Assembly (NCBI RefSeq): GCF_002287075.1 | Contig: NZ_NSKE01000003.1 | Location: 248,001 to 312,000 of the forward strand | Direction of reading: 5' to 3' | Length of the DNA: 64,000 nucleotides | Source: Fodinibius salipaludis | GTDB lineage: Bacteria > Bacteroidota > Rhodothermia > Balneolales > Balneolaceae | In this document: piece after piece, positions 1 to 64,000 of the stretch | Layout: each line of letters begins with the position of its first letter | Numbering within the stretch: the first letter of the stretch is position 1 | Program-made: the position numbers and the translations under genes | The notes under the pieces: generated by a model | What the model was told of the DNA's origin: nothing | Seen by the model: the letters and a program-made list of their open reading frames with translations, nothing else | The model's database searches: none

Positions 1-2
1 CT

Positions 3-443
3 GAGGTTTATAAAAAAGATGCTATTACCGGCAACCGAATCATGGTCTGTATCAGTACAAATCCAGAAGGCGGTAAACATCTGATACGGCGCGCGGCGCG
101 TATGGCCTCGTCAATGCGATCAGAGTGGACGGTAATGTACGTACAGTCGAAGGAAGAAAGCAGTGATCGCGTTGATCTGGCGGACCAGCGGCATCTTATC
201 AATAATTTTAAATTGGCCACCGAGCTGGGTGCTGAGGTGGAAAAGATAGAGGCTGAAAATATTGCTGAAAGTATCGTTGAATATGCGAAGGAGCATGATG
301 TTCGGTGGATCATGATGGGAGCGCCTAAACGGACGATATGGAATAAATTGGGGCTTCGAACGCTTACTGAAAAAGTGCTCCACCTGGTAGAAAACTTAAA
401 CATTGATTTAATCGTGGTATCACACAATGGGCATGAACATTAA
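3..443 (+). CDS. Short KdpD-like potassium sensor, C-terminal part (UspA domain), 5'-truncated by window edge
   Basis: The reading frame is open from base 3, so the gene starts before the window. The 146 visible residues match the part of KdpD after its N-terminal P-loop domain, a universal-stress-protein fold. It opens with RIMVCISTNPEGGKHLIRRA (KdpD usually has ERILVCVGP…LIRAARR) and ends with the strand NIDLIVVSH. In full-length KdpD a DUF4118 membrane region and a histidine kinase would follow. Here the protein stops, and the kinase is a separate overlapping gene (17-nt overlap). Known from the family: KdpD senses low K+ and turgor through its N-terminal region and UspA domain. I infer that this protein modulates the downstream kinase. 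The following KtrB/KtrA genes fit a potassium role. A stand-alone UspA protein is less likely because the frame continues upstream. Confidence 0.75.
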   Translation, partial: EVYKKDAITGNRIMVCISTNPEGGKHLIRRAARMASSMRSEWTVMYVQSKEESSDRVDLADQRHLINNFKLATELGAEVEKIEAENIAESIVEYAKEHDVRWIMMGAPKRTIWNKLGLRTLTEKVLHLVENLNIDLIVVSHNGHEH

Positions 444-2298
444 AACCAAACTGTACACAGGACTTGGGTTTTTGGCATTTCTGCTGGTCTTACTTTGGGG
501 CAGTAGCTTGGTATCTGTCAATACACTCGCTGAAAATACCGTTGACATCATTCAGAACAACAGTCGTACAATTACCTACATGCAAAATATGGAGCATGCG
601 ATGAGTAAGCTCCATAAGAAAGAGGTCAATATGTTGTCTGATACAGCCCGTCCTGCATCAACGAATGTAGATTCGCTAAAACGAATTTTAAAGCGGGAGA
701 TGTCAAAACAAATGAAAAATTTTACGGAAACTGGTGAACCTGAGGCAAGCAGGGCGCTACGAGGGGCTCTTATGCAATACCTGGAACAGTTTGATCGGTT
801 TCGTTCTCAAGAATATCGAGACATGAACTCTTATCAGACTATCGTAAATAAATACGCAGAGATCCAAGACCTGATTTCTCAGATCACGTATATGAATCTC
901 GATGCCATTGACCGTAAAAAGGATCGAGCTCAAGAAACCGCGGCACAAGTTATTTTGTATATGACGATTATTGGTGCAATAAGTACGTTATTGGCACTGG
1001 CGCTACTCTTGAAATATCCCAATTATATTGTTAATCCAATCCGAGAGCTTATAGAGCGTATACAGAATATTGCGAACCAAAATTATGACCAGCGTCTGGA
1101 ATTTAACACCGGCGATGAATATGAAGAGTTGGCCCAGGCGTTTAATACGATGGCCACCCGCTTGCAGGAATATGAAAGCAGCAATCTTGCCAAATTGAAG
1201 AATGAGAAGCAGCGCATTGAGGCCATTATCAACCAGATGAATGAGGCGATCGTCGGGCTGGACAGTGAAAAGAATATCCTTTTTGTAAATTCAAAAGCGG
1301 AAGAACTTCTTGGGCTGGATCGCAACAAACTGGTAGGGCAGTATGCGCCTGATGTAGCATCTACCAATGATTTGATGCGTAAACTGATTAAAGGCTTGAT
1401 GGATACGGAGAAAACGAATCAAGATGAGGAAGGCGATCTAATTAAAATTGCCTCTGAAAATCGCCATATTTACTATTCCAAAGATACCCTGCCTGTCCTT
1501 TTAGATGATGAGGCGCAGCAGGATGGTAAACAGATCGGGACTATCGTTACGCTCAAAAACGTAACCCATTTCCAGGAAATGAATGAGGCGAAGTCAAATT
1601 TTGTGGCTGTGGTTTCTCATGAGTTAAAAACCCCCATTGCCTCCATAAATATGAGTCTGCGATTGTTGGAGGATGAACGTGTGGGACCTTTGAATGAAGA
1701 GCAGGTTGAGCTTATTGATAGTATTCGCAATGATGCCGACCGCATGAAACGTACCACAGCTGAACTGCTGGATCTTTCAAAAATCGAAAGCGGGAATATT
1801 CAGTTAAATAGCCAGCCAGCTCGTCCTTCCGACCTGCTTGATTATGCATTCGAAACCATGGTAATGCAGGTCGACCAAAAGGGAATCGACATAGAAATTG
1901 AATGTGAGGAAGAGCTGCCTGCCGTTAAAACCGATCTACAGAAATCGGTATGGGTACTTGTAAATTTAATATCGAATGCTGTGCGATATACCCCGGACCA
2001 TGGAAAAATACTGCTGAAAGCAGAAGAGCAACCTCGTGTAGTTCGATTTTCGGTTACTGATAATGGAAAAGGCATCCCCGAAGAATATATTGACAAAATT
2101 TTCCAAAAGTATTTTCAGGTCTATGGAGATAAAAATGGCAGTGGAGGAAGCGGTTTGGGGCTGTCTATTGCCAAGGAATTTATCAATGCGCAGGGAGGAG
2201 AAATCGGTGTTGAAAGTGAGCTTGGAAAAGGAAGTACTTTTTATTTCACTCTGCCCAAAAATAGAAGTTTGGATAAAATAGATAGTTATGAAGTCTGA
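427..2298 (+). CDS. Membrane sensor histidine kinase (HAMP-PAS-HisKA-HATPase)
   Basis: 623 residues. Transmembrane segment 1 is at about 10-30, followed by a mostly helical extracytoplasmic region (about 31-170). Transmembrane segment 2 is at about 175-196. HAMP follows at 198-250, PAS at about 262-375 and HisKA with SHELKTP (His398 is the phosphorylation site). The HATPase domain shows NLISNAVRYTP, TDNGKGIP and GSGLGLSIAKEF. Translation can begin at ATG 427, or at ATG 433 two codons later; both lie inside the end of the KdpD-like gene, which suggests translational coupling. The gene overlaps the downstream response regulator by 11 nt, so the three form one operon. The family autophosphorylates on His and passes the phosphate to a receiver. 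The obvious partner is the adjacent NtrC-type regulator. It probably stands in for the missing kinase half of KdpD; that is inference from position. Confidence 0.9.
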   Translation: MGMNIKTKLYTGLGFLAFLLVLLWGSSLVSVNTLAENTVDIIQNNSRTITYMQNMEHAMSKLHKKEVNMLSDTARPASTNVDSLKRILKREMSKQMKNFTETGEPEASRALRGALMQYLEQFDRFRSQEYRDMNSYQTIVNKYAEIQDLISQITYMNLDAIDRKKDRAQETAAQVILYMTIIGAISTLLALALLLKYPNYIVNPIRELIERIQNIANQNYDQRLEFNTGDEYEELAQAFNTMATRLQEYESSNLAKLKNEKQRIEAIINQMNEAIVGLDSEKNILFVNSKAEELLGLDRNKLVGQYAPDVASTNDLMRKLIKGLMDTEKTNQDEEGDLIKIASENRHIYYSKDTLPVLLDDEAQQDGKQIGTIVTLKNVTHFQEMNEAKSNFVAVVSHELKTPIASINMSLRLLEDERVGPLNEEQVELIDSIRNDADRMKRTTAELLDLSKIESGNIQLNSQPARPSDLLDYAFETMVMQVDQKGIDIEIECEEELPAVKTDLQKSVWVLVNLISNAVRYTPDHGKILLKAEEQPRVVRFSVTDNGKGIPEEYIDKIFQKYFQVYGDKNGSGGSGLGLSIAKEFINAQGGEIGVESELGKGSTFYFTLPKNRSLDKIDSYEV

Positions 2299-3613
2299 GC
2301 ATGTATTGATCATTGACGATGAAGAGCGATTCAGGGAACTTTTGTCGCGAATTATAGGGCTCGAAGGATTTGAAGTTTTCCAGGCAAAAAACGTTCGGAA
2401 AGCGCTCAAAATATTGGAAAATGAATCGATTAGCGTAGTTGTTACCGATGTTAAATTGCCTGATGGCAATGGCATGGATCTGCTGGAACGAATCAAAAGA
2501 GAATATCCCCTGATAGAGGTTATTCTTATTACCGCTTTCGGTAACATTCAGGACGGCGTAAACGCTATGAAGCAGGGCGCGTTCGATTACATTACCAAGG
2601 GCGATGATGACGAGCATATCCACGTAGTGGTTGAACGTGCCGCAGAAAAAGCCCACATGCAGCAAAAGCTTCAACATCTCGAACAGCGAGTAGATGAAAA
2701 GTACGGGTTTACAAACATTATAGGGGAATCCGAAGCTATTCAAGAAGCAGTGCGAATGGCTAAGAAGGTGGCTGCTTCGGATATGAGTGTATTGCTGCAG
2801 GGTGAGACCGGGACCGGTAAAGAGCTTTTTGCCCAGGCTATTCACCAGGCTAGCCCGCGGAAAGGTGGTCCCTTTGTGGCCTTAAACTGTAGTGCCTTTC
2901 CCAAGGATATGTTAGAGTCTGAGATGTTTGGTTTTAAAAAAGGAGCATTCACGGGCGCTACGGAATCCAAAAAGGGGTTAATTGAAGAAGCTGATGGAGG
3001 AACACTATTTCTTGACGAAATTGGAGAGATGGACATTGGCCTGCAGGCCAAACTGCTGCGTTTTCTTGAAAACAACAAATATACAAAACTTGGTGAAACC
3101 CAGGAACGATCGGTTGATATTCGGGTTGTTGCCGCTACAAACAAGAATTTGAAGAGGGAAGCCGAGCAAGAAGCCTTCAGGGATGACCTATATTATCGCT
3201 TGGCCGGTTTCGAAATTAGTATTCCTCCACTCCGCGACCGTAAGCAAGATATCCCATTGTTGGCCAATTTCTTCCTTAAACGCCTGAATGAACGAGTGCA
3301 GCGGATTGATGACGAGACTATGAATCTGCTGCTTTCTTACACATGGCAGGGAAATATACGAGAACTAAAAAATATAATAGAACGGTCGGCTATCTTGGCC
3401 GAAGGCGATGTTATTACTCCCGATCTGTTGCCACCCGAATTTCATGGGGATTCGACCACGGATTCAGGCCATCCGGATTCGTTAAAAAAAATGGAACGTA
3501 TTCATATTGGGAGAGTATTAGACCGCGTTGACGGAAATAAAACCAAAGCTGCAGACTTATTAGGCATCGGGACCAGTACGCTGTACCGTAAAATTGAGGA
3601 ATATGATTTATAG
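2288..3613 (+). CDS. Sigma-54-dependent response regulator (NtrC/AtoC type)
   Basis: 441 residues, the usual length. The receiver domain is at about 4-118 with acidic pair D10/D11 and phospho-acceptor Asp54 in VVTDVKLPDG. The AAA+ domain is at about 145-375 with Walker A GETGTGKE (172-179) and the sigma-54-contact loop GAFTGA (about 219-224), so it should activate sigma-54 RNA polymerase. The C-terminal Fis-type helix-turn-helix (about 400-441) contains NKTKAADLLGIGTSTLYRKI. It overlaps the kinase gene by 11 nt and is its likely partner. Standard kdp systems use KdpE, an OmpR/winged-helix regulator, so an NtrC-type protein beside a KdpD-like sensor is a departure from the textbook arrangement. 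I searched the following gap by eye for a -24/-12 promoter and found none. Confidence 0.93.
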   Translation: MKSEHVLIIDDEERFRELLSRIIGLEGFEVFQAKNVRKALKILENESISVVVTDVKLPDGNGMDLLERIKREYPLIEVILITAFGNIQDGVNAMKQGAFDYITKGDDDEHIHVVVERAAEKAHMQQKLQHLEQRVDEKYGFTNIIGESEAIQEAVRMAKKVAASDMSVLLQGETGTGKELFAQAIHQASPRKGGPFVALNCSAFPKDMLESEMFGFKKGAFTGATESKKGLIEEADGGTLFLDEIGEMDIGLQAKLLRFLENNKYTKLGETQERSVDIRVVAATNKNLKREAEQEAFRDDLYYRLAGFEISIPPLRDRKQDIPLLANFFLKRLNERVQRIDDETMNLLLSYTWQGNIRELKNIIERSAILAEGDVITPDLLPPEFHGDSTTDSGHPDSLKKMERIHIGRVLDRVDGNKTKAADLLGIGTSTLYRKIEEYDL

Positions 3614-4106
3614 ATTTTGCCATTAATCAGCCCAATGGCTTAGCCTGAATTTGCATTCGATATGAGAATTGGTACCGTCTCCAAACGTAGAAATTTGTCC
3701 TGCCTGACTTTAAAAATTCCTAAAAACCTTCTCAAGGTTATTTACCAGCTACATTTCTCTTTTAGGTGCATATAAGTGAACGGCAATTTGTCAAAGTCGG
3801 TAATATTTCCGCTTCGGAAAGAGAAGCACTCGGCTCAAAGCGTATGGTAAAAGCTATGTTCTTGGGTTCGGAGAATATGAAAGCCGATGTTGTTGAATAA
3901 GCATTAACTCAGTATCAGGCTTAATGCCCTCTCATGGCATAAAGTTAATGATTCAACTACTCACTCAGGTAGAGGGGCAAGCAATCTCTTTTATGTGTAA
4001 TATTTAGAAAAAGACAGGTCAAATCTTAGGGGAATTTGTGATTGAGTGATTGCAAAAAAAGCAATAGCTTGTTCAGGCCTGTTAATACCGTATCAAATTA
4101 CCATAA
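3614..4106 (+). other. 493-nt gap with a possible decayed coding fragment
   Basis: No intact gene was seen. At 3766-3900 a GTG-to-TAA frame of 44 codons reads protein-like, with SEREALGSKRMVKAMFLGSE near its middle and ADVVE at its end. Just upstream, an ATG frame at 3662-3775 encodes about 37 basic residues. Neither matches a family I know. They may be remnants of a lost gene. A short hairpin (ATTGC-A7-GCAAT, about 4048-4064) precedes the channel gene. No sigma-54 promoter was found. Confidence 0.3.
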
Positions 4107-5960
4107 ATGAAAATTCCATATCACTGGAAACAAAAGTGGGTTGAGCTTCAACGTCGTTGGCGAACATTTAAAAGGAAAGCCAATCTTGAATTCCACTACG
4201 TCCAGGATGATCTGTATGAAATAGATAAGATTGCTGTTCCTTATCTCAGAGCATTCTCTGTGCTGCTTAGTATACTGGTTTTAGTCAGTATTTTATTACC
4301 GATCGCTTTTGAGTTGACCCCAGAGCTATCCCAACTAAATGAACAGATAGAAAGCTGGATCCTTATTGGATTTGTAGTAAATTTTGGGTTGCGGTTTCTA
4401 CTTACGGGGAATCGGTCGTCCTTTCTTAGAAAACGTTGGTTTGAAGCGTTCTTATCGATATTCTCGTTGATAATATTGACCGATCTGGGCCTGTCGTTCA
4501 TCAACGTAATCGACACCTATTTTTTGGGCATGGATAATCCCCGTATTGCATTTGTACGGTTTCTAAAAGGATATCTGTTGCTGTTTGTTATCATAAAATT
4601 TCTCCAATATTTGCCGGAGCTGCTGGACCAGCAAAAAAATACGGCGCGTTTCCTGGTCTATAGTTTTCTGTCGCTCATTGCTGTTGGTACATTTTTGTTA
4701 ATGCTGCCGGGGGCTACCCAGGATGGACTCGGGCTTCAATTCATAGATGCCCTATTTACTTCAACCAGTGCAGTCTGCGTCACCGGTCTTATTGTGGTAG
4801 ATACTGCCACCCATTTTACCCTGTTCGGGGAGTTGGTTATTCTGACACTTATTCAGCTCGGGGGTATTGGGATTATCTCATTCGCGACCTTTCTGTTTTT
4901 ATTTATCAGTGGCGGATTGGGCGTCGGCCAGATGAATACCATTAAGGGTATGGTGGCAGAGAAAAACTCCAGCCTGGTGGCATCAACACTGAAACGAGTC
5001 GTCGGGTTTACGTTTGCGGTCGAGGCGGTGGGAGCCATCGCATATTATATTAGTTGGGAAGTAAGTTTTCCCAATCAGGGGCAGCGTATCCTGTTTTCGG
5101 TTTTTCATGCTATTTCTGCCTTCTGTAATGCCGGGTTTTCGCTGTTTACCAATAGTCTGGCCGACCCAGCTAATGCCACCAATTTGGGAATCAACATTAC
5201 CACCATGATTCTCATTGTCTTGGGCGGGCTGGGATTTACGGTTATTTGGGAGTTGATTCGCAAAAGAACAGACAAAAGTAAATGGCGCAGTCGATTATCG
5301 ATTCATACCCGAACGGTATTGGTTACCACTGCAGTGCTTATCATTGCCGGCACGGGGTTTATTTTATGGATGGAGTGGGGGAATACCCTGCGCGGATATT
5401 CATACGGCAATAAATTTATGCTTTCTCTTTTCCAGAGTATTACTACGCGAACCGCCGGTTTTAATACGGTAGACACAGGGGCTATTGGCATTTCCGCAAC
5501 ACTGGTTATGATGATTTTTATGTTTATTGGGGGTTCTCCGGCATCTACGGCTGGTGGCATTAAAACGACAACTTTTGCCGTCCTGATGCGGTCTATCAGT
5601 ATGACCATCAAAGGCTACAATCGCATGGAGTTGTTTAAACGCACGATCCCCAATTCAACGATATTCCGTGCGGTAACCGTACTACTACTGGCATTCTCCT
5701 GCATTAGTGTAAGCACGATATTGTTATCGGTAGTGGAAGATCACGCATTTCTCGATCTGTTGTTTGAAGAGATTTCCGCATTTGCCACGGTTGGATTATC
5801 CCGGGGAATAACCGGCGACTTAAGTGCGTGGGGCAAGTTTATTATTGTGGTCTCTATGTTTTTAGGCCGAGTGGGAATACTCACCTTTATGGTGGCATTT
5901 GCCAGTCGCATGGATACCCACAAATACGAGTATCCTGAAGAAACAATTATGGTCTCATAA
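4107..5960 (+). CDS. Potassium channel/transporter subunit, TrkH/KtrB family, with N-terminal membrane extension
   Basis: 617 residues; KtrB is usually about 450 and TrkH about 480. The core begins near residue 195 and carries the four pore-loop signatures: SAVCVTGLIVVDTATHF (filter CVTG at 224-227), AFCNAGF, TRTAGFNTVD and SAFATVGLSRGITG. These line the K+ pathway in the inner membrane. The extra 190 N-terminal residues hold a basic cytoplasmic start and about four hydrophobic segments, ending in a segment rich in spaced Arg/Lys (NPRIAFVRFLKGYLLLFVI). Its role is not known to me. KtrA/TrkA follows 24 nt downstream and should supply the RCK gating ring. Upstream kdp-like regulators suggest control by K+ or osmotic signals, but an intervening 493-nt gap means separate transcription is likely. 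Confidence 0.93.
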   Translation: MKIPYHWKQKWVELQRRWRTFKRKANLEFHYVQDDLYEIDKIAVPYLRAFSVLLSILVLVSILLPIAFELTPELSQLNEQIESWILIGFVVNFGLRFLLTGNRSSFLRKRWFEAFLSIFSLIILTDLGLSFINVIDTYFLGMDNPRIAFVRFLKGYLLLFVIIKFLQYLPELLDQQKNTARFLVYSFLSLIAVGTFLLMLPGATQDGLGLQFIDALFTSTSAVCVTGLIVVDTATHFTLFGELVILTLIQLGGIGIISFATFLFLFISGGLGVGQMNTIKGMVAEKNSSLVASTLKRVVGFTFAVEAVGAIAYYISWEVSFPNQGQRILFSVFHAISAFCNAGFSLFTNSLADPANATNLGINITTMILIVLGGLGFTVIWELIRKRTDKSKWRSRLSIHTRTVLVTTAVLIIAGTGFILWMEWGNTLRGYSYGNKFMLSLFQSITTRTAGFNTVDTGAIGISATLVMMIFMFIGGSPASTAGGIKTTTFAVLMRSISMTIKGYNRMELFKRTIPNSTIFRAVTVLLLAFSCISVSTILLSVVEDHAFLDLLFEEISAFATVGLSRGITGDLSAWGKFIIVVSMFLGRVGILTFMVAFASRMDTHKYEYPEETIMVS

Positions 5961-5984
5961 TTTTAACGTATAACAGTATCTATT

Positions 5985-6686
5985 ATGAAACGACGAAGTG
6001 ACTTACATTTTGCAGTTATTGGAATTGGGGCTTTTGGCAGTGCCTTAGCCAAAAAGCTTTCTGAGGAAGGGGCTTACGTCATTGCTATCGATAACGACAT
6101 GGAGCATATTAACCATGTTAAAGAATTCGTCTCAGATGCCATTTGCTTTGATGCCACTGATACGGATCTTTTGGAAAGCCACGGTATTACCAATGTGGAT
6201 GTAGCTATTATCTCTATTGGTGAAGCCTTCGAACCGGTAGCCCTTATTGCCATGCATCTGCTTAATTCGGGGGTAGAAGAAGTTTATGGTCGGGCCGGGA
6301 GTCGTATACAGGAGCAGATTTTAAAGCAGATTGGAATTACGGATGTCATTCACCCCGAACGGCAGGTGGCCGAGCGGATGGGAGTATCACTGGTGCGTCG
6401 AGGGATGTCTGATGTTTTTGATATCGGAGAAGGACTGGCCATGTTTGAAGTTGAAGCCCCCGAGGCTATGGTAGGATATACCCTGACAGAACTTGATATA
6501 CGGAAAAGGTATGAGCTCAATTTAATTACAATAAAACGACCGGTCGAGTTGGAAGGTGAAATTGGTCCAGACAAACAATATAAGCCGATCGGTATTCTGA
6601 AGGGATCAACAGAAATCAAGGAGGGTGATCACTTTCTATTGGTAGGACGTAAAGACGATGTCGATAAATTACTTGAAACCAATTGA
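5985..6686 (+). CDS. Potassium uptake regulatory subunit, TrkA/KtrA family
   Basis: 233 residues, typical of KtrA with one RCK_N and one RCK_C domain; full TrkA has two of each. The Rossmann motif is VIGIGAFGSALA (Gly13, Gly15, Gly18), with Asp36 at the end of beta-2 for nucleotide ribose binding. The TrkA_C domain covers about 140-230. KtrA forms an octameric ring under the membrane dimer of KtrB and opens it on ATP, or NAD(H) in Trk systems. It is 24 nt behind the channel gene and so surely in the same operon. Nothing is missing or unusual in the sequence. Confidence 0.93.
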   Translation: MKRRSDLHFAVIGIGAFGSALAKKLSEEGAYVIAIDNDMEHINHVKEFVSDAICFDATDTDLLESHGITNVDVAIISIGEAFEPVALIAMHLLNSGVEEVYGRAGSRIQEQILKQIGITDVIHPERQVAERMGVSLVRRGMSDVFDIGEGLAMFEVEAPEAMVGYTLTELDIRKRYELNLITIKRPVELEGEIGPDKQYKPIGILKGSTEIKEGDHFLLVGRKDDVDKLLETN

Positions 6687-7190
6687 GTTACTCGATAACG
6701 ATGCTACCATCATATGTGGCTGAGGTATTTGCGCAGATGCACAATGGATTATGGGTGACCTTCTGATTTTAAATTCCCTTCCAGATTACATACGGCTCTA
6801 AAGGATATCGCGCTTGGCCTTATTTTATAATCTGCTCAATTATTTGTTGTAATGGGCGTAGGTATCTGCTTTGTATTTGTCGGTTGAAGGATAAATCTGA
6901 CTTTCTATTGTATCTGCCCCAACTCTCTGCTGTTATGCTCCTAATAGATTCTTAAACATTCTAAGCTCTGAGGCATCAATGCCAATAAGCGGTCACTCCT
7001 ATTCGGTATCATAGGATAGCCATCTGAGCATTCTTGGGTAAATGGAAAATAGAGGTTTAGGTTAAAGGTTCGAGTTGCTTTCTGATATGCGGTATAAGTA
7101 AGAGTCTGCATTTAATGATATCGTTCACTTTCCATACCTTTGGGAATGGAATTAAGAAAAAATTAGAGCAAAAAATAAATTTCACTGTCG
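6687..7190. other. 504-nt gap without an intact gene
   Basis: No complete gene, tRNA or strong hairpin was seen. On the minus strand two short out-of-phase stretches read protein-like: one ends with IYPSTDKYKADTYAHYNK at a stop near 6850, the other contains SDRLLALMPQSLECLRIY around 6950-7010. They may be the remains of one frameshifted gene; I do not recognise it. TACCTTTG at 7135-7142 has the form of a Bacteroidota -7 box about 50 nt before the next gene, but no matching -33 element was seen. Confidence 0.3.
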
Positions 7191-7517
7191 ATGGCACGAA
7201 AAACAGTAGAACAGATGGCCGTTAATAATATCGAGACGCCGGAGGGGGATCCCGATGTAGAGCAGTCTATGGAGTTCTTTTTGTACTTCCCCACCGAGTG
7301 GGATGCTCATGTAACGAAGTCTTGCCTGATGAATTTACAGTTTGATACGTCGGTGCATTATTCCGAATCGTCCGATAGTTGGTTGTGTCTGGCTAAAAAA
7401 GAGATTAAGCCTACCAAGGATCGACTTTTGGAGCTCAAGAATTTTTTTGACCGCTTGGCAACGGCCAAAAATGGTAGCTATGATGGCTGGGGCACAACTG
7501 TTAGAGACAATGAATAA
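7191..7517 (+). CDS. RraB-like protein (regulator of ribonuclease E activity B domain)
   Basis: 108 residues. The motif GSYDGWGTTV near the C-terminus and the layout of the FFLYFPTEWDA and LLELKNFFDRLA segments match the RraB/DUF1260 fold. In gamma-proteobacteria this binds RNase E and inhibits it, changing mRNA decay. Bacteroidota-type bacteria often carry RNase E/G-type enzymes, but the target here is unknown. It stands alone, 97 nt before the M48 protease gene on the same strand. The assignment rests on motif resemblance and is moderately secure; the regulatory role is inference. Confidence 0.7.
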   Translation: MARKTVEQMAVNNIETPEGDPDVEQSMEFFLYFPTEWDAHVTKSCLMNLQFDTSVHYSESSDSWLCLAKKEIKPTKDRLLELKNFFDRLATAKNGSYDGWGTTVRDNE

Positions 7518-7614
7518 ATAGACAGCTGGGTCGTTATTACAATTGCTTAATTTTGCTCATCTTTACAGAATTCTATTTGAGTTAAAACGTATTTATTAAA
7601 CTCCAAGTGTATTT

Positions 7615-8850
7615 ATGAATATTTTTGCAGTAATAATTTTAGCCACGCTGGCCATCGATTTTATTCTCAACATGGTTAGCGATTACCTGAACTTAAAATC
7701 ACTCGACACAGGATTACCCGAAGAGTTTCAAGATGTCTACGATGAGGAGACTTACGAAAAATCACAGCGCTATACGAAAGAACGGACGAAGTTTGGTATT
7801 CTAACTTCGGTATTTAATCTGGGGCTGTTGCTGGTTTTTTGGTTTGCCGGCGGATTTCAATGGCTGGATGAGATGGTGCGCAGCTGGGAGCTGGGGGTTA
7901 TCTGGACCGGTTTGGTATATATTGGGATGTTAATTTTTGCCAGACAGATTCTATCTCTGCCCTTCAGTATTTATTCCACCTTTGTGATCGAAGAAAAATA
8001 TGGATTTAATAAAACGACCCCCAAAACGTTTGTATTGGATCTGGTTAAGGGACTGGGGTTGAGCATTCTGCTCGGCGGTCCGCTGCTGGCTGGAATATTG
8101 GCCTTTTTTACGTTTATCGATCAATATGCGTGGTTGTACGCGTGGGGTGCGGTAACGGCATTTACGCTTTTCCTTCAATTCATAGCGCCCACGTGGATTA
8201 TGCCGATCTTTAACGATTTTGAACCGCTGGATGAGGAGAGTGATCTGCGTCAGAAAATTCGTGATTACGCTGACAAAGTAAACTTTGCAATGGAGGGCGT
8301 TTATGTGATGGATGGCTCCAAGCGCTCCAGTAAGTCGAATGCTTTTTTTACCGGATTTGGTAAAAACAAGCGTATTGCACTCTACGATACGTTGATCGAT
8401 AACCACGAGGAAGATGAGCTGGTTGCGGTGTTGGCCCATGAGATTGGTCACTATAAGAAAAAGCATATTATTAAGAATATGGGAATTAGCATTTTCCAGA
8501 CAGGTATTATGTTCTTTTTACTGTCGATATTTTTAAATTCTGAGGGCTTATTTGACGCGTTTTTTATGGAACAGATGTCGGTATATGCCGGGCTCATTTT
8601 CTTTGGGATGCTTTATGCGCCCATCGATATGATTGTGTCGGTCTTTATGCAGATTCTGTCCCGCAAATATGAGTTCGAAGCCGACGAATTTGCATCTACG
8701 ACGTACAAAAAAGAACCGATGATCGATGCGTTGAAAAAGCTCTCGAAGGATAATCTCTCGAATTTAACGCCCCATCCGTTTTATGTGTTTCTAAACTACT
8801 CGCATCCCCCGGTGCTGGATCGGATTAAAGCAATTAGGGCTACGGATTAA
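7615..8850 (+). CDS. M48 family membrane metallopeptidase (Ste24/CAAX protease 1-like)
   Basis: 411 residues with several membrane helices (about 1-20, 60-80, 100-125, 145-200, 290-345). The zinc motif HEIGH is at 275-279 and the third ligand lies in EFEADEFA about 75 residues later. The N-terminal half shows the long Peptidase_M48_N region of Ste24 proteins, including VIEEKYGFNKTTPKTFVLD. Ste24 homologues cleave near prenylated C-termini in eukaryotes. In bacteria they are thought to act in membrane-protein quality control, since CAAX substrates are lacking. The gene stands alone. TAATTTTG at 7548-7555 could be a -7 promoter box. Confidence 0.92.
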   Translation: MNIFAVIILATLAIDFILNMVSDYLNLKSLDTGLPEEFQDVYDEETYEKSQRYTKERTKFGILTSVFNLGLLLVFWFAGGFQWLDEMVRSWELGVIWTGLVYIGMLIFARQILSLPFSIYSTFVIEEKYGFNKTTPKTFVLDLVKGLGLSILLGGPLLAGILAFFTFIDQYAWLYAWGAVTAFTLFLQFIAPTWIMPIFNDFEPLDEESDLRQKIRDYADKVNFAMEGVYVMDGSKRSSKSNAFFTGFGKNKRIALYDTLIDNHEEDELVAVLAHEIGHYKKKHIIKNMGISIFQTGIMFFLLSIFLNSEGLFDAFFMEQMSVYAGLIFFGMLYAPIDMIVSVFMQILSRKYEFEADEFASTTYKKEPMIDALKKLSKDNLSNLTPHPFYVFLNYSHPPVLDRIKAIRATD

Positions 8851-9202
8851 CCTTGGTATTGTGAGTTTTGTCGCGGAGTAGAGTTACAAAACGAGAGGTG
8901 GGGTTACTACCCTGTCATCTCGACCATAGGGAGAGATCCTTGTTTCGATAAATAATGGCAGGCTAAAAACAAAGATTTCTCATTCCGCATAGCTCCATTC
9001 AAAATGAGAAGATGCTGTTTGTAAGTTTAATCTCCCTAAATCCCTCTTCTCCCACCGAATATTCGGGACAGGTAAGAGGGATTTTTGGATTAATTGCCTA
9101 TGTAGAATTAAGCTCTGCTCTACAAAGTAAAAGGATTGATTTTCTGAAACGATGAAATCGCCTTAATTTGTATTCAGGAAAATAGAAACTCGTGTATAAA
9201 AT
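8851..9202. repeat. 352-nt gap with intergenic palindromic repeats
   Basis: 8908-8930 contains a TGTCATCTCGACCATAGGGA-type motif that I recognise as a common dispersed intergenic repeat of Bacteroidota genomes. It is followed by an 8-bp inverted repeat (TTCTCATT…AATGAGAA, about 8977-9010). At 9038-9048/9074-9084 there is a perfect 11-bp inverted repeat (AAATCCCTCTT/AAGAGGGATTT) whose loop holds a second perfect palindrome, CCGAATATTCGG. This could act as a terminator or be a REP-like unit. No gene was seen. Confidence 0.5.
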
Positions 9203-9814
9203 ATGTCAGATAACCAGCTAAACACTGAAAATCTTTGGCGACGATTTAGCGACCAAGTGCGCGGATTTATTCGATCGAAGGTTTCCAGCGATCAGGAGGC
9301 CGAGGATGTACTCCAGGATATTTTTATTCGGATCCACAAAGGGATTGGCGATCTGCGTCACAAAGATCGCGTGCAGTCGTGGGGGTTTGGGATCGCTCGT
9401 CGTGCGTTGGCTGATCACTATCGGCAAAAAGGAAGGGATAAGGAAAAACCAGTTGGGTCCGAGGTTAAAAGGGATGGCGATGAAAATCCATTACTCGATT
9501 TGAATGAGTTCGAGGGAGATCACGATGTTCACGAAGAGGTGCTTTCCTGGCTGATTCCAATGATAGACGAGTTGCCGGAAAAGTATGGAGAGCCCCTCAA
9601 GATGGCAGATGTGGAGGGGAAAACCCAGCAGGAGGTTGCTGATTATTTTGGGTTGTCGCTGTCGGGAGCTAAGTCAAGAGTGCAACGGGCACGACAGAAA
9701 CTGGGCGAAGTATTGGCGGCTTGCTGTGAGGTACAATTCGGAGAAGAGGGGCGTGCTGTGGCTTATCATAAAATTAGAGATGAGAGTGAAGAAGATTCCT
9801 GTGACGACTGTTAG
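9203..9814 (+). CDS. sigZ: ECF-type sigma factor, SigZ-like
   Basis: 203 residues. Sigma-70 region 2 (about 5-75) contains the core-binding stretch EAEDVLQDIFIRIHKGI and the -10-recognising VQSWGFGIARRALADHYRQ. Region 4 (about 115-175) contains EKYGEPLKMADVEGKTQQEV and the helix-turn-helix LSLSGAKSRVQRARQKL. The match to SigZ includes the Cys-rich C-terminal tail: AACCEV at region 4's end and the final CDDC. Such cysteines could bind metal or sense thiols; that is inference. No anti-sigma factor gene lies next to it, which fits SigZ-type factors. A 496-nt palindromic element separates it from the following ArsI-like gene. Confidence 0.85.
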   Translation: MSDNQLNTENLWRRFSDQVRGFIRSKVSSDQEAEDVLQDIFIRIHKGIGDLRHKDRVQSWGFGIARRALADHYRQKGRDKEKPVGSEVKRDGDENPLLDLNEFEGDHDVHEEVLSWLIPMIDELPEKYGEPLKMADVEGKTQQEVADYFGLSLSGAKSRVQRARQKLGEVLAACCEVQFGEEGRAVAYHKIRDESEEDSCDDC

Positions 9815-9898
9815 GTAAACTTTTTTGAACTTCGGTATTCATGGATGGATATTCCTGCTTAATCAATAAGCTATGAATTAAAGATTGGGTTAAATGAT

Positions 9899-10394
9899 GT
9901 CCCTTTTGGCTTGATCCAAAAGGGACTAAAAGATCAAGGCTTTAAAATTCTGAATCCGCTCCGTCCTTCGGATGGGATAATTCTGATGGTCCTTCTCGTT
10001 TAATAACTATCTCGTAATGATTTATCGGTACAGAATTATCCTTTTCATCCTTGGCCTTTGCACAGAATTTTAGGCCGGCTATAAAAACTTTAGTATTCAA
10101 TAAAGGTTCCGCCACTTAAAGATCGCAGGTCTTGCTGAGTTTAAGGTGTGGGGATTTAATCGGCTCATTTTCTTTAAGTGCTGGTTTTGATATCAATATT
10201 TTTGTCTTTCCGGCCTAATGAATTGTGGATAGAGTAAAGAGGGTGAAAAGGATAATTTCATACCGGTGAAGCATGTTGTATGAGCAATGAAGGCAAAGGA
10301 CCATTGAAATTATCCAGCCCGAAGTACGTAATGTTTCCACAATTCTCAGCCGGTCAATTTTTTGGTTCATTTTTTCTTGACTGAAAAAATGAAC
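9899..10394. repeat. 496-nt full-length imperfect palindrome (two facing copies of a ~245-nt intergenic repeat)
   Basis: The two halves align to each other in inverted orientation over their whole length about a centre near 10146. Each end is itself a perfect hairpin: 9899-9909/9916-9926 (GTCCCTTTTGG) and 10365-10376/10383-10394 (GTTCATTTTTTC). Further matching blocks are CTTCGG (9966) with CCGAAG (10319), and ATGGTCCTT (9986) with its complement near 10298. AATTATCCTTTT (10034) pairs with its complement near 10246, TAGGCCGG (about 10071) with CCGGCCTA (about 10210), and CACTTAAAGA (about 10113) with its complement near 10170. No coding frame runs through it. It resembles a MITE-like or REP-like element that inserted twice or arose as a foldback. 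Confidence 0.75.
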
Positions 10395-10411
10395 GTACTA
10401 GCCTTAAGTCT

Positions 10412-10452
10412 GACGCATTTGAAAAAATCTGAAAAAAATTTGCGTCTTTTTT
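10412..10452 (+). terminator. Possible rho-independent terminator
   Basis: GACGCA (10412-10417) pairs with TGCGTC (10441-10446) across an A-rich loop and is followed by a T6 run. The stem is short and the loop long, so this is a weak candidate. It would end transcription coming from sigZ or the palindromic element before arsI. Confidence 0.35.
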
Positions 10453-10470
10453 GGTTGGGGCCCGACTACA

Positions 10471-10512
10471 TAGGTGTAAATGGTTAATTATAACTTAAAA
10501 CACCTAAAGGTG
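10471..10512 (+). promoter_or_regulatory. Overlapping inverted repeats covering the arsI ribosome-binding site
   Basis: TAGGTGT (10471-10477) is a perfect inverted repeat of ACACCTA (10500-10506). The same ACACCT arm can alternatively pair with AGGTG (10508-10512), which is the likely Shine-Dalgarno sequence 6 nt before ATG 10519. The two pairings exclude each other. The site could be a repressor operator or an RNA structure controlling translation; the sequence alone does not decide. Confidence 0.4.
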
Positions 10513-10518
10513 ACTATT

Positions 10519-10914
10519 ATGAAACGCATGCACGTAATGTTAAAAGTGAATAACCTTAACGAATCAATAGAATTTTACAGCACGCTCTTTGGGGTAGCTC
10601 CAACGAAGCAAAAGGAGGATTATGCCAAGTGGATGCTTGATGATCCGCGCGTGAACTTCTCGATAGCCGAGCGCGAAGGTGCTAAGGGTATCGAACATCT
10701 CGGAATCGAGGCAGAATCAGAAGAGGAACTTCTGGAGCTGCGTTCAAATATCAACCGCACACACGGTTTAACCCGGAACGAGGGTGAAACGACCTGCTGC
10801 TATGCAAATTCCGATAAAAGCTGGGTTACGGACCCGCAAGGCGTAGAGTGGGAGGCTTTTCATACCTTTGGAGAAAGTGAAAATTACGCGGCCGAAGAGG
10901 AAGCGTGTTGCTAA
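10519..10914 (+). CDS. ArsI/CadI-like VOC-family enzyme (putative C-As lyase)
   Basis: 131 residues from ATG 10519. This start is chosen over ATG 10480 because AAAGGTG lies 6 nt upstream and the protein then begins like ArsI (MKRMHVML). It is a vicinal-oxygen-chelate fold with likely Fe(II) ligands His5, His60 and Glu112 (WEAFHT). The vicinal Cys pair Cys93-Cys94 corresponds to the arsenical-binding pair of ArsI C-As lyases, which demethylate trivalent methylarsenicals. The C-terminus adds a second pair, EEEACC. Related proteins are often annotated cadmium-induced CadI. No arsR, arsM or arsenic permease is beside it, so the substrate is inferred from the family. Possible RNA or operator control lies at 10471-10512. 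Confidence 0.8.
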   Translation: MKRMHVMLKVNNLNESIEFYSTLFGVAPTKQKEDYAKWMLDDPRVNFSIAEREGAKGIEHLGIEAESEEELLELRSNINRTHGLTRNEGETTCCYANSDKSWVTDPQGVEWEAFHTFGESENYAAEEEACC

Positions 10915-10927
10915 AAGCATGACTTCT

Positions 10928-10959
10928 ACCCGATCCCGAATTGCTGGGATCGGGTTTTT
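10928..10959 (+). terminator. Rho-independent terminator after arsI-like gene
   Basis: A perfect 10-bp stem, ACCCGATCCC (10928-10937) with GGGATCGGGT (10946-10955), has an 8-nt loop and is followed by a T run. Confidence 0.9.
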
Positions 10960-11050
10960 CTAATTAGAAGAACTTTACGACCTTACTCTTCATGTTATAA
11001 AATATCCAAAAGGATATTTACGTCATTCTAAAAAGAGATCTCACTTAATT

Positions 11051-12175
11051 ATGCGAAAAGAAACCAAAGCCATCCACGCCGCTATGGAAGTGGCCAACAA
11101 CAATCCTGATATCGTCCCGCCGGTACATCGGTCAACAGTTTATGAACTTGATAAAAAAGGTCGCACCGAAGGCGACTGGCACTATACGCGACTCGAAAAT
11201 CCCAATCGGGTGCAGTGGGAGCAGGTGTTGAAAGTAATGGAAGAAGGAAAAGCGGCCGCGGCATTTTCAAGTGGAGTGGCTGCAGCGTCCGCAGTATTTC
11301 GAGCCTTGGAGCCGGACGATCATATTATCATCCCGGAAGATGTCTACGCCGGGAATCGAAAGCTGGTTAATAAGCTGATGAAACCGTGGGGATTGCAGGC
11401 TGACTTTATTGATATGACCGATCTCCAAAATATTGCGGACCATATTAACAAGGATACCAAGCTTATTTGGGTTGAGACTCCTTCCAATCCGTTGATGAGT
11501 ATAATGGATATCGAGGCGATCAGTGAGCTGGCCCATGATAACGGCGCGATAGCTTGCGTAGATAACACCTGGCCGACGCCCATAAACCAGATGCCGTTGA
11601 AGCTGGGTGCCGACTTGGTGGTACATTCCACAACAAAATATTTTGGGGGACACAGTGATATCCTGGGCGGAGCAGTTATAGCTAAAGAGCAAGATGAACG
11701 ATTTGAAAAAATAAGACTTGTCCAGCGTGTTGGTGGTGCGGTTCCGTCGCCGGATGATTGCTGGATGCTGGCACGCAGTACCAGAACGTTGCCGTATCGG
11801 ATGAAAGGACACAACGAAAATGCTACTACTCTGGCTCGATTTTTGCAAAACCATCCAAAGGTTGAAAAGGTGTTCTATCCCGGTCTGGGCACCCATGCAG
11901 GGCATGAAATTGCCGACAAACAGATGAGCGGATTCGGAGGTATGATTTCATTTCTAATTGACGGCACTGCGGATGAAGCGATTGACATTGTAGGGCAATC
12001 TAAGCTGATTGGTCGGGCAACCAGTCTGGGCGGTGTGGAAAGTACCTGGGAGCATCGCCGAAGCAGCGAAGGGGAAGGATCAATTACGCCTGAAAATCTG
12101 ATTCGCATCAGTGTTGGTTTAGAACATGCGGACGATCTGCTGGAGGATTTGGAACAAGCGTTGTCTGATGAGTGA
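11051..12175 (+). CDS. Cys/Met-metabolism PLP enzyme (cystathionine gamma-synthase / beta- or gamma-lyase family)
   Basis: 374 residues, the family's normal length. The PLP lysine is Lys196 in HSTTKYFGGHSD. YTRLENPNR near residue 45 is the phosphate-contact motif, usually YSRxxNPT. FSSGVAAASAVF is the PLP phosphate loop and CVDNTW contributes the Asp that binds the pyridine nitrogen. The C-terminal ENLIRISVGLEHADDL is characteristic. Members perform transsulfuration or degrade cystathionine, Met or Cys, and sequence alone does not separate them. It stands alone between a strong upstream terminator and a palindromic repeat. It is therefore named only at family level. Confidence 0.92.
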   Translation: MRKETKAIHAAMEVANNNPDIVPPVHRSTVYELDKKGRTEGDWHYTRLENPNRVQWEQVLKVMEEGKAAAAFSSGVAAASAVFRALEPDDHIIIPEDVYAGNRKLVNKLMKPWGLQADFIDMTDLQNIADHINKDTKLIWVETPSNPLMSIMDIEAISELAHDNGAIACVDNTWPTPINQMPLKLGADLVVHSTTKYFGGHSDILGGAVIAKEQDERFEKIRLVQRVGGAVPSPDDCWMLARSTRTLPYRMKGHNENATTLARFLQNHPKVEKVFYPGLGTHAGHEIADKQMSGFGGMISFLIDGTADEAIDIVGQSKLIGRATSLGGVESTWEHRRSSEGEGSITPENLIRISVGLEHADDLLEDLEQALSDE

Positions 12176-12220
12176 TACGCAGTAAGTATAAGACTATAAT
12201 TTTAGTAAAATTTTGTGTCA

Positions 12221-12315
12221 TGCTGAACTCGTTTCAGCATCTGTATAAGTGAGTTTTGTTGTAGACCCTGAAACAAAGTCTGTCCCGACGCATCAGGGGT
12301 CAGGATGACAAGAAG
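12221..12315. repeat. Dispersed palindromic repeat (TGTCATGCTGAACTCGTTTC type)
   Basis: The stretch begins with TGTCATGCTGAA and ends with GTCAGGATGACA, an imperfect inverted repeat, and holds the inner hairpin GCTGAA-CTCGT-TTCAGC. I recognise the motif as a common intergenic repeat in Bacteroidota-type genomes, where it often lies between genes like this one. It may serve as a terminator. Confidence 0.55.
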
Positions 12316-12346
12316 TTCTTAAGTATTTAATGGTTTAACTGCAAAA

Positions 12347-12679
12347 ATGTCCAAAACCGTATTTTACATAAAGCTGGTTCATTCCTTCCTCTTTTTTCTG
12401 ATTGGAATCAGTACCATTTATGTATTTGTGACGGCGGCGCTTGATCAGGTAAACACACTTACCTGGTGGGCATTCGGTGTGGCAATTACGGAACTTTTGG
12501 CATTGATGCTAAATAATTGGCGCTGTCCGCTTACCGATTTAGCTGAGCAACACGGCGCTGAGGTAGGATCGGTGGCAGATCTGTTTGTGCCGATATGGTT
12601 GTCTGATCGTTTGTTTGCTGTTTTTGGGGTTCTGTTTGTTGTTACTTGTCTGTTGTTAGCCTGGCGATTATTGGTTTAG
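12347..12679 (+). CDS. Small membrane protein, DUF2784-like
   Basis: 110 residues with three predicted membrane helices (about 7-30, 36-55, 86-108). The segment NWRCPLTDLAEQHGAE between helices 2 and 3 resembles the conserved CPLT motif of DUF2784 proteins, whose function is not known. The predicted place is the cytoplasmic membrane. It stands alone, between the PLP lyase and the E2 gene. The family match is from motif memory and is moderate; that this is a real membrane protein is much more certain. Confidence 0.65.
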   Translation: MSKTVFYIKLVHSFLFFLIGISTIYVFVTAALDQVNTLTWWAFGVAITELLALMLNNWRCPLTDLAEQHGAEVGSVADLFVPIWLSDRLFAVFGVLFVVTCLLLAWRLLV

Positions 12680-12870
12680 CTATTGGATAAATGATTTTGA
12701 GACAGTTATTTAGTTAACTAAGTAGTTACTTAAATATGGCATATGCAGACCTAATTATTTTGATCTAACCCCATTTATTGTGATCTTTGGGAGCTGATTT
12801 CTGAACGTTTAAAGCAGCATTTTTATTAGAAGTATTTGTATCCAAAATTTTTAACATAATCTGAGTAACG

Positions 12871-14679
12871 ATGGCCAGAGTTGAAGTAGAAATGCCCCAA
12901 ATGGGCGAATCGGTAATGGAAGGCACCGTCATTGAATGGGCGAAAGAGATTGGCGACAGTGTAGAAGAAGACGAGACACTTCTTGAAATTGCTACGGACA
13001 AAGTAGATACCGAAGTGCCCTCCCCCCAAGCGGGAATTCTTATCGAAAAGTTAGCCGAAGAGGGCGATACCATAGAGGTCGGTCAGGCGATTGCTATAAT
13101 TGAAACGGATGCTGACGAAGCTGATGTTTCTGCTGGCGGCGGATCTGCCGAGGAAGAAACCGAGGCTGAAGAACCAGAGACGGAAGAAGAGCCACAGCAG
13201 GAAGAGGTTGTTGCTCAGGAATCATCCGAAGAAGAACCTTCTGGCGGAGATACCGATGAGGAAGGCGAACGCGTTGAGGTTCAGATGCCTCAGATGGGCG
13301 AATCGGTGATGGAAGGAACGGTCATCGAATGGGCGAAATCAATTGGCGATGAAGTTGAAGAAGATGAAACACTGCTCGAAATTTCTACGGACAAGGTCGA
13401 TACTGAAGTACCTTCTCCACAGGCCGGTACATTGGTAGAAATTCTGGTTGAAGAAGGCGATACCGTTGAAGTTGGTCAGACGATTGCAATTATCGCGACC
13501 GGAAAAGCGGCGTCAGCTTCTGCAGATACGAAAAGTGCTTCTACTGCTGATACTCAGAAAACGAAAGAAGAAACAACATCTACACAGAAAACAGAATCTA
13601 AGCCTGCTGAAGCATCTACAAGCTCAAATGGTGCGCCTTCCGGTGGAACCGAGCCGCAGCGTATTGGTAGTGACGGACGTTTTTATTCTCCGTTAGTGAG
13701 ATCCATTGCAAAGGAGGAGGGAATTTCTCAGGAAGAGCTTGAAAGTATTGAAGGTTCCGGTCAGGGCGGACGTGTTTCCAAAGAGGATATGATGAACTAC
13801 CTCAAGGAACGAAAAGCTCAGCCGGAGCAACAGTCACAACCTGCTGCACAGCCATCGGGCGGCCTCAGCAAGCCAAGTACGGAGTCGAAACCTGCTTCGC
13901 AAGGGAAGAAAGGATCTATTTCTGCCGGAGAACTTGATATTCAGCGACCATCAGAAAATGTGGAACGTATTAAGATGGACCGCATGCGTAAGATGATTGC
14001 CGAGCATATGGTTCGGTCTAAGCAGACTTCGGCACATGTTACAACGTTTTCCGAAGTGGATGTGACTAATCTCGTGCGCTGGCGTGAGGAGAACAAGCAT
14101 AAGTTCCAGGAGCGTGCCGGGGTTAAGTTGACCTATACACCGCTCTTTATTGAGAAGATTATTCAGGCAATAAGGGAATTTCCTCTCATCAACAGTTCGG
14201 TGGATACCGAAAATGATGAAATTATCCTGAAACGTGATATCAACTTTGGTTTGGCCGTTGCGCTGGGCGAAGGGGGTAAAGGTGGACTTATTGTTCCCGT
14301 AATTAAGCATGCGCAAGATAAAAACCTCGTTGGCTTGGCGAAGTCGGTCAATGATCTGGCTCTCAAGGCGCGGAATAAGAATCTGAATCCCGATGATCTT
14401 GTCGGCGGTACGATTACGCTTACGAACTACGGAAGTGTGGGTAACCTGATGGGTACGCCTATTATTAACCAGCCGCAGGTTGCAATTATGGGAACTGGGG
14501 CCATTGAAAAACGTCCTGTTGTCCGCGAAACTTCCGAAGGCGATGTGATTGCCATCCGCCACATGATGTATCTCTCCATGAGTTATGATCACCGTATTGT
14601 TGACGGCGCTCACGGTGGAGCATTCCTCAACCGCGTCAAGGAGCTGCTCGAAGATTTCGATACTGATCGTGCGGTTTAG
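12871..14679 (+). CDS. 2-oxo acid dehydrogenase E2 component (dihydrolipoamide acyltransferase) with two lipoyl domains
   Basis: 602 residues. Two near-identical lipoyl domains lie at about 1-80 and 136-212, each with TDKVDTEVPSPQAG; the lipoylated lysines are Lys44 and Lys175. An acidic linker joins them and an Ala/Ser/Thr-rich linker follows. The E1/E3-binding domain (about 270-310) contains SPLVRSIAKEEGIS. The catalytic domain (about 360-602) carries the acyl-transfer motif SYDHRIVDG with His574 and Asp578. E2 transfers the acyl group from lipoate to CoA in pyruvate, 2-oxoglutarate or branched-chain dehydrogenase complexes. No E1 or E3 gene is adjacent, so the substrate cannot be assigned. 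A strong terminator follows. Confidence 0.92.
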   Translation: MARVEVEMPQMGESVMEGTVIEWAKEIGDSVEEDETLLEIATDKVDTEVPSPQAGILIEKLAEEGDTIEVGQAIAIIETDADEADVSAGGGSAEEETEAEEPETEEEPQQEEVVAQESSEEEPSGGDTDEEGERVEVQMPQMGESVMEGTVIEWAKSIGDEVEEDETLLEISTDKVDTEVPSPQAGTLVEILVEEGDTVEVGQTIAIIATGKAASASADTKSASTADTQKTKEETTSTQKTESKPAEASTSSNGAPSGGTEPQRIGSDGRFYSPLVRSIAKEEGISQEELESIEGSGQGGRVSKEDMMNYLKERKAQPEQQSQPAAQPSGGLSKPSTESKPASQGKKGSISAGELDIQRPSENVERIKMDRMRKMIAEHMVRSKQTSAHVTTFSEVDVTNLVRWREENKHKFQERAGVKLTYTPLFIEKIIQAIREFPLINSSVDTENDEIILKRDINFGLAVALGEGGKGGLIVPVIKHAQDKNLVGLAKSVNDLALKARNKNLNPDDLVGGTITLTNYGSVGNLMGTPIINQPQVAIMGTGAIEKRPVVRETSEGDVIAIRHMMYLSMSYDHRIVDGAHGGAFLNRVKELLEDFDTDRAV

Positions 14680-14704
14680 TCAATCCAAATTATAATAATG
14701 TAGA

Positions 14705-14743
14705 AGAAGGGGTTTATTACATACAATAAGCCCCTTCTTTTTT
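14705..14743 (+). terminator. Rho-independent terminator after the E2 gene
   Basis: A 14-bp stem with one G-T pair, AGAAGGGGTTTATT (14705-14718) with AATAAGCCCCTTCT (14725-14738), has a 6-nt loop and a T6 tail. It ends only 10 nt before the chosen panC start. Confidence 0.9.
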
Positions 14744-14752
14744 GTGATAGTT

Positions 14753-15601
14753 ATGGAAGCACAGCGAACCATTGATGATATTCGTGAAAAGGTACGGGCC
14801 CTGAAAAAGGAAGGGAATACCATTGCCTTTGTACCTACGATGGGTGCTCTCCATGACGGACACTTATCTCTTTTTCGATTGGCCCGACAACATGCCGATG
14901 AAGTGGTCGCTTCTATCTATGTAAATCCCGAGCAGTTTGCTCCTGATGAGGATTTTGAGGAGTATCCGCGGGAGCTGCAAGATGATCTGAAAAAGTGCGA
15001 AGAAGAAGGTGTTGCTGCCGTTTTTGCTCCTACGGATGAGATCATGTATCCCGGCAAGCAGTATTTTAGTATTGAAGTAGATGAGCTCAATGAGTATATG
15101 GATGGCGGCTCGCGTCCCGGCTTTTTTGAAGGAATTCTGCTGGTTGTGAACAAGTTGTTCAATATTGTCGAGCCCGATTTTGCTGTATTTGGCCAGAAGG
15201 ATATTCAGCAGTTTCGCATTCTGCAGCAGATGGTGAATGAGTTCAATCACGATATTGAGTTGCTGATGGGTCCCATTAAACGGGCTAACGACGGACTGGC
15301 ATTGAGCAGTCGAAATAAGTATCTGGATGATGAACAGCGGAAGTTAGCGCCCGGCCTATATCGGTCCCTGCAGTATGTAGGGAAGCAGATCGTCGATGGA
15401 GCGAAAAACATTGAATTATTGTTGAACCATCAGAAAAACGAATTGGAAGCAAAAGGTTTTAAAATTGATTATCTTAACCTGTTTTCGTTTGAAAAGATGA
15501 AACCGGTTACCAGTCCCGAATCAGACAGCAAATATATTTTAGCCGGGGCCGTTTACCTTGGAGAAACTCGCTTAATTGATAATCTCATTATTGAAAAATA
15601 G
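14753..15601 (+). CDS. panC: Pantothenate synthetase
   Basis: 283 residues from ATG 14753. A GTG at 14744 would add three codons but lies right at the end of the terminator T-run, so the ATG is preferred. PanC joins pantoate and beta-alanine with ATP in the cytoplasm. Its ATP site is shown by [10 protein letters not shown] (HIGH-like) and the later ALSSRN (KMSKS-like). [18 protein letters not shown] and FGQKDIQQF are also family hallmarks. The partner gene panD, which makes beta-alanine, starts 8 nt after its stop, so the two form a pantothenate/CoA operon. Confidence 0.96.
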
Positions 15602-15609
15602 CTACGACT

Positions 15610-16035
15610 ATGAAGCTGACGATGTTCAAATCCAAATTACATCAGATGAAGATAACCGAGGCAAATCTTCATTACGAGGGAAGTATCACGATTGACCAGG
15701 AGCTGCTGAATGAGTCGGGTATTCTTCCCTACGAGAAGGTTCAGGTGGTAAATATTACCAACGGTGAACGTCTTGAGACCTACGCTATTCCCGGTGAGGA
15801 GGGATCACGGGTGTGCTGTTTAAACGGTGCGGCGGCACGAAAAACGCAGGTGGGGGATCGGGTTATCATCATTTCTTATGCCGAAATGACACCTGAAGAA
15901 GCCAAAGATTTCAAACCCAAAGTGGTTATTGTGGATGAAAATAATGACCCCAAAACTATTGTGGATGAATCTGAGCACGGTACCAAGTACGATCTCGAGA
16001 AAGGAGTTATTGATAATTCTGTTGTAGACGAGTAA
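15610..16035 (+). CDS. panD: Aspartate 1-decarboxylase
   Basis: 141 residues. PanD decarboxylates aspartate to beta-alanine using a pyruvoyl group formed by self-cleavage between Gly24 and Ser25, visible in [11 protein letters not shown]. The start [16 protein letters not shown] aligns with the usual [35 protein letters not shown] is the expected C-terminal core. The last ~25 residues form an acidic tail (VIDNSVVDE at the end), a little longer than in many homologues. It lies 8 nt behind panC. Confidence 0.97.
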
Positions 16036-16239
16036 GGAGTTTTTATTCTAAAGCAGAGTTTGAGGAGGATGTTATTTCTCTGGATGTTCAATAAGAGAGA
16101 GCTTATCTAAGATCAGGTAAAAGTTTGTTTATCTACGGTGTTGCCCATTGAAGCATGCCATTCAAATAGCTATTATTGTTTTGGTCGTAATTTCAGAATC
16201 ATTCGTGGACAGCTTATTTAAATCCTAAAATCACTTTTT

Positions 16240-18279
16240 ATGAAACGTTTTCTCCTTCCCCTCTTTGTTATCTTTTTGTTGCCCTTCATAACGGTCGCGC
16301 AATCGGATCAACCTTTTACCGGCATGGATGTGTTCGAGTTGCAATGGGTTCAAGATCCGCAAATATCACCTGATGGGGAACATATCGTATATTCTCGAGG
16401 ACAGATGGATAAGATGAAAGATCGTCGGGTATCGCGTCTGTGGATAATAGATGCCGACGGTTCTAATCACCGGAAGCTCACGAATCGGGATATCAATGAA
16501 GGGAGTGCGCGATGGTCACCCGATGGCAATCGTATTGCCTTTACTTCTACATCAGAAGATGACGGCAGTGAAATCTATGTCTATTGGATGGAGAGTGGAG
16601 CTTTATCTCGTATTACTCAGCTTGAGAAGTCTCCGAGTAGTATAACATGGTCGCCCGATGGGAAGTACTTGGCTTTTAATATGAAAGTGACAGAGTCGAA
16701 CCCTAAACTGGCCGATTCCAAACGGCCTCCTGAAGGAGCAGATTGGGCAGATAGCCCTCGTGTGACTACCCGACTCAATTATGAATCCGACGGCTCCGGT
16801 TATATTGATCCGGGTTTTACCCATATTTTTACGGTACCGGCAGAGGGCGGAGCGCCGCGCCAAATTACTGAGGGGGAGTATCACTATTCCGGCGATCCTG
16901 TATGGAGCAGCGATGGGGAACGGTTGATCTTTTCTGCTAACTTAAACGACAACTGGGAACACGAGCGTCGAGAATCGGAGTTGTATGCAGTGGATGTTGG
17001 AAGCGGTGAAATGGAACAGCTGACTGATCGGGACGGACCGGATTACAGTGCAAGGGTATCACCCGATGGCGAAACAATTGCATACCTGGGATATGATGAC
17101 GAAGTACAGACGTATCAGCTGTCAGAGCTATATACGATGGATGCTGATGGTGACAATAAACAGAAAGTTGAGCTGAATTTAGATCGGAGTATATCTTCCA
17201 TACAGTGGGATGAAGATGGTCGGGGCCTGTATTTTATGTACGATAATGAGGGCAATACAAAGATTGGTTACACTACACTTGACGGACAGACATCTGTAGT
17301 AGCTAATAATGTGGGAGGTACCACAGTAGCACGTCCCTATGGCGGAGGATCGTATTCGGTCGCTGATGACGGTACCATTGCATATAATGAAACAACACCG
17401 TACTACCCTGCCGAGTTGGCAACTACAAAAAGGGATCAAGATGGAAGAACAAAAATAACCGGGTTGAATGATGCGCTGCTGGATTACCGTAAACTGGGGC
17501 AAGTCGAAGAAATCTGGTACACTTCTTCGGTAGATGGACGCAAAATTCAGGGCTGGATTGTGAAGCCGCCCAGCTTTGACCCCGACAAGAAGTATCCGCT
17601 GGTGGTCGAAAATCACGGTGGACCTATTTCTAATTACGGTGATCGGTTTTCACCGGAAATTCAGTTGTATGCTTCGGCGGGGTATGTGGTTTTTTATCCC
17701 AATCCGCGCGGCAGCACCGGTTACGGAGAGGAGTTCGGTAACCTGCTGTATCACGATTATCCCGGCGATGATTATCACGACGTGATGGACGGCTTGGATG
17801 CAATGCTTGCAAAGGGTTATATAGATGAAGAAAACCTTTTTGTGACCGGTGGTAGTGCCGGCGGTACAATGACGTCTTGGATGGTTGGTAAAACGGATAA
17901 ATTTGCGGCTTCGGCGGTGATTAAGCCGGTGATGAATTGGATCAGTAAGACGCTTACTGCGGATAACTATTACGGTTATGCCAATTACCGCTATCCGGGA
18001 CAACCATGGGAAAATTATGAGGCGTATTGGGAGCATTCTCCCGTTTCTCTGGTTGGCAATATCGAAACGCCGACGATGGTAATGGTCGGGACTGACGATC
18101 TGCGTACGCCGCCTTCAGAGGCCAAGCAGTTATACAGTGCGCTACAGCTGCGCGAGATTGAAACAGCCTATGTTGAGATGCCCGGCGCGTCACATTTTAT
18201 TGCTAATCGTCCCAGTCAGCTTATTGACAAGGTTGAGAATATTATTGCGTGGTTCGAACGATATCGGACGGATAAATAA
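16240..18279 (+). CDS. Exported S9 family serine peptidase (prolyl oligopeptidase / acylaminoacyl-peptidase type)
   Basis: 679 residues. A signal peptide ends at about 20-21 (ITVAQ|SDQ). The N-terminal half is a beta-propeller with repeated WSPDGNRIAF-type blades (PD40). The C-terminal alpha/beta-hydrolase domain has the nucleophile Ser539 in TGGSAGGTMTSW, an Asp near 618 in VGTDDLRTP and His652 in PGASHFI. The family cleaves short peptides, removing acyl-amino acids or dipeptides. Export to the periplasm or outer surface suggests peptide scavenging. It stands alone with 204 nt of upstream DNA in which I see no element. Confidence 0.94.
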   Translation: MKRFLLPLFVIFLLPFITVAQSDQPFTGMDVFELQWVQDPQISPDGEHIVYSRGQMDKMKDRRVSRLWIIDADGSNHRKLTNRDINEGSARWSPDGNRIAFTSTSEDDGSEIYVYWMESGALSRITQLEKSPSSITWSPDGKYLAFNMKVTESNPKLADSKRPPEGADWADSPRVTTRLNYESDGSGYIDPGFTHIFTVPAEGGAPRQITEGEYHYSGDPVWSSDGERLIFSANLNDNWEHERRESELYAVDVGSGEMEQLTDRDGPDYSARVSPDGETIAYLGYDDEVQTYQLSELYTMDADGDNKQKVELNLDRSISSIQWDEDGRGLYFMYDNEGNTKIGYTTLDGQTSVVANNVGGTTVARPYGGGSYSVADDGTIAYNETTPYYPAELATTKRDQDGRTKITGLNDALLDYRKLGQVEEIWYTSSVDGRKIQGWIVKPPSFDPDKKYPLVVENHGGPISNYGDRFSPEIQLYASAGYVVFYPNPRGSTGYGEEFGNLLYHDYPGDDYHDVMDGLDAMLAKGYIDEENLFVTGGSAGGTMTSWMVGKTDKFAASAVIKPVMNWISKTLTADNYYGYANYRYPGQPWENYEAYWEHSPVSLVGNIETPTMVMVGTDDLRTPPSEAKQLYSALQLREIETAYVEMPGASHFIANRPSQLIDKVENIIAWFERYRTDK

Positions 18280-18292
18280 TTACCAATCATTA

Positions 18293-18373
18293 AAACTCGC
18301 AGGGTTTTTCTCGGAAATAACAAAGGATGTTCTAAGATGCTTCACCTAATTGGAAAGGAAACCTTGCGGGTTT
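18293..18373. repeat. Imperfect inverted repeat (AAACTCGCAGGGTTT / AAACCTTGCGGGTTT)
   Basis: The 15-nt arms at 18293-18307 and 18359-18373 are complementary except for two positions. They lie between the convergent S9 peptidase and the minus-strand element at 18387. This may be a bidirectional terminator or a dispersed repeat. Confidence 0.4.
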
Positions 18374-18386
18374 AGGGTACTGAAAT

Positions 18387-18512
18387 AAAAAAGGCTACGA
18401 ACCGGAGGTCCGTGACCAGATAGAATATATTTCGTGTGATTCTCAGAATGTTAAATCTCGTTCCGTAGCCTGTTCCACGAATTTTTAACGTAGGAGAGCC
18501 TCCGGTGCGGAC
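18387..18512 (-). ncRNA. Candidate small RNA, copy 1 (terminator-ended conserved element)
   Basis: Read on the minus strand, this ~126-nt element starts with CACCGGAGGC and has a small stem CTACG…CGTGG with one G-U pair. It contains a 55-nt core that matches copy 2 at 54 positions and ends in a hairpin (GGTCACG…CGTAGCC) followed by T6. The terminator loop CCTCCGGT is complementary to the ACCGGAGG near the 5' end. An alternative stem GGCTACG/CGTAGCC encloses the core. It lies downstream of the NAD(P)-binding protein gene. It could be a small RNA or a conserved 3' UTR. No known RNA family was recognised. Confidence 0.55.
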
Positions 18513-18571
18513 AAACAAGTCCTTAATACTTAGTGGTCTTCGGAAAAAGGAGTCATCAAAGCTTGAGAGAA

Positions 18572-19216
18572 TTAATTATTGATCAGATTTTGAATAGCTT
18601 CGTTAATCGTTGTATCTCCGGAAGTCAGATCAAATTGATAGCCGGCCGCTTCGGGTGTTTCCAACACTTTTATAAGAACCCTTGCTACATCTTTACGGGG
18701 AATTTCGCCGGATGATAGATCACGACCAATAGTTACTTTTCCGGTTCCCGATTCGTCTGTCAGTCTGCCCGGTTTTACAATGGTATAATCCAGGCCGCTG
18801 TTGCGTAGTGCTTCATCAGCTTCAGCTTTTGCTTTCAGATAGGCTTTGAACACTTCATTGCCCCGGGGATTATTGGTTCCCATTGCACTAATCATTACAT
18901 ACCGATTAATGCTGTTAGCTTTTGCGGCCTCAATTAATTTTATAGCTCCGTCGCGATCAACGGACCATTTTCGGGCCGCCCCGCTTCCGGGGCCAGCGCC
19001 TGCAGCAAATACTACGGCATCAACATTACCGACTGCTTCAGAAATATCGTCAACTTCTTCGATATCACAGACAACGGGTTCAACACCAACTTCTCGCAAA
19101 TCATCCGCTTGTTCTTCTTTACGGATGATGCCTCTGACCTGATGATCATTCTCAATTAACATGGGATGCATCAACATAGCAATACTTCCGTGACCTCCTA
19201 CAACAGTAATTTTCAT
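18572..19216 (-). CDS. NAD(P)-binding SDR-like protein (atypical SDR5 / YhfK type)
   Basis: 214 residues. It begins with the dinucleotide-binding motif VVGGHGSIAMLM, a variant of GGxGxxG, followed by VDAVVFAAGAGPGSG. The segment YVMISAMGTNNP and the Lys in AYLKAKAEADEALR fit atypical short-chain dehydrogenases such as B. subtilis YhfK/YwnB. Most of these bind NADPH and many have no known substrate. It lies alone on the minus strand between the two copies of the candidate RNA element. Family assignment is secure; the reaction is unknown. Confidence 0.88.
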   Translation of the reverse strand: MKITVVGGHGSIAMLMHPMLIENDHQVRGIIRKEEQADDLREVGVEPVVCDIEEVDDISEAVGNVDAVVFAAGAGPGSGAARKWSVDRDGAIKLIEAAKANSINRYVMISAMGTNNPRGNEVFKAYLKAKAEADEALRNSGLDYTIVKPGRLTDESGTGKVTIGRDLSSGEIPRKDVARVLIKVLETPEAAGYQFDLTSGDTTINEAIQNLINN

Positions 19217-19342
19217 ATAGAATACTCTTTGTGGGTTACTTTTATTGATACAGTTTTAACATAACTGTTAACTGTTGCATTCAAATAGACTTTGGGTTTT
19301 TAAGATGGGTGGTTTTAAGAAGTAGGGAGAGGATTGATTGAG

Positions 19343-19891
19343 TCAGTTTAGAATAAAAGCGCCTTCGAATTTTATGTCATAGGTTTCATTGGGGCCTTTG
19401 GGTTGTAGTGACGCTGAAACAGACCAAAGATTTTCGCTTAGTTTTTGTCCCTCTATTACCCCATATTCAACTTTTAAAGCTCCAATTTGGGGACAAAAAC
19501 AACTTCTTTGGAAATAGATCTTTGCCTGACTTAGCTCACTGTTTTTAAACTTAAATCTGTCCACCTCCCTCGGGATTTGAAAATGGACTGTTTCTGAATA
19601 TCCTCCGTCTGCTATGTTGCGTGGAGCTGTTATATTTTTATGATATCGGAATACTCGATTATTTCCGACAATGGTAGATACATTTAATAAGTTCATTGTA
19701 CTGTCCGCACCAAAATCACGATGGGTAGTGTCGATGGCCAATGCTTTGTTATTTTGAAAGCTGTAGGAATACGTCTCTTGGAAAGAATCATCATTTGATA
19801 GGTCACAGCTTATGAAGGCTATAGCAAGGAATCCGGTAATGAAGAGATGGAATAAATATTTTTCTTTTGATGACATACGGCAGTTTGGCAT
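19343..19891 (-). CDS. Predicted lipoprotein of unknown function
   Basis: 182 residues. A hydrophobic stretch FHLFITGFLAIAFISC ends in a lipobox-like site, with Cys29 as the expected lipidated residue. The start may instead be the Met five codons in (MSSKEKYLF). The mature part is mostly beta-strand in character, with a Cys pair (SCFCPQIG). It has no motif I recognise. The last lines (NETYDIKFEGAFILN) suggest a beta-sandwich. It is probably anchored to a membrane facing the periplasm. It is flanked by the candidate RNA copies, with the SDR gene downstream. Confidence 0.7.
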   Translation of the reverse strand: MPNCRMSSKEKYLFHLFITGFLAIAFISCDLSNDDSFQETYSYSFQNNKALAIDTTHRDFGADSTMNLLNVSTIVGNNRVFRYHKNITAPRNIADGGYSETVHFQIPREVDRFKFKNSELSQAKIYFQRSCFCPQIGALKVEYGVIEGQKLSENLWSVSASLQPKGPNETYDIKFEGAFILN

Positions 19892-20015
19892 TTTTTAGAG
19901 AGCCTCTCAGAAGACTACAAGTTAACCTCTTTGTTAGTAATAATATCTATTTCGAAACAAAGATGTAAGAGTAAGTGGTGAAACTGTATCACCCTGTACA
20001 ATGAATTGCTGAAGT

Positions 20016-20140
20016 AAAAAAGGTCACGAACCGGAGGGCCGTGACCAGATAGAATATATTTCGTGTGACTCTCAGAATGTTAAATCTCGTTCCGCAAGAT
20101 GTCTACGAAGTTTTAACGTAGTAGGGCCTCCGGTGCGGAA
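20016..20140 (-). ncRNA. Candidate small RNA, copy 2 (terminator-ended conserved element)
   Basis: A 125-nt minus-strand element matching the one at 18387-18512. It starts with GCACCGGAGGCCC and has a perfect stem CTACG…CGTAG, the position of a G-U pair in copy 1. The conserved core follows. It ends in a perfect 7-bp hairpin GGTCACG…CGTGACC with loop GCCCTCCGGTT and a T6 tail. Sequence changes between the copies are concentrated in helices and linkers, while the 55-nt core differs at one position. It lies between the M20 peptidase terminator and the lipoprotein gene, so it is probably a separate transcript. Confidence 0.55.
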
Positions 20141-20169
20141 TGTTTTTATCTTAGGGACCAAGTTCTAAT

Positions 20170-20200
20170 AAAAAAGGCCGCACACCAGAGGTATGCGGCC
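20170..20200 (-). terminator. Rho-independent terminator of the M20 peptidase gene
   Basis: On the minus strand GGCCGCA (20194-20200) pairs with TGCGGCC (20176-20182) and is followed by T6. It lies 32 nt after the stop codon. Confidence 0.9.
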
Positions 20201-20231
20201 AGATATTAGTCAAAGGGGAAAATAGGTAATC

Positions 20232-21602
20232 TTAGCTGTAATCGGGTAGCAGCTCAAAGAATTTGGAGGAAGTGTGAATGCCCCGGTAGAAATCTTTGAG
20301 TGCAAATTTTTCATTGGGCGAATGGATAGCATCACTATTGAGCCCAAAGCCCATTAGTATAGATTGCGCGCCCAGTATTTTCTGGAAGTCCGCGACAATA
20401 GGAATAGATCCACCTTCGCGGGTGAAAAATGGTTCTTTGTCATAAACCGCTTCAAAAGCATCGGCGGCAGCTTGTAGACCATAAAATGTTAAATCTGTTA
20501 TGGCCGGATGTCCCCCGTGATGCTCTTCTACCTCAACGGTAACAGTATCAGGAGCTATCGATTCCACGTGCTCTTTAAAGAGCTTCGCAATTTTTTTGGG
20601 GTCCTGGTCGGGAACCAGACGCATGCTTACTTTGGCACCTGCCTTGGCGGGAAGGACTGTTTTAGCCCCTTCACCTTGGTAACCGCTCCACATGCCGTTT
20701 ACATCCAGCGTGGGGCGAGCGGAAGTGCGCTCCAGGGTGTTGTATCCTTTTTCGCCTTTAAGCGCTTTAAGGCCGAGCTCATCCTTGTATCCTTCCTCGT
20801 CAAAAGGAAGCTTTTTAAAGGTTTCGCGATCTTCTTCCGTTAGCTCAACCACATCATCATAGAATCCGTCAATCTGGATTACCCCATCCTCGTCTTTGAG
20901 TTGGGCAATGATTTCACAAAGTACATTGGCCGGGTTGTCAACAGCCCCGCCATAAACACCGGAGTGTAGATCTCTGTTAGGACCCTGGACGTTAATTTCC
21001 ATATAGGCAAGTCCGCGCAGCCCGTACGTGATGGATGGCGTATCTTCGGCAAACATGGCCGTATCTGAAATGAGCACCATATCACATTCGAGCAGATCTT
21101 TGTGCTCTTCGATAAAAGGCACAAGGTTGGGAGATCCGATTTCCTCTTCACCCTCAAAGATAAACTTGATGTTTACGGGGAATTCGGTATCTGTTTCCTG
21201 ATAGGCTTCCAGTGCTTTTACATGGGTAAATGACTGTCCCTTGTCGTCGCTTGCCCCGCGGGCATAAATATCGCCGTCGCGTACTTTGGGGTCAAAGGGC
21301 GGGGTTTCCCATTTATCCATGGGATCAGGTGGTTGTACATCATAGTGTCCATATACCAACACCGTAGGCTTAGAATTATCCGTAATGAGTTCACCATAAA
21401 CAATGGGATTACCGCTTGTTTCGAACACTTCAGCACGATCAAGATCAAGGTTGTTAAGATTATCGAGCAGAAAATTTGCGGCATCGATAACCTCATTTTT
21501 ATAATCAGAGTCGGTGCTGATGCTGGGAATGCGTAAGAAGTCAAACAGTTCGTGTTTGAACTGCTCCTTGTTGATATCAATATAGTCGGCTACTTCAGAC
21601 AT
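20232..21602 (-). CDS. M20 family metallodipeptidase
   Basis: 456 residues, typical of the carnosinase/CNDP-like M20 subfamily. The first metal ligand is His87 in YGHYDVQPPDP, with catalytic Asp89. The bridging Asp is in RGASDDKGQ (about 119). Catalytic Glu153 and ligand Glu154 lie in EGEEEIGSPN. The dimerisation lid domain occupies about 200-320 (VQGPNRDLHSGVYGG at its start), and the last His ligand is in SDAIHSPNE. Such enzymes hydrolyse dipeptides with two Zn or Mn ions, usually in the cytoplasm; no signal peptide is seen. It stands alone and ends with a strong terminator. Confidence 0.94.
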   Translation of the reverse strand: MSEVADYIDINKEQFKHELFDFLRIPSISTDSDYKNEVIDAANFLLDNLNNLDLDRAEVFETSGNPIVYGELITDNSKPTVLVYGHYDVQPPDPMDKWETPPFDPKVRDGDIYARGASDDKGQSFTHVKALEAYQETDTEFPVNIKFIFEGEEEIGSPNLVPFIEEHKDLLECDMVLISDTAMFAEDTPSITYGLRGLAYMEINVQGPNRDLHSGVYGGAVDNPANVLCEIIAQLKDEDGVIQIDGFYDDVVELTEEDRETFKKLPFDEEGYKDELGLKALKGEKGYNTLERTSARPTLDVNGMWSGYQGEGAKTVLPAKAGAKVSMRLVPDQDPKKIAKLFKEHVESIAPDTVTVEVEEHHGGHPAITDLTFYGLQAAADAFEAVYDKEPFFTREGGSIPIVADFQKILGAQSILMGFGLNSDAIHSPNEKFALKDFYRGIHTSSKFFELLPDYS

Positions 21603-21708
21603 AATAAAATGATTGTAATTTGTCCTTGTTAGGAGATTGTCATGTTGCGTATTTCATATTCCGTTTAGATACAATACAACGCACTACGAAATACGCAAAT
21701 ATTTACAA

Positions 21709-22491
21709 TCAGAGTATAAGTATCTCGTTGTTTGGAATCCATCCGTAAAGGCCGTTGCGCATGCGAACGTACGACCAATCTTGTTGCGATTTGTTTTGGC
21801 GGTGATCGATGGTGAAGGTATATCCTTCATAGGCGCGACTTACAATGGGTGCTTCCTCAGTGGGTTCTTCTAAAACGGATACCTTTTCAGTTACCATCAC
21901 GGCTTTGCTGTATCGTTCGTTAATATATTGTGTGTAAAAGCTAATGGCGATAATAAGGAGTGCTGCTGCAATCAGGGAAAATCCCCCGATGCGTAATACC
22001 TTGGGATACATCTGCAAAAACCAGTGCGTGATAAAAATAAATACTCCGATATTTAAGGTGATAATCCCTATCAGTAATATATTTTTAGCCCCAATATGTT
22101 CCTTTAACCAGTCGGTAGCTATATCCCAGGGCAGTTTGGGCAGGACAGCTGATTGGCGGCTGAATTGTGATTCTACAAACTCCAGTGCCTGATGAGCCTG
22201 TTCTTCTGTCTCCTCAAACTGGGAAGCTTTCAAAAAGTAATATTTTGCTTTTCCCAGCGAGTCGATACGCTGGTAGCTGATTCCCATATTTAAAAATAGA
22301 GCACCTGATACGGTGTTTCCATCCTCTAAATTTTGATATGAAGATATAGCCTGTTGATAGCTGCCTTCCTGGAGTAATTCATTGGCATTATCGAAAAGAG
22401 CCTGGGCATTCTGCTGGGCAAAGCTGAGAGGGGCTAATCCTCCGAAAAGAAAGAGAAAAAGAAATATTTTAATAAATCGATTGGTGAACAC
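21709..22491 (-). CDS. batE: BatE-like protein (TPR, two membrane helices, SH3b)
   Basis: 260 residues. A signal peptide ends at about 25 (LSFAQ|QN). TPR repeats lie at about 30-120 (ALFDNANELLQEGSYQQAIS). Two membrane helices are at about 145-165 and 175-197. A bacterial SH3 domain at 205-258 ends with GLYGWIPNNEILIL. This layout is that of BatE, the last gene of Bacteroides aerotolerance operons, which is thought to form a periplasmic/membrane complex with BatA-D. It starts 2 nt after batD. batA and batB are not adjacent. Confidence 0.88.
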   Translation of the reverse strand: MFTNRFIKIFLFLFLFGGLAPLSFAQQNAQALFDNANELLQEGSYQQAISSYQNLEDGNTVSGALFLNMGISYQRIDSLGKAKYYFLKASQFEETEEQAHQALEFVESQFSRQSAVLPKLPWDIATDWLKEHIGAKNILLIGIITLNIGVFIFITHWFLQMYPKVLRIGGFSLIAAALLIIAISFYTQYINERYSKAVMVTEKVSVLEEPTEEAPIVSRAYEGYTFTIDHRQNKSQQDWSYVRMRNGLYGWIPNNEILIL

Positions 22492-22493
22492 GG

Positions 22494-24281
22494 TTATAAT
22501 ACTTTTTGCAGTTTTTCGAGCGTACTTTCTGCCAATCCAACATGCGATTTAAGATAAGCATGGGTGGTATTGGGAGCATAACTGATAGAGGCACATTTAT
22601 CCAGCAGCATGCGTACGTTCTTAACCAGATTTTCTTCGATATCTTGTTCTTTGAGTGCTTCTATATAGTCCTGATTGGATAACCCGGCTTCGGGCATATT
22701 CAGTCGATCGCTGATAAAGCCTGTTATTGCTTTTTGCAGCAGGTTATAGGCTTGTTTGATATCTCCCTGTTTGGAAACTTCAATAGCATTTTCAAGACGC
22801 TGTTGTGCTTTGTCGGATGCTTTGACTGATCGGGCAAAGGCTGTATCTGTTTGCATTTTTTGAACATACGATTTTCGCCAGTATGCTGCACCGGCAATAA
22901 TCAGTGGAATGATTAGTCCGGCCCAAAACCACCATATTCCCAAAAGATCTGTTGGTTCCGAAGATATGGTAATCCAGCTGGCAAGACCTGTGATAGGAGA
23001 AACAGGAAATTGCCCGGAACTTTCAGAAGCGGCTATGGCCTCCGGATTTTCATCAACAGAGAAGGTAAGTGCTTCAAGCGTGGTAGTAATAAATTGGTCG
23101 CGTGACGGATTATAGTACGAAACTGTTTTTTCGGGAATAGTATAATTGCCCGGTGATCGAGCAATAATGATATCTGTAAATGATTTACTGCCGCTAATAG
23201 TACTGTTACTGCGATCAAGCCGCGTGTTTTCCTGGGGTTCGTAAATTTCTATTCCTTTGGGAAGATTGTAATTGGGTTTCGAAATAAGCGGGATGTTACC
23301 CGAACCTCTTACGCGCGTTTCAATTTCAATGGATTCGCCAACAAGGGTATTTGTGGTGCTGATGCTTCGGGAAATATCAAAATCCCCCACCGCTCCAAGG
23401 TAGTTGGCATTATCGGTAGAAGAAAGGGATTGAACATCTATCGTTATGGGATCACTGGAGAGCTCAACCTCGCGCTGGTTGCTTCCGAAGCCACTGAAGA
23501 AGCTGCTGAAAGGATCATTGCCGGAGCGGGCCGAGCGGACAGCTACAACAATTTTGTAAGGGCTAATTTCCAGTTCGCCTGATTTAGTTGGGAACAGCGA
23601 AAACTGTAGCAGTCGGGCTTTTCGATACCTCACGCCATCTAAAATAGTAGATTCGGCCCGGGGGCGTTCGGAATTTTTTAGTTCCTCTTTCCAGAATCCT
23701 TCGGCTTTCCAACCGGGTACGGGTTGGTAAGAATTGACTTCTAATCCATTCCTGAAATATAAGATAACATCAGTAATAATTTGTTGTCCCGTTACCGGTT
23801 GCTTGTCAGACACTTCGACCTGTAGAAAAATATCGGGTCGTTCCGACGAATCATCTGATGTGGCCGACTCGTTGCGGTCAATTACATTAACCCGAATAGG
23901 ATCAGTGGAATAGGTTTCTCCGTCAATGGAAACGCTGACGGCCGGTAATTGGAATTCCCCCTTTTTCTGGGCTATAAGGTAGTAGCTGTAGGTATATGAT
24001 ACTGTGCTTTGTCCATTTACGTAACGATAGCTCCGAGAGGTGGAGGGATTGTTGCTCAGTAATCGAAATTTTTCAAATTGGGGAAGATCAGGCCGAGATA
24101 CGTTGTTAAAGTTGCCACTTATTTCAATCGAAAGATTAACCCGTTCGCCGGTATAGACCGTAGTTTGAGACAAACTGGCTTCAACAGAAACATCCGATTG
24201 TGCCCAGCTGAATGAACTCCCGAGGAGTACGAAAACCAGAAAAAAGCCGATTGTATAAAGTGGTTTACCAATCTTTCTCAT
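22494..24281 (-). CDS. batD: BatD protein (oxygen-tolerance family)
   Basis: 595 residues, normal for BatD. A signal peptide ends at about 27 (SFSWAQ|SD). A large periplasmic part with repeated Ig-like beta domains follows, starting SLSQTTVYTGERVNLSIEI and including GNIPLISKPNYNLPKGIEIY. One membrane helix lies at about 450-470 (WWFWAGLIIPLIIAGAAYW), then a cytoplasmic helical tail. BatD is thought to be the periplasmic scaffold of the Bat complex, linked to oxidative stress tolerance and envelope integrity. Its 5' end overlaps batC by 17 nt and batE follows 2 nt later, so the three are one transcript. Confidence 0.92.
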   Translation of the reverse strand: MRKIGKPLYTIGFFLVFVLLGSSFSWAQSDVSVEASLSQTTVYTGERVNLSIEISGNFNNVSRPDLPQFEKFRLLSNNPSTSRSYRYVNGQSTVSYTYSYYLIAQKKGEFQLPAVSVSIDGETYSTDPIRVNVIDRNESATSDDSSERPDIFLQVEVSDKQPVTGQQIITDVILYFRNGLEVNSYQPVPGWKAEGFWKEELKNSERPRAESTILDGVRYRKARLLQFSLFPTKSGELEISPYKIVVAVRSARSGNDPFSSFFSGFGSNQREVELSSDPITIDVQSLSSTDNANYLGAVGDFDISRSISTTNTLVGESIEIETRVRGSGNIPLISKPNYNLPKGIEIYEPQENTRLDRSNSTISGSKSFTDIIIARSPGNYTIPEKTVSYYNPSRDQFITTTLEALTFSVDENPEAIAASESSGQFPVSPITGLASWITISSEPTDLLGIWWFWAGLIIPLIIAGAAYWRKSYVQKMQTDTAFARSVKASDKAQQRLENAIEVSKQGDIKQAYNLLQKAITGFISDRLNMPEAGLSNQDYIEALKEQDIEENLVKNVRMLLDKCASISYAPNTTHAYLKSHVGLAESTLEKLQKVL

Positions 24282-24987
24282 TGGAACTATTACTGGACTC
24301 CGTTTCCTGTTTTTTGAATTGCTTAAGCAGTTCTTTCTCTTTCTGTTCCAGGGCTTCTAATATCTTTTGTGCCTGAGCACGGCTCATTTTTTTGGGCTGC
24401 TGCTGTTGGTTCTGCTGGTCTTGATTTTGCTTATTCTGTTGGTTTTGCTGCTGGTTCTGCTGATTTTGTTGATCTTGCCGCTGTTGCTGGTCTTGTTGTT
24501 GATCCTGGTTCTGTTCGTTATTCTTCTGCTGCTGATTTTGTTGGTTCTGTTTATTCTTATTTTGCTGGTTCTGTTGCTCCTGCTGTTTTTTCTTGGCAAG
24601 CTCAAAATTATGTTTGGCATCGGCATCTCCGGCCATATAGCGAAGGGACTTTTTAAAATAGTCAACAGCTTTATCCCACTGTTGATTATCAGATAATACC
24701 TTGCCAATGTTGTAATTGGCTTTAGCTTTTTCTTGGGTGCTGCCGGTCATCGATTTGTACTGTTCAAACGTGCGGATAGCTTTTTCACTTTGTCCCGCTT
24801 GTGCCAAGGCCGAAGCTAAGTTGAAATGGAGTTTGGAGTTTTCAGGATCGGCGTCAATAGCTTTTTTGTATAGCGAGATCGCCTCTTCATAGTTGCCTTC
24901 ATCATAGGCCTCATTAGCCTTACGGGCGTCTTCAACGGAAGCTCCAAGCAGTAAAAAACTTATCAGTATAGCCCAAACGTATCTCAT
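24265..24987 (-). CDS. batC: BatC-like TPR protein with Asn/Gln-rich tail
   Basis: 240 residues. A short hydrophobic N-terminus (VWAILISFLLLGASV) is followed by about three TPR units at 20-130 (EAYDEGNYEEAISLYKKAID and later repeats). A run of about 75 residues is almost only Gln, Asn and Lys (about 137-205). The protein ends with a charged helix starting MSRAQAQKILEALEQKEKEL. BatC proteins usually have TPRs and a low-complexity charged or Gln-rich tail, so the architecture fits, though this tract is long. It sits between yebC and batD in the same direction and overlaps batD by 17 nt. Confidence 0.87.
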   Translation of the reverse strand: MRYVWAILISFLLLGASVEDARKANEAYDEGNYEEAISLYKKAIDADPENSKLHFNLASALAQAGQSEKAIRTFEQYKSMTGSTQEKAKANYNIGKVLSDNQQWDKAVDYFKKSLRYMAGDADAKHNFELAKKKQQEQQNQQNKNKQNQQNQQQKNNEQNQDQQQDQQQRQDQQNQQNQQQNQQNKQNQDQQNQQQQPKKMSRAQAQKILEALEQKEKELLKQFKKQETESSNSSNEKDW

Positions 24988-25049
24988 AGTATTATCTTTA
25001 TTTATTGTTCATCGCATTAACGAAAAAGGAGAACGAAAAATTGTAAAAA

Positions 25050-25823
25050 TCAGTCCATCTCCTCCGCTATGGCCAGCGTTTCGTCATCCATCTTCATATT
25101 CGTAAATACGTTGGATACATCATCATTATCCTCAAACTTTTCCATCAGCTTAAAGTTCGATTCTGCCACATCGGTTTCTACTTTCACTTCGGTCATGGGG
25201 ATGCGGATGAGTTCGGCAGATTCAATATCGTAATCCATTTCTTCAAGCTTATCATTGACCTCATACATCGACTCGCGGCCAGTTGTTACGTTTAATACCT
25301 TGCCATCAGTATCAATATCTTCGGCACCAGCATCGATAGCTTGTAACATAAATTCTTCTTCGTCGATTTCATGATCCTGATCCTCTTTTTTTATGCGGAT
25401 CATTCCCTTTTGTTCAAACAGGTAGCCGACCGAGCCGTCCGTACCCAAGTTGCCGCCGTGGGATGAAAAAATATGTCGGATTTCTCCCACTGTGCGATTG
25501 TAATTATTGGTCGTTACTTCAATAAAATAAGCGATTCCACCGGGACCGTATCCCTCATAGGTGGCATCCTCATACTTGCCATCGCCCTCATCGAGTTCTC
25601 CCGTACCTTTTTTAATGGCACGTTCGATATTATCCTTCGGAACGTTATCACTTTTGGCATTATTGATGGCTGTATCAAGTCTGGGATTCATTTCCGGATC
25701 GCCGCCTCCTTCGCGTGCAGCAACGGAAATTTCACGCAGATGCTTGTTGAAAATCTTGTTCCGCTTTTTGTCTTCTTTCTTTTTTTTATGCTTTATATTA
25801 GACCATTTGGAATGACCAGCCAT
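25050..25823 (-). CDS. YebC/PmpR family protein
   Basis: 257 residues. The N-terminus AGHSKWSNIKHKKKKEDKKR is the family signature, followed by EISVAAREGGGDPEMNPRLD and TYEGYGPGGIAYFIEVTTNN. The protein has the usual three-domain fold. The family was long called transcription regulators; recent work ties some YebC proteins to translation of proline-rich stretches on the ribosome. The last ~10 residues are acidic. It is the first gene of an apparent run yebC-batC-batD-batE, with 62 nt between it and batC. Family membership is certain; the exact cellular role is less so. Confidence 0.94.
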   Translation of the reverse strand: MAGHSKWSNIKHKKKKEDKKRNKIFNKHLREISVAAREGGGDPEMNPRLDTAINNAKSDNVPKDNIERAIKKGTGELDEGDGKYEDATYEGYGPGGIAYFIEVTTNNYNRTVGEIRHIFSSHGGNLGTDGSVGYLFEQKGMIRIKKEDQDHEIDEEEFMLQAIDAGAEDIDTDGKVLNVTTGRESMYEVNDKLEEMDYDIESAELIRIPMTEVKVETDVAESNFKLMEKFEDNDDVSNVFTNMKMDDETLAIAEEMD

Positions 25824-26032
25824 AGGTTGATATCTGTTTTTTGAACAAAAAGTGTATTTGGGTGCATAGGATCTCCAAAAAATCCTAAGTCTTTAATATA
25901 ATAGATAACTGACTTTGCACCTAATATTGGATTGTAGGAAATGAGATACACTGTTATTTTGTTTCAATTAAACGTTAGACCTAATAAAGGGTTATACAGT
26001 ATTACTAAATTAATTTTTTAAGTAACGATTAG

Positions 26033-27187
26033 ATGAATATAGGAATTGTTTGTTATCCCACTTTTGGCGGTAGTGGCGTAGTGGCGACAGAGCTGGCAAA
26101 AGGATTAGCCCAGCGCGATCATAATGTCCACATTCTCAGTTATGCGCGTCCGGCCAGGCTCGATACGTTTCGGACAAATATCTCGTATCACGAAGTGAAT
26201 ATGAATACCTACCCGCTGTTTGAATATCCACCGTACGATCTGGCGCTGGCAAATCAGATGGCCAGCCTCATAGAATACGAAAAGATTGATGTTCTGCACG
26301 TACATTACGCCATTCCGCATGCAACCAGTGCTTATTTGGCGAAGCAGATATTGGGAGAAAAGGCAGAGCACGTTCCCCTTATTACAACATTGCACGGCAC
26401 TGATATTACTATAGTGGGGAGTGATCCCAGCTACAAGAATGTGGTCGATTTTTCTATCAATCAAAGTGATGGCGTTACGGCAGTGTCGGAATATCTTCGT
26501 GAGGAAACCTATGAACGTTTCGATATCAAAAAGGATATCGAGGTTATTCCCAACTTTATTGACCTCGATCGCTTTCAAAAATCAGATCAAAACCATTTCA
26601 AGAAGGCTATTTGTCCGAATGATGAAAAGGTGGTGGTACACGTATCTAACTTTAGAGAAGTAAAACGGGTGCCGGAAGTGGTGAGTGTTTTTGCAAAGAT
26701 TTTAGAAAATGATATTGAGGCCAAGTTGCTCTTGGTTGGCGATGGCCCTGATCGCCAGCGGGCTGAACAGCGGTGCCGCGAGCTGGGAATTTGTGATCAG
26801 GTTCGTTTTTTGGGCAAGCAGGATCAAGTGGAAGATATTTTGTCTATAGCCGATCTGTTTTTGATCCCATCAGGATCAGAAACATTTGGGTTGGCCGCAC
26901 TTGAAGCAATGAGTTGCAGCGTTCCTGTAATAAGTTCTAACATAGGTGGGTTGCCCGAAGTGAATATCCATGGTAAAACAGGTTACTTATGTGATCTCGA
27001 TGATATCGATTGCATGGGCGATTATGCCGTTAACATTTTATCGGATGAGAGTTTACACAAAGAGCTTGCTGAAAATGCCCGAAAGCAGGCCGAAACGTTT
27101 GAAATGAGTAAGATTATCAGCCGGTACGAAGAGTATTACAAGCAGTGTAAGCAGCAGTTAGAAAAAAAGTCGAGCAGTGCTGTGTAA
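26033..27187 (+). CDS. bshA: N-acetyl-alpha-D-glucosaminyl L-malate synthase
   Basis: 384 residues. BshA transfers GlcNAc from UDP-GlcNAc to L-malate, the first step of bacillithiol synthesis, in the cytoplasm. It is a GT4 glycosyltransferase with two Rossmann domains. MNIGIVCYPTFGGSGVVATE is the diagnostic BshA start; YPLFEYPPYDLALANQM, LHGTDITIVGSDPSY and the EX7E motif in GSETFGLAALEAMSC also match. Bacillithiol is the low-molecular-weight thiol of Bacillota, Deinococcota and many Bacteroidota-type bacteria. bshB and bshC are not in the window. The gene is followed after 50 nt by an EamA permease. Confidence 0.95.
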   Translation: MNIGIVCYPTFGGSGVVATELAKGLAQRDHNVHILSYARPARLDTFRTNISYHEVNMNTYPLFEYPPYDLALANQMASLIEYEKIDVLHVHYAIPHATSAYLAKQILGEKAEHVPLITTLHGTDITIVGSDPSYKNVVDFSINQSDGVTAVSEYLREETYERFDIKKDIEVIPNFIDLDRFQKSDQNHFKKAICPNDEKVVVHVSNFREVKRVPEVVSVFAKILENDIEAKLLLVGDGPDRQRAEQRCRELGICDQVRFLGKQDQVEDILSIADLFLIPSGSETFGLAALEAMSCSVPVISSNIGGLPEVNIHGKTGYLCDLDDIDCMGDYAVNILSDESLHKELAENARKQAETFEMSKIISRYEEYYKQCKQQLEKKSSSAV

Positions 27188-27237
27188 TCCTATAATGACC
27201 ATTATCAAATCAGAGAGACCTCCCCAAAAAATTTGAT

Positions 27238-28131
27238 ATGACTGATTCACAAACTTCACTGCGAGCTATTGGTTATATCATTTTTGGGGCGGCAATGGTT
27301 AGTTTTACGTCGGTCCTTGTAGAATTGGCCAACGTTGGTCCTACCGTTTCGGCATTTTACCGGATGTTTTTTGGGGGATTTATCTTGTTGGTAGTGGCCG
27401 TTGTAAGAAAAGATCGACTGTGGTTCGGGATGAAAAACCTGGCTATTCCCTTAGTTTGTGCTTTTCTGTTTAGCATGGATCTGTTTTTCTGGCACCGGAG
27501 TATCAATTTTGTTGGACCTGGTTTGGCAACCATTTTGGGCAACATGCAGGTCTTTTTTGTGGCTTTACTGGCGGTTCTCTTTCTAAAAGAAAAGCTTGGA
27601 TGGCGACTGTTGGTTGCTATTCCTGTTGCGGTAGTAGGGTTGTTTATGATTGTCCGAACGGGGTGGGGGCAGGATGGTGGCCGCGTGCAAATGGGAGTGC
27701 TATATGGATTACTTACCGCTCTTTCGTATGCCTTATATATTTTGGTACTTCGAAAATCACAGTCGGCGGGATATACGCTCCGCTTTTCATTGATTCCCAA
27801 TATGATGTGGATTAGCCTGATGTCGGCGGCAATATTGGGTGTTGCGGTCACTGTTGAACCCGAAGCTCATTTTGGGATTCCTGACTTGCAGACCTGGGCA
27901 GCTTTAATTGGACTTGGTATTATGGGGCAGGTTCTTGGTTGGGTTTTTATATCCAAAGGATTGCCACAGGTAAATGCTTCGGTGGCGGGATTGGCACTGC
28001 TCCTTCAACCGGCCCTGGCGTTTGGGTGGGATATTCTTTTCTTCGACCGTCCCACAACAACTCTCGAATATGTGGGCGCTGCCATTGTTTTAGCCGCTAT
28101 TTATTTGGGAGCAACTAAAACGAAGAAATGA
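27238..28131 (+). CDS. EamA (DMT) family permease
   Basis: 297 residues with ten predicted membrane helices in two EamA repeats of about five helices each. LANVGPTVSAFYRMFFGGF marks the first repeat and LPQVNASVAGLALLLQPALA the second. Drug/metabolite transporters export amino acids, nucleotides or other metabolites across the cytoplasmic membrane; this sequence gives no clue to substrate. It follows bshA by 50 nt and could share its transcript. Two further EamA proteins are found at 46524 and 54957. Confidence 0.9.
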   Translation: MTDSQTSLRAIGYIIFGAAMVSFTSVLVELANVGPTVSAFYRMFFGGFILLVVAVVRKDRLWFGMKNLAIPLVCAFLFSMDLFFWHRSINFVGPGLATILGNMQVFFVALLAVLFLKEKLGWRLLVAIPVAVVGLFMIVRTGWGQDGGRVQMGVLYGLLTALSYALYILVLRKSQSAGYTLRFSLIPNMMWISLMSAAILGVAVTVEPEAHFGIPDLQTWAALIGLGIMGQVLGWVFISKGLPQVNASVAGLALLLQPALAFGWDILFFDRPTTTLEYVGAAIVLAAIYLGATKTKK

Positions 28132-28240
28132 AGCTGTTAAATTTTCATTAATTGCTATTAACCGCTGATCCATTTCGATTTTTGCAAATAATGTGTTAGC
28201 GTTATCATATCCTCATAATATCAATGGAAAACGCAACGCT

Positions 28241-31200
28241 ATGGATTACTACAGCCGAACATTTACCGTTTCACTTCTTGGATTTTTACTTATTGTCTTG
28301 GGTTTAGGATGCCAGCAGGTGAAAGCACAATTTACGCTTTCCGAACTCTCGGATTGGGAAAATCCCCAAACAATTGGAATTAATAAAGAATCGCCCCGCT
28401 CCATTTTTGTTTCTTATCCCGATATGGAATCGGCGGTAAATGATACGGATCTTGAGGTCACCTCTCCTTTTTATAAATCGTTGGATGGGGAGTGGAAATT
28501 CAAATGGTCTCCTAATCCTAAATCTCGACCGGCAACATTCTATAAGAACAATTCTGAGGTTAATAATTGGGATGATATTCAGGTTCCGGCTCCATGGCAA
28601 ACGCAGGGATATGGGCAGCCGATTTATTTAAACGAGCAATACCCCATGGAGTCGATAATGGGTGGACTGTTTCCGCCACGTGTACCTCGGGATAATAATC
28701 CGGTTGGTTCGTACAAGCGGACGTTTACCGTACCCGGTGGCTGGGAAGATCGACAGACATTTGTCCATTTTGGCGGGGTGAAAAGTGCATTCTATCTGTG
28801 GGTGAACGGTAAAAAAGTGGGTTATAGTGAGGGGGCAATGACGCCGGCCGAATTTAACATCACGCCTTATCTGCAAGAGGGGGAAAATACGCTCTCGGTT
28901 GAAGTATATCGCTGGTCGGATGGTTCTTGGCTGGAAGATCAGGATATGTGGCGGCTGAGCGGTATCTACCGAAGTGTCTATCTGCACTCTCAGCCGAAGG
29001 TGCATTTTCAGGATTTTGAGATTCAAGGCGGATTGGACGAGCAGTATCAGGATGGGAAATTAGAGATTACGGCTGAAGTACGGCATAATACCGATAAGTT
29101 CATTGATGCACCTATCGTAGAAGCGCATCTTTTTGACCAGCAGGGTAATCGTGTGGGAGACGGACCGGTAGCCACGGCCGAAACCGAATATAACTTGGAG
29201 TCGGGGATGCACAGCCTGGCCGAATTACGCACTGAGATAAAAAATCCTCAAAAATGGACGGCCGAAACGCCCAACTTGTACACAGTTGTACTGGTACTGA
29301 AAAATTCTGATGAAAGAGTGCTGGAAATCACGCGCGAAACCACAGGTTTCCGCGAGGCTGAAATCCGTGACAATATGTTTATGGTGAATGGGAAAGAGGT
29401 CAAACTCAAGGGGGCAAATCTCCATGATCACGATCCACAGACTGGTCGAACGGTAGATTATGAAACGATGGTCAAGGATGTAAAGCTGATGAAGCGAAAT
29501 AATCTCAATGCGGTGCGGATGTCGCACTATCCTCATGATGCCAAATATTACGAACTGTTTGATCAATACGGTTTGTATGTGATGGATGAAGCCAATATCG
29601 AAACGCACGGCATCTCCTTCCGCAAAAACTTGTTGCCGGGCAGCGATCCACTTTGGACTGATGCCGTAATGGATCGTACAAGAAGTATGGTGGAGGCCCG
29701 AAAAAATCATCCCTCTGTAGTGATGTGGTCACTCGGCAACGAGGCGGGGTACGGAACTAATTTTGAGCAGATGGCTGCGTATATCCGCAAAGCAGATCCT
29801 ACACGGCCGATTCATTATCAGCATATGAATAGCGTGGCAGACATGATGAGCTACATGTATCCATCTCTGGATTATTTGCAGGATGTGATAAATGATCCGG
29901 AAATCACCAAACCGATTTTACTCTGTGAGTTTGTCCATTCCATGGGTAATTCCACCGGGAATTTGGATGAATATATGTCGCTGATGGAAAATAACCATAA
30001 CTTTATCGGTGCCTTTATCTGGGATTGGGTAGACCAGGGATTGTGGAAAGAAACGGAAAATGGTGAGGGGTATTGGGCCTACGGTGGGGACTATGGTGAT
30101 GAACCCAACGACGGAAATTTCAACTTCAATGGAGTGGTTTTTCCGGATCGGCAGCCAAAACCGGCACTTGAGAAGGTGAAACACTCTTATCAATCAATAA
30201 AAGTAGAGTCTGAAGATTTGAAAGAAGGCAATATTCGCGTAACGAATAACTTTTCACATAGTTCACTTGAGGATTATCAATTGCGCTGGTCAATGACCGA
30301 GGATGGCAAAAGCATACAGTCGGGAAGTGTTGATGCGTTGAATATCAAAGCCGGAGATTCTCAAGAAATAAATCTGCCGACGGATACCCCAAAGCTACAA
30401 GCTGGACGTGAATATTGGCTAAACATCAGTTTTCATCTGAAAGAAGATACTCGCTGGGCAAATAAGGGGTTCAAGGTAGCCTGGCAACAGATGAAAATAC
30501 CTTATGCAGTAGATTCGGCGCCCCAAATTTCCACGGATAAGATTACTTCGTTACAGGTAGAGGAAGGAGATGATAAAATTAAAATTTCTGATTCAAATTT
30601 TTCAGTTGTTATTTCTCAAAGCACCGGTGCTCTTGAGCGGTATCAATTTGAGAATGAAAGCTATATCAGTGGTTCTCTTAAGCCAAATTTTTGGCGGGCA
30701 ACCACCGACAATGACCGGGCTGGCTGGGGGGGTAGCTTGGATCCGTGGAAAGAAGCAGCCCAAAATCGAACAGTGAAAAGCATAGATGTGAGCAAGGTCA
30801 GTGGCAATCGTGTACAGGTGTTAGTCAAAGGAACGTTGCCGGTTGGGCAATCGACCTATCAGACCAAGTACACTGTTTTGGGAGATGGAATGGTGCAGGT
30901 CGATCAAAAAGTGACGCCCATTGGGAATGAAATTCCACCGGCTCTACCCAGGGTGGGTATGCAGATGCAGATCCCCAAGCAATATCAGACCATGACGTGG
31001 TACGGTCGTGGGCCGGAAGAAAATTACTGGGATCGAAAAAAAGGTATTTCTGTTGGCAATTACGCTGGGCAAATTGATTCGCTGTGGACGAACTACCCCT
31101 ATCCGCAGGAAAATGGAAACCGGAGTGATGTACGCTGGGTGGCGTTTACGGATGATCAAGGCAATGGCTTGATGGCGGTTGCCGAAAGCATGTTGAATAT

Positions 31201-31474
31201 CAGTGCTTGGCCATATACGCTGTGGGATTTGGAGGAGGCTTCTCATATTAACGAGCTGCCCCGACGTGATTTCTACACCGCAAACATTGATTATAAACAG
31301 CAAGGCGTAGGTGGCATTAATAGTTGGACGTCGCATGCACGAGCATTACCCGAATATCGAATATCAACAAGTGAAAGCTACCGCTATCGGTATTATTTAC
31401 ATCCCATTACTTCAGAAATGGATAAGCTGAGAAATGTGGGGAATCGGGCATTTCCACAGAAATCGCAGAAATAA
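28241..31474 (+). CDS. Exported GH2 beta-galactosidase (LacZ-like, lipoprotein signal)
   Basis: 1077 residues from ATG 28241. This start is preferred to GTG 28193 because it gives a clean signal peptide ending in the lipobox-like LIVLGLGC. The domain order is that of LacZ: jelly-roll sugar-binding domain, Ig-like domain, TIM barrel, a second Ig domain, and the C-terminal Bgal_small_N domain (about 800-1070, starting near ISDSNFSVVISQ). The acid/base is Glu501 in WSLGNEAGYG and the nucleophile is Glu563 in LLCEFVHSMGN. It hydrolyses terminal beta-galactosides. A lipid anchor would place it in the periplasm or on the surface, unlike cytoplasmic LacZ. No SusC/D pair or other glycosidase is nearby. 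Confidence 0.93.
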   Translation: MDYYSRTFTVSLLGFLLIVLGLGCQQVKAQFTLSELSDWENPQTIGINKESPRSIFVSYPDMESAVNDTDLEVTSPFYKSLDGEWKFKWSPNPKSRPATFYKNNSEVNNWDDIQVPAPWQTQGYGQPIYLNEQYPMESIMGGLFPPRVPRDNNPVGSYKRTFTVPGGWEDRQTFVHFGGVKSAFYLWVNGKKVGYSEGAMTPAEFNITPYLQEGENTLSVEVYRWSDGSWLEDQDMWRLSGIYRSVYLHSQPKVHFQDFEIQGGLDEQYQDGKLEITAEVRHNTDKFIDAPIVEAHLFDQQGNRVGDGPVATAETEYNLESGMHSLAELRTEIKNPQKWTAETPNLYTVVLVLKNSDERVLEITRETTGFREAEIRDNMFMVNGKEVKLKGANLHDHDPQTGRTVDYETMVKDVKLMKRNNLNAVRMSHYPHDAKYYELFDQYGLYVMDEANIETHGISFRKNLLPGSDPLWTDAVMDRTRSMVEARKNHPSVVMWSLGNEAGYGTNFEQMAAYIRKADPTRPIHYQHMNSVADMMSYMYPSLDYLQDVINDPEITKPILLCEFVHSMGNSTGNLDEYMSLMENNHNFIGAFIWDWVDQGLWKETENGEGYWAYGGDYGDEPNDGNFNFNGVVFPDRQPKPALEKVKHSYQSIKVESEDLKEGNIRVTNNFSHSSLEDYQLRWSMTEDGKSIQSGSVDALNIKAGDSQEINLPTDTPKLQAGREYWLNISFHLKEDTRWANKGFKVAWQQMKIPYAVDSAPQISTDKITSLQVEEGDDKIKISDSNFSVVISQSTGALERYQFENESYISGSLKPNFWRATTDNDRAGWGGSLDPWKEAAQNRTVKSIDVSKVSGNRVQVLVKGTLPVGQSTYQTKYTVLGDGMVQVDQKVTPIGNEIPPALPRVGMQMQIPKQYQTMTWYGRGPEENYWDRKKGISVGNYAGQIDSLWTNYPYPQENGNRSDVRWVAFTDDQGNGLMAVAESMLNISAWPYTLWDLEEASHINELPRRDFYTANIDYKQQGVGGINSWTSHARALPEYRISTSESYRYRYYLHPITSEMDKLRNVGNRAFPQKSQK

Positions 31475-31499
31475 AAAGCTGGCAAGCATAAAATTCAGT

Positions 31500-32303
31500 T
31501 TAGGACTTCCTTTTTCTCATCTGTTCATATTTAATATGGGGAGCAGTGTGTCGATTCTGGTAACCATGGATTGAAATAGCGATAAATAATATTGCCGAAA
31601 CAATAAAGGCCGTAGTAACAATTGATTGATGGGCGCCCCAGTTTGCAGCTGCTACGGCAACCAGTCCCCATATGCCTACCAGTGCGAATTCGCGCATGTT
31701 GCGGGATACAATCATAAATAAGTTAATCAGTCCCGCAATGATAATCATAATAATAGCCCAGCTTATGTTGCTGATACCAAAACCATTCCAGCCTATTTTT
31801 GTAAGGTAAGCTGAGATGTTTGCAATAATGGCTACGGTTATCCATCCGGAGTAAAAACAGAATGGCCACCACAGTAGGAGGATTTTTGGGAAGGGAGCAT
31901 CCCAGCGCTCCATGTTCGTGTTGATGATGACCTTTATCAAAGAAAAAAGTAGAAGTGCTATCAGTATAACGGATAGCCCAATATAGTCGTAGATCCAGAC
32001 AACAAGCCACAGGCTGTTGGCCATACAGCTTATAACAAACCACCAGCCTATTTGTAGGATAAAGTCATCGTTATCAACTTGTTTGAAAAGACCACGTGCC
32101 TGGTAGATGGCAAACGCCGCAAGCATCAGGTAGATTAATCCCCAAATGGAAAATGCATATCCTGCTGGAGTAAATAGGTTATCATAGCGGGCTGATATCT
32201 CACCGATTGTTTGACCGTTGATCAACCCGGCACCAGCTACATAATTTAAAATACAAGTAACAATAAGTGCTATAACGTTGGCGATTTGCAGTGTTTTCTT
32301 CAT
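31500..32303 (-). CDS. TspO/MBR-like membrane protein
   Basis: 267 residues with about eight membrane helices, so longer than the five-helix, ~160-residue TspO. The first half carries the TspO-like motif FTPAGYAFSIWGLIYLMLAA and Trp-rich helices (GWWFVISCMANSLWLVVWIY). TspO proteins bind porphyrins and other small hydrophobic ligands. Whether the longer form does so is unknown. It lies just downstream of the convergent beta-galactosidase (25 nt between stops), with a terminator in front of its own start belonging to sucC. The family link is moderately firm. Confidence 0.72.
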   Translation of the reverse strand: MKKTLQIANVIALIVTCILNYVAGAGLINGQTIGEISARYDNLFTPAGYAFSIWGLIYLMLAAFAIYQARGLFKQVDNDDFILQIGWWFVISCMANSLWLVVWIYDYIGLSVILIALLLFSLIKVIINTNMERWDAPFPKILLLWWPFCFYSGWITVAIIANISAYLTKIGWNGFGISNISWAIIMIIIAGLINLFMIVSRNMREFALVGIWGLVAVAAANWGAHQSIVTTAFIVSAILFIAISIHGYQNRHTAPHIKYEQMRKRKS

Positions 32304-32341
32304 AAGGACTACATTGGGTTGGGATATTTTATCGACAAAAT

Positions 32342-32380
32342 AAAAAAACCTGCCGGGAGTTCACCACCCGACAGGTTTTT
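32342..32380 (-). terminator. Rho-independent terminator after sucC
   Basis: A 10-bp stem with one mismatch, ACCTGCCGGG (32348-32357) with CCCGACAGGT (32367-32376), is flanked by A7 and T5. It can work in both directions and ends the minus-strand sucC transcript. Confidence 0.85.
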
Positions 32381-32427
32381 GTAAAAGATGTCGTTTAGAA
32401 GGAATAAAATCCTTTCGAAAATGTGTA

Positions 32428-33633
32428 TTAAGCCAATACTTTGGATACTTCTTCGGCTGCTTCTTTCAGAAGTACGGCCGAGATTACGTTCAAGTCTGAG
32501 TTGTCGATAATCTCTTTGGCTTCTTCTGCGTTGGTACCCTGCAGGCGTACAATGATGGGTACATTTTCGACTTTTTCGGCAATTTCGGGATCTTTTACTG
32601 CTTCGATGACCCCATTTGCCACGCGATCGCAGCGAACGATACCGCCAAAGATGTTAATAAGAATAGCTTTTACATTTTCATCTTCCAGGATGATGCGAAA
32701 TCCGTTTTTAACGGTTTCGACATTGGCACTACCGCCTACATCGAGGAAGTTTGCGGGATCGCCACCGGAAAGCTTAATAATATCCATGGTAGCCATGGCA
32801 AGTCCGGCACCGTTTACCATACAACCCACGTTTCCGTCAAGCTTAATATAGTTAAGCCCAAATTCGGAAGCTTCAACTTCAACGGGATTCTCTTCAGACT
32901 TGTCACGTAGCTCTTCGATATCGGAGTGACGGAAGAGTGCGTTATCGTCGAATGTCATCTTGGCATCAAGCGCCATAACATCGTTATTGGTAGTAAGAAC
33001 CAGCGGGTTGATCTCTACCATATTGGCATCGGTCTCCAGGTAGCAGTTGTACAGCGCCATAATAAACTTCACTGCTTTTTTGAAAGCATCGCCTTCAAGT
33101 CCCAGCGCAAAAGCAAGATGACGCGCTTGGTTGTGCTGCAGATCCATACCTGGCTCAACCCATTCCTTAACAATTTTTTCGGGCGTTTCTGCTGCTACTT
33201 TCTCAATCTCAACGCCACCTTCAGTAGAAACCATGATGACGTTTTTGCTTTTAGAGCGGTCGAGCAGAATACCAAGATAAAATTCCTGTTCAATATCCAC
33301 ACCGTCAGTAACATAGATGCGCTGAACTTTCTGCCCCTCTTCACCGGTCTGTTTGGTTACCAACACATCACCGAGCAGGGATTCGGCCGCATCGCGAACC
33401 TCATCAATCGTTTTACAGAGAATTACGCCACTTGCACCACTGTTTTTGGTTTTCCCCTTACCGCGTCCACCGGCATGAATTTGGGCTTTAACCACAAAAA
33501 GGGATGAACCATTTTCTTTCATCTCTTTAGCGGCTTCAACTGCTTCGTCAACCGAAGAAGTTGCTACACCGGCCGGGACGGCAACATTATAATCTTCTAA
33601 AAGTTCTTTCGCTTGATACTCATGAATTTTCAT
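32428..33633 (-). CDS. sucC: Succinyl-CoA synthetase beta subunit (ADP-forming)
   Basis: 401 residues. The N-terminus MKIHEYQAKELLEDYNVAVP is the family signature. The ATP-grasp domain has AQIHAGGRGKGK and the later EINPLVLTTNNDVMALDAKM, which holds the Mg-binding Asn and Asp. The CoA-ligase domain carries NGAGLAMATMDIIKLSGG and GGIVRCDRVANGVIEA. It makes ATP from succinyl-CoA in the citric-acid cycle, in complex with SucD. sucD is not beside it, which is usual in many Bacteroidota-type genomes. The protein is about 10 residues longer than E. coli SucC. It has its own terminator. Confidence 0.97.
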   Translation of the reverse strand: MKIHEYQAKELLEDYNVAVPAGVATSSVDEAVEAAKEMKENGSSLFVVKAQIHAGGRGKGKTKNSGASGVILCKTIDEVRDAAESLLGDVLVTKQTGEEGQKVQRIYVTDGVDIEQEFYLGILLDRSKSKNVIMVSTEGGVEIEKVAAETPEKIVKEWVEPGMDLQHNQARHLAFALGLEGDAFKKAVKFIMALYNCYLETDANMVEINPLVLTTNNDVMALDAKMTFDDNALFRHSDIEELRDKSEENPVEVEASEFGLNYIKLDGNVGCMVNGAGLAMATMDIIKLSGGDPANFLDVGGSANVETVKNGFRIILEDENVKAILINIFGGIVRCDRVANGVIEAVKDPEIAEKVENVPIIVRLQGTNAEEAKEIIDNSDLNVISAVLLKEAAEEVSKVLA

Positions 33634-33937
33634 AACAACAATCGTATAGTTAGTAATTACCTCAGTTTAGCTCGTCAAAATGGGATGCTGTGAACATCCG
33701 GAAATACCGTATCAAAATCGAGCGATTAATATAACAAATGAAAGGCAAGAATTTTAGGACTTTGGATTTAAATATTCTATTGATGAAATATTCACTTCTA
33801 TATAAACCGTAATTTTTAGGGAGAGGAATTCTTTAGTAATTTTTATAATATTAAATTATTAAGTTTCTTCTGTTATACAGGGTATAAATAATAAAAGAGA
33901 ATTAAATTTCAGGGTATTTTAACAAACCAAAATTATT
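33634..33937. other. 304-nt AT-rich divergent intergenic region
   Basis: It holds the promoters of divergent sucC (minus) and the SMP-30 gene (plus). No clear hairpin, repeat or small gene was seen. Confidence 0.4.
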
Positions 33938-34837
33938 ATGGAAAAAGTATCTAAAGTATTTTTAGCATTATTAATGATGATCGTTTTCCCGGTCATGATA
34001 ACATTTGGGCAGCAGATTGTTGAGGAAGATGCGGAGCCCGAAATAATTACTGAAGGATATGAGTTTACGGAGGGTCCGCTCTGGCACGATTCGGGCTATC
34101 TGTTGTTTAGCGATATTCCGGCGAACATAGTGTATAAATGGACGCCCGGGGAAGGAGCTAATGAGTATTTAGAACCCAGCGGCCATTCGAACGGACTAAC
34201 TTTTGATCAGGATGGAAATCTGTTGCTGGCTCAGCATGATGGTCAAGTCTCACGATTAACCGAGGGAAAAGAGTTTTCAGTAGTAGCTGATACTTATAAT
34301 GGGAAGCGCCTTAATAGTCCCAATGACATTACAGTAAAATCGGATGGGTCGATCTACTTTACGGATCCTTCTTTTGGTGTTTCGGATGAGGATAAGGAGC
34401 TAAATTTCAATGGCGTGTATCGTTATTCCGAGGATGAAGGCCTGCAGTTGCTGATTGATGATTTTGATCTGCCCAATGGTATTGTCTTTTCTCCTGATGA
34501 ATCCCGTTTGTACGTAAATGATACTGGTCATAATCATATCCGCGTGTTTGATGTTAATCAGGATGGAACATTAAAGAACGGAAGAGTATTTGTCGAAATG
34601 GAATCGGATGCCGAAGGTGCAGCGGATGGTATGAAAGTGGATACCGAAGGCAATTTGTATTCTGCCGGTCCCGGTGGGCTTTGGGTCTTTTCACCAGAGG
34701 GGGAAGTACTTAAGCAGGTTGAGGCACTGGCAGGTGTTACGAATTTAGCTTGGGGCGGACCTGAGTACAGTACGCTTTTTCTGACGGCACCTAATGCTAT
34801 TTACCGGCTTGAGACGAATAGAAAAGGGAATAAGTGA
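33938..34837 (+). CDS. Exported SMP-30/gluconolactonase-family protein
   Basis: 299 residues. A signal peptide ends near 26 (VMITFGQ|QI). The rest is a six-bladed beta-propeller of the SMP-30/Gnl/LRE type. EGPLWHDSGYLLFSDIP gives the first metal-binding Glu, RLNSPNDITVKSDGSIYFTD the Asn and surrounding signature, and LYVNDTGHNHIRVF the catalytic Asp. The family hydrolyses sugar lactones such as gluconolactone with a divalent cation. The exported form may process oxidised sugars in the periplasm. It converges with the GmhB-like gene, leaving 8 nt between the stops. Confidence 0.9.
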   Translation: MEKVSKVFLALLMMIVFPVMITFGQQIVEEDAEPEIITEGYEFTEGPLWHDSGYLLFSDIPANIVYKWTPGEGANEYLEPSGHSNGLTFDQDGNLLLAQHDGQVSRLTEGKEFSVVADTYNGKRLNSPNDITVKSDGSIYFTDPSFGVSDEDKELNFNGVYRYSEDEGLQLLIDDFDLPNGIVFSPDESRLYVNDTGHNHIRVFDVNQDGTLKNGRVFVEMESDAEGAADGMKVDTEGNLYSAGPGGLWVFSPEGEVLKQVEALAGVTNLAWGGPEYSTLFLTAPNAIYRLETNRKGNK

Positions 34838-34845
34838 ACGAATAT

Positions 34846-35400
34846 TTACTGGAAATAAGGAGATGATATAACCTGCCCAATATTGTCGAAGGCCGGTATC
34901 TCATAACGTTTTAACCATTTTTTATCCTGATTAGCTTCGTGTCGCGAGCGAATAAAAAACGGGGTCATATTTAATTCAATGGCTGGTTTTAAATCAGTAA
35001 TTTTATCTCCCGCCATATAAGATTTGCTGAAATCGATATCATGCTTAGCGGCTGCTTTTTCGAACATTCCCGTGCCGGGTTTACGATCTTCGGGAGCATG
35101 TTTATTGTCGGGATCATGTTTCGGATGGTGTGGAGCATAGTACCAGTCATCAATATGTAGATCACGTTTAGCCAGCTCTTTGTCAACCCATCGGTGAAGA
35201 TCTTGCACATGCTGTTCAGTATACCGGCCGCGGGCAATACCGGATTGATTGGTCACTACAATTATTTTGAATTTTCGCTCTTTCATCCACTGGAGAGCAT
35301 CAAGAGCACCGTTGCACCAGGTCCATTCCTCGGGGGTGTGTACGTAATTGTAGTCGATATTAAGCGTGCCGTCGCGATCCAGAAAAAAAGCTTTATTCAT
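34846..35400 (-). CDS. HAD-IIIA phosphatase, GmhB-like, lacking the zinc cysteines
   Basis: 184 residues. HAD motif I FFLDRDGTLN supplies nucleophile Asp8 and Asp10; motif II is VVTNQSG; motif III is RKPGTG with Lys107; motif IV is MAGDKITD. This is the fold of D-glycero-manno-heptose-1,7-bisphosphate 7-phosphatase, which acts in LPS-core heptose synthesis. GmhB binds zinc through a CxH…CxC loop before RKP. Here the loop reads YYAPHHPKHD…HAPEDRKP, with Ala89, Pro103 and Asp105 where the cysteines belong, while His91 stays. The loop is present but cannot bind zinc the usual way. The related histidinol-phosphatase domain is another possibility. No other heptose genes are near. Confidence 0.85.
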   Translation of the reverse strand: MNKAFFLDRDGTLNIDYNYVHTPEEWTWCNGALDALQWMKERKFKIIVVTNQSGIARGRYTEQHVQDLHRWVDKELAKRDLHIDDWYYAPHHPKHDPDNKHAPEDRKPGTGMFEKAAAKHDIDFSKSYMAGDKITDLKPAIELNMTPFFIRSRHEANQDKKWLKRYEIPAFDNIGQVISSPYFQ

Positions 35401-35590
35401 AAAAAGAGTTACAATTGAGGGTAATAGCTCGGGATAGTAGATGGTTTGCTAAAATTACGGGATACGGGATGTAATAAATTTTAGACCCATACTGTGGGAA
35501 CATTTCTATATGTATGCTATATCAACAAATCCCAGTAGATAAAATATCTAACAGACTTCAATAGCATAAAATAACGAAAAGGACATAATT

Positions 35591-36451
35591 ATGAATACCC
35601 CAAATATTAAATCGACAGTTTATCGTGTGTTGCAAAGTACATTGGTGGTAGGACTCATTGCTTTTATCGCAATTTCTTGTAATGACATAAATTCCAACGA
35701 TACCAATACTGAAAAAGCCCAAATGAATGTAAGTCTCATCGATGCCCCGGGCGACTACCAGGAGGTTAACATTGATGTGCAAGGATTGCGGATTCAATAT
35801 ACGCCCAGTAGTAACGATACCGCAAGTGCCGATGGACAATGGATTGATCTACCGGTAGAACCTATGAAAATAAATCTGCTTGAGTTGACTAATGGTGTTG
35901 ATACTTTGCTGGCTGAAGCTGAATTAAATCCTGGACATTATGAAGAGCTTCGTCTTATTCTCGGAGAGGATAATACAGTAATGGTTGACAGTACAATCCA
36001 AAACCTCAAAGTGCCAAGTGGGCAGCAATCCGGTTATAAAATTAAATTCAAGACCGACCTTGAGGCAGGAGATGAGCTGGATGTTGTTGTTGATTTTGAT
36101 GCCGGTCGTTCGGTACATAAAGCCGGAAACAGTGGAAAATATATCCTCAAGCCTGTACTGAAAGCATTTGTTGAGAGCGGCGACGAAGTAGATGTGGGAT
36201 CTGTAGCCGGCGTCGTTGATCCTTCAGAGGCTGCTCCCAATGTTTATGTACTGATGGGTGAAGATACTACTGCCACTACGCAGACCGACGAAGACGGCAG
36301 TTTCTTGTTGCAAGGATTGGAAAACGGTCAATATGATATCAGTATTGAACCGACCACTGAGCAATACGCTGATACTACGGTTAATGATGTGATGGTTGAG
36401 GAAGATGAACAAACAGATTTAGGGACAATTATCTTGAACGAAACCGAATAG
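35591..36451 (+). CDS. DUF4382 lipoprotein with C-terminal carboxypeptidase-like domain
   Basis: 286 residues. The lipobox is GLIAFIAISC with Cys30 lipidated. Residues 42-190 match DUF4382: MNVSLIDAPGDYQEVNIDV, ELNPGHYEELRLIL and the later YILKPVLKAFVESGDEV. Residues 200-285 form a CnaB/carboxypeptidase-regulatory-like beta-sandwich with the typical TDEDGSFLLQGLENGQYDIS. Function of the family is unknown; it is common as an envelope lipoprotein in marine and halophilic bacteria. An AAAGGA sequence about 8 nt before the ATG supports the start. A strong terminator follows. Confidence 0.85.
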   Translation: MNTPNIKSTVYRVLQSTLVVGLIAFIAISCNDINSNDTNTEKAQMNVSLIDAPGDYQEVNIDVQGLRIQYTPSSNDTASADGQWIDLPVEPMKINLLELTNGVDTLLAEAELNPGHYEELRLILGEDNTVMVDSTIQNLKVPSGQQSGYKIKFKTDLEAGDELDVVVDFDAGRSVHKAGNSGKYILKPVLKAFVESGDEVDVGSVAGVVDPSEAAPNVYVLMGEDTTATTQTDEDGSFLLQGLENGQYDISIEPTTEQYADTTVNDVMVEEDEQTDLGTIILNETE

Positions 36452-36482
36452 AATAAGAAAGGTAGCTTTCGCTTTGGATTGT

Positions 36483-36516
36483 AAGCCCGACTGCCTATAA
36501 GGGGTCGGGCTTTTTT
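36483..36516 (+). terminator. Rho-independent terminator after the DUF4382 gene
   Basis: AAGCCCGAC (36483-36491) pairs perfectly with GTCGGGCTT (36504-36512) and is followed by a T6 run. Confidence 0.92.
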
Positions 36517-36682
36517 GTTTGTGCCACTTGGTTACGATTATTTAGACTCACAAATTGATTAAGTTGGATGTAAATTTGTCCGGCTGTTGATAACAAACTA
36601 TCTTCTTGCGTGGTATTGAGTTCGTAATAAGCATTGACTACATTCTTTCTGATTGAATCAAAGACCGAATGAGGAGCCACGT

Positions 36683-37234
36683 TTGAATACAACTAAGATA
36701 ATGTCGGCGGATGATCTAAATCGCACCTATTTGCGATTCGCCCATCAGTTTTTAGAGCCGCATGACGATCCCCAACAATTAGCTATTATCGGCATGCAAA
36801 CCCGTGGGGTGTACATGGGAAAACGCATTGTGCAGTATGTACAGGAAAAGTTCGGTTATGATATTGATTTTGGAATGCTCGATGTAACTTTTTACCGAGA
36901 TGATTTTCGAACAAAGTTAAAGATGCCACAGGTGAAAGTGACCGAGATTCCCTTTGATCTATATGACCGAGACGTGGTGCTGGTGGATGACGTACTTTAT
37001 ACTGGTCGAACAGTACGTTCTGCTATGGATGCACTTATGGATTACGGGCGTCCGCGTAGCATTAAATTTTGTTGTATGGTGGATCGGGGCCACCGTGAAC
37101 TTCCTATTTGTGCTGATTACGTGGGGACAAAGCTCCCAACCCACGTACAAGAAGAAGTGCGTGTAAAGGTGAAGACGTTGGATAATGAAGATGCCGTTTA
37201 TGTGGTAGAAAATGCAGATGAGGAGGGCGGATAA
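36683..37234 (+). CDS. pyrR: PyrR-type phosphoribosyltransferase (pyrimidine regulator / uracil PRTase)
   Basis: 183 residues from TTG 36683, chosen because AGGAG lies 6 nt upstream and the protein then starts MNTTKIMSADDLNR. ATG 36701 is a shorter alternative. The PRPP-binding motif is DVVLVDDVLYTGRTVRSAMD; DRGHRELPICADYVGTKLPT near the C-terminus is diagnostic of PyrR. In Bacillus PyrR binds pyr mRNA to attenuate transcription and has uracil phosphoribosyltransferase activity. I see no PyrR-binding hairpin or attenuator in the ~170 nt upstream. Its stop codon directly abuts the pyrB ATG, so the two are co-translated. Confidence 0.93.
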   Translation: MNTTKIMSADDLNRTYLRFAHQFLEPHDDPQQLAIIGMQTRGVYMGKRIVQYVQEKFGYDIDFGMLDVTFYRDDFRTKLKMPQVKVTEIPFDLYDRDVVLVDDVLYTGRTVRSAMDALMDYGRPRSIKFCCMVDRGHRELPICADYVGTKLPTHVQEEVRVKVKTLDNEDAVYVVENADEEGG

Positions 37235-38197
37235 ATGACTGAGAATATCGAACTGCAGGATAGTAATCACGATTTTACCCACAAGCATTTGTTGGGACTG
37301 GCGGATTATTCCAAAGACGATATTTTATTTGTACTGGAACAGGCCAAGTATTTTCGGGAAATCCTGGATCGGCCTGTCCCCAAGGTGCCGACCCTTCGTG
37401 ACAAGACTATTGTGAATCTTTTTTATGAGGACAGTACCCGAACGCGGCTTTCTTTTGAGCTGGCACAAAAGCGCATGGGGGCAGATGTGGTCAACTTCTC
37501 CAAGGGATCGTCGAGCGTTAAAAAAGGAGAATCGCTCAAAGATACTATTCGCAATATTAGCTCTATGAAAATTGATATGGTGGTAGCCCGCCACAAAAGC
37601 CCTGGTGTACCTCACTTCTTAACACGTTGTGTAGATGCAGCTATTATTAATGCAGGCGATGGCGCACATGAACATCCTACTCAGGCCCTGCTTGATATGT
37701 TTACCATGCAACAGGTGTATCCTGATTTAACGGGTAAAAATATTGCCATTATCGGGGATATTGCTCACAGTCGTGTGGTGCGCTCAAATGTTATCGGGTT
37801 GCTGAAGTTAGGGGCCAACGTTACGGTTTGTGGGCCCAAAACTATGATGCCGGCTTATGTTGAAGAGCTCGGTGCTGACGTATCTTATAATATTGATGAG
37901 GTTTTGAGTTGGTGTGATATTGCCATGGCGCTTCGTATCCAATTAGAGCGACAGGAAGGCGGTACCGAGCTGTTTCCCAGTATTCGCGAGTATCACCAGC
38001 TTTTTGGGATTACGATGGAGCATCTCGAGGAGTATCCTGATTTTACCATCATGCATCCTGGTCCGGTGAATCGGGGAGTAGAAATGGAGAGCGAAGTGGC
38101 AGACAGTGATCGATCAATAATCTTAAGCCAGGTTACCAATGGCGTGGCTGTACGAATGGCTATTCTTTATTTGTTAAGTGGCAGAACACGCGTTTAG
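37235..38197 (+). CDS. pyrB: Aspartate carbamoyltransferase catalytic subunit
   Basis: 320 residues. It condenses carbamoyl phosphate with aspartate, the committed step of pyrimidine synthesis. The carbamoyl-phosphate site is DSTRTRLSFELAQKRMG; GSSSVKKGESLKDT, GDGAHEHPTQALLDMF and TIMHPGPVNRGVEM are the other conserved elements. It directly follows pyrR with no gap. No regulatory pyrI subunit is present, consistent with a Bacillus-like, PyrR-controlled enzyme. The remaining pyr genes are not in the window. Confidence 0.97.
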   Translation: MTENIELQDSNHDFTHKHLLGLADYSKDDILFVLEQAKYFREILDRPVPKVPTLRDKTIVNLFYEDSTRTRLSFELAQKRMGADVVNFSKGSSSVKKGESLKDTIRNISSMKIDMVVARHKSPGVPHFLTRCVDAAIINAGDGAHEHPTQALLDMFTMQQVYPDLTGKNIAIIGDIAHSRVVRSNVIGLLKLGANVTVCGPKTMMPAYVEELGADVSYNIDEVLSWCDIAMALRIQLERQEGGTELFPSIREYHQLFGITMEHLEEYPDFTIMHPGPVNRGVEMESEVADSDRSIILSQVTNGVAVRMAILYLLSGRTRV

Positions 38198-38276
38198 TGA
38201 GTTCTCGTTAGGATGTGTTTTTTCTTAGGTTAACAGCCACAAGAGAGGAACAGGATTGAGGTTAAAAAAATATTTT

Positions 38277-39467
38277 ATGGATAAGGAATTAGATCGTTTA
38301 CAGCATCTTTCTTCATTTGCTTTGGATTATGATTCGTATCACGAAAAGTTAGAACCATTTGTAGAACTGGCTAAAACGATAACGGATTCCCCGGTTTGTG
38401 AAATAAATATCATCGATGCCTATAATCAGTGGACGATTGGACGAACGGAGAAAGATCTGAAAGTAATTCCTCGTGAAGAAAGTATTTGCCATGATACTAT
38501 TGAGAAAAACAAACCATATGAGATAAAAAATCTACAAAAAGATAAACGTTATCGTGACCGCGATTATGTTGTAGGGGCGCCCTACTTTCGCTATTACTGC
38601 GGAGTGCAGCTTACCACTAAAGCAGGTGTTAATGTTGGTTCAATTTGCGTGCTGGATCAGAAAGAGAAAGGAATTTCTGATAAGAAAAAAGAGCATCTGC
38701 AGTATCTTGCTAATTTAGTTGTTCAGTATCTGCAGAAAGATCAGTTGGTTTATCGGTCCAAAGGAAAGCTGCATGATCTTCAGCAGCGTTTTCGAACATT
38801 AAATCATGACCTCCGGAGTCCGGTAAATGGCATTGTAGGCATTGTTGATTTGTTACTTACTGACGAGGATGAGGTAGAAGTATCAGCCGAAGACTTGTTG
38901 ATGATTAAAGATTGTGCGGAAGCTATTGTTGATGAAATTGATAGCGTTTTATCACCAGATAAGAAGACAAGTAACAAAAGTGGGAGTGATAACATATTAT
39001 TGGAAGGTGTTTTTGAAAAAGTAAAACGCCTGAATGCCCCGCCAGCTCAGAACAAAGAGATAAGTTTTAAGGTAGAGAGTCAAACTGATAATAATTATAG
39101 TATTTCAGTTTATTCTTCGAGAAAATTAATTCAAATTGTCAGTAATCTTGTAGCGAATGCTATTAAATTTACGGATAACGGAGGGCGGATTTGTGTGCGA
39201 TATGCGCTTGTTGAAAACGATGAACAGAAGGTTTTGAAGGTTATAGTAGAAGATAACGGTATTGGAATGAATGGAGATAAAGTTGATAATTTTAATAGCG
39301 GAGAAAAAGTCGTAGGATCTTCTGGAACAGCGGGAGAGGAAAGTTTTGGAATCGGGCTTCAACATGTAAGACAATTGGTTGCTGAATTGGGTGGTAAAAT
39401 TTCAGCAGAGAGCTCTATTGGCGAGGGAACTGAATTTACGGTATTGGTAGAAGCTCAGAATTTGTAG
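38277..39467 (+). CDS. Soluble GAF-domain sensor histidine kinase
   Basis: 396 residues from ATG 38277; a TTG at 38256 would add seven codons with no better support. No membrane helix is seen. A GAF domain spans about 10-155 (ESICHDTIEKNKPYEI and YCGVQLTTKAGVNVGSICVL match GAF-kinase proteins). HisKA has His177 in LNHDLRSPVNGIVG. The HATPase domain shows NLVANAIKFTDNGG, EDNGIGMN and FGIGLQHVRQLVAELGG. It has no receiver gene directly beside it, but the receiver at 42115 lies 2.6 kb away at the head of the convergent glycosyltransferase operon and is a plausible partner. That pairing is inference. Confidence 0.9.
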   Translation: MDKELDRLQHLSSFALDYDSYHEKLEPFVELAKTITDSPVCEINIIDAYNQWTIGRTEKDLKVIPREESICHDTIEKNKPYEIKNLQKDKRYRDRDYVVGAPYFRYYCGVQLTTKAGVNVGSICVLDQKEKGISDKKKEHLQYLANLVVQYLQKDQLVYRSKGKLHDLQQRFRTLNHDLRSPVNGIVGIVDLLLTDEDEVEVSAEDLLMIKDCAEAIVDEIDSVLSPDKKTSNKSGSDNILLEGVFEKVKRLNAPPAQNKEISFKVESQTDNNYSISVYSSRKLIQIVSNLVANAIKFTDNGGRICVRYALVENDEQKVLKVIVEDNGIGMNGDKVDNFNSGEKVVGSSGTAGEESFGIGLQHVRQLVAELGGKISAESSIGEGTEFTVLVEAQNL

Positions 39468-39503
39468 GGGAGTAATGCTTGAATTTAAATAGAATGACAG
39501 GAA

Positions 39504-40910
39504 CTACTCTTTAAACCCTTTTCGAATCATTTTGCCCCAGCTTTTCTTTCCCTTAAAAAAGTCAATGAGTCCTTTGAACTGCCACCACGAGTGAATCTGT
39601 CGATACCCTATATTCTCAAGGAGAGAGTACAAACTCAAAATAGCGACATCTTTAAAACTACTGTAGGTTTTGAATGCGACCTCTTCAGCTAAAACAGCAA
39701 TGAGCGAAACAACCATCCCATAAATGATAGAAACCCCCAGGAATAACAGGATAAAGGTCAGGCTGAAAAGGTCTGGAAATGAAATTATGATAATCAGGTA
39801 AACGTAACTTAGCAGGTTGACAATGGGGCCTAATAACTCAAAGAAGAGAAAGAAAGGCATTACGAACATCCCGATATGTTTGTAGGTGGGATTAAATAGC
39901 ATGTATTTATGTTGCCACAGTGAATCGGCCAGGCCCCGGTGCCAGCGGTTGCGCTGGTTACGTAAACTCTTGTAGTCAGTAGGAACTTCCGTCCAGCAGA
40001 TAGGTTCTGGTAGGAATCGAATCTGGTAATCCTCATTATTACGAAGGTGGTAGCTGTGCAGGCGGACAATCAGTTCAATGTCTTCGCCCACGGTATCAGT
40101 AAGATAGCCCCCTACTTTAATAACAGCTTTCCGGTCAAAAATTCCGAATGCTCCCGAGACAATTAGCAGACTTTTGAAGTAATCCCACCCTACACGCCCA
40201 AATAAAAATGCCCGAATATATTCCACCGACTGCAGTCTCCCCCAGAAACTTTTGGGAACGTGTATTTCTTTTATTTCTCTATTTCTTATCTGGCATCCGT
40301 TGATAACCCGGACGACCCCTCCTGCAGCAATGGTGTTTTTATGTTCTATAAATGTTTGGATAAGCTTTTTAAGCACATCTTGTTCCAAAATAGAATCTGC
40401 ATCAATCGAACAAACCAGATCAGTTTCGGCAATATTGATTCCGGCATTAAGGGCATCAGCTTTGCCCCCGTTTTCCTTATCCACGACGGTGAGCATGGGG
40501 GTATTGGGGGACCGATAGATGCCACGGATATGTTGATGTTCGATTTGCTCTTCAAAGTAAATATCGGTTTCCGTCAGGCCAAAATGATCAATAATTCGTT
40601 GTAGCGTATCATCGGCGCTCCCGTCATTTACGACAATGATATGATATTCAGGATATTCCAGTTTGAGCAACGATTCCACCGACTCTACAATATTATCTGC
40701 CTCATTATAGGCGGGAACGAGAATGCTGATAGATTTAAAGAGCTCGGTCTTAAAAAGGGCGTCTGCTTCAACAACACTGCGGTGTAACATTTGTTTGCGA
40801 ACATAGAGTAGGGCGCCGATAACTAACGCCAGATACACAGTGTTAATGGTGATAAAATAGCCTATAATGAACTGCTCAACAATATTGAATAACGAAAAGC
40901 TATCAAGCAT
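39504..40910 (-). CDS. Membrane GT2 glycosyltransferase, PgaC/YaiP-like polysaccharide synthase
   Basis: 468 residues. One N-terminal membrane helix (about 10-35) is followed by a GT-A domain and three or four C-terminal helices (about 330-430). The processive-synthase motifs are SILVPAYNEADNIVESVESL, IVVNDGSADDT, VCSIDADSILEQD, TVGEDIELIVRL and the QxxRW-type RNQRNRWHRGLADSL. This layout is shared by PgaC/IcaA poly-GlcNAc synthases and YaiP. It should polymerise a sugar from a nucleotide-sugar donor at the inner membrane. Its start overlaps the HEAT-repeat gene by 8 nt, so it is translationally coupled to it. Sugar identity cannot be read from the sequence. Confidence 0.93.
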   Translation of the reverse strand: MLDSFSLFNIVEQFIIGYFITINTVYLALVIGALLYVRKQMLHRSVVEADALFKTELFKSISILVPAYNEADNIVESVESLLKLEYPEYHIIVVNDGSADDTLQRIIDHFGLTETDIYFEEQIEHQHIRGIYRSPNTPMLTVVDKENGGKADALNAGINIAETDLVCSIDADSILEQDVLKKLIQTFIEHKNTIAAGGVVRVINGCQIRNREIKEIHVPKSFWGRLQSVEYIRAFLFGRVGWDYFKSLLIVSGAFGIFDRKAVIKVGGYLTDTVGEDIELIVRLHSYHLRNNEDYQIRFLPEPICWTEVPTDYKSLRNQRNRWHRGLADSLWQHKYMLFNPTYKHIGMFVMPFFLFFELLGPIVNLLSYVYLIIIISFPDLFSLTFILLFLGVSIIYGMVVSLIAVLAEEVAFKTYSSFKDVAILSLYSLLENIGYRQIHSWWQFKGLIDFFKGKKSWGKMIRKGFKE

Positions 40911-42099
40911 GGGATTTATTGAGTCGGTGATTGAGGGCTATTTTGATGCCGGATGTAATATCCAAAATTTTATCTAAATATAAATCAAACTGTTCATGTG
41001 ATCTGCTTCTGATATCAATATCTGTGAGTGATCGCAGTGTTTCTTGAATAAATTTTGTCAGTAATACTATGCGATTTTCCTCTTCCGTTACAAGTTCATA
41101 AATAATGGCTTTTCGGATCGGGAATTCAGCATTTAACAGGTGTTGTAGTAAAAATGAGATATTTTCTTCTCCTCCAAAAGTGCTGAGTGTTTTTATGCTG
41201 GCTAATCTAATAGGAATGCTTTTTTTCTTCTTCCAATAGCTCTTGATAACAGCATCGGCTTCGGTATGATATAATTCTCCAAGAGCAGTAATAAGTCCTC
41301 GAATTAGGGGAAACTTTTCAGGATTATAATGAATCCGTTTTAGGTATTGATATAAAAACTCTCCACATTCATAAAATTGCTGATATCCCATATATCGTAC
41401 GATGATATTTTTAACGTTGGGATCTATTTTTTTTAGCAGTACATCTTTGAGGGCTTCGCCAACTTGTCCACGCTCCTCGGCCAGTCCCGAATCAAATACA
41501 TGAAGAAGTTCGGCAACCATTAGTTCTGAGATATCAGTTCGTTTGAAGAATCTCAATAAGGCGCTTTTACGTATTGACCAGTCCTCGGCTGATTGCAATG
41601 CTTTGGTAGCGGCAAAGGCTAATTTCAAGTTGTTTGATTTGCTTACAGTAATAAGTTTGGCTAAAACTCGGTTGTCAAGATGGGTGCTTTTTTGAAAGTA
41701 GATACAGGCGTATATTTTGGAATCGGTAGAAGATTGAAACAGCTTATCCCGGTAAAAAGAGGCAAAGGTGGGATGTTTAATTAAATCATTGAGTCGCTTG
41801 CGTTCTGTGCCATCCAGAATATCGTCAAGTTCATTAAGCAGATTTATAAAAAATGTATAATCTTTCGTTCGCTTAGTTATTTTTTTGATGATATCATCAG
41901 CACTTAGCGGTGGGCCGGATTGTTCTGCGTAATCCAAGAGAATCGAAAAAAAGTAATCCCGAAATTTTTGCTCATACCTTTTCCAGTACTGCTGTTTCCT
42001 TCGGGTCCAATAAGTATAACCGAGTAGAAAAAAGAATAGGAGGGTCAAAAAGACAGTTAGTCCAATCAGCGACTGTAAGGCAATGTTGAAGTCAAACAT
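40903..42099 (-). CDS. HEAT-repeat protein with N-terminal membrane anchor
   Basis: 398 residues. A single membrane helix at about 8-30 (SLIGLTVFLTLLFFFLLGYT) leads into a mostly alpha-helical cytoplasmic region. From about 130 to 370 it contains HEAT-like units, for example AKLITVSKSNNLKLAFAATK and IRLASIKTLSTFGGEENISF. HEAT arrays are usually protein-binding scaffolds. It lies between the receiver gene (15 nt) and the GT2 gene (8-nt overlap) in one operon. I infer that it links the receiver to the synthase, a role played by PilZ or other partners in known exopolysaccharide systems. No enzyme motif is seen. Confidence 0.82.
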   Translation of the reverse strand: MFDFNIALQSLIGLTVFLTLLFFFLLGYTYWTRRKQQYWKRYEQKFRDYFFSILLDYAEQSGPPLSADDIIKKITKRTKDYTFFINLLNELDDILDGTERKRLNDLIKHPTFASFYRDKLFQSSTDSKIYACIYFQKSTHLDNRVLAKLITVSKSNNLKLAFAATKALQSAEDWSIRKSALLRFFKRTDISELMVAELLHVFDSGLAEERGQVGEALKDVLLKKIDPNVKNIIVRYMGYQQFYECGEFLYQYLKRIHYNPEKFPLIRGLITALGELYHTEADAVIKSYWKKKKSIPIRLASIKTLSTFGGEENISFLLQHLLNAEFPIRKAIIYELVTEEENRIVLLTKFIQETLRSLTDIDIRSRSHEQFDLYLDKILDITSGIKIALNHRLNKSHA

Positions 42100-42114
42100 G
42101 CCACAATATACGCT

Positions 42115-42579
42115 CTAAGCGGCTTTTGTCAATAATTTTCGGATGCGTGCTGTAAATTCTTTGGGTTGAAAAGGCTTGGTAATATATTCATCGGCGGTTA
42201 GGTCAAAACCGTGCTCAATATCTTCGGAACGTGATTTTGCAGAAACCAAGACCACTTTTGTCTGGTTGAATTTTTGATCTTCACGAACTTTTTTAAGGAT
42301 TTCAAATCCATCCATGCCGGGAAGCATTAGATCTAAAATAATAAGTTGTGGAATATGCTTTCGGGCATACTCCAGGGCTTCAATTCCATTAGCTTTACTT
42401 GTAATCTCATAATCGAACTCTTTAGATACGAGTCTGCTAATTAGTTTTCTGCTGAGATCATCATCATCGACAATAAGAATTTGCTTTTTGGGCATTGTTG
42501 ATTCACTTCCCCCCATACTTTTATCTGTTGAATTATGTGCAACCCCAGTTAGCTTTAGATAAGAGTCCATGCTTTTCAT
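42115..42579 (-). CDS. Single-domain response regulator (CheY-like receiver)
   Basis: 154 residues. About 30 unordered residues precede a complete receiver domain: ILIVDDDD acidic cluster, phospho-acceptor Asp83 in LIILDLMLPGMDGFE, Ser/Thr in VVLVSAKSR and Lys in YITKPFQP. No DNA-binding or enzyme output domain follows, so it must act by protein contact. GAGG about 6 nt before the ATG supports the long start at 42579. It heads the operon with the HEAT protein and the GT2 synthase. I infer that it conveys a phospho-signal to them, possibly from the GAF kinase at 38277. Confidence 0.92.
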   Translation of the reverse strand: MKSMDSYLKLTGVAHNSTDKSMGGSESTMPKKQILIVDDDDLSRKLISRLVSKEFDYEITSKANGIEALEYARKHIPQLIILDLMLPGMDGFEILKKVREDQKFNQTKVVLVSAKSRSEDIEHGFDLTADEYITKPFQPKEFTARIRKLLTKAA

Positions 42580-42761
42580 AACTGCCTCACTATTTTGCCA
42601 TTAATAATTTTTGTGGCAGTTTAGTATTTATGTCACTGTACAAAATATAGCGATTTTAATTAAAAAATCTTAATGTTTATTAAGGGATTCTTATCTTGGA
42701 GTGATCGCAAAGCAGTTAAATTCTATGCTAATTTCACAAAACGCTGTAATACAATACGGTA

Positions 42762-45230
42762 ATGAATAAAAGTACAGCTCTGGATTCTTCTTTTTTACCA
42801 CAGGCAGTGGTGATTTTTATTGTGCTGATTGGGGTGCTCCTTTTGGGGCGTAGTTATGAAATTGGAGTTGGAATGTGGAAGTTCGGAAGCGAGTTCGCAG
42901 ACGGTTCATATTTTTGGGCTTTACTGGTTAGAGATTTTCAGTTCAGCGTTATTTTGCTTCCCTTTCTATTGTTTTTCTCAGTTGGGTTGAAAAGAGTACA
43001 AAAGTCCAGCACAGCTAATAAAGTGATGGCTCATATTATCGCTTTTATCGGGATAGTGAATATATTGTTAATATCATATTTTGGAGCAACACATATGCCT
43101 TTGGGCTCAGAATTCTGGGCCTACTCGCTGACCGAAATGGCAAACACCGTTATTGCAGCCGAGCAGGTGACAGTAGTGGGCATTGGTTTTATTATAGTTG
43201 CTTATGTGTTGATGTATGGGGTTGTTAGAACAACACAATCAACGCATATCTTTCAGGAGAATCGGTCTAAAATAGCTTATGGCGGTCTGTTTGGAGTTAT
43301 AGGTCTTTTTGTGATTTCATTCTTTGCAACGGGCATTGATGCTACTCCGGCCCAGCAGGAAAAACATGCAAACAAGCTGTCATATTTTATTCATCAGAGT
43401 GTGGGGACCGTTGATTGGAACGGAACGGATTCTACAGATTATGATCCGGAAGAATACCCATTGCTACAGACGGCAAACTATGAGAAAGATGTACTGGGTC
43501 CTTTTTTCGAAGAATTTGAGCGTCCACCCAATATCGTGTTTCTGTTAGTGGAAAGTTTGGGCGGAGAGTTTATTGGTCCGTCCGGGCAATGGACAGGCTT
43601 TGCTCCCTATTTGGATTCCCTTTCTAAGCAGGGATTGTATTGGGAGAACGGTCTTAGCCTTTCGGGCCGTACATTTGGGATGATACCGTCACTTTTAGGA
43701 TCGCTTCCATTTGGCCAACATGGATTTATGGAACTTGGTCCCAACTATCCCAATCACCAATCACTTATCAGTATTCTTGATAAACGAGGTTATCATACTG
43801 CTTTTTACAGTGGCTATGATACGTATTTCGACGGGCTCGATTTCTTTTTGGATTATCAGGGGACCGACTATGTTTTAAATAAACAACGCTTGGAAAAACT
43901 GCTTCCGGAAGCGAAAAACGAATCGAATTACTGGGGTGTTGATGATAAAACTATGTTCGAATTCTCTGCGGAATTATTGGATACTGCAAATACATTTCCC
44001 CGACTGGATATCTACCATACCCTACAAAGCCATTCCCCATTTACCGTTCCGAATGCAGAAAAGTATAAACAGGAGTTTACAAGTCGTCTTGAAAGCTTGG
44101 AATTTTCCGAGAAGAAAAAGCAGTCTTATCGACAGTATCAAAAAGAGTTTACAACATTATTATTTGCCGATCAGGCCGTCAGAGATTTTATGGAGTCTTT
44201 TAAGAAACAACCACAATTTGAAAACACGATTTTTGTGATTACGGGTGATCACTGGCTTATTCCGGTACCGCAGACAACAGCTATTTCGCGCTATCATGTG
44301 CCCATCATAATATATTCGCCTAAACTAAAAGAGCCGGTTCATTTTAAGTCGGTCAATACCCATGCCGAAATTACTCCTTCACTTGTGGCAATGTTGGATC
44401 AAAAAACTGATTTGAATATGCCCGATGAGGTACACTGGATTAGTGAGCTAATGGATACGACCAGAACCTTCCAAAGCACACAGTCTGTACCGTTTATGCG
44501 TAATAAAAATCGTATTTCAGATTATCTGGATGGGAATTATTACTTATTTGGGGATGAAATTTACTCGGTGAGTGAAAATCTTTCGCTTAGCCGTAGCGAC
44601 AATTCACGGAAAAATGAGGAGTTGCGTAAAAAGCTGAATAGGTTTAAATCGGTAAATAACTTTGTGGTACAAAATAACCGATTGTATCCCATCCAAAATA
44701 AAATTCCAAGTTCATCAGATAGATATGCTTTTTTATCAGAATATGATACGCTATTTGCAAAACTGGATTCGTTGTCGCTAACCATTGATGAACAATTTGA
44801 GCGGGCGCGCCAACGGGCTTTTAATGGGGAGTATGAGGTGGCTCGTGCTATTGCAAAGCGTATCCTGTTGCAAGCTCCCGAATACCAGGATGTACGAATT
44901 TTGGTTGGTAGAACGAACGCTTGGCAGGGAAACTACGAGCAGGCCGAAAGTTATTTCAGGGAGGTGTTGGACGAAGATGTAACCTACGAAGATGCTTATA
45001 ATGCCTATACGGATAATGAGTTTTGGCAGGGCGATTACGAGATGGCTTTGCAAGTGATTGACCAGGGGCTTAAACACTATCCCAAAAATAAATCATTTTT
45101 AGAACGAAAAATTAAAATCCTTGTCCAGTTAGATAAGCTGAATCAAGCCCAGAAGACGTATGATGAGCTTAAGAAGTTGGATTCTAACTATAAGGAACTG
45201 CCGAACTTGAAGAAATATATCGGTGAATAA
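42762..45230 (+). CDS. LTA-synthase-like membrane phosphotransferase/sulfatase with C-terminal TPR domain
   Basis: 822 residues. Five membrane helices (about 13-30, 48-74, 87-110, 137-157, 171-192) precede an extracytoplasmic alkaline-phosphatase-superfamily domain (about 250-590), as in LtaS. Metal and catalytic features are NIVFLLVESLGGEF, the likely nucleophile Thr304 in SGRTFGMIPS, the His of LQSHSPFTVP and ITGDHW. The family moves phosphoglycerol or phosphoethanolamine from lipids to glycans, or hydrolyses such esters. Residues about 676-822 are TPRs (ARQRAFNGEYEVARAIAKRI) closely resembling those of the next gene. That fusion is unusual for LtaS-like proteins. It starts 182 nt from the divergent receiver operon, with the YaiO-like gene 32 nt behind. 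Confidence 0.88.
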   Translation: MNKSTALDSSFLPQAVVIFIVLIGVLLLGRSYEIGVGMWKFGSEFADGSYFWALLVRDFQFSVILLPFLLFFSVGLKRVQKSSTANKVMAHIIAFIGIVNILLISYFGATHMPLGSEFWAYSLTEMANTVIAAEQVTVVGIGFIIVAYVLMYGVVRTTQSTHIFQENRSKIAYGGLFGVIGLFVISFFATGIDATPAQQEKHANKLSYFIHQSVGTVDWNGTDSTDYDPEEYPLLQTANYEKDVLGPFFEEFERPPNIVFLLVESLGGEFIGPSGQWTGFAPYLDSLSKQGLYWENGLSLSGRTFGMIPSLLGSLPFGQHGFMELGPNYPNHQSLISILDKRGYHTAFYSGYDTYFDGLDFFLDYQGTDYVLNKQRLEKLLPEAKNESNYWGVDDKTMFEFSAELLDTANTFPRLDIYHTLQSHSPFTVPNAEKYKQEFTSRLESLEFSEKKKQSYRQYQKEFTTLLFADQAVRDFMESFKKQPQFENTIFVITGDHWLIPVPQTTAISRYHVPIIIYSPKLKEPVHFKSVNTHAEITPSLVAMLDQKTDLNMPDEVHWISELMDTTRTFQSTQSVPFMRNKNRISDYLDGNYYLFGDEIYSVSENLSLSRSDNSRKNEELRKKLNRFKSVNNFVVQNNRLYPIQNKIPSSSDRYAFLSEYDTLFAKLDSLSLTIDEQFERARQRAFNGEYEVARAIAKRILLQAPEYQDVRILVGRTNAWQGNYEQAESYFREVLDEDVTYEDAYNAYTDNEFWQGDYEMALQVIDQGLKHYPKNKSFLERKIKILVQLDKLNQAQKTYDELKKLDSNYKELPNLKKYIGE

Positions 45231-45262
45231 CGTTTTGCCATGTATTAAGGGTTAATAATTGA

Positions 45263-46513
45263 ATGGATGTTATGAGAAAATTAGTAATGATCTGCGTGGG
45301 ATTCTTATTGATTAACAGTGCTATGGTATTAGCGCAAGGAACGGAGGACCTTTCTGTTGATGAGCTGTATGAAAAAGCTCGTACGGTTGCTTTTGATGAC
45401 GGCGATTATGATGCGGCGCGTGAGTTTGCATATAAAGCGCTGGATCGAAGTCCCGATTACCATGGTATTCGAATTTTCGTGGCGCGGCTGTATAACTGGG
45501 AAAGCAATTATAAAAAAGCTCAAGAGGAGTTGAGCTATGTACTGGGCAAGGATCCCCAGAACCGACGGGCACTGATGGTTTTGGTGGATACCCAGACTTG
45601 GTCGGGACAAAAGGATGCAGCTCTAAAAACTGTTAACAAGGGATTGGAGTACTATCCTGACGACACAGAATTTATGTTGAAGAAAGCGTCTGTTCTTTAT
45701 GGAATGGAAAGCTATGAGGAGGCGGAGCAGGCTTATAAACGTATTCTTGCTGATGGTTCGGGCAATCGAAAGGCGCGGGAAGGATTAGAGGATGTCCAGT
45801 TACAGCAAATGAAATATCGAGCAACGATTTCTTATCGTTACGATCGGTTTCAAACTATTTTTGATCCTTGGCATTTTACGCAATTCGGATTAACACGGCA
45901 AACTCCCATTGGTTCCATAACCGGTCGGGTTGAGTATGCTCGGCGGTTTGGCTCGGATGGGGTACAGTTTAATGTAGATGCATATCCATCAATAGCAAAA
46001 GGATTATATGCGTATGTAAGTGGTGGTTATTCGCAGGCTTCTATTTATCCGGATTACCGATTTGGCTTTTCGCTTTACAAGTCGTTGCCTTCTGCTTTTG
46101 AGCTCGAAGCAGGTATGCGATATTTGGATTTTGGGACCTCACAAACTGATATTTATACCGTATCGCTTACAAAATATTTGGGAAGCTATCTTTTTACTGC
46201 ACGTACATACCTGGTGCCGTCATCGGGAGGAACATCGAAGTCCTTGAATATTGTAACGCGGCGATATTTTGGGACGGCAGAGTCTTATCTAAGTTTAAAT
46301 GCCGGTTATGGATCAGCCCCGACAGAAATTGGAACTTCATCTGGGACAATAGCAATTGATGCATTAGATTCGTGGTCGGTAAGTGTTGACGGGCAGTATC
46401 CACTATCTAAGGTTTGGTTTATTGGCGGAAATATGGGATTTGATTCCTCTGAATACCCGAATTTTACAAGGGAACGCTTTAGTGCAAAAGTGAATATTTC
46501 CTATCGTTTTTAA
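45263..46513 (+). CDS. TPR plus outer-membrane beta-barrel protein, YaiO family
   Basis: 416 residues. A signal peptide ends near 24 (NSAMVLAQ|GT), counted from ATG 45263; ATG 45272 is also possible. TPR units span about 28-180 (YEKARTVAFDDGDYDAAREF). A 12-to-14-strand-type beta-barrel (about 185-416) ends in FSAKVNISYRF, the terminal Phe typical of outer-membrane proteins. YaiO and PgaA share the TPR-then-barrel plan, and PgaA exports poly-GlcNAc. It lies 32 nt after the LtaS-like gene, whose TPRs are clearly related. I infer that it is the outer-membrane exit or docking part of a polysaccharide system made with the GT2 protein. Confidence 0.88.
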   Translation: MDVMRKLVMICVGFLLINSAMVLAQGTEDLSVDELYEKARTVAFDDGDYDAAREFAYKALDRSPDYHGIRIFVARLYNWESNYKKAQEELSYVLGKDPQNRRALMVLVDTQTWSGQKDAALKTVNKGLEYYPDDTEFMLKKASVLYGMESYEEAEQAYKRILADGSGNRKAREGLEDVQLQQMKYRATISYRYDRFQTIFDPWHFTQFGLTRQTPIGSITGRVEYARRFGSDGVQFNVDAYPSIAKGLYAYVSGGYSQASIYPDYRFGFSLYKSLPSAFELEAGMRYLDFGTSQTDIYTVSLTKYLGSYLFTARTYLVPSSGGTSKSLNIVTRRYFGTAESYLSLNAGYGSAPTEIGTSSGTIAIDALDSWSVSVDGQYPLSKVWFIGGNMGFDSSEYPNFTRERFSAKVNISYRF

Positions 46514-46523
46514 GAAGTATAGC

Positions 46524-47495
46524 CTATTCCATAGGCGGGACTTTTTCCGGTGATGATGTTCTCCACCGTGCCAGTACAATTCCGGCTATCACCAGTGCTG
46601 AACCTATATATTGTAGAAAGGTTAGTTGTTCATTTAGCAGAACGATGCCAAAGAAAAGTCCCATTACGGGCACAAGGTTTTGGTAAGTTGCCGTATGAAC
46701 AGCTCCAACAGTTTGAAGACCATAGTTCCAGATGAGATATGCCACTCCTATTGATAACAGTCCGCTGTACACCACTCCGCCATAGGCCGCTGCCGAAATT
46801 TGTGTCCACTGAAGATGTATAATATTTGGCAAGCCAATCAGAAAAAGAACAATTGCGCCAATGGTGGCCATAATAGCCGAAAATTGAATGGGTGTATATC
46901 GTGTAAGGAATGATTTGGATAAAATGGTGTAGCCTCCCCAGACAACAGCGGCTGCGATGATGATCAGGTCCCCAAAGAAGGTGTCAGAACTCAGGGAGAA
47001 GGGATCTTGCCCTCCCGACACAATAAATATGATACCACCAAAAGCTGCAATAACTCCAAGTGTTTTAAAGATGTTCATTTGTTCCAGCTTAAAGAAGTGA
47101 CTTATTAGGGCTACCCAGATGGGAATAGTGCCGAGCATGACAGCAGCATTGGCGGCGTAGGTATAGTCAATACCGATAATAAAAAGTCCCTGGTAAATAA
47201 TATTGCCCAAGAGTCCCATCCCCAGCAGTGGGAGCCAGTCTTTCTTCGGGATGGTAAACAGTTGTCGACGATAGAATAGTACGGCCCAGATAATGGCTGC
47301 GGCAAAAATAAACCTGAGCCCATTAAAACTAAGGGGATCAATTTCAACAAGGGAGTATTTTACAACCGAAAAATTCAGTGCCCAAATTAGGGCCACCAAA
47401 AAGAGTGAGGCTTCAACGACTGTTTTCTTGGATATGTTCAAGGATAATTGACCGGATTGAAATTGTAAGCACGAAAGGTAGGGGATTATTCTCAA
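46524..47495 (-). CDS. EamA (DMT) family permease
   Basis: 323 residues with ten predicted membrane helices in two EamA repeats (ALIWALNFSVVKYSLVEIDP starts the first, YSGLLSIGVAYLIWNYGLQ marks the second). The first 18 residues look non-membranous and poorly conserved; a TTG at codon 19 (LNISKKTVVEAS) may be the true start. It ends with SSPEKVPPME. Substrate unknown. It converges on the YaiO-like gene (10 nt between stops) and is divergent from the tetR gene, so it could be read from the same control region. Confidence 0.9.
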   Translation of the reverse strand: MRIIPYLSCLQFQSGQLSLNISKKTVVEASLFLVALIWALNFSVVKYSLVEIDPLSFNGLRFIFAAAIIWAVLFYRRQLFTIPKKDWLPLLGMGLLGNIIYQGLFIIGIDYTYAANAAVMLGTIPIWVALISHFFKLEQMNIFKTLGVIAAFGGIIFIVSGGQDPFSLSSDTFFGDLIIIAAAVVWGGYTILSKSFLTRYTPIQFSAIMATIGAIVLFLIGLPNIIHLQWTQISAAAYGGVVYSGLLSIGVAYLIWNYGLQTVGAVHTATYQNLVPVMGLFFGIVLLNEQLTFLQYIGSALVIAGIVLARWRTSSPEKVPPME

Positions 47496-47555
47496 AATCT
47501 CTTATTCCAATTAATGAGATTTATTGCTGGATTGGGAATTATATAATTAAAAAGG

Positions 47556-47586
47556 TTGTGCCCTGATAATAATATTATTAACTTTG
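47556..47586 (+). promoter_or_regulatory. Bacteroidota-type promoter of tetR
   Basis: TTG at 47556-47558 is followed after 20 nt by TAACTTTG at 47579-47586. This fits the TTTG-N19/20-TAnnTTTG promoter recognised by the primary sigma factor of Bacteroidota. Transcription would start about 47593, some 33 nt before the tetR ATG. Confidence 0.55.
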
Positions 47587-47595
47587 GTCACTTTC

Positions 47596-47608
47596 TGACT
47601 GATAGTCA
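47596..47608. promoter_or_regulatory. Candidate autoregulatory operator of the TetR protein
   Basis: TGACT-GAT-AGTCA is a perfect 5-bp inverted repeat with a 3-nt spacer, just downstream of the predicted tetR transcription start. Its position would allow repression. It is short, so chance is possible. Confidence 0.35.
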
Positions 47609-47625
47609 TTTTTAATGAGTTTTGT

Positions 47626-48318
47626 ATGAGCAAAAAAGATCGAAAGGCGCGTGAAAAAGAGCGCCGAAGAAATCAGATAATTGATGCCGCCGAGCGGGTT
47701 ATTTTTTCAAAAAGCCTGGAGCAGGCTACCATGGATGAGATTGCCGAAGAGGCCGAGCTCAGTAAAGGTACATTATATCTATATTTTGAAAACAAAACGG
47801 ACCTGTATATTGCCATTACCCAACGTGGTTCTGACTTGTTAAACAGTAAGTTTGCAAAGGTTTTTTCAGGCGCACACGATCACACGGGGCTTGAGCTTAT
47901 CAGAATGATGGGGGAAACCTATTTAAATTTTGTGGAAGAGCACCCGAACTATTTTACGGCTTTTATGTATTACGAGTCTATAAGTAACGTAGAGGTGCTT
48001 GGAGACAGTAAATATGCAAAGCAGTGTGACCAAAATAGGCATGAAGCCCTGAACTTTATGATCCGCGCTCTTCAAATTGGAATGCAAGATGGTTCAGTTG
48101 ATGATCGATATGAACCTAAAGAATTGGCTACGATTATTTTTGCAAGCACACGTGGGCTTACTGCTATGACCCATGCCAGTGGCCGAGGGCATTATTTTGA
48201 ACTCTTGGATGAAATGGAAGTGGGTATGAGTACACTTTTTGAAAACTTTTTAAATCTTCTGGTAGAGGGAATGGCATCAAAAAAGGAATTAAAAGATATG
48301 GAAAATAGTTCAAAATGA
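47626..48318 (+). CDS. TetR/AcrR family transcriptional regulator
   Basis: 230 residues. A basic start (SKKDRKAREKERRRNQIIDA) leads into the TetR DNA-binding domain at about 15-65: AERVIFSKSLEQATMDEIAE and LSKGTLYLYFENKTDLY. The C-terminal ligand-binding part is all helical. Such regulators repress efflux operons until a ligand binds. It is followed after 106 nt by the tolC-adaptor-RND operon in the same direction, which is the clear target. Inverted repeats at 47596-47608 and 48356-48381 are candidate operators. Confidence 0.93.
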   Translation: MSKKDRKAREKERRRNQIIDAAERVIFSKSLEQATMDEIAEEAELSKGTLYLYFENKTDLYIAITQRGSDLLNSKFAKVFSGAHDHTGLELIRMMGETYLNFVEEHPNYFTAFMYYESISNVEVLGDSKYAKQCDQNRHEALNFMIRALQIGMQDGSVDDRYEPKELATIIFASTRGLTAMTHASGRGHYFELLDEMEVGMSTLFENFLNLLVEGMASKKELKDMENSSK

Positions 48319-48355
48319 CTCTTGTTCATTTTTATTGTAACCTCTTATAATTAAT

Positions 48356-48381
48356 TGCGTAATAAGCCGTCTTGTTACGCA
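48356..48381. promoter_or_regulatory. Candidate TetR operator upstream of the efflux operon
   Basis: TGCGTAA (48356-48362) and TTACGCA (48375-48381) form a perfect 7-bp inverted repeat with a 12-nt spacer, in the gap between tetR and the tolC-like gene. The 26-bp span suits a TetR-dimer site. TTACACTTTG at 48401-48410 may be part of the operon promoter just downstream. Confidence 0.5.
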
Positions 48382-48424
48382 CGGTTTTAATCGAAAATCA
48401 TTACACTTTGCAACTTTAATATTT

Positions 48425-49942
48425 ATGCGTTCAACCAAGTTAATTAAAATTGGATTACTCTTTATGCTGTCGCTGTCGCTGGCCGGTACGGTTTTTGGTC
48501 AGCAGCAGGATACATTGCAATCAGCTTTTAAGCAGATTGAGGAAGAGCCGGGAGCTATTTCGCTTGATCAGGCTATACAAATTTCCTTAGCTAATAACAC
48601 CGAAATAAAGCGGTCGTTGCTTTCGGTTCGTGATGCCGACCAACAGGTACGTACGGCTTGGAGTAACGTTATGCCGGAGATTACTTCATCTGCTAATTAT
48701 ACCCGGAACCTGGAAATACCGGTGAACTTTATTCCCGAAGTTGTATTTGATCCAGCTGGTGATCCTGATAACCTGGTGCCCGTTGCTTTTGGCACTGATA
48801 ATAACTGGCAGGGTGGGTTTACGGTTTCCCAAACATTATTTAATGGACAGGCATTTGTAGGAGTCAGTACATCAAGTTTGTTTAAAACAGCACAGTCCGA
48901 GGGGTTGCGTGCTACTGCTCAGGGTATTGTTACGCAGACCCGGATGGCTTATTACCAAGTGCTTATTGCTAAAGAGCAGGTGAGATTGCAACAGAGTCGG
49001 CTGGAACGGATCAAAGAGAACTTAGAAGACACGAAAAAAAGTTATGAACAGGGCTTGGTCGATGAATATGCCGTGATGCAGCTCGAGGTACAGCTCGAAA
49101 ATATTAAGCCGGAACTGACCAGTGCCGAGTTTTCCCAAAAAGAAGCTGTACGTAATTTATTGGATGCGATGGGGTTACCTGTTAGTTTGAGTTTGAATGT
49201 TAAGGGAGATCTCAGCGACTTTGATATTCAAGCGCCCAACACATCCAAGGAAGAAAATAAGGCGCTTAAGAAAGTTGACCGAATGACCCCATTGTCTTTG
49301 GAGTCGGATTCCACCTTGCTTGAGCGAGCTTTTGATATGCGTGGTGATTTGCGTGTACTTGATGTGCGACAGCAGCTACAGGAAAAACAGATTAAAGCAC
49401 AAAAAAGTAAATATCTGCCCAGCATCGTTGCTAACTATAATTTGCAGTGGTCTGCTGCCCAGGCCGGAACCCCGGTGTTTTTTGGATCGGAACGACAGCG
49501 AGCTCGATCACAGACATTTATGATCGGGGTGCAGCTCCCCATATTTCAGGGATTTCAGCGTGATGCTGCTATCCAGCAGGCGCAAATTCAAAAGAAGGAT
49601 TTACAGCTTCAAGAGTATCAGACTAAGCGAAATGCTGAAAGTGAGATCACCTCAGCTGAAGAAAGTATCAAGGAGGTTTTTGAGGTTGAGACAGCCAGAA
49701 AGCGTGCTTTGGATTTAGCGCAGGAAGGATATGATCGCGCGCTAAAAAGATATCAGGCGGGGCTGGGATCGCAGCAAGAAGTGACTGATGCCGAATTGCA
49801 GCTAAGGGAGGCTGAGGTTGGCTATGCCCAGATGGTATTCAACTATCTGGCTGCTAAAGCCCAGTACGATCAAGCGGTGGGCGAAGTGCCTTTTGTCGAA
49901 AAGAATGTAGAACCTATTAAAGAAAAGATTGAACTCGAATAA
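48425..49942 (+). CDS. TolC-family outer-membrane efflux protein
   Basis: 505 residues. A signal peptide ends near 26 (SLAGTVFGQ|QQ). Two OEP repeats of long coiled-coil helices (SLDQAIQISLANNTEIKRSL and, in the second half, LTERAF-like LLERAFDMRGDLRVLDVRQQ) flank short beta-strand segments. TolC proteins trimerise into an outer-membrane channel with a periplasmic helical tunnel. The stop codon directly abuts the adaptor gene start, and the RND pump follows, so this is the exit duct of that tripartite pump. Confidence 0.94.
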   Translation: MRSTKLIKIGLLFMLSLSLAGTVFGQQQDTLQSAFKQIEEEPGAISLDQAIQISLANNTEIKRSLLSVRDADQQVRTAWSNVMPEITSSANYTRNLEIPVNFIPEVVFDPAGDPDNLVPVAFGTDNNWQGGFTVSQTLFNGQAFVGVSTSSLFKTAQSEGLRATAQGIVTQTRMAYYQVLIAKEQVRLQQSRLERIKENLEDTKKSYEQGLVDEYAVMQLEVQLENIKPELTSAEFSQKEAVRNLLDAMGLPVSLSLNVKGDLSDFDIQAPNTSKEENKALKKVDRMTPLSLESDSTLLERAFDMRGDLRVLDVRQQLQEKQIKAQKSKYLPSIVANYNLQWSAAQAGTPVFFGSERQRARSQTFMIGVQLPIFQGFQRDAAIQQAQIQKKDLQLQEYQTKRNAESEITSAEESIKEVFEVETARKRALDLAQEGYDRALKRYQAGLGSQQEVTDAELQLREAEVGYAQMVFNYLAAKAQYDQAVGEVPFVEKNVEPIKEKIELE

Positions 49943-50998
49943 ATGGATATCCGAACAATGAATAAACTATTAGTATTTGTATTTAGCACGCTGATATTAG
50001 CATCAGCTTGTAGTGATGGGCCGGCTGTTGAAAATGAGAAAGAGGATAATACAGTTTCGGTTAATGTAGAGAAGGTTATTCCTTCGACATTTAATCATTA
50101 TTTGAATATACAGGGGAATGTTGAGTCGGATAAGACGATATCAATAACTCCTAAAGCTACAGCAACAGTCGAGGAAATTCCGGTACGAGCCGGGGATTTT
50201 GTTGAAAAGGGAGCGGTGTTGGCTAAGCTCGACGGTGAAGTTACGCGCACCCAGATCGAAGAAGTTAAGTCGCAGCTCAAGTTGGCTAAAACACGATATG
50301 AGCGCCAGAAAAATTTGCGGAAAGACAACATTGGTTCCGAAATTCAACTTTTAGAAGCTGAAACACAGGTGCGGTCGCTCGAAAATCAATTGGCGACATT
50401 GCAGGAGCAGTATGATAATTACACCATTACAGCTACTATCAGCGGTACGGTAAATCGTGTTTATATCAAGGAGGGGGAAAATATTGGTCCTGGTGAGCCG
50501 GCGTTTCAAATTGCAAATTCTGAAGCGTTGAAAGTAACTGCTGAAATTTCAGAATTCTATATCAACAGGGTTGAAACGACCGACAGCGTTACAATTACAT
50601 TGCCCAGCATTGATAAACAAATTGTCAAGCCTATTGATGTGGTAAGCAAGGTCATTGATCCCATGAATCGAACGTTTGGTATCGAAGTGTATATCCCCAA
50701 TATCGATGGGATGGTATATCCTAATATGGTAGCGAAACTTAAAGTAAATGACTACCAACAAAATAATGTGTTGACGGTGCCTATTAACATTGTACAATCA
50801 ACGAACGGTGGTGGTTATCTTTATGTGGCAGAAGAGACGGAATCAGGTTGGCTGGCCAAACAGCGGTCGGTTGTTACCGGAAAGAGTTATCAGGACAAAA
50901 TAATTATTGAAGAAGGTTTAGAGCCCGGAGATCAGATTATAACCGTGGGCTACAACAATATTAATGACGGCGATCCTATTTCTATTCAAGAAAATTAA
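49943..50998 (+). CDS. RND efflux periplasmic adaptor (membrane fusion protein), lipoprotein
   Basis: 351 residues. A lipobox ends in STLILASAC, which anchors the adaptor to the inner membrane. ATG 49943 abuts the tolC-like stop; ATG 49958 is an alternative. The lipoyl-like domain has VRAGDFVEKGAVLAKLD and the later half KEGENIGPGEPAFQIA. Between them is a helical hairpin (about 90-140) with KTRYERQKNLRKDNIGSEIQ. Beta-barrel and membrane-proximal domains follow. It links the RND pump to the TolC-like channel. Confidence 0.94.
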   Translation: MDIRTMNKLLVFVFSTLILASACSDGPAVENEKEDNTVSVNVEKVIPSTFNHYLNIQGNVESDKTISITPKATATVEEIPVRAGDFVEKGAVLAKLDGEVTRTQIEEVKSQLKLAKTRYERQKNLRKDNIGSEIQLLEAETQVRSLENQLATLQEQYDNYTITATISGTVNRVYIKEGENIGPGEPAFQIANSEALKVTAEISEFYINRVETTDSVTITLPSIDKQIVKPIDVVSKVIDPMNRTFGIEVYIPNIDGMVYPNMVAKLKVNDYQQNNVLTVPINIVQSTNGGGYLYVAEETESGWLAKQRSVVTGKSYQDKIIIEEGLEPGDQIITVGYNNINDGDPISIQEN

Positions 50999-51017
50999 AG
51001 TAAAGCTAAATTAAATA

Positions 51018-54000
51018 ATGAGTTTTAAAGAATTTAAACCTTCAAGTATTGCAATAGATAACCGTACCACGGTTTATCTGGTTACGGTTTTATTTACGAT
51101 AGTTGGTATTTTTTCTTATCTGATGCTTCCCAAGGAGCAGTTCCCGGAAGTAGAAATCCCCATTTTTAATGTGGTTACCATCCAGGCGGGATCTTCACCT
51201 GCAGATGTCGAAAACCTGATTACGCGTCCGCTTGAGCAGGAATTGAGAAGTATTGACGGCATTGATGAAATTAGCAGTGTTTCCAAACAGGCTGCTTCTA
51301 TTATCACCATTGAGTTTGAGACCACAAAAGATAAACTGGTGGCTCAGCAAGAGGTGAATGATGCCGTTGAGAAAGCCCGAGGTGATCTTCCCTCCAACTT
51401 GACGGAAGAGCCGGATGTTACGGACATTAATTTGGCGGATCAGCCTATATTGAATATCAACCTTTCGGGTAATTATGATATCGTCCAGTTGAAGCGTTAC
51501 GCCGATCAGATTCAAGATGAGGTCGAAAGTCTATCAGGAATTAATGAGGCAGAAATTGTGGGAGCTTTGGAGCCGGAGATTGAAATCAACATGGATCTGC
51601 CCAAAATGTTAGCAGCCGGTGTCACTTTTGAGCACGTGCGTCAGGCAGTGGCAGCTACGAACGTGACGATATCTGCCGGTGGAATCGATATGGGACGGAT
51701 GGAGCGTTCGGTTCGGGTTGATGGTGAAGTGACCAGTGCCGAAGAACTGAAAAACCTGTTGATTACTAATAATTCCGGACGACAGGTCTATTTAAAAGAT
51801 GTTGCTGAAATTCGAAATGGCTTTGCTGACCGGGAAAGCTATGCCCGGCTCAATGGAGAGGATGTGATTACCCTCAATGTTAAAAAGCGGAGTGGAGCTA
51901 ATCTGATTGAGATGTCGGAGTTGACAGTCGAAACGGTGGATGAGCTTCAGGAGGCACAATTGCCGGATGGTCTGAATATTACGTATACCGGCGATCGTTC
52001 CCAAGATACCAGAGACAGTGTTTCTAACCTTTTTAATACCGTTATTCTTGGTTTCTTCTTTGTAGTACTTGTGCTCATGTTCATCATGGGGGTACAGAAT
52101 GCTATTTTTGTGGGATTAGCGATTCCCTTATCCTCGCTTATTGCGTTTGCCGTAATGCCAATGATGGAGGATTACAGCATCAATATGGTGGTGCTTTTTG
52201 CCCTTATTCTGGGGCTTGGTATCGTAGTTGATAACGCCATCGTAATTGTTGAAAATATTTACAGGTACATAACGACTAATAATTACAGCAAGATAGAAGC
52301 GGCCAAACGAGCCGCCGGAGAAATTGCTCTTCCGGTTATTACAGGAACGCTTACCACTATTGCCCCTTTTATACCGCTACTGTTCTGGACAGGAATAATG
52401 GGCCGGTTTATGGTTTATTTGCCTATTACTATAATCCTGACATTAACAGCATCGTTGGCAGTGGCACTGTTTATGAATCCCGTTTTTGCGGTTTCATTTA
52501 TGGAAAGCGATGACGGAGAGGCAAGTAGCAATGAAGGCCATGAAAGTAACAAGGGGTTATGGATTGCAGGAGGTGTATTTGTTGCACTTTCCGCAATTTT
52601 CCATCTGATTGGCATTCCCTTTGTTGCCAATTTATTATTGTTCCTCTATGTGTTGTATTTGATAGAACGCTTTGTGTTGAAACCGATGATTGCCAAATTC
52701 AATCAGTCAACCTTGCCCAGAATACAAAAAGGGTACAAGCAATCTATAGCGTGGATACTGGAAGGACGTCGTCCGTGGTATACCCTTGGTTTTACCATTA
52801 TATTCTTGGTAGGAAGTATAGCACTGCTGATAATACGATCTCCCAAAGTGGTATTTTTTGCAGAAAGTGAACCGAATTCGGTATATATTTATAACGAGCT
52901 ACCCGTGGGTACTGATCTGGAGGTAACGAATGATGTTACGCAAAAATTGGAACGTCGTGTATATGATGTCTTGGGTAAAGATAATCCCGTAGTAAAATCA
53001 ATAATCACCAATGTGGCTGTGGGTGCTGCTCCACCGAATGAGATTGATCAGACCCCCAGTCCCAATAGAAGCCGTATTGCTATTTCGTTTGTTGATTACC
53101 AGTATCGTAATGGCGTTTCCACGCAGGCTTTAATGGATGAAATACGTGATAATGTAAAAGGGATACCCGGCACGCAGGTAACGGTTGAGCAGGAGCAACA
53201 GGGTCCCCCTTCAGGCAAACCGATAAATATTGAAGTGACCGGAGATGAATTTGATAAGCTTATAGATATCTCCAATAGATTGACCAGCTTTATTCAATCA
53301 CAGGATATTGAAGGTATTGAACAGCTCCGTTCGGATCTCCAAAATAATAATCCTGAGATCATAGTCGATATTGATGAGATAAAAGCCAATAGCTATGGAC
53401 TTAGTAATGCCCAGTTAGGTATGGAGCTAAATACAGCCCTGCTGGGACAGCCCATCTCAACGTATCGTGATCAGGATGAGGAGTACGATATTCGGCTACG
53501 ATTGCAAGAAGAATATCGATCAAATATTACAGACCTGATGAATCTTAAAATTCCGACACCGGCTGGAGGAATGATCCCGATATCAGCGGTAGCTGATGCC
53601 GAATATGTGTCAAATGTGGGATCAATAAATCGACTGGATTTAAACAGGGTTGTTACGGTCTCGTCAAACGTGCTGGAAGGCTATAATGCCAACGAGATTA
53701 ACAATCAAATTCGAGAGGCCTTAACAGATTTCGACGTGCCGGAGGGATATAGCATTTCGCTGACGGGTGAGCAGGAAGATCAGGCTGAGGCAGCGAACTT
53801 CTTGTCCATCGCTCTATTTGCAGCCATCGCGCTGATATTCCTGGTATTGGTGGCACAGTTTAACTCTATTGCCAAGCCGATCATCATTATGTCGCAGGTT
53901 GCATTTAGTTTGATTGGTGTTTTTATCGGATTTGTAACCTTTGGGCTGGATATCTCGGTAGTAATGACGGGAATGGGCATTATTGCTGTAGCAGGTATTG

Positions 54001-54368
54001 TAGTGAAAAACGGTATCATCCTGATCGATTATACTGATATCTTACGGAACGAAGGGAAAAGTTTACGCGAAGCCGTTATTGAAGGAGGAAAAGTTCGATT
54101 GAATCCTGTTATTCTGACGGCTGCTTCCACCATTTTAGGATTGATACCATTGGCCATAGGACTCAATATTGACTTCTACGGGATGTTCGCCAGTTTAGAT
54201 CCCAATATCTATTTCGGTGGTGATAACGCGGACTTCTGGGGTTCATTGGCTTGGACAATTATATTTGGACTTGGTTTTGCTACCTTCTTGACTTTATTTC
54301 TGGTGCCTTCTATGTACTATATTGGAGTTCAGACTAAGCGTAAAGTCAAAGCAATGCTACCTGAGTAA
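51018..54368 (+). CDS. RND-family efflux pump (AcrB/MexB-type superfamily)
   Basis: 1116 residues with the 12-helix, two-repeat RND plan. After the first helix come the large periplasmic loop and helices 2-6: LGFFFVVLVLMFIMGVQNAI and helix 4 GLGIVVDNAIVIVENIYRY with the proton-relay Asp. The second repeat includes GMGIIAVAGIVVKNGIILID. An extra cytoplasmic/membrane stretch at about 500-575 (SDDGEASSNEGHESNKG, then hydrophobic helices) makes it longer than AcrB (1049). It exports drugs, detergents or lipids using the proton gradient, but the substrate is unknown. Tight spacing (19 nt) puts it in the tolC-adaptor operon. A strong terminator follows. Confidence 0.95.
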   Translation: MSFKEFKPSSIAIDNRTTVYLVTVLFTIVGIFSYLMLPKEQFPEVEIPIFNVVTIQAGSSPADVENLITRPLEQELRSIDGIDEISSVSKQAASIITIEFETTKDKLVAQQEVNDAVEKARGDLPSNLTEEPDVTDINLADQPILNINLSGNYDIVQLKRYADQIQDEVESLSGINEAEIVGALEPEIEINMDLPKMLAAGVTFEHVRQAVAATNVTISAGGIDMGRMERSVRVDGEVTSAEELKNLLITNNSGRQVYLKDVAEIRNGFADRESYARLNGEDVITLNVKKRSGANLIEMSELTVETVDELQEAQLPDGLNITYTGDRSQDTRDSVSNLFNTVILGFFFVVLVLMFIMGVQNAIFVGLAIPLSSLIAFAVMPMMEDYSINMVVLFALILGLGIVVDNAIVIVENIYRYITTNNYSKIEAAKRAAGEIALPVITGTLTTIAPFIPLLFWTGIMGRFMVYLPITIILTLTASLAVALFMNPVFAVSFMESDDGEASSNEGHESNKGLWIAGGVFVALSAIFHLIGIPFVANLLLFLYVLYLIERFVLKPMIAKFNQSTLPRIQKGYKQSIAWILEGRRPWYTLGFTIIFLVGSIALLIIRSPKVVFFAESEPNSVYIYNELPVGTDLEVTNDVTQKLERRVYDVLGKDNPVVKSIITNVAVGAAPPNEIDQTPSPNRSRIAISFVDYQYRNGVSTQALMDEIRDNVKGIPGTQVTVEQEQQGPPSGKPINIEVTGDEFDKLIDISNRLTSFIQSQDIEGIEQLRSDLQNNNPEIIVDIDEIKANSYGLSNAQLGMELNTALLGQPISTYRDQDEEYDIRLRLQEEYRSNITDLMNLKIPTPAGGMIPISAVADAEYVSNVGSINRLDLNRVVTVSSNVLEGYNANEINNQIREALTDFDVPEGYSISLTGEQEDQAEAANFLSIALFAAIALIFLVLVAQFNSIAKPIIIMSQVAFSLIGVFIGFVTFGLDISVVMTGMGIIAVAGIVVKNGIILIDYTDILRNEGKSLREAVIEGGKVRLNPVILTAASTILGLIPLAIGLNIDFYGMFASLDPNIYFGGDNADFWGSLAWTIIFGLGFATFLTLFLVPSMYYIGVQTKRKVKAMLPE

Positions 54369-54396
54369 AATATTTTAGTTATAACATCCCTGACTG

Positions 54397-54424
54397 GCCC
54401 GGAAGCAATTCCGGGCTTTTTTAT
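54397..54424 (+). terminator. Rho-independent terminator of the RND efflux operon
   Basis: GCCCGGAA (54397-54404) pairs perfectly with TTCCGGGC (54409-54416) around the stable loop GCAA and is followed by T7. Confidence 0.95.
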
Positions 54425-54473
54425 TGTATTCAATTTGATACACTTTGGGGATGACCTGCTCTGTAAAAAATTG

Positions 54474-54481
54474 TATCTTTG
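54474..54481 (+). promoter_or_regulatory. Possible -7 promoter box (TATCTTTG)
   Basis: TATCTTTG fits the TAnnTTTG -7 consensus of Bacteroidota and is placed 41 nt before the DUF4293 start. TTTG at 54444-54447 could be the -33 element, but the 26-nt spacer is longer than normal. Confidence 0.35.
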
Positions 54482-54522
54482 CCAATCGTAATTAATAGTA
54501 ATAAAAGTTATTCTTCATACTC

Positions 54523-54930
54523 GTGATTCAACGGATCCAGTCGGTTTTTCTATTTTTAGCCTTCCTTTTGAATGGCAGTGTTTTCTTTAACGCGCTTTAC
54601 AGTCATGCAATGAACGATCCACAGGCTTGGATCGGTCTTGGCTATGCGATCATTTTAACCATCGCTTCACTTGGATCGCTGGGGACTATTTTTCTGTATC
54701 AAAATCGCGAAAATCACCGGAAGTGGGTAAGTGTATTGCTACTTGTTCAAATAATTACTATTGGTTTTTCAGTAGGTATCTATATTTCGTTGGGAGGCTT
54801 CGGTACGTTTTTATGGGATGAAACCATTGGCTTAGGATTATTAATACTGGCGCTGGGTGCTCAACTATATGCCCGCAAAAAAATTAAAGACGATATCGAG
54901 TTGGTCAAGTCGATGGACCGTATCCGGTAG
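54523..54930 (+). CDS. DUF4293 membrane protein
   Basis: 135 residues starting with GTG. The start MIQRIQSVFLFLAFLLNG is the signature of DUF4293, a four-helix membrane protein confined to Bacteroidota and relatives. Helices lie at about 5-25, 37-60, 68-90 and 95-118. A charged cytoplasmic tail ends in VKSMDRIR. Function is unknown. The EamA gene follows after 26 nt, so they may be co-transcribed. This family supports the taxonomic placement of the window. Confidence 0.85.
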   Translation: MIQRIQSVFLFLAFLLNGSVFFNALYSHAMNDPQAWIGLGYAIILTIASLGSLGTIFLYQNRENHRKWVSVLLLVQIITIGFSVGIYISLGGFGTFLWDETIGLGLLILALGAQLYARKKIKDDIELVKSMDRIR

Positions 54931-54956
54931 TATAATTCCAATTTTATCTTCGCGAT

Positions 54957-55847
54957 ATGTCTGAGGAGTATCCAAAAGTAAAAGTACTGGCAGCTCTGCT
55001 GGCCGGATTAGCTGCTTTTGGATTCGCTCCCATCTTGGTTCGTTTTGCTTCGGATACCTCTCCCTTGGTGCTGGTCGTTTATCGAACTGTTTTTGCTGCG
55101 GCCATGCTGTTTCCTTTTTGGGTTTGGCTGCGAAGTAGCGAACAGCGTTCCGGGAAGGGCAAAGAACGATTATGGATAGCGCTATCAGGTGTATGCCTGG
55201 GATTGCACTTCACGTTCTGGATTTCTTCTCTTTATTATACCTCTGTTGCTTCGGCTTCCGTACTGGTAACCATCCACCCTATCATCATGATACTGGTTGA
55301 GCGCCTTTGGTTTAAGCGAAGCTTTGCACCATCTACTTGGATTGGGGTAGTGCTGGCATTTTCGGGATCTCTGTTGCTGGGGATCTCCGATAGTCAGATA
55401 GAACAGGATTTTGCCGATCCGCTATTCGGCAATTTTCTGGCATTGATGGCTGCTATTATTTTTGTAGCGTACCTTCTTATCGGTCAAAAAATCCGTAAAA
55501 AAAGAGAATGGATTGATTATGTCTTTCCGGTATACTTCTATGCGGCGGCGGCCTGTATATTAATGGCCGTTGTGATGGGTAAAAACCTGCTTGATATTTC
55601 TATAATTGGAGTTTGGGCTGGAGCTGGATTGGCTTTTGGTCCGCAGATACTGGGCCATGGCTCGATGAATTATGCCGTAAAATATGTTTCGCCTACCTTA
55701 TTGTCGACACTCATTTTGGTAGAACCATTGTTAGCATCAGTGTTGGCATTTCTCCTATTTTCCGAGTTGCCTCCAATTGCTTCAATATTAGCGATGGTTA
55801 TTATTTTGGCGGGCGTTGGTTTAACATGGCGTAGGGCGGCTAAATAA
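54957..55847 (+). CDS. EamA (DMT) family permease
   Basis: 296 residues with ten predicted membrane helices in two EamA repeats: FAPILVRFASDTSPLVLVVY in the first and STLILVEPLLASVLAFLLFS in the second. Substrate is unknown. It lies 26 nt after DUF4293 and 111 nt before the TonB-dependent receptor start, all on the plus strand. Confidence 0.9.
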   Translation: MSEEYPKVKVLAALLAGLAAFGFAPILVRFASDTSPLVLVVYRTVFAAAMLFPFWVWLRSSEQRSGKGKERLWIALSGVCLGLHFTFWISSLYYTSVASASVLVTIHPIIMILVERLWFKRSFAPSTWIGVVLAFSGSLLLGISDSQIEQDFADPLFGNFLALMAAIIFVAYLLIGQKIRKKREWIDYVFPVYFYAAAACILMAVVMGKNLLDISIIGVWAGAGLAFGPQILGHGSMNYAVKYVSPTLLSTLILVEPLLASVLAFLLFSELPPIASILAMVIILAGVGLTWRRAAK

Positions 55848-55958
55848 CCCGCCTGTTAAGAATTGTAAAGAGTGGTGATATCGCATGATTATAGTATTTA
55901 CCTTTCCGTATTTGGTTTCTATTATCAACAGCATTTAGAATTAAGAAACAAAAAATTA

Positions 55959-58379
55959 ATGACATTGAGATTTTGGGTATTGTTTGCAGCAAGTTTGCTA
56001 CTTTATACTGTTGACCTATCAGCTCAAACGGTGAAGGTGGTTGATGAAAATTCTCAGCAGCCAATTATCAACGTATATATATTCAACAACGAGCGAAATA
56101 AAATGGTATCTACCAATAAGGAGGGGGTTGCTCGAATCGAAAAGTTTTCTGTAGATGATACGTTGAACTTTCGCCACCCTTCCTATCAAAAATTGGTGCT
56201 TTCTTATCAAGAATTGAAAGGGCAGGATTTTATGATACAGCTGAAAGGACAATCAGTTTTAATGGATGATATTTATGTGTCAGCCAGTAAACGAGCCGAG
56301 GATCGTACAAAAATACCGCAAGCCATTACCCGGATTGATGACCAACAGGTAGCTTTTAATAATCCTCAAACTTCGGCTGATATTTTAAAGCACTCTGGAG
56401 AGGTGTTTGTTCAAAAAAGTCAGATGGGCGGTGGAAGTCCCATGATGCGTGGATTTGCGGCCAATTCAGTATTGTTGGCTGTTGATGGAATAAGGATGAA
56501 TAATGCGATTTTTCGAAGCGGGAATTTGCAAAATGTTATTTCAATAGATCCCAACGCGATTGAAAATACGGAGGTACTGTTTGGGCCCGGATCGATTATA
56601 TATGGAAGTGACGCTTTGGGCGGGGTAATGAATTTTCAGACTATATCTCCGGAGTTATCATTTGATGACAGCACTATTGTAAATGTCAATGGGATGACTC
56701 GTTATAGTTCTGCCAATAATGAGCGTACAATTCATGCTGATGCATCCGTTGGATTTGAAAAGTGGGGAAGCACAACGAGCATTACCTATAGCAGTTTTGA
56801 TGATCTGCGATCGGGGAGCGATTTTTATGATGAGTTTCCCAATTTCGGTAAGCGGAAGGAGTATGTGATTCGGCGCGACGGTTTTGATGCGGTTGTTCCC
56901 AATGATGATGTAACATTGCAGCGCTTTTCGGGATATCAGCAATTAAATCTGATGCAGAAAATCCGTTATAAACCTAATGCTAATTGGGATCTGTCGTATG
57001 GATCTCATTTTGCAACGACTTCAGATATTCCGCGTTATGATCGACTAATACAGCGTGAAAATGGTGATACAGGACAATTGGTCAATGCAGAGTGGTATTA
57101 CGGGCCGCAAATTTGGATGATGAACACGCTAAAAGCTGATTATTTAAGTGCAAGCAATTGGTTTGATAATTTGACGACTACATTTTCTCATCAATGGTTT
57201 CAGGAGAGCCGTAATGATCGGGACTTTCAGGATAATTGGCGCCGAAATCGCGAAGAGAATGTGAACGTTTATATCGCTCAACTCGATTTTGATAAGCATT
57301 TCGGTGATGATAAAGAGCTGTATTATGGCATTGAGGGCATCTATAATTATGTAGGATCTGATGCGAAATCGACCAATATTGAAACTGAAGATGTGCGTCA
57401 GGTAGCTACCCGGTATCCCGATCAGGGAAGTAATCACACACAGCTGGCAGCCTATGTTAAGTATGAACAGGATTTAACCTCCAATCTTACAGCTATACTC
57501 GGCACGCGATATAGCCACGTTATGCTGGATGCCGAGTTTAGTAACGCGTTTTATGATTTCAATTTTCAAAACATCTCGCTGAATACCGGGGCGCTCAGTG
57601 GTAATGCGGGGTTTACCTATCGTCCGGCTGATGGATTGCAGCTGAATCTAAATGCTTCTACCGGTTTCCGTGCACCTAATGTTGATGACGTTGCCAAAGT
57701 ATTTGATTCCGAGCCGGGCACCGTTATTGTCCCCAATGCCGATCTGGGCTCAGAGTATACCTACAACCTGGATTTTGCCGTCATTAAAACATTTGGAGAT
57801 ATAGCTCGCTTTGAGGTGAATACTTTTTACACCTGGCTTAGAGATGCGATGGTACGGCGCGATTTTGGGGACTCTTTTGGGCAGGATTCTATTATGTACG
57901 ATGGGACGTTGAGCAATGTAGAAGCCGTTGTTAATGCCGGAAAGGCGTATATTTACGGCGTAAGTGGTAGTTTCTCCTCGGATATGGGAAGGGGATTTTC
58001 TTTCGATTCCCGGCTGACGTTTACCGAAGGAGAAGATAGGTCGAATAATGAGCCAATGCGCCACGTAGCGCCACTATTTGGTATGGCTTCTGTTAAATAT
58101 GAGATCAAAAAAATGTCTGTGGAGACGTTTACCGAATTCAATGCAAAGAAACCTATTTCCGACTTTTCTCCCTCAGAGCGCAATAAACCTCATCTTTATA
58201 CTCCGGAAGGAACACCGGCTTGGGCTACATTAAATTTGAGAACATCATATCAGCTTAGCAAAGATATAACACTCAATTTACAGGTAGAGAATATCTTAGA
58301 TAAGCATTATCGTCCCTATTCTTCGGGTATAAGTGCTCCCGGCAGAAATATCGTTGTAGCATTGCGCGGACGATTTTAG
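55959..58379 (+). CDS. TonB-dependent outer-membrane receptor
   Basis: 806 residues from ATG 55959. A GTG 29 codons upstream is less likely because this ATG gives a clean signal peptide ending LLYTVDLSAQ|TV. A carboxypeptidase-like domain (about 24-100) is followed by the plug: PQAITRIDDQQVAFNNPQTS, MMRGFAANSVLLAVDGIRMN and FGPGSIIYGSDALGGVMNFQ. The 22-strand barrel ends with NIVVALRGRF. The plug resembles haem/transferrin-type and vitamin-B12-type receptors. It imports a scarce ligand using TonB energy; ligand unknown. No SusD partner or transporter is adjacent. Confidence 0.93.
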   Translation: MTLRFWVLFAASLLLYTVDLSAQTVKVVDENSQQPIINVYIFNNERNKMVSTNKEGVARIEKFSVDDTLNFRHPSYQKLVLSYQELKGQDFMIQLKGQSVLMDDIYVSASKRAEDRTKIPQAITRIDDQQVAFNNPQTSADILKHSGEVFVQKSQMGGGSPMMRGFAANSVLLAVDGIRMNNAIFRSGNLQNVISIDPNAIENTEVLFGPGSIIYGSDALGGVMNFQTISPELSFDDSTIVNVNGMTRYSSANNERTIHADASVGFEKWGSTTSITYSSFDDLRSGSDFYDEFPNFGKRKEYVIRRDGFDAVVPNDDVTLQRFSGYQQLNLMQKIRYKPNANWDLSYGSHFATTSDIPRYDRLIQRENGDTGQLVNAEWYYGPQIWMMNTLKADYLSASNWFDNLTTTFSHQWFQESRNDRDFQDNWRRNREENVNVYIAQLDFDKHFGDDKELYYGIEGIYNYVGSDAKSTNIETEDVRQVATRYPDQGSNHTQLAAYVKYEQDLTSNLTAILGTRYSHVMLDAEFSNAFYDFNFQNISLNTGALSGNAGFTYRPADGLQLNLNASTGFRAPNVDDVAKVFDSEPGTVIVPNADLGSEYTYNLDFAVIKTFGDIARFEVNTFYTWLRDAMVRRDFGDSFGQDSIMYDGTLSNVEAVVNAGKAYIYGVSGSFSSDMGRGFSFDSRLTFTEGEDRSNNEPMRHVAPLFGMASVKYEIKKMSVETFTEFNAKKPISDFSPSERNKPHLYTPEGTPAWATLNLRTSYQLSKDITLNLQVENILDKHYRPYSSGISAPGRNIVVALRGRF

Positions 58380-58573
58380 TAAACGTTTTTTGTCATTTCA
58401 CCGTTACGGAACATAGGGCGAGACTTGTTAAAGATTGGTTAATGAACATTAGAAATTCTTTGAAATAGCCGATCTTTCAAGAATTTTGGGTATTTTGCAC
58501 TCAAGAAATAAAATATACGTTGGTAAAAATATTTGCATATAGGATTCATCTGGCGTTAACCAATTGATATATT

Positions 58574-60103
58574 ATGCAAAATAAGACACTCGTTCCGTCA
58601 ACAATACGTAATACTGTTGTGGGTGCTCTTTCTGTATTATTTATTAGTACAGGATGTATAAACACTGATGACGTTGATCCATTCGTTGATGGAAGTACAC
58701 AAAAGGGGTTAAATGTTACGGTAACCGAACCTATTGATCGAGACTATTCTGATATAAAACAGGATGGGACGATCAAAATGATTACCCGGTATAGCTCCAA
58801 TACATACTTTTTACATCAGGGTATTGAATGGGGATTTGAGTATGAGTTGGTACGAAAGTTTGCCCAGGAACACGACCTTGCATTAGAAGTCGTTGTGGTT
58901 GGCCCCAATGAAAACCCCTATGATTTGCTTAACAGCGGAATGGGAGATTTGATTGCTGCTAATTATACAGCTACTCCGGAGCGGAAAAAGTATATCAAGT
59001 TTACGCGGCCTTATAATCTGGTTGATCAGGTATTGGTTTTTTCGGATGGAGTAGAAGATCCTCCGGAAACGATTGAAAAAGTTGCAGAACGTGATATCCC
59101 TATTACCGTTCGCCGGAATAGTTCATATTACTACCGCTTACAAAGTTTAAGAGATCAGGGGATTAACTTGGTAACACGGCAGGTACCAAATACCAAAGAT
59201 ACCGAGTCACTTCTATTTGAAATATCGAACAATACGCATTCGGCAACCGTTGCAGATGATAATATTTTTAATGCCTCTAACAGATATATGCAGGGATTGG
59301 TAAAGGGACCAACCATTGCCAAGAATGACACTATTGCGTGGGCGATTCGCAAAAATGCCAATGATCTTGAAACAGAGTTAAATCGATTTTTGTATAAGCA
59401 TTTTCGCTTTGGGAACGAGGGAGAGGATCCCAAACGATCGACTTTTTTAAATATCTTGCGAAAACGATATTTCGAATCGGGACAGCAGATTGCGGAATAT
59501 TATAATCCTGAAATGTCGAGTCGAGGATCGGGTGTTATATCACCCTATGATGATTTGATTAAAGAAGTTGCCGATTCTGCCGGTGTTGATTGGCTGCTGG
59601 TATCTTCTATTGCGGCGCAGGAGACGAAATTTAACCCTAAGTCAAAAAGCTGGGCTGGGGCAGTGGGATTAATGCAGGTTATGCCGCGATTTTCTGAGGT
59701 CTCAAATGAAGAGGATCTTTATGATGTAGAGACGAATATAAGAGAGGGGGTCCGTATTATTAAAGAGCATCTTAATCATTATTCGTATATGGACAGTACC
59801 AACAAATGGTCTTTTGCTCTTGCCACGTATAATGCCGGTCCGGGTCATGTTGCAGATGCCCGTCGATTGGCTATTGATCAGAATAAGAACCCGAATGAAT
59901 GGGAAAATGTTGAAGCTGCTCTTCTTAAATTAATGCAACGAAAATATTATAAGGATGCCCGTTACGGCTTTACGCGTGGTATCGAAACGGTACGCTATGT
60001 CAAAGAAATTAAGAACAGGTACAATACCTACGAAAGCATCTTGACGATGTCAGAAAGCGATGAGGAGGGGACAGTTCCCGGAGTAATGGGGTTATTTAAT
60101 TAA
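58574..60103 (+). CDS. MltF-like membrane-bound lytic transglycosylase (solute-binding plus SLT domains), lipoprotein
   Basis: 509 residues. The lipobox is SVLFISTGC. Residues about 60-300 form an amino-acid-type solute-binding domain (SBP_bac_3: FEYELVRKFAQEHDLALEVV, DLIAANYTATPERKKYIKF). Residues about 325-470 form an SLT lysozyme-like domain with catalytic Glu350 in SSIAAQETKFNPKSKSWAGA, then GLMQVMPRF and LATYNAGPGHVADAR. MltF cleaves peptidoglycan to 1,6-anhydro-muropeptides and is allosterically controlled by muropeptides bound to the first domain. It converges on the RsbU-like gene, overlapping it by 8 nt at the 3' ends. Confidence 0.93.
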   Translation: MQNKTLVPSTIRNTVVGALSVLFISTGCINTDDVDPFVDGSTQKGLNVTVTEPIDRDYSDIKQDGTIKMITRYSSNTYFLHQGIEWGFEYELVRKFAQEHDLALEVVVVGPNENPYDLLNSGMGDLIAANYTATPERKKYIKFTRPYNLVDQVLVFSDGVEDPPETIEKVAERDIPITVRRNSSYYYRLQSLRDQGINLVTRQVPNTKDTESLLFEISNNTHSATVADDNIFNASNRYMQGLVKGPTIAKNDTIAWAIRKNANDLETELNRFLYKHFRFGNEGEDPKRSTFLNILRKRYFESGQQIAEYYNPEMSSRGSGVISPYDDLIKEVADSAGVDWLLVSSIAAQETKFNPKSKSWAGAVGLMQVMPRFSEVSNEEDLYDVETNIREGVRIIKEHLNHYSYMDSTNKWSFALATYNAGPGHVADARRLAIDQNKNPNEWENVEAALLKLMQRKYYKDARYGFTRGIETVRYVKEIKNRYNTYESILTMSESDEEGTVPGVMGLFN

Positions 60104-61829
60104 CCTTGATAACAATAATAGTGACATCGTCGTGCTGAATGTCTTTTGAAAAGCTTTTGATATCTTTAATTATTGCCTCTTGAATCTCTTCAGAGGAAGA
60201 ACCTCGATTCTTTTTAATGCACTCAAAGAGTTGTTCTTCGCCATATTCTGCTGACTCACTTTTGTTTTTGGCTTCTGTTACCCCATCCGTATAAAAAACC
60301 AAAAGATCATCTTCCCTTAGGGTGATTGTTTGCTCCTCATAGGGCGTCATTGTAGACATGACTCCTAATATTAGCCCTCCCTCTGTAAGCTCCTCGACTT
60401 CATCCTCGTGTGACCTCAGTAAAATTGGCGGATTATGTCCGGCATTAACAAACTGAAACTGGTAATTATCGGGATTAAAAATACCCCAGAAGAATGTAAT
60501 AAATTTATCACTGGGCGTATTTTGATAGATGATGTCATTGATTTGTCCGGTGGCTTCACCCAGCGAAATATCGACGGGCAGTAATACATGTAACATTGCT
60601 TGCAGGTTGGCCATCAGCAGGGCGGCAGGCATACCTTTCCCGGCTACATCACCGATTGCAAAGAGGAGTCTATTTTCGGGAGCTTCTAAAATGTCAAAGT
60701 AATCTCCTCCCACCTGGTACGAAGAGATGTTACTCGCAGCAATATCAAGCTTATCACTATGTGGGATCGGATCGGGAAGTAGTCCTTTTTGGATCCCTTT
60801 CGCAATATTAAGCTCTTCCTCCATCCGCTCTTTTTCAATGCGTCCCTCGAGAAGGTAGGTTTTTTGGATAGAGAGTACAGCAAGGTTTCCGAGTGATTGC
60901 AGAAAATTATAGTCGGAGCTGCTATATTCTTCTTCATTAGCGCGTGCTCCAACACCAACAAGGGCTACACGCTCACTTTGGAATTGAAGCCCGATAAGTG
61001 CTTTGATTTCATTTTCTGCTAAAAATGGAATTTCCTTTTCTAAGGCGTCATCCACTTCGGTAAGATCTTCGTCCAGCGAAAATAACTGTTCCATCTCCTC
61101 CTCAGAGAGTTGACCGCTGATGCCACTGGTAGCCATTACTTTACGCTCATCTTCATGCTCAAGCACAAAAAAGAACTTGCGGATCAGCATTTGCCCCAGC
61201 ATGGCAAACTTAAAAATGCGGATAATTTCTTCACGGTCTACAAGGATATTAAAGTCCTTGCTGAGGTCAAATAGTGTATTTAGTTCATATACTTTGCGAT
61301 CCAGCATGCGGTTGATACGCCGCAGCTCAGTAAACATTTTGGAGTTGGCAATAGCAACTGAGGAAATGATGGAGAGGCTTTCTACAAACTCAACTTCATG
61401 TTGGTTGAGCGGTTGTTTGTTCCCTTTAGAACCGAGGCATAAAAAACCAATATGGTCGTTGCTGGTCTGCAGGTTAAAAAACGTACAGTGTTTGTCATCT
61501 TCAATGAGTTCGGGCATTTCAAAATCATCAACGCCACATTGTATCACCGACTGTTCTTGTACTTCTTGATCCCAGTCAAAAGAAATAGTTTGACCTTCTT
61601 CGGGGCAGTTTCGTCCTTTTGATTTAGAAATGATATAATTGTCGGCCCCGGGCTGATATAACAGAATCATGCCCTTACTCACCATCAGTTTACCCATGGT
61701 GATGAGTAAGAGATTATTGAGAACAAAATCCATGTCTTGAGACTCAATAAGCATTCGGGAAGTCTCAAGAAGGGTTTTTAACTCAAATCTGGAATGGCCT
61801 TCATCATGTTTGTTGGAAGAGCTGCTCAA
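60096..61829 (-). CDS. PP2C-type serine phosphatase with GAF-like domains (RsbU/SpoIIE family)
   Basis: 577 residues. Two GAF-like regions occupy about 10-165 and 185-335 and are joined by a helical linker (NSKMFTELRRINRMLDRKVY). The SpoIIE/PP2C domain at 370-577 shows AASNISSYQVGGDYFDI, LLFAIGDVAGKGMPAALLMA, VNAGHNPPILL and LVFYTDGVTEAKNKSE, with the metal-binding Asp residues in place. It should remove phosphate from the STAS protein encoded two genes upstream. It is the last gene of rsbV-rsbW-rsbU-like operon, 4 nt after the kinase. No membrane segment is seen, so the signal is probably cytoplasmic. Confidence 0.93.
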   Translation of the reverse strand: MSSSSNKHDEGHSRFELKTLLETSRMLIESQDMDFVLNNLLLITMGKLMVSKGMILLYQPGADNYIISKSKGRNCPEEGQTISFDWDQEVQEQSVIQCGVDDFEMPELIEDDKHCTFFNLQTSNDHIGFLCLGSKGNKQPLNQHEVEFVESLSIISSVAIANSKMFTELRRINRMLDRKVYELNTLFDLSKDFNILVDREEIIRIFKFAMLGQMLIRKFFFVLEHEDERKVMATSGISGQLSEEEMEQLFSLDEDLTEVDDALEKEIPFLAENEIKALIGLQFQSERVALVGVGARANEEEYSSSDYNFLQSLGNLAVLSIQKTYLLEGRIEKERMEEELNIAKGIQKGLLPDPIPHSDKLDIAASNISSYQVGGDYFDILEAPENRLLFAIGDVAGKGMPAALLMANLQAMLHVLLPVDISLGEATGQINDIIYQNTPSDKFITFFWGIFNPDNYQFQFVNAGHNPPILLRSHEDEVEELTEGGLILGVMSTMTPYEEQTITLREDDLLVFYTDGVTEAKNKSESAEYGEEQLFECIKKNRGSSSEEIQEAIIKDIKSFSKDIQHDDVTIIVIKVN

Positions 61830-61833
61830 GGTT

Positions 61834-62253
61834 TTATTTGGTTTTTGTCATCCTGATTTCGTTCACTGAACCTTCAGTGTGGTATTCGACGTCATCCATA
61901 AGTTTTCTAATAAGATAAACCCCGACACCGCCTCGCTTTTTCTCTTTAATTTTTTGTCGAACATCGGGTTTTGAGTAGCTGCTGGGATCAAATGCATCCC
62001 CGGTATCCATCAGAGAGATCGAGAACATGCTACCGTTGTAGCCCAACTCAATATCTACCGTCTTTTTTTCATCATGCTTATAAGCATGTTTAATGATGTT
62101 TGTATAGGCTTCATCCACTGCAAGTTGGATATCAGCAACATCTTGTTTGTTAAACCCAAATTCCTTGGCGTGTTTGGCAATAAAATCCCGTACCTCAGCC
62201 AAGTGCTTGGTAGAAGCCTGTACAGAAATACTATATGTAGTAGATTTTGCCAA
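61834..62253 (-). CDS. Anti-sigma-factor serine kinase, RsbW/SpoIIAB-like
   Basis: 139 residues of HATPase_c_2 type. The N-box is DEAYTNIIKHAY, the G1-box region is LMDTGDAFDPSSY and the G2 region is KKRGGVGVYLIRKLMDDVEY. These proteins phosphorylate a STAS antagonist and bind a sigma factor or other target. It lies 5 nt after the STAS gene and 4 nt before the phosphatase, one operon. No sigma factor is adjacent, so its target is unknown. Confidence 0.93.
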   Translation of the reverse strand: MAKSTTYSISVQASTKHLAEVRDFIAKHAKEFGFNKQDVADIQLAVDEAYTNIIKHAYKHDEKKTVDIELGYNGSMFSISLMDTGDAFDPSSYSKPDVRQKIKEKKRGGVGVYLIRKLMDDVEYHTEGSVNEIRMTKTK

Positions 62254-62258
62254 GGTAA

Positions 62259-62621
62259 TTATGATTCAGCTTCGTCGGTTTCAAACTTTTTGATAGCATC
62301 AGTTTCGTCCTCCAAGATGTCGTAGAGCGAGGGAAATCCCAGCAGGTCGAACACGTTGTATACTTTGGGATTCATATTTGTAAGTTTAATGTCTCCACCC
62401 AGTGAGCGAACATCCTCAATGTATGCCATAAATACTCCCAGGCCTGCACTTGCGATGTAGTCTAATTGCTTGCAATTGACAATTATTTGGTGCTTCTCTT
62501 GATCTATTAGTCTCTTAAGAGAATCCTCTAATTGAGAGGCCGTATGAGCATCCAGCTCACCGCATAGCTCCAGAACATCATAGGACTGAACTTCTCTGTG
62601 ATTAATTTTAAAATTTTTCAT
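62259..62621 (-). CDS. STAS-domain anti-sigma-factor antagonist, RsbV/SpoIIAA-like
   Basis: 120 residues. The STAS fold has the phosphorylatable Ser58 in DYIASAGLGVF, preceded by strand HQIIVNCKQL and an N-terminal strand YDVLELCGELDAHTASQLED. The dephosphorylated form binds the RsbW-like kinase and frees its target. An acidic tail (about 108-120) is longer than in RsbV. First gene of the three-gene partner-switch operon. TATGTTTG on the minus strand at 62671-62678 fits a -7 promoter box. Confidence 0.93.
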   Translation of the reverse strand: MKNFKINHREVQSYDVLELCGELDAHTASQLEDSLKRLIDQEKHQIIVNCKQLDYIASAGLGVFMAYIEDVRSLGGDIKLTNMNPKVYNVFDLLGFPSLYDILEDETDAIKKFETDEAES

Positions 62622-62966
62622 TACTGCGGATTTGTTGTTAGAAAACTATTCCCTATATGTATAGAACGACCAAACATAAAAAAATTTATGAACATGGTAC
62701 GCAAAAATGAGTAAATGCCTAAAATTTATCTGGAGTGGTATAAGCCGATATCCAACATCATAAATTTATATTGTGTAAGGCTTACGGATAGAAAGGGAAA
62801 AGGATTCAAAAAAAAATAAGGCCTCACGAGTATCAGTCGTGAGGCCCTGACTATTCATCAAGAGAGACGCTACTTGAGCGCAATTCAATATACATCAATT
62901 TCAAGGTATACTACAAATATTTTGCGGATTTAAAGTTGTAAGCCCATTCGGAAATACTTCTCAACT
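62622..62966. other. 345-nt gap with a promoter box and a terminator
   Basis: It holds the leader of the STAS operon, with TATGTTTG on the minus strand at 62671-62678 as a possible -7 box, and the terminator of the alpha/beta hydrolase gene at 62808-62846. No gene was seen. Confidence 0.45.
62808..62846 (-). terminator. Rho-independent terminator after the alpha/beta hydrolase gene
   Basis: A perfect 10-bp stem, GGCCTCACGA (62820-62829) with TCGTGAGGCC (62837-62846), has a 7-nt loop and is followed on the minus strand by a T-rich run. Confidence 0.9.
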
Positions 62967-63896
62967 CTATTTATTGCTATTTTTATGGGAGTCAAGGCTT
63001 TTCAGAAATTTGTAGCTGTTATCGATAACACCATCAGTAGATTTTGAGACCAGCGAATTGCAGATAACATGACTTTCAGCCTCGGGAAAGTTCGAAATAT
63101 GAAGTAATTCTGTGCGAGTACCTAAGTTTTGGACCATTTTTTTTATGGCAGAGACGGAAACTACGGTATCCTGTTCGTTCTTATTTTTGTAGTAATAACC
63201 AACAAAAGTAGGATGTGATATCTTTTTAAAAAGATCTGTTGTCATATAGTGTTCAACAAAGGCTCCCAGCTCCAAAGCACCTGCAAGGGCATAGCGCTTA
63301 TTCCAAATCTTGTCCTCGGCAAAAGTCGTATTCTTAGTTGTAATAAGATGTTTTTTACCGGGAATAATTCTTAAAGCCTTTCTGCTTAGTTTATTCGTTA
63401 AAAGTTTTGCGTTTATTCCATAAAAATCGATTAAAGGAGAATATAAAATAAGAGATGAAATCTCATTTTGATATTCAGGTTTCGAGGCCAGATAGAGGGC
63501 AAGTGATCCACCGGTTGAAGTCCCCATCAAAATAATTTTTTTGCCAATACGCTTGCCTATTTCAAAAGCAAAACGAGAAGATCGGAGCATCTTTTCTTCA
63601 GTTAGATTTAGTAATGGATACTCGCTTTTGATCCCGTGTTCTTCCATCCGGCTTAAAAAAAGATTGCATCCAAATGTTTTAGCAATCGTTTTATGAACGG
63701 GATCCCCTTCAGGATGTGAGGCACGAAAGCCGTGAAGATACACAATCGCGTATTCTGTTTGTTTTGGGTCTTCCGGTGAAGCCCAGACTATCTGTGCACT
63801 TGTCCCTCTTTTCAGATCAAACTGTGACTCTCGTTCATTCAGAAAGTCCTCAAGCTCGTAAAGGTTGTAAGGTATTTCAGAAAAATTGTCTTTCAT
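62967..63896 (-). CDS. Alpha/beta hydrolase
   Basis: 309 residues. The oxyanion-hole motif is VYLHGFRASHPEGDP and the nucleophile is Ser127 in LMGTSTGGSLALYL. The last His is likely in EAESHVICNS near the C-terminus. No signal peptide is seen. The fold covers esterases, lipases and thioesterases, and nothing here narrows the substrate. It stands alone on the minus strand between two terminators. Confidence 0.85.
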   Translation of the reverse strand: MKDNFSEIPYNLYELEDFLNERESQFDLKRGTSAQIVWASPEDPKQTEYAIVYLHGFRASHPEGDPVHKTIAKTFGCNLFLSRMEEHGIKSEYPLLNLTEEKMLRSSRFAFEIGKRIGKKIILMGTSTGGSLALYLASKPEYQNEISSLILYSPLIDFYGINAKLLTNKLSRKALRIIPGKKHLITTKNTTFAEDKIWNKRYALAGALELGAFVEHYMTTDLFKKISHPTFVGYYYKNKNEQDTVVSVSAIKKMVQNLGTRTELLHISNFPEAESHVICNSLVSKSTDGVIDNSYKFLKSLDSHKNSNK

Positions 63897-63937
63897 CCGG
63901 GTTATAATTTTATCTGTGACTTAATCAGAATTGAAAA

Positions 63938-63973
63938 TAAAAAAGCACCGCAGAGTTAACTACGGTGCTTTTT
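63938..63973. terminator. Bidirectional terminator near the window end
   Basis: A6 is followed by AGCACCG (63944-63950), a 12-nt loop and CGGTGCT (63963-63969) with a T5 tail. It would end transcription from a gene beyond the window that converges here or reads leftward. Confidence 0.8.
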
Positions 63974-64000
63974 CCTAAAATGTTTATGCTTCTTTTACTC

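What the first reader, a model, noticed from the sequence alone, without database searches (positions are those of the whole stretch)
38277..46513. Possible new two-component-controlled polysaccharide synthesis, modification and export system
Seen: a minus-strand operon (receiver, HEAT-repeat membrane protein, PgaC-like GT2 synthase, with overlaps or 15-nt gaps) is divergent from an LTA-synthase-like phosphotransferase with TPRs and a TPR-barrel YaiO-type protein. A soluble GAF kinase converges on the first operon. Known: PgaC with PgaA (TPR-barrel) makes and exports poly-GlcNAc, BcsG (a phosphatase-superfamily enzyme) adds phosphoethanolamine to cellulose, and E. coli yaiO lies beside the GT2 gene yaiP. 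Inference: these genes make, phospho-decorate and export a polymer under control of the kinase and receiver. I know of no characterised system with this gene set.
Basis: partly seen in the sequence, partly recalled or inferred. Interest (0 to 1): 0.75.

Follow-up and report, generated by a model that had tools for sequence, protein, structure and literature searches.

The report
Conserved polymer synthesis and export cassette
Five neighbouring genes form one movable and widely conserved unit in the Bacteroidota phylum that most likely builds a sugar polymer at the inner membrane, decorates it with a phosphate group and exports it, switched on by a phosphorylation-sensing protein rather than by the usual second messenger; nobody seems to have studied it.

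Summary
The genes are as described. Five of the six (receiver, HEAT, GT2, LtaS-TPR, YaiO; 39504-46513) form one cassette. In 99 sampled Bacteroidota genomes (GTDB sense) the GT2 ortholog and YaiO occur in exactly the same 26, with a HEAT gene beside the GT2 in each. Close LtaS homologues occur in 10 of these and nowhere else. In 52 further loci with long flanks the order receiver-HEAT-GT2-LtaS-YaiO holds on one strand in 47. GT2 and LtaS are fused into one protein at three places on the GT2 tree. Within the genus the cassette is present or absent as one 7-kb block at a pyrB-tetR site. The GAF kinase is not part of it: it occurs there without the cassette, and the cassette without it. YaiO models as TPRs plus a 14-strand barrel; its best solved match is the cellulose exporter BcsC. 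The LtaS-type enzyme is nearest to OpgB (phosphoglycerol transferase), not BcsG. The stand-alone receiver and the lack of GGDEF proteins in this genome suggest phosphorylation-gated control through HEAT, as EpsW does elsewhere; that step, the polymer and the phosphate group are inferred. I found no paper on this gene set.

The parts
39504..40910 (-). GT2 processive synthase, PgaC/hyaluronan-synthase type, 468 aa
   Evidence: Pfam GT2 7.6e-26; best NCBIfam model PgaC_IcaA at 158 bits, under its 422 cut-off; invariant D96, D100, D170, D172, D277, Q319-R320 and W323 across 23 orthologs; profile covers hyaluronan synthases over 14-405
40903..42099 (-). membrane-anchored HEAT-repeat protein, 398 aa: N-terminal TM helix, then cytoplasmic alpha solenoid
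   Evidence: HEAT_2 5.6e-8; AF2 pLDDT 87, helix 4-59 then about 19 helices; next to GT2 in 26 of 26 genomes; relatives L107 and L201 begin with a signal-peptide-like stretch and a long N-terminal part before the TM, which puts the HEAT part in the cytoplasm
42115..42579 (-). stand-alone receiver (phospho-acceptor D83, K135), no output domain; an internal start near 42495 is possible
   Evidence: Response_reg 1.4e-27 and nothing else; in 77 receivers 5' of HEAT, D83 kept in 76, K135 in 77; 74 of 77 are single-domain by length
42762..45230 (+). LtaS/OpgB-type phosphotransferase: TM region, alkaline-phosphatase-fold catalytic domain (256-545), C-terminal TPRs
   Evidence: PF00884 1.5e-34, TPR_19 1.2e-11; E264, T304, H424, D496-H497 invariant in 11 homologues; matches OpgB at 50 bits, BcsG at 0.2
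45263..46513 (+). YaiO-type outer-membrane protein: signal sequence, about 4.5 TPRs, 14-strand barrel
   Evidence: PF19413 3.5e-59, TIGR04390 1e-51; AF2 pLDDT 91; Foldseek best BcsC 9b8a E 2.7e-12, PelB in PelBC rank 4
39504..46513 (.). the whole cassette, present or absent as one block between pyrRB(-kinase) and the DMT/TetR genes in the genus
38256..39467 (+). soluble sensor histidine kinase, a neighbour but not a cassette member (start probably 38277)
   Evidence: HATPase 3.6e-20; follows pyrB also in genomes whose site lacks the cassette (L215, L216), absent next to the cassette in G081 and G138

Best explanation
The block 39504-46513 encodes one synthase-dependent polysaccharide machine. 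Shown by sequence comparison: the five genes are inherited, moved and fused together. Inferred: the GT2 protein polymerises a common nucleotide sugar and passes the chain through its membrane part; the LtaS/OpgB-type enzyme transfers a phospho-group, most likely glycerol phosphate from phosphatidylglycerol, onto the emerging chain on the periplasmic side; the TPR parts of this enzyme and of YaiO guide the chain; the YaiO barrel lets it out. The synthase is gated from the cytoplasm: a histidine kinase (not necessarily the neighbouring one) phosphorylates the stand-alone receiver, which docks on the membrane-anchored HEAT solenoid beside the GT2 and turns the synthase on or off. REC and HEAT thus take the place that c-di-GMP with PgaD, or a PilZ domain, has in PNAG and cellulose synthesis.
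For: One unit: GT2 ortholog and YaiO in the same 26 of 99 genomes, chance about 2e-24 if genomes were independent; HEAT adjacent in all 26; LtaS-type at E <= 1e-70 in 10 of these and in no other, the next hits dropping to 1e-28. 52 named loci with flanks: REC 52, HEAT 52, YaiO 52, GT2 51, exact same-strand order in 47. GT2-LtaS single ORFs in L109/L111/L114, L112 and L193, three places on the tree. Block presence/absence at the pyrB-tetR site in the genus. Synthase: QRNRW and GED motifs. Transferase: catalytic residues invariant, OpgB nearest. Exporter: model of 14-strand barrel plus TPR, BcsC and PelB among the best matches. Control: receiver without output domain, phospho-Asp kept; no GGDEF in this genome or in 17 of the 26 cassette genomes; precedent EpsW, a stand-alone receiver that activates a phosphoglycosyl transferase post-translationally (PMC12802240).
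Against: No polymer, phosphate group or protein contact has been measured. The LtaS gene is missing from 16 of the 26 genomes, so decoration is optional. The GT2 falls far under the PgaC cut-off, so the sugar is unknown. A 14-strand barrel is narrower than the 16-18 strands of known polymer porins (my knowledge), so the YaiO role could be something else. E. coli YaiO is too remote for BLAST and is itself uncharacterised. A few LtaS-TPR copies lack the rest in the DNA held (L124, L129, L155, L180). HEAT sequence is poorly conserved (10-25% identity), so its docking role rests on position and topology.
Confidence: 0.68

Rival explanations
1. The GT2, HEAT, receiver and YaiO genes are one polymer system, but the LtaS-type enzyme does not decorate the chain: it attaches the polymer to a lipid or to the cell surface, or makes a separate polyglycerol-phosphate.
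For: LtaS itself polymerises glycerol phosphate, and the gene is absent from 16 of 26 cassette genomes, so the core works without it. The substrate contacts cannot be assigned with certainty.
Against: In the alignment to the Bacillus LtaS-type structure 2w8d the FWNR stretch reads F-D in this family, as in the Gram-negative homologue 3lxq; OpgB, which decorates a glucan, is the nearest E. coli protein. Repeated fusion to the GT2 fits action on the emerging chain.
Confidence: 0.2
2. The receiver acts on transcription or on another target through a partner; the HEAT protein is only a structural subunit of the synthase, like PgaD.
For: HEAT is universal beside GT2 while a receiver was not found directly beside it in a few loci (L112, L113, L118, L120).
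Against: None of the 77 receivers found 5' of HEAT shows a DNA-binding part: 74 are single-domain by length, and of the three long ones two that were scanned hold only receiver, GGDEF or Hpt domains. The receiver lies directly 5' of HEAT with short gaps in most loci.
Confidence: 0.3
3. The kinase next door is the cognate kinase and the six genes are the system.
For: Kinase and cassette are adjacent in the window and in G124; GAF kinases or hybrids homologous to it stand near the receiver in L108, L110, L111, L114, L122, L149; a kinase within six ORFs upstream in 24 of 52 loci.
Against: The kinase keeps its place after pyrB in G130, which has no cassette, and in G143, whose cassette is elsewhere; G138 has the cassette at pyrB with the kinase far away; G081 has none below 1e-40.
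Confidence: 0.2
4. Not a polysaccharide system: the GT2 adds single sugars to a lipid or protein and YaiO is a small-molecule channel.
For: Product unknown; YaiO barrel also resembles OmpG, CymA and FadL-type channels.
Against: GT2 has the processive QxxRW motif and matches hyaluronan synthase over its membrane parts; TPR plus barrel is the architecture of BcsC, PgaA and PelB, and BcsC is the best Foldseek match.
Confidence: 0.1

Closest known systems
PNAG system PgaABCD (E. coli)
   Same: PgaC is the nearest E. coli GT2 tested (123 bits to the family profile); TPR-barrel exporter
   Different: far under the PgaC equivalog cut-off; no PgaB deacetylase or PgaD in the cluster, no GGDEF protein in this genome; REC, HEAT and LtaS-type genes instead; 14-strand barrel
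Cellulose Bcs system with BcsC and BcsG
   Same: BcsC is the best structural match of YaiO; a phosphatase-superfamily enzyme decorates the chain
   Different: BcsA is a poor match (35 bits), BcsG scores 0.2 bits; no BcsB, BcsZ or PilZ among the cluster proteins
NGR system NfrA/NfrB (PMC8669469)
   Same: two-protein logic: GT2 synthase plus outer-membrane protein
   Different: NfrB is the most remote of the four E. coli GT2s tested (15 bits); control there is by c-di-GMP
OpgB (phosphoglycerol transferase I) and LtaS
   Same: nearest characterised relatives of the phosphotransferase; same catalytic residues
   Different: C-terminal TPRs homologous to those of YaiO, and genetic fusion to a GT2 synthase in some species
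E. coli yaiO-yaiX-yaiP-yaiS
   Same: YaiO-family barrel near a GT2 gene
   Different: YaiP 24% identical and lower scoring than PgaC; acyltransferase and deacetylase instead of LtaS, no REC or HEAT; uncharacterised
EpsW-EpsZ of Myxococcus xanthus (PMC12802240)
   Same: stand-alone receiver that controls polysaccharide synthesis at the protein level
   Different: target there is a phosphoglycosyl transferase of a Wzx/Wzy pathway, without a HEAT adaptor

Membership tests
PNAG (pga) system | PgaC above the equivalog cut-off | tested here: not met
   158 bits against 422.3
PNAG (pga) system | PgaB deacetylase and PgaD in the cluster | tested here: not met
   none among the cluster proteins; the rest of the genome was not searched for them
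PNAG (pga) system | control by c-di-GMP | tested here: not met
   no GGDEF protein in this genome
Synthase-dependent exopolysaccharide pathway (general kind) | processive membrane GT2 | tested here: met
   D, D, D, QxxRW invariant; aligns along hyaluronan synthase; activity not tested
Synthase-dependent exopolysaccharide pathway (general kind) | outer-membrane TPR-barrel protein encoded with the synthase | tested here: met
   transport itself not tested
Synthase-dependent exopolysaccharide pathway (general kind) | a polymer that depends on these genes | not testable with these tools
   needs mutants
YaiO family (PF19413 / TIGR04390) | score above curated cut-off | tested here: met
   200 bits against 23.9; 176 against 32
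LtaS/OpgB-type phosphotransferases | metal and nucleophile residues (E, T, D-H, H) | tested here: met
   E264, T304, H424, D496, H497 invariant, aligned with 3lxq and 2w8d
Lipoteichoic acid synthase proper | equivalog cut-off | tested here: not met
   40 bits against 970
BcsG phosphoethanolamine transferase | sequence relation to BcsG | tested here: not met
   profile 0.2 bits, E 0.09
NGR (NfrA/NfrB) | NfrB-type synthase with its c-di-GMP-binding domain | tested here: not met
   only GT2 domains in Pfam, 15 bits to NfrB
Stand-alone receivers acting post-translationally (EpsW type) | single phosphorylatable receiver domain | tested here: met
Stand-alone receivers acting post-translationally (EpsW type) | direct contact with the biosynthetic enzyme | not testable with these tools
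   no complex prediction on hand

The most novel reading that the evidence does not exclude
A phylum-wide class of polysaccharide synthases gated by phosphorylation: a stand-alone receiver acting through a membrane-anchored HEAT adaptor switches a processive GT2, doing in bacteria without GGDEF proteins what c-di-GMP does elsewhere, with the chain decorated by a phosphoglycerol transferase that is sometimes part of the same polypeptide as the synthase.
Probability: 0.5. Interest if true: 0.78.

Novelty: new variant of a known kind. Interest (0 to 1): 0.66.

Why it matters
Known synthase-dependent polysaccharides of Gram-negative bacteria are mostly controlled by c-di-GMP. Many Bacteroidota, this genome included, have no GGDEF protein, so how they control such synthases is open. 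This cassette gives a concrete, genetically compact answer to test, in cultured genera such as Flavobacterium, Maribacter, Zobellia, Polaribacter and Gracilimonas. It would also give a first function to the YaiO family and to a HEAT protein family, and it predicts a phosphate-bearing surface polymer, which matters for phosphorus budgets of marine Bacteroidota and for biofilm formation.

Tried and rejected
GAF kinase as a cassette member: rejected on synteny in the genus. BcsG-like phosphoethanolamine transfer: rejected in favour of OpgB-like. YaiP/YaiO of E. coli as orthologs: GT2 nearer to PgaC, YaiO too remote for BLAST. c-di-GMP as regulator: no GGDEF in this genome; in three Rhodothermia genomes a REC-GGDEF-REC protein takes the receiver's place, but its GGDEF motif is degenerate. 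Sigma-70 promoter and terminator scans: no excess over shuffles. Paper searches for YaiO, HEAT with GT2 and receiver, and phosphoglycerol with Bacteroidetes polysaccharide gave no paper on this gene set; a pipeline survey of biofilm operons mentions neither YaiO nor HEAT. The HEAT model matched only generic HEAT/ARM solenoids. The ~390-aa companion protein of some loci has no Pfam match.
Full report
WHAT IS THERE. The window lies in a 3.58-Mb genome (G000, contig C23). Its nearest named relatives are uncultured Aliifodinibius genomes, family Balneolaceae. Pfam and NCBIfam give GT2, HEAT, stand-alone receiver, LtaS/sulfatase-type enzyme with TPRs, YaiO barrel with TPRs, and histidine kinase.

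IS IT ONE SYSTEM? I searched 99 near-complete genomes of the phylum (Bacteroidota in the GTDB sense) with each part. YaiO is found in 26. GT2 orthologs below 1e-80 are found in the same 26 genomes and in no other. Under independence the chance is about 2e-24, though relatedness of genomes makes this number too strong. Neighbourhoods fetched for these loci show a HEAT gene beside the GT2 in every one (in G008 it had been hidden by ORF choice and was read directly). LtaS-type matches below 1e-70 occur in 10 genomes, all among the 26.

A scan of named genomes with the LtaS alignment gave 80 loci, mostly Flavobacteriaceae, with Balneolaceae, Cytophagales and some Gemmatimonadota. Of the 52 with at least 6.5 kb on both sides, all have receiver, HEAT and YaiO, 51 have GT2, and 47 have the exact order receiver-HEAT-GT2-LtaS-YaiO on one strand. 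The loci were picked by LtaS similarity, so this says how constant the setting is, not how common the system is. Exceptions outside that set exist (L124, L129, L155, L180). The divergent layout of the window is therefore a rearranged form of what is a one-strand operon in most loci.

GT2 and LtaS form one ORF in L109, L111 and L114 (1134-1145 aa), in L112 (1260 aa) and in L193 (1296 aa). On a GT2 tree of 92 sequences these fall in three separate places (quick tree). Repeated fusion is strong evidence that the two proteins work at the same spot.

Within the genus the evidence is sharper. GT2 and LtaS are both present in G000, G081, G124, G138, G143 and both absent in G115, G130, G135. The site between pyrRB and tetR-tolC reads: pyrRB-kinase-cassette-DMT-tetR in G000 and G124; pyrRB-cassette-DMT-tetR in G081 (across a contig break inside HEAT); pyrRB-cassette-tetR in G138; pyrRB-kinase-DMT-tetR in G130; pyrRB-DMT-tetR in G135; pyrRB-kinase-tetR in G143, whose cassette is on another contig. 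So 39504-46513 comes and goes as a block, and the kinase is a separate tenant of the same variable site.

WHAT THE PARTS ARE. GT2: catalytic aspartates and QxxRW are invariant. Against E. coli proteins the family profile scores PgaC 123, YaiP 56, BcsA 35 and NfrB 15 bits. It is PgaC-like but not PgaC (158 of 422 bits). Phosphotransferase: E264, T304, H424, D496 and H497 are invariant and line up with the LtaS-type structures 3lxq and 2w8d. Where 2w8d has FWNR, this family and 3lxq have F-D, so lipoteichoic-type chain growth is less likely than OpgB-type transfer; OpgB scores 50 bits, BcsG 0.2. Its C-terminal TPRs are homologous to those of YaiO. YaiO: AF2 model at pLDDT 91 with about 4.5 TPRs and 14 strands; the best Foldseek matches are two structures of BcsC, with PelB of PelBC at rank 4; by VIA-align the barrel alone also resembles OmpG, CymA and FadL-type channels at Z 18-21. 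HEAT: AF2 model at pLDDT 87, one long N-terminal helix and an alpha solenoid. Basic residues follow the membrane helix, and relatives L107 and L201 start with a signal-peptide-like stretch and a long N-terminal part before it, so the solenoid is most likely cytoplasmic. Receiver: phospho-acceptor Asp in 76 of 77 and Lys in 77 of 77; 74 of 77 are single-domain by length.

HOW IT LIKELY WORKS. Shown: linkage, fusion, conserved active sites, exporter-like model. Inferred: polymer synthesis by GT2, phosphoglycerol-type decoration by the LtaS-type enzyme on the periplasmic side, export through YaiO, and gating by the phosphorylated receiver through HEAT. The gating idea rests on three things: the receiver has no output domain; the HEAT protein is at the membrane and its gene is beside the GT2 everywhere; and there is no GGDEF protein in this genome or in 17 of the 26 cassette genomes. 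EpsW of Myxococcus gives precedent for a stand-alone receiver acting on a polysaccharide enzyme (PMC12802240). In three Rhodothermia genomes the receiver is replaced by REC-GGDEF-REC with a degenerate GGDEF, again without a DNA-binding domain. Accessory genes vary: a DUF4838 protein marks one GT2 clade with full support, which suggests that tailoring enzymes are exchanged around a fixed REC-HEAT-GT2-YaiO core.

NOVELTY. I found no paper on this gene set or on YaiO function; the library lacks many subscription papers. The plan (synthase, periplasmic TPRs, barrel) is that of known synthase-dependent systems, so this is a new variant of a known kind. The control module and the fused phosphotransferase are what set it apart.

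LIMITS. ORFs were called mechanically. The co-occurrence number ignores relatedness. The 14-strand count is from a model. No complex could be predicted, and no chemistry is available.

Noticed in passing
L112:4826-7051, L113:5827-8025, L116:6285-8519, L117:5141-7465, L120:5284-7494, L146:17747-19981, L166:17618-19855: A DUF4838 protein (732-774 aa) follows YaiO in one GT2 clade (support 100), including a second cassette copy in two Flavobacterium species that lacks LtaS. Candidate glycosidase for the polymer.
   Followed up: partly
L201:11929-13107, L107:10655-11827, L103:11048-12217, L101:13770-14960: A protein of about 390 aa with an N-terminal TM helix and no Pfam family sits in the cassette of several lineages, three of them with LtaS lacking TPRs.
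   Followed up: partly
L099:7167-8954, L102:6395-8035, L104:5907-7532; L210:7549-9171: In a Rhodothermia genus the receiver is REC-GGDEF-REC with a degenerate GGDEF motif, the only GGDEF of those genomes. G003 keeps this gene and a HEAT gene but has no GT2 or YaiO there: a likely remnant.
   Followed up: partly
L117:7404-10445 and L120:7397-10210: YaiO proteins of 1013 and 937 aa with several extra TPR blocks, so the periplasmic part can be much longer.
   Followed up: no
L118 and L119, 4.4-14 kb: A variant in f15 genomes with an NDP-sugar epimerase gene beside HEAT and a GAF/PAS-GGDEF protein after GT2, so some lineages may use c-di-GMP.
   Followed up: partly
L144, L161, L202 (HEAT genes): Maribacter/Zobellia-type HEAT proteins reach 700-1187 aa through a long acidic insert between HEAT blocks.
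   Followed up: no
window 37235-48318: The interval between pyrB and the tetR-tolC-hlyD genes is a variable site in the genus where kinase, cassette and DMT transporter come and go independently.
   Followed up: yes
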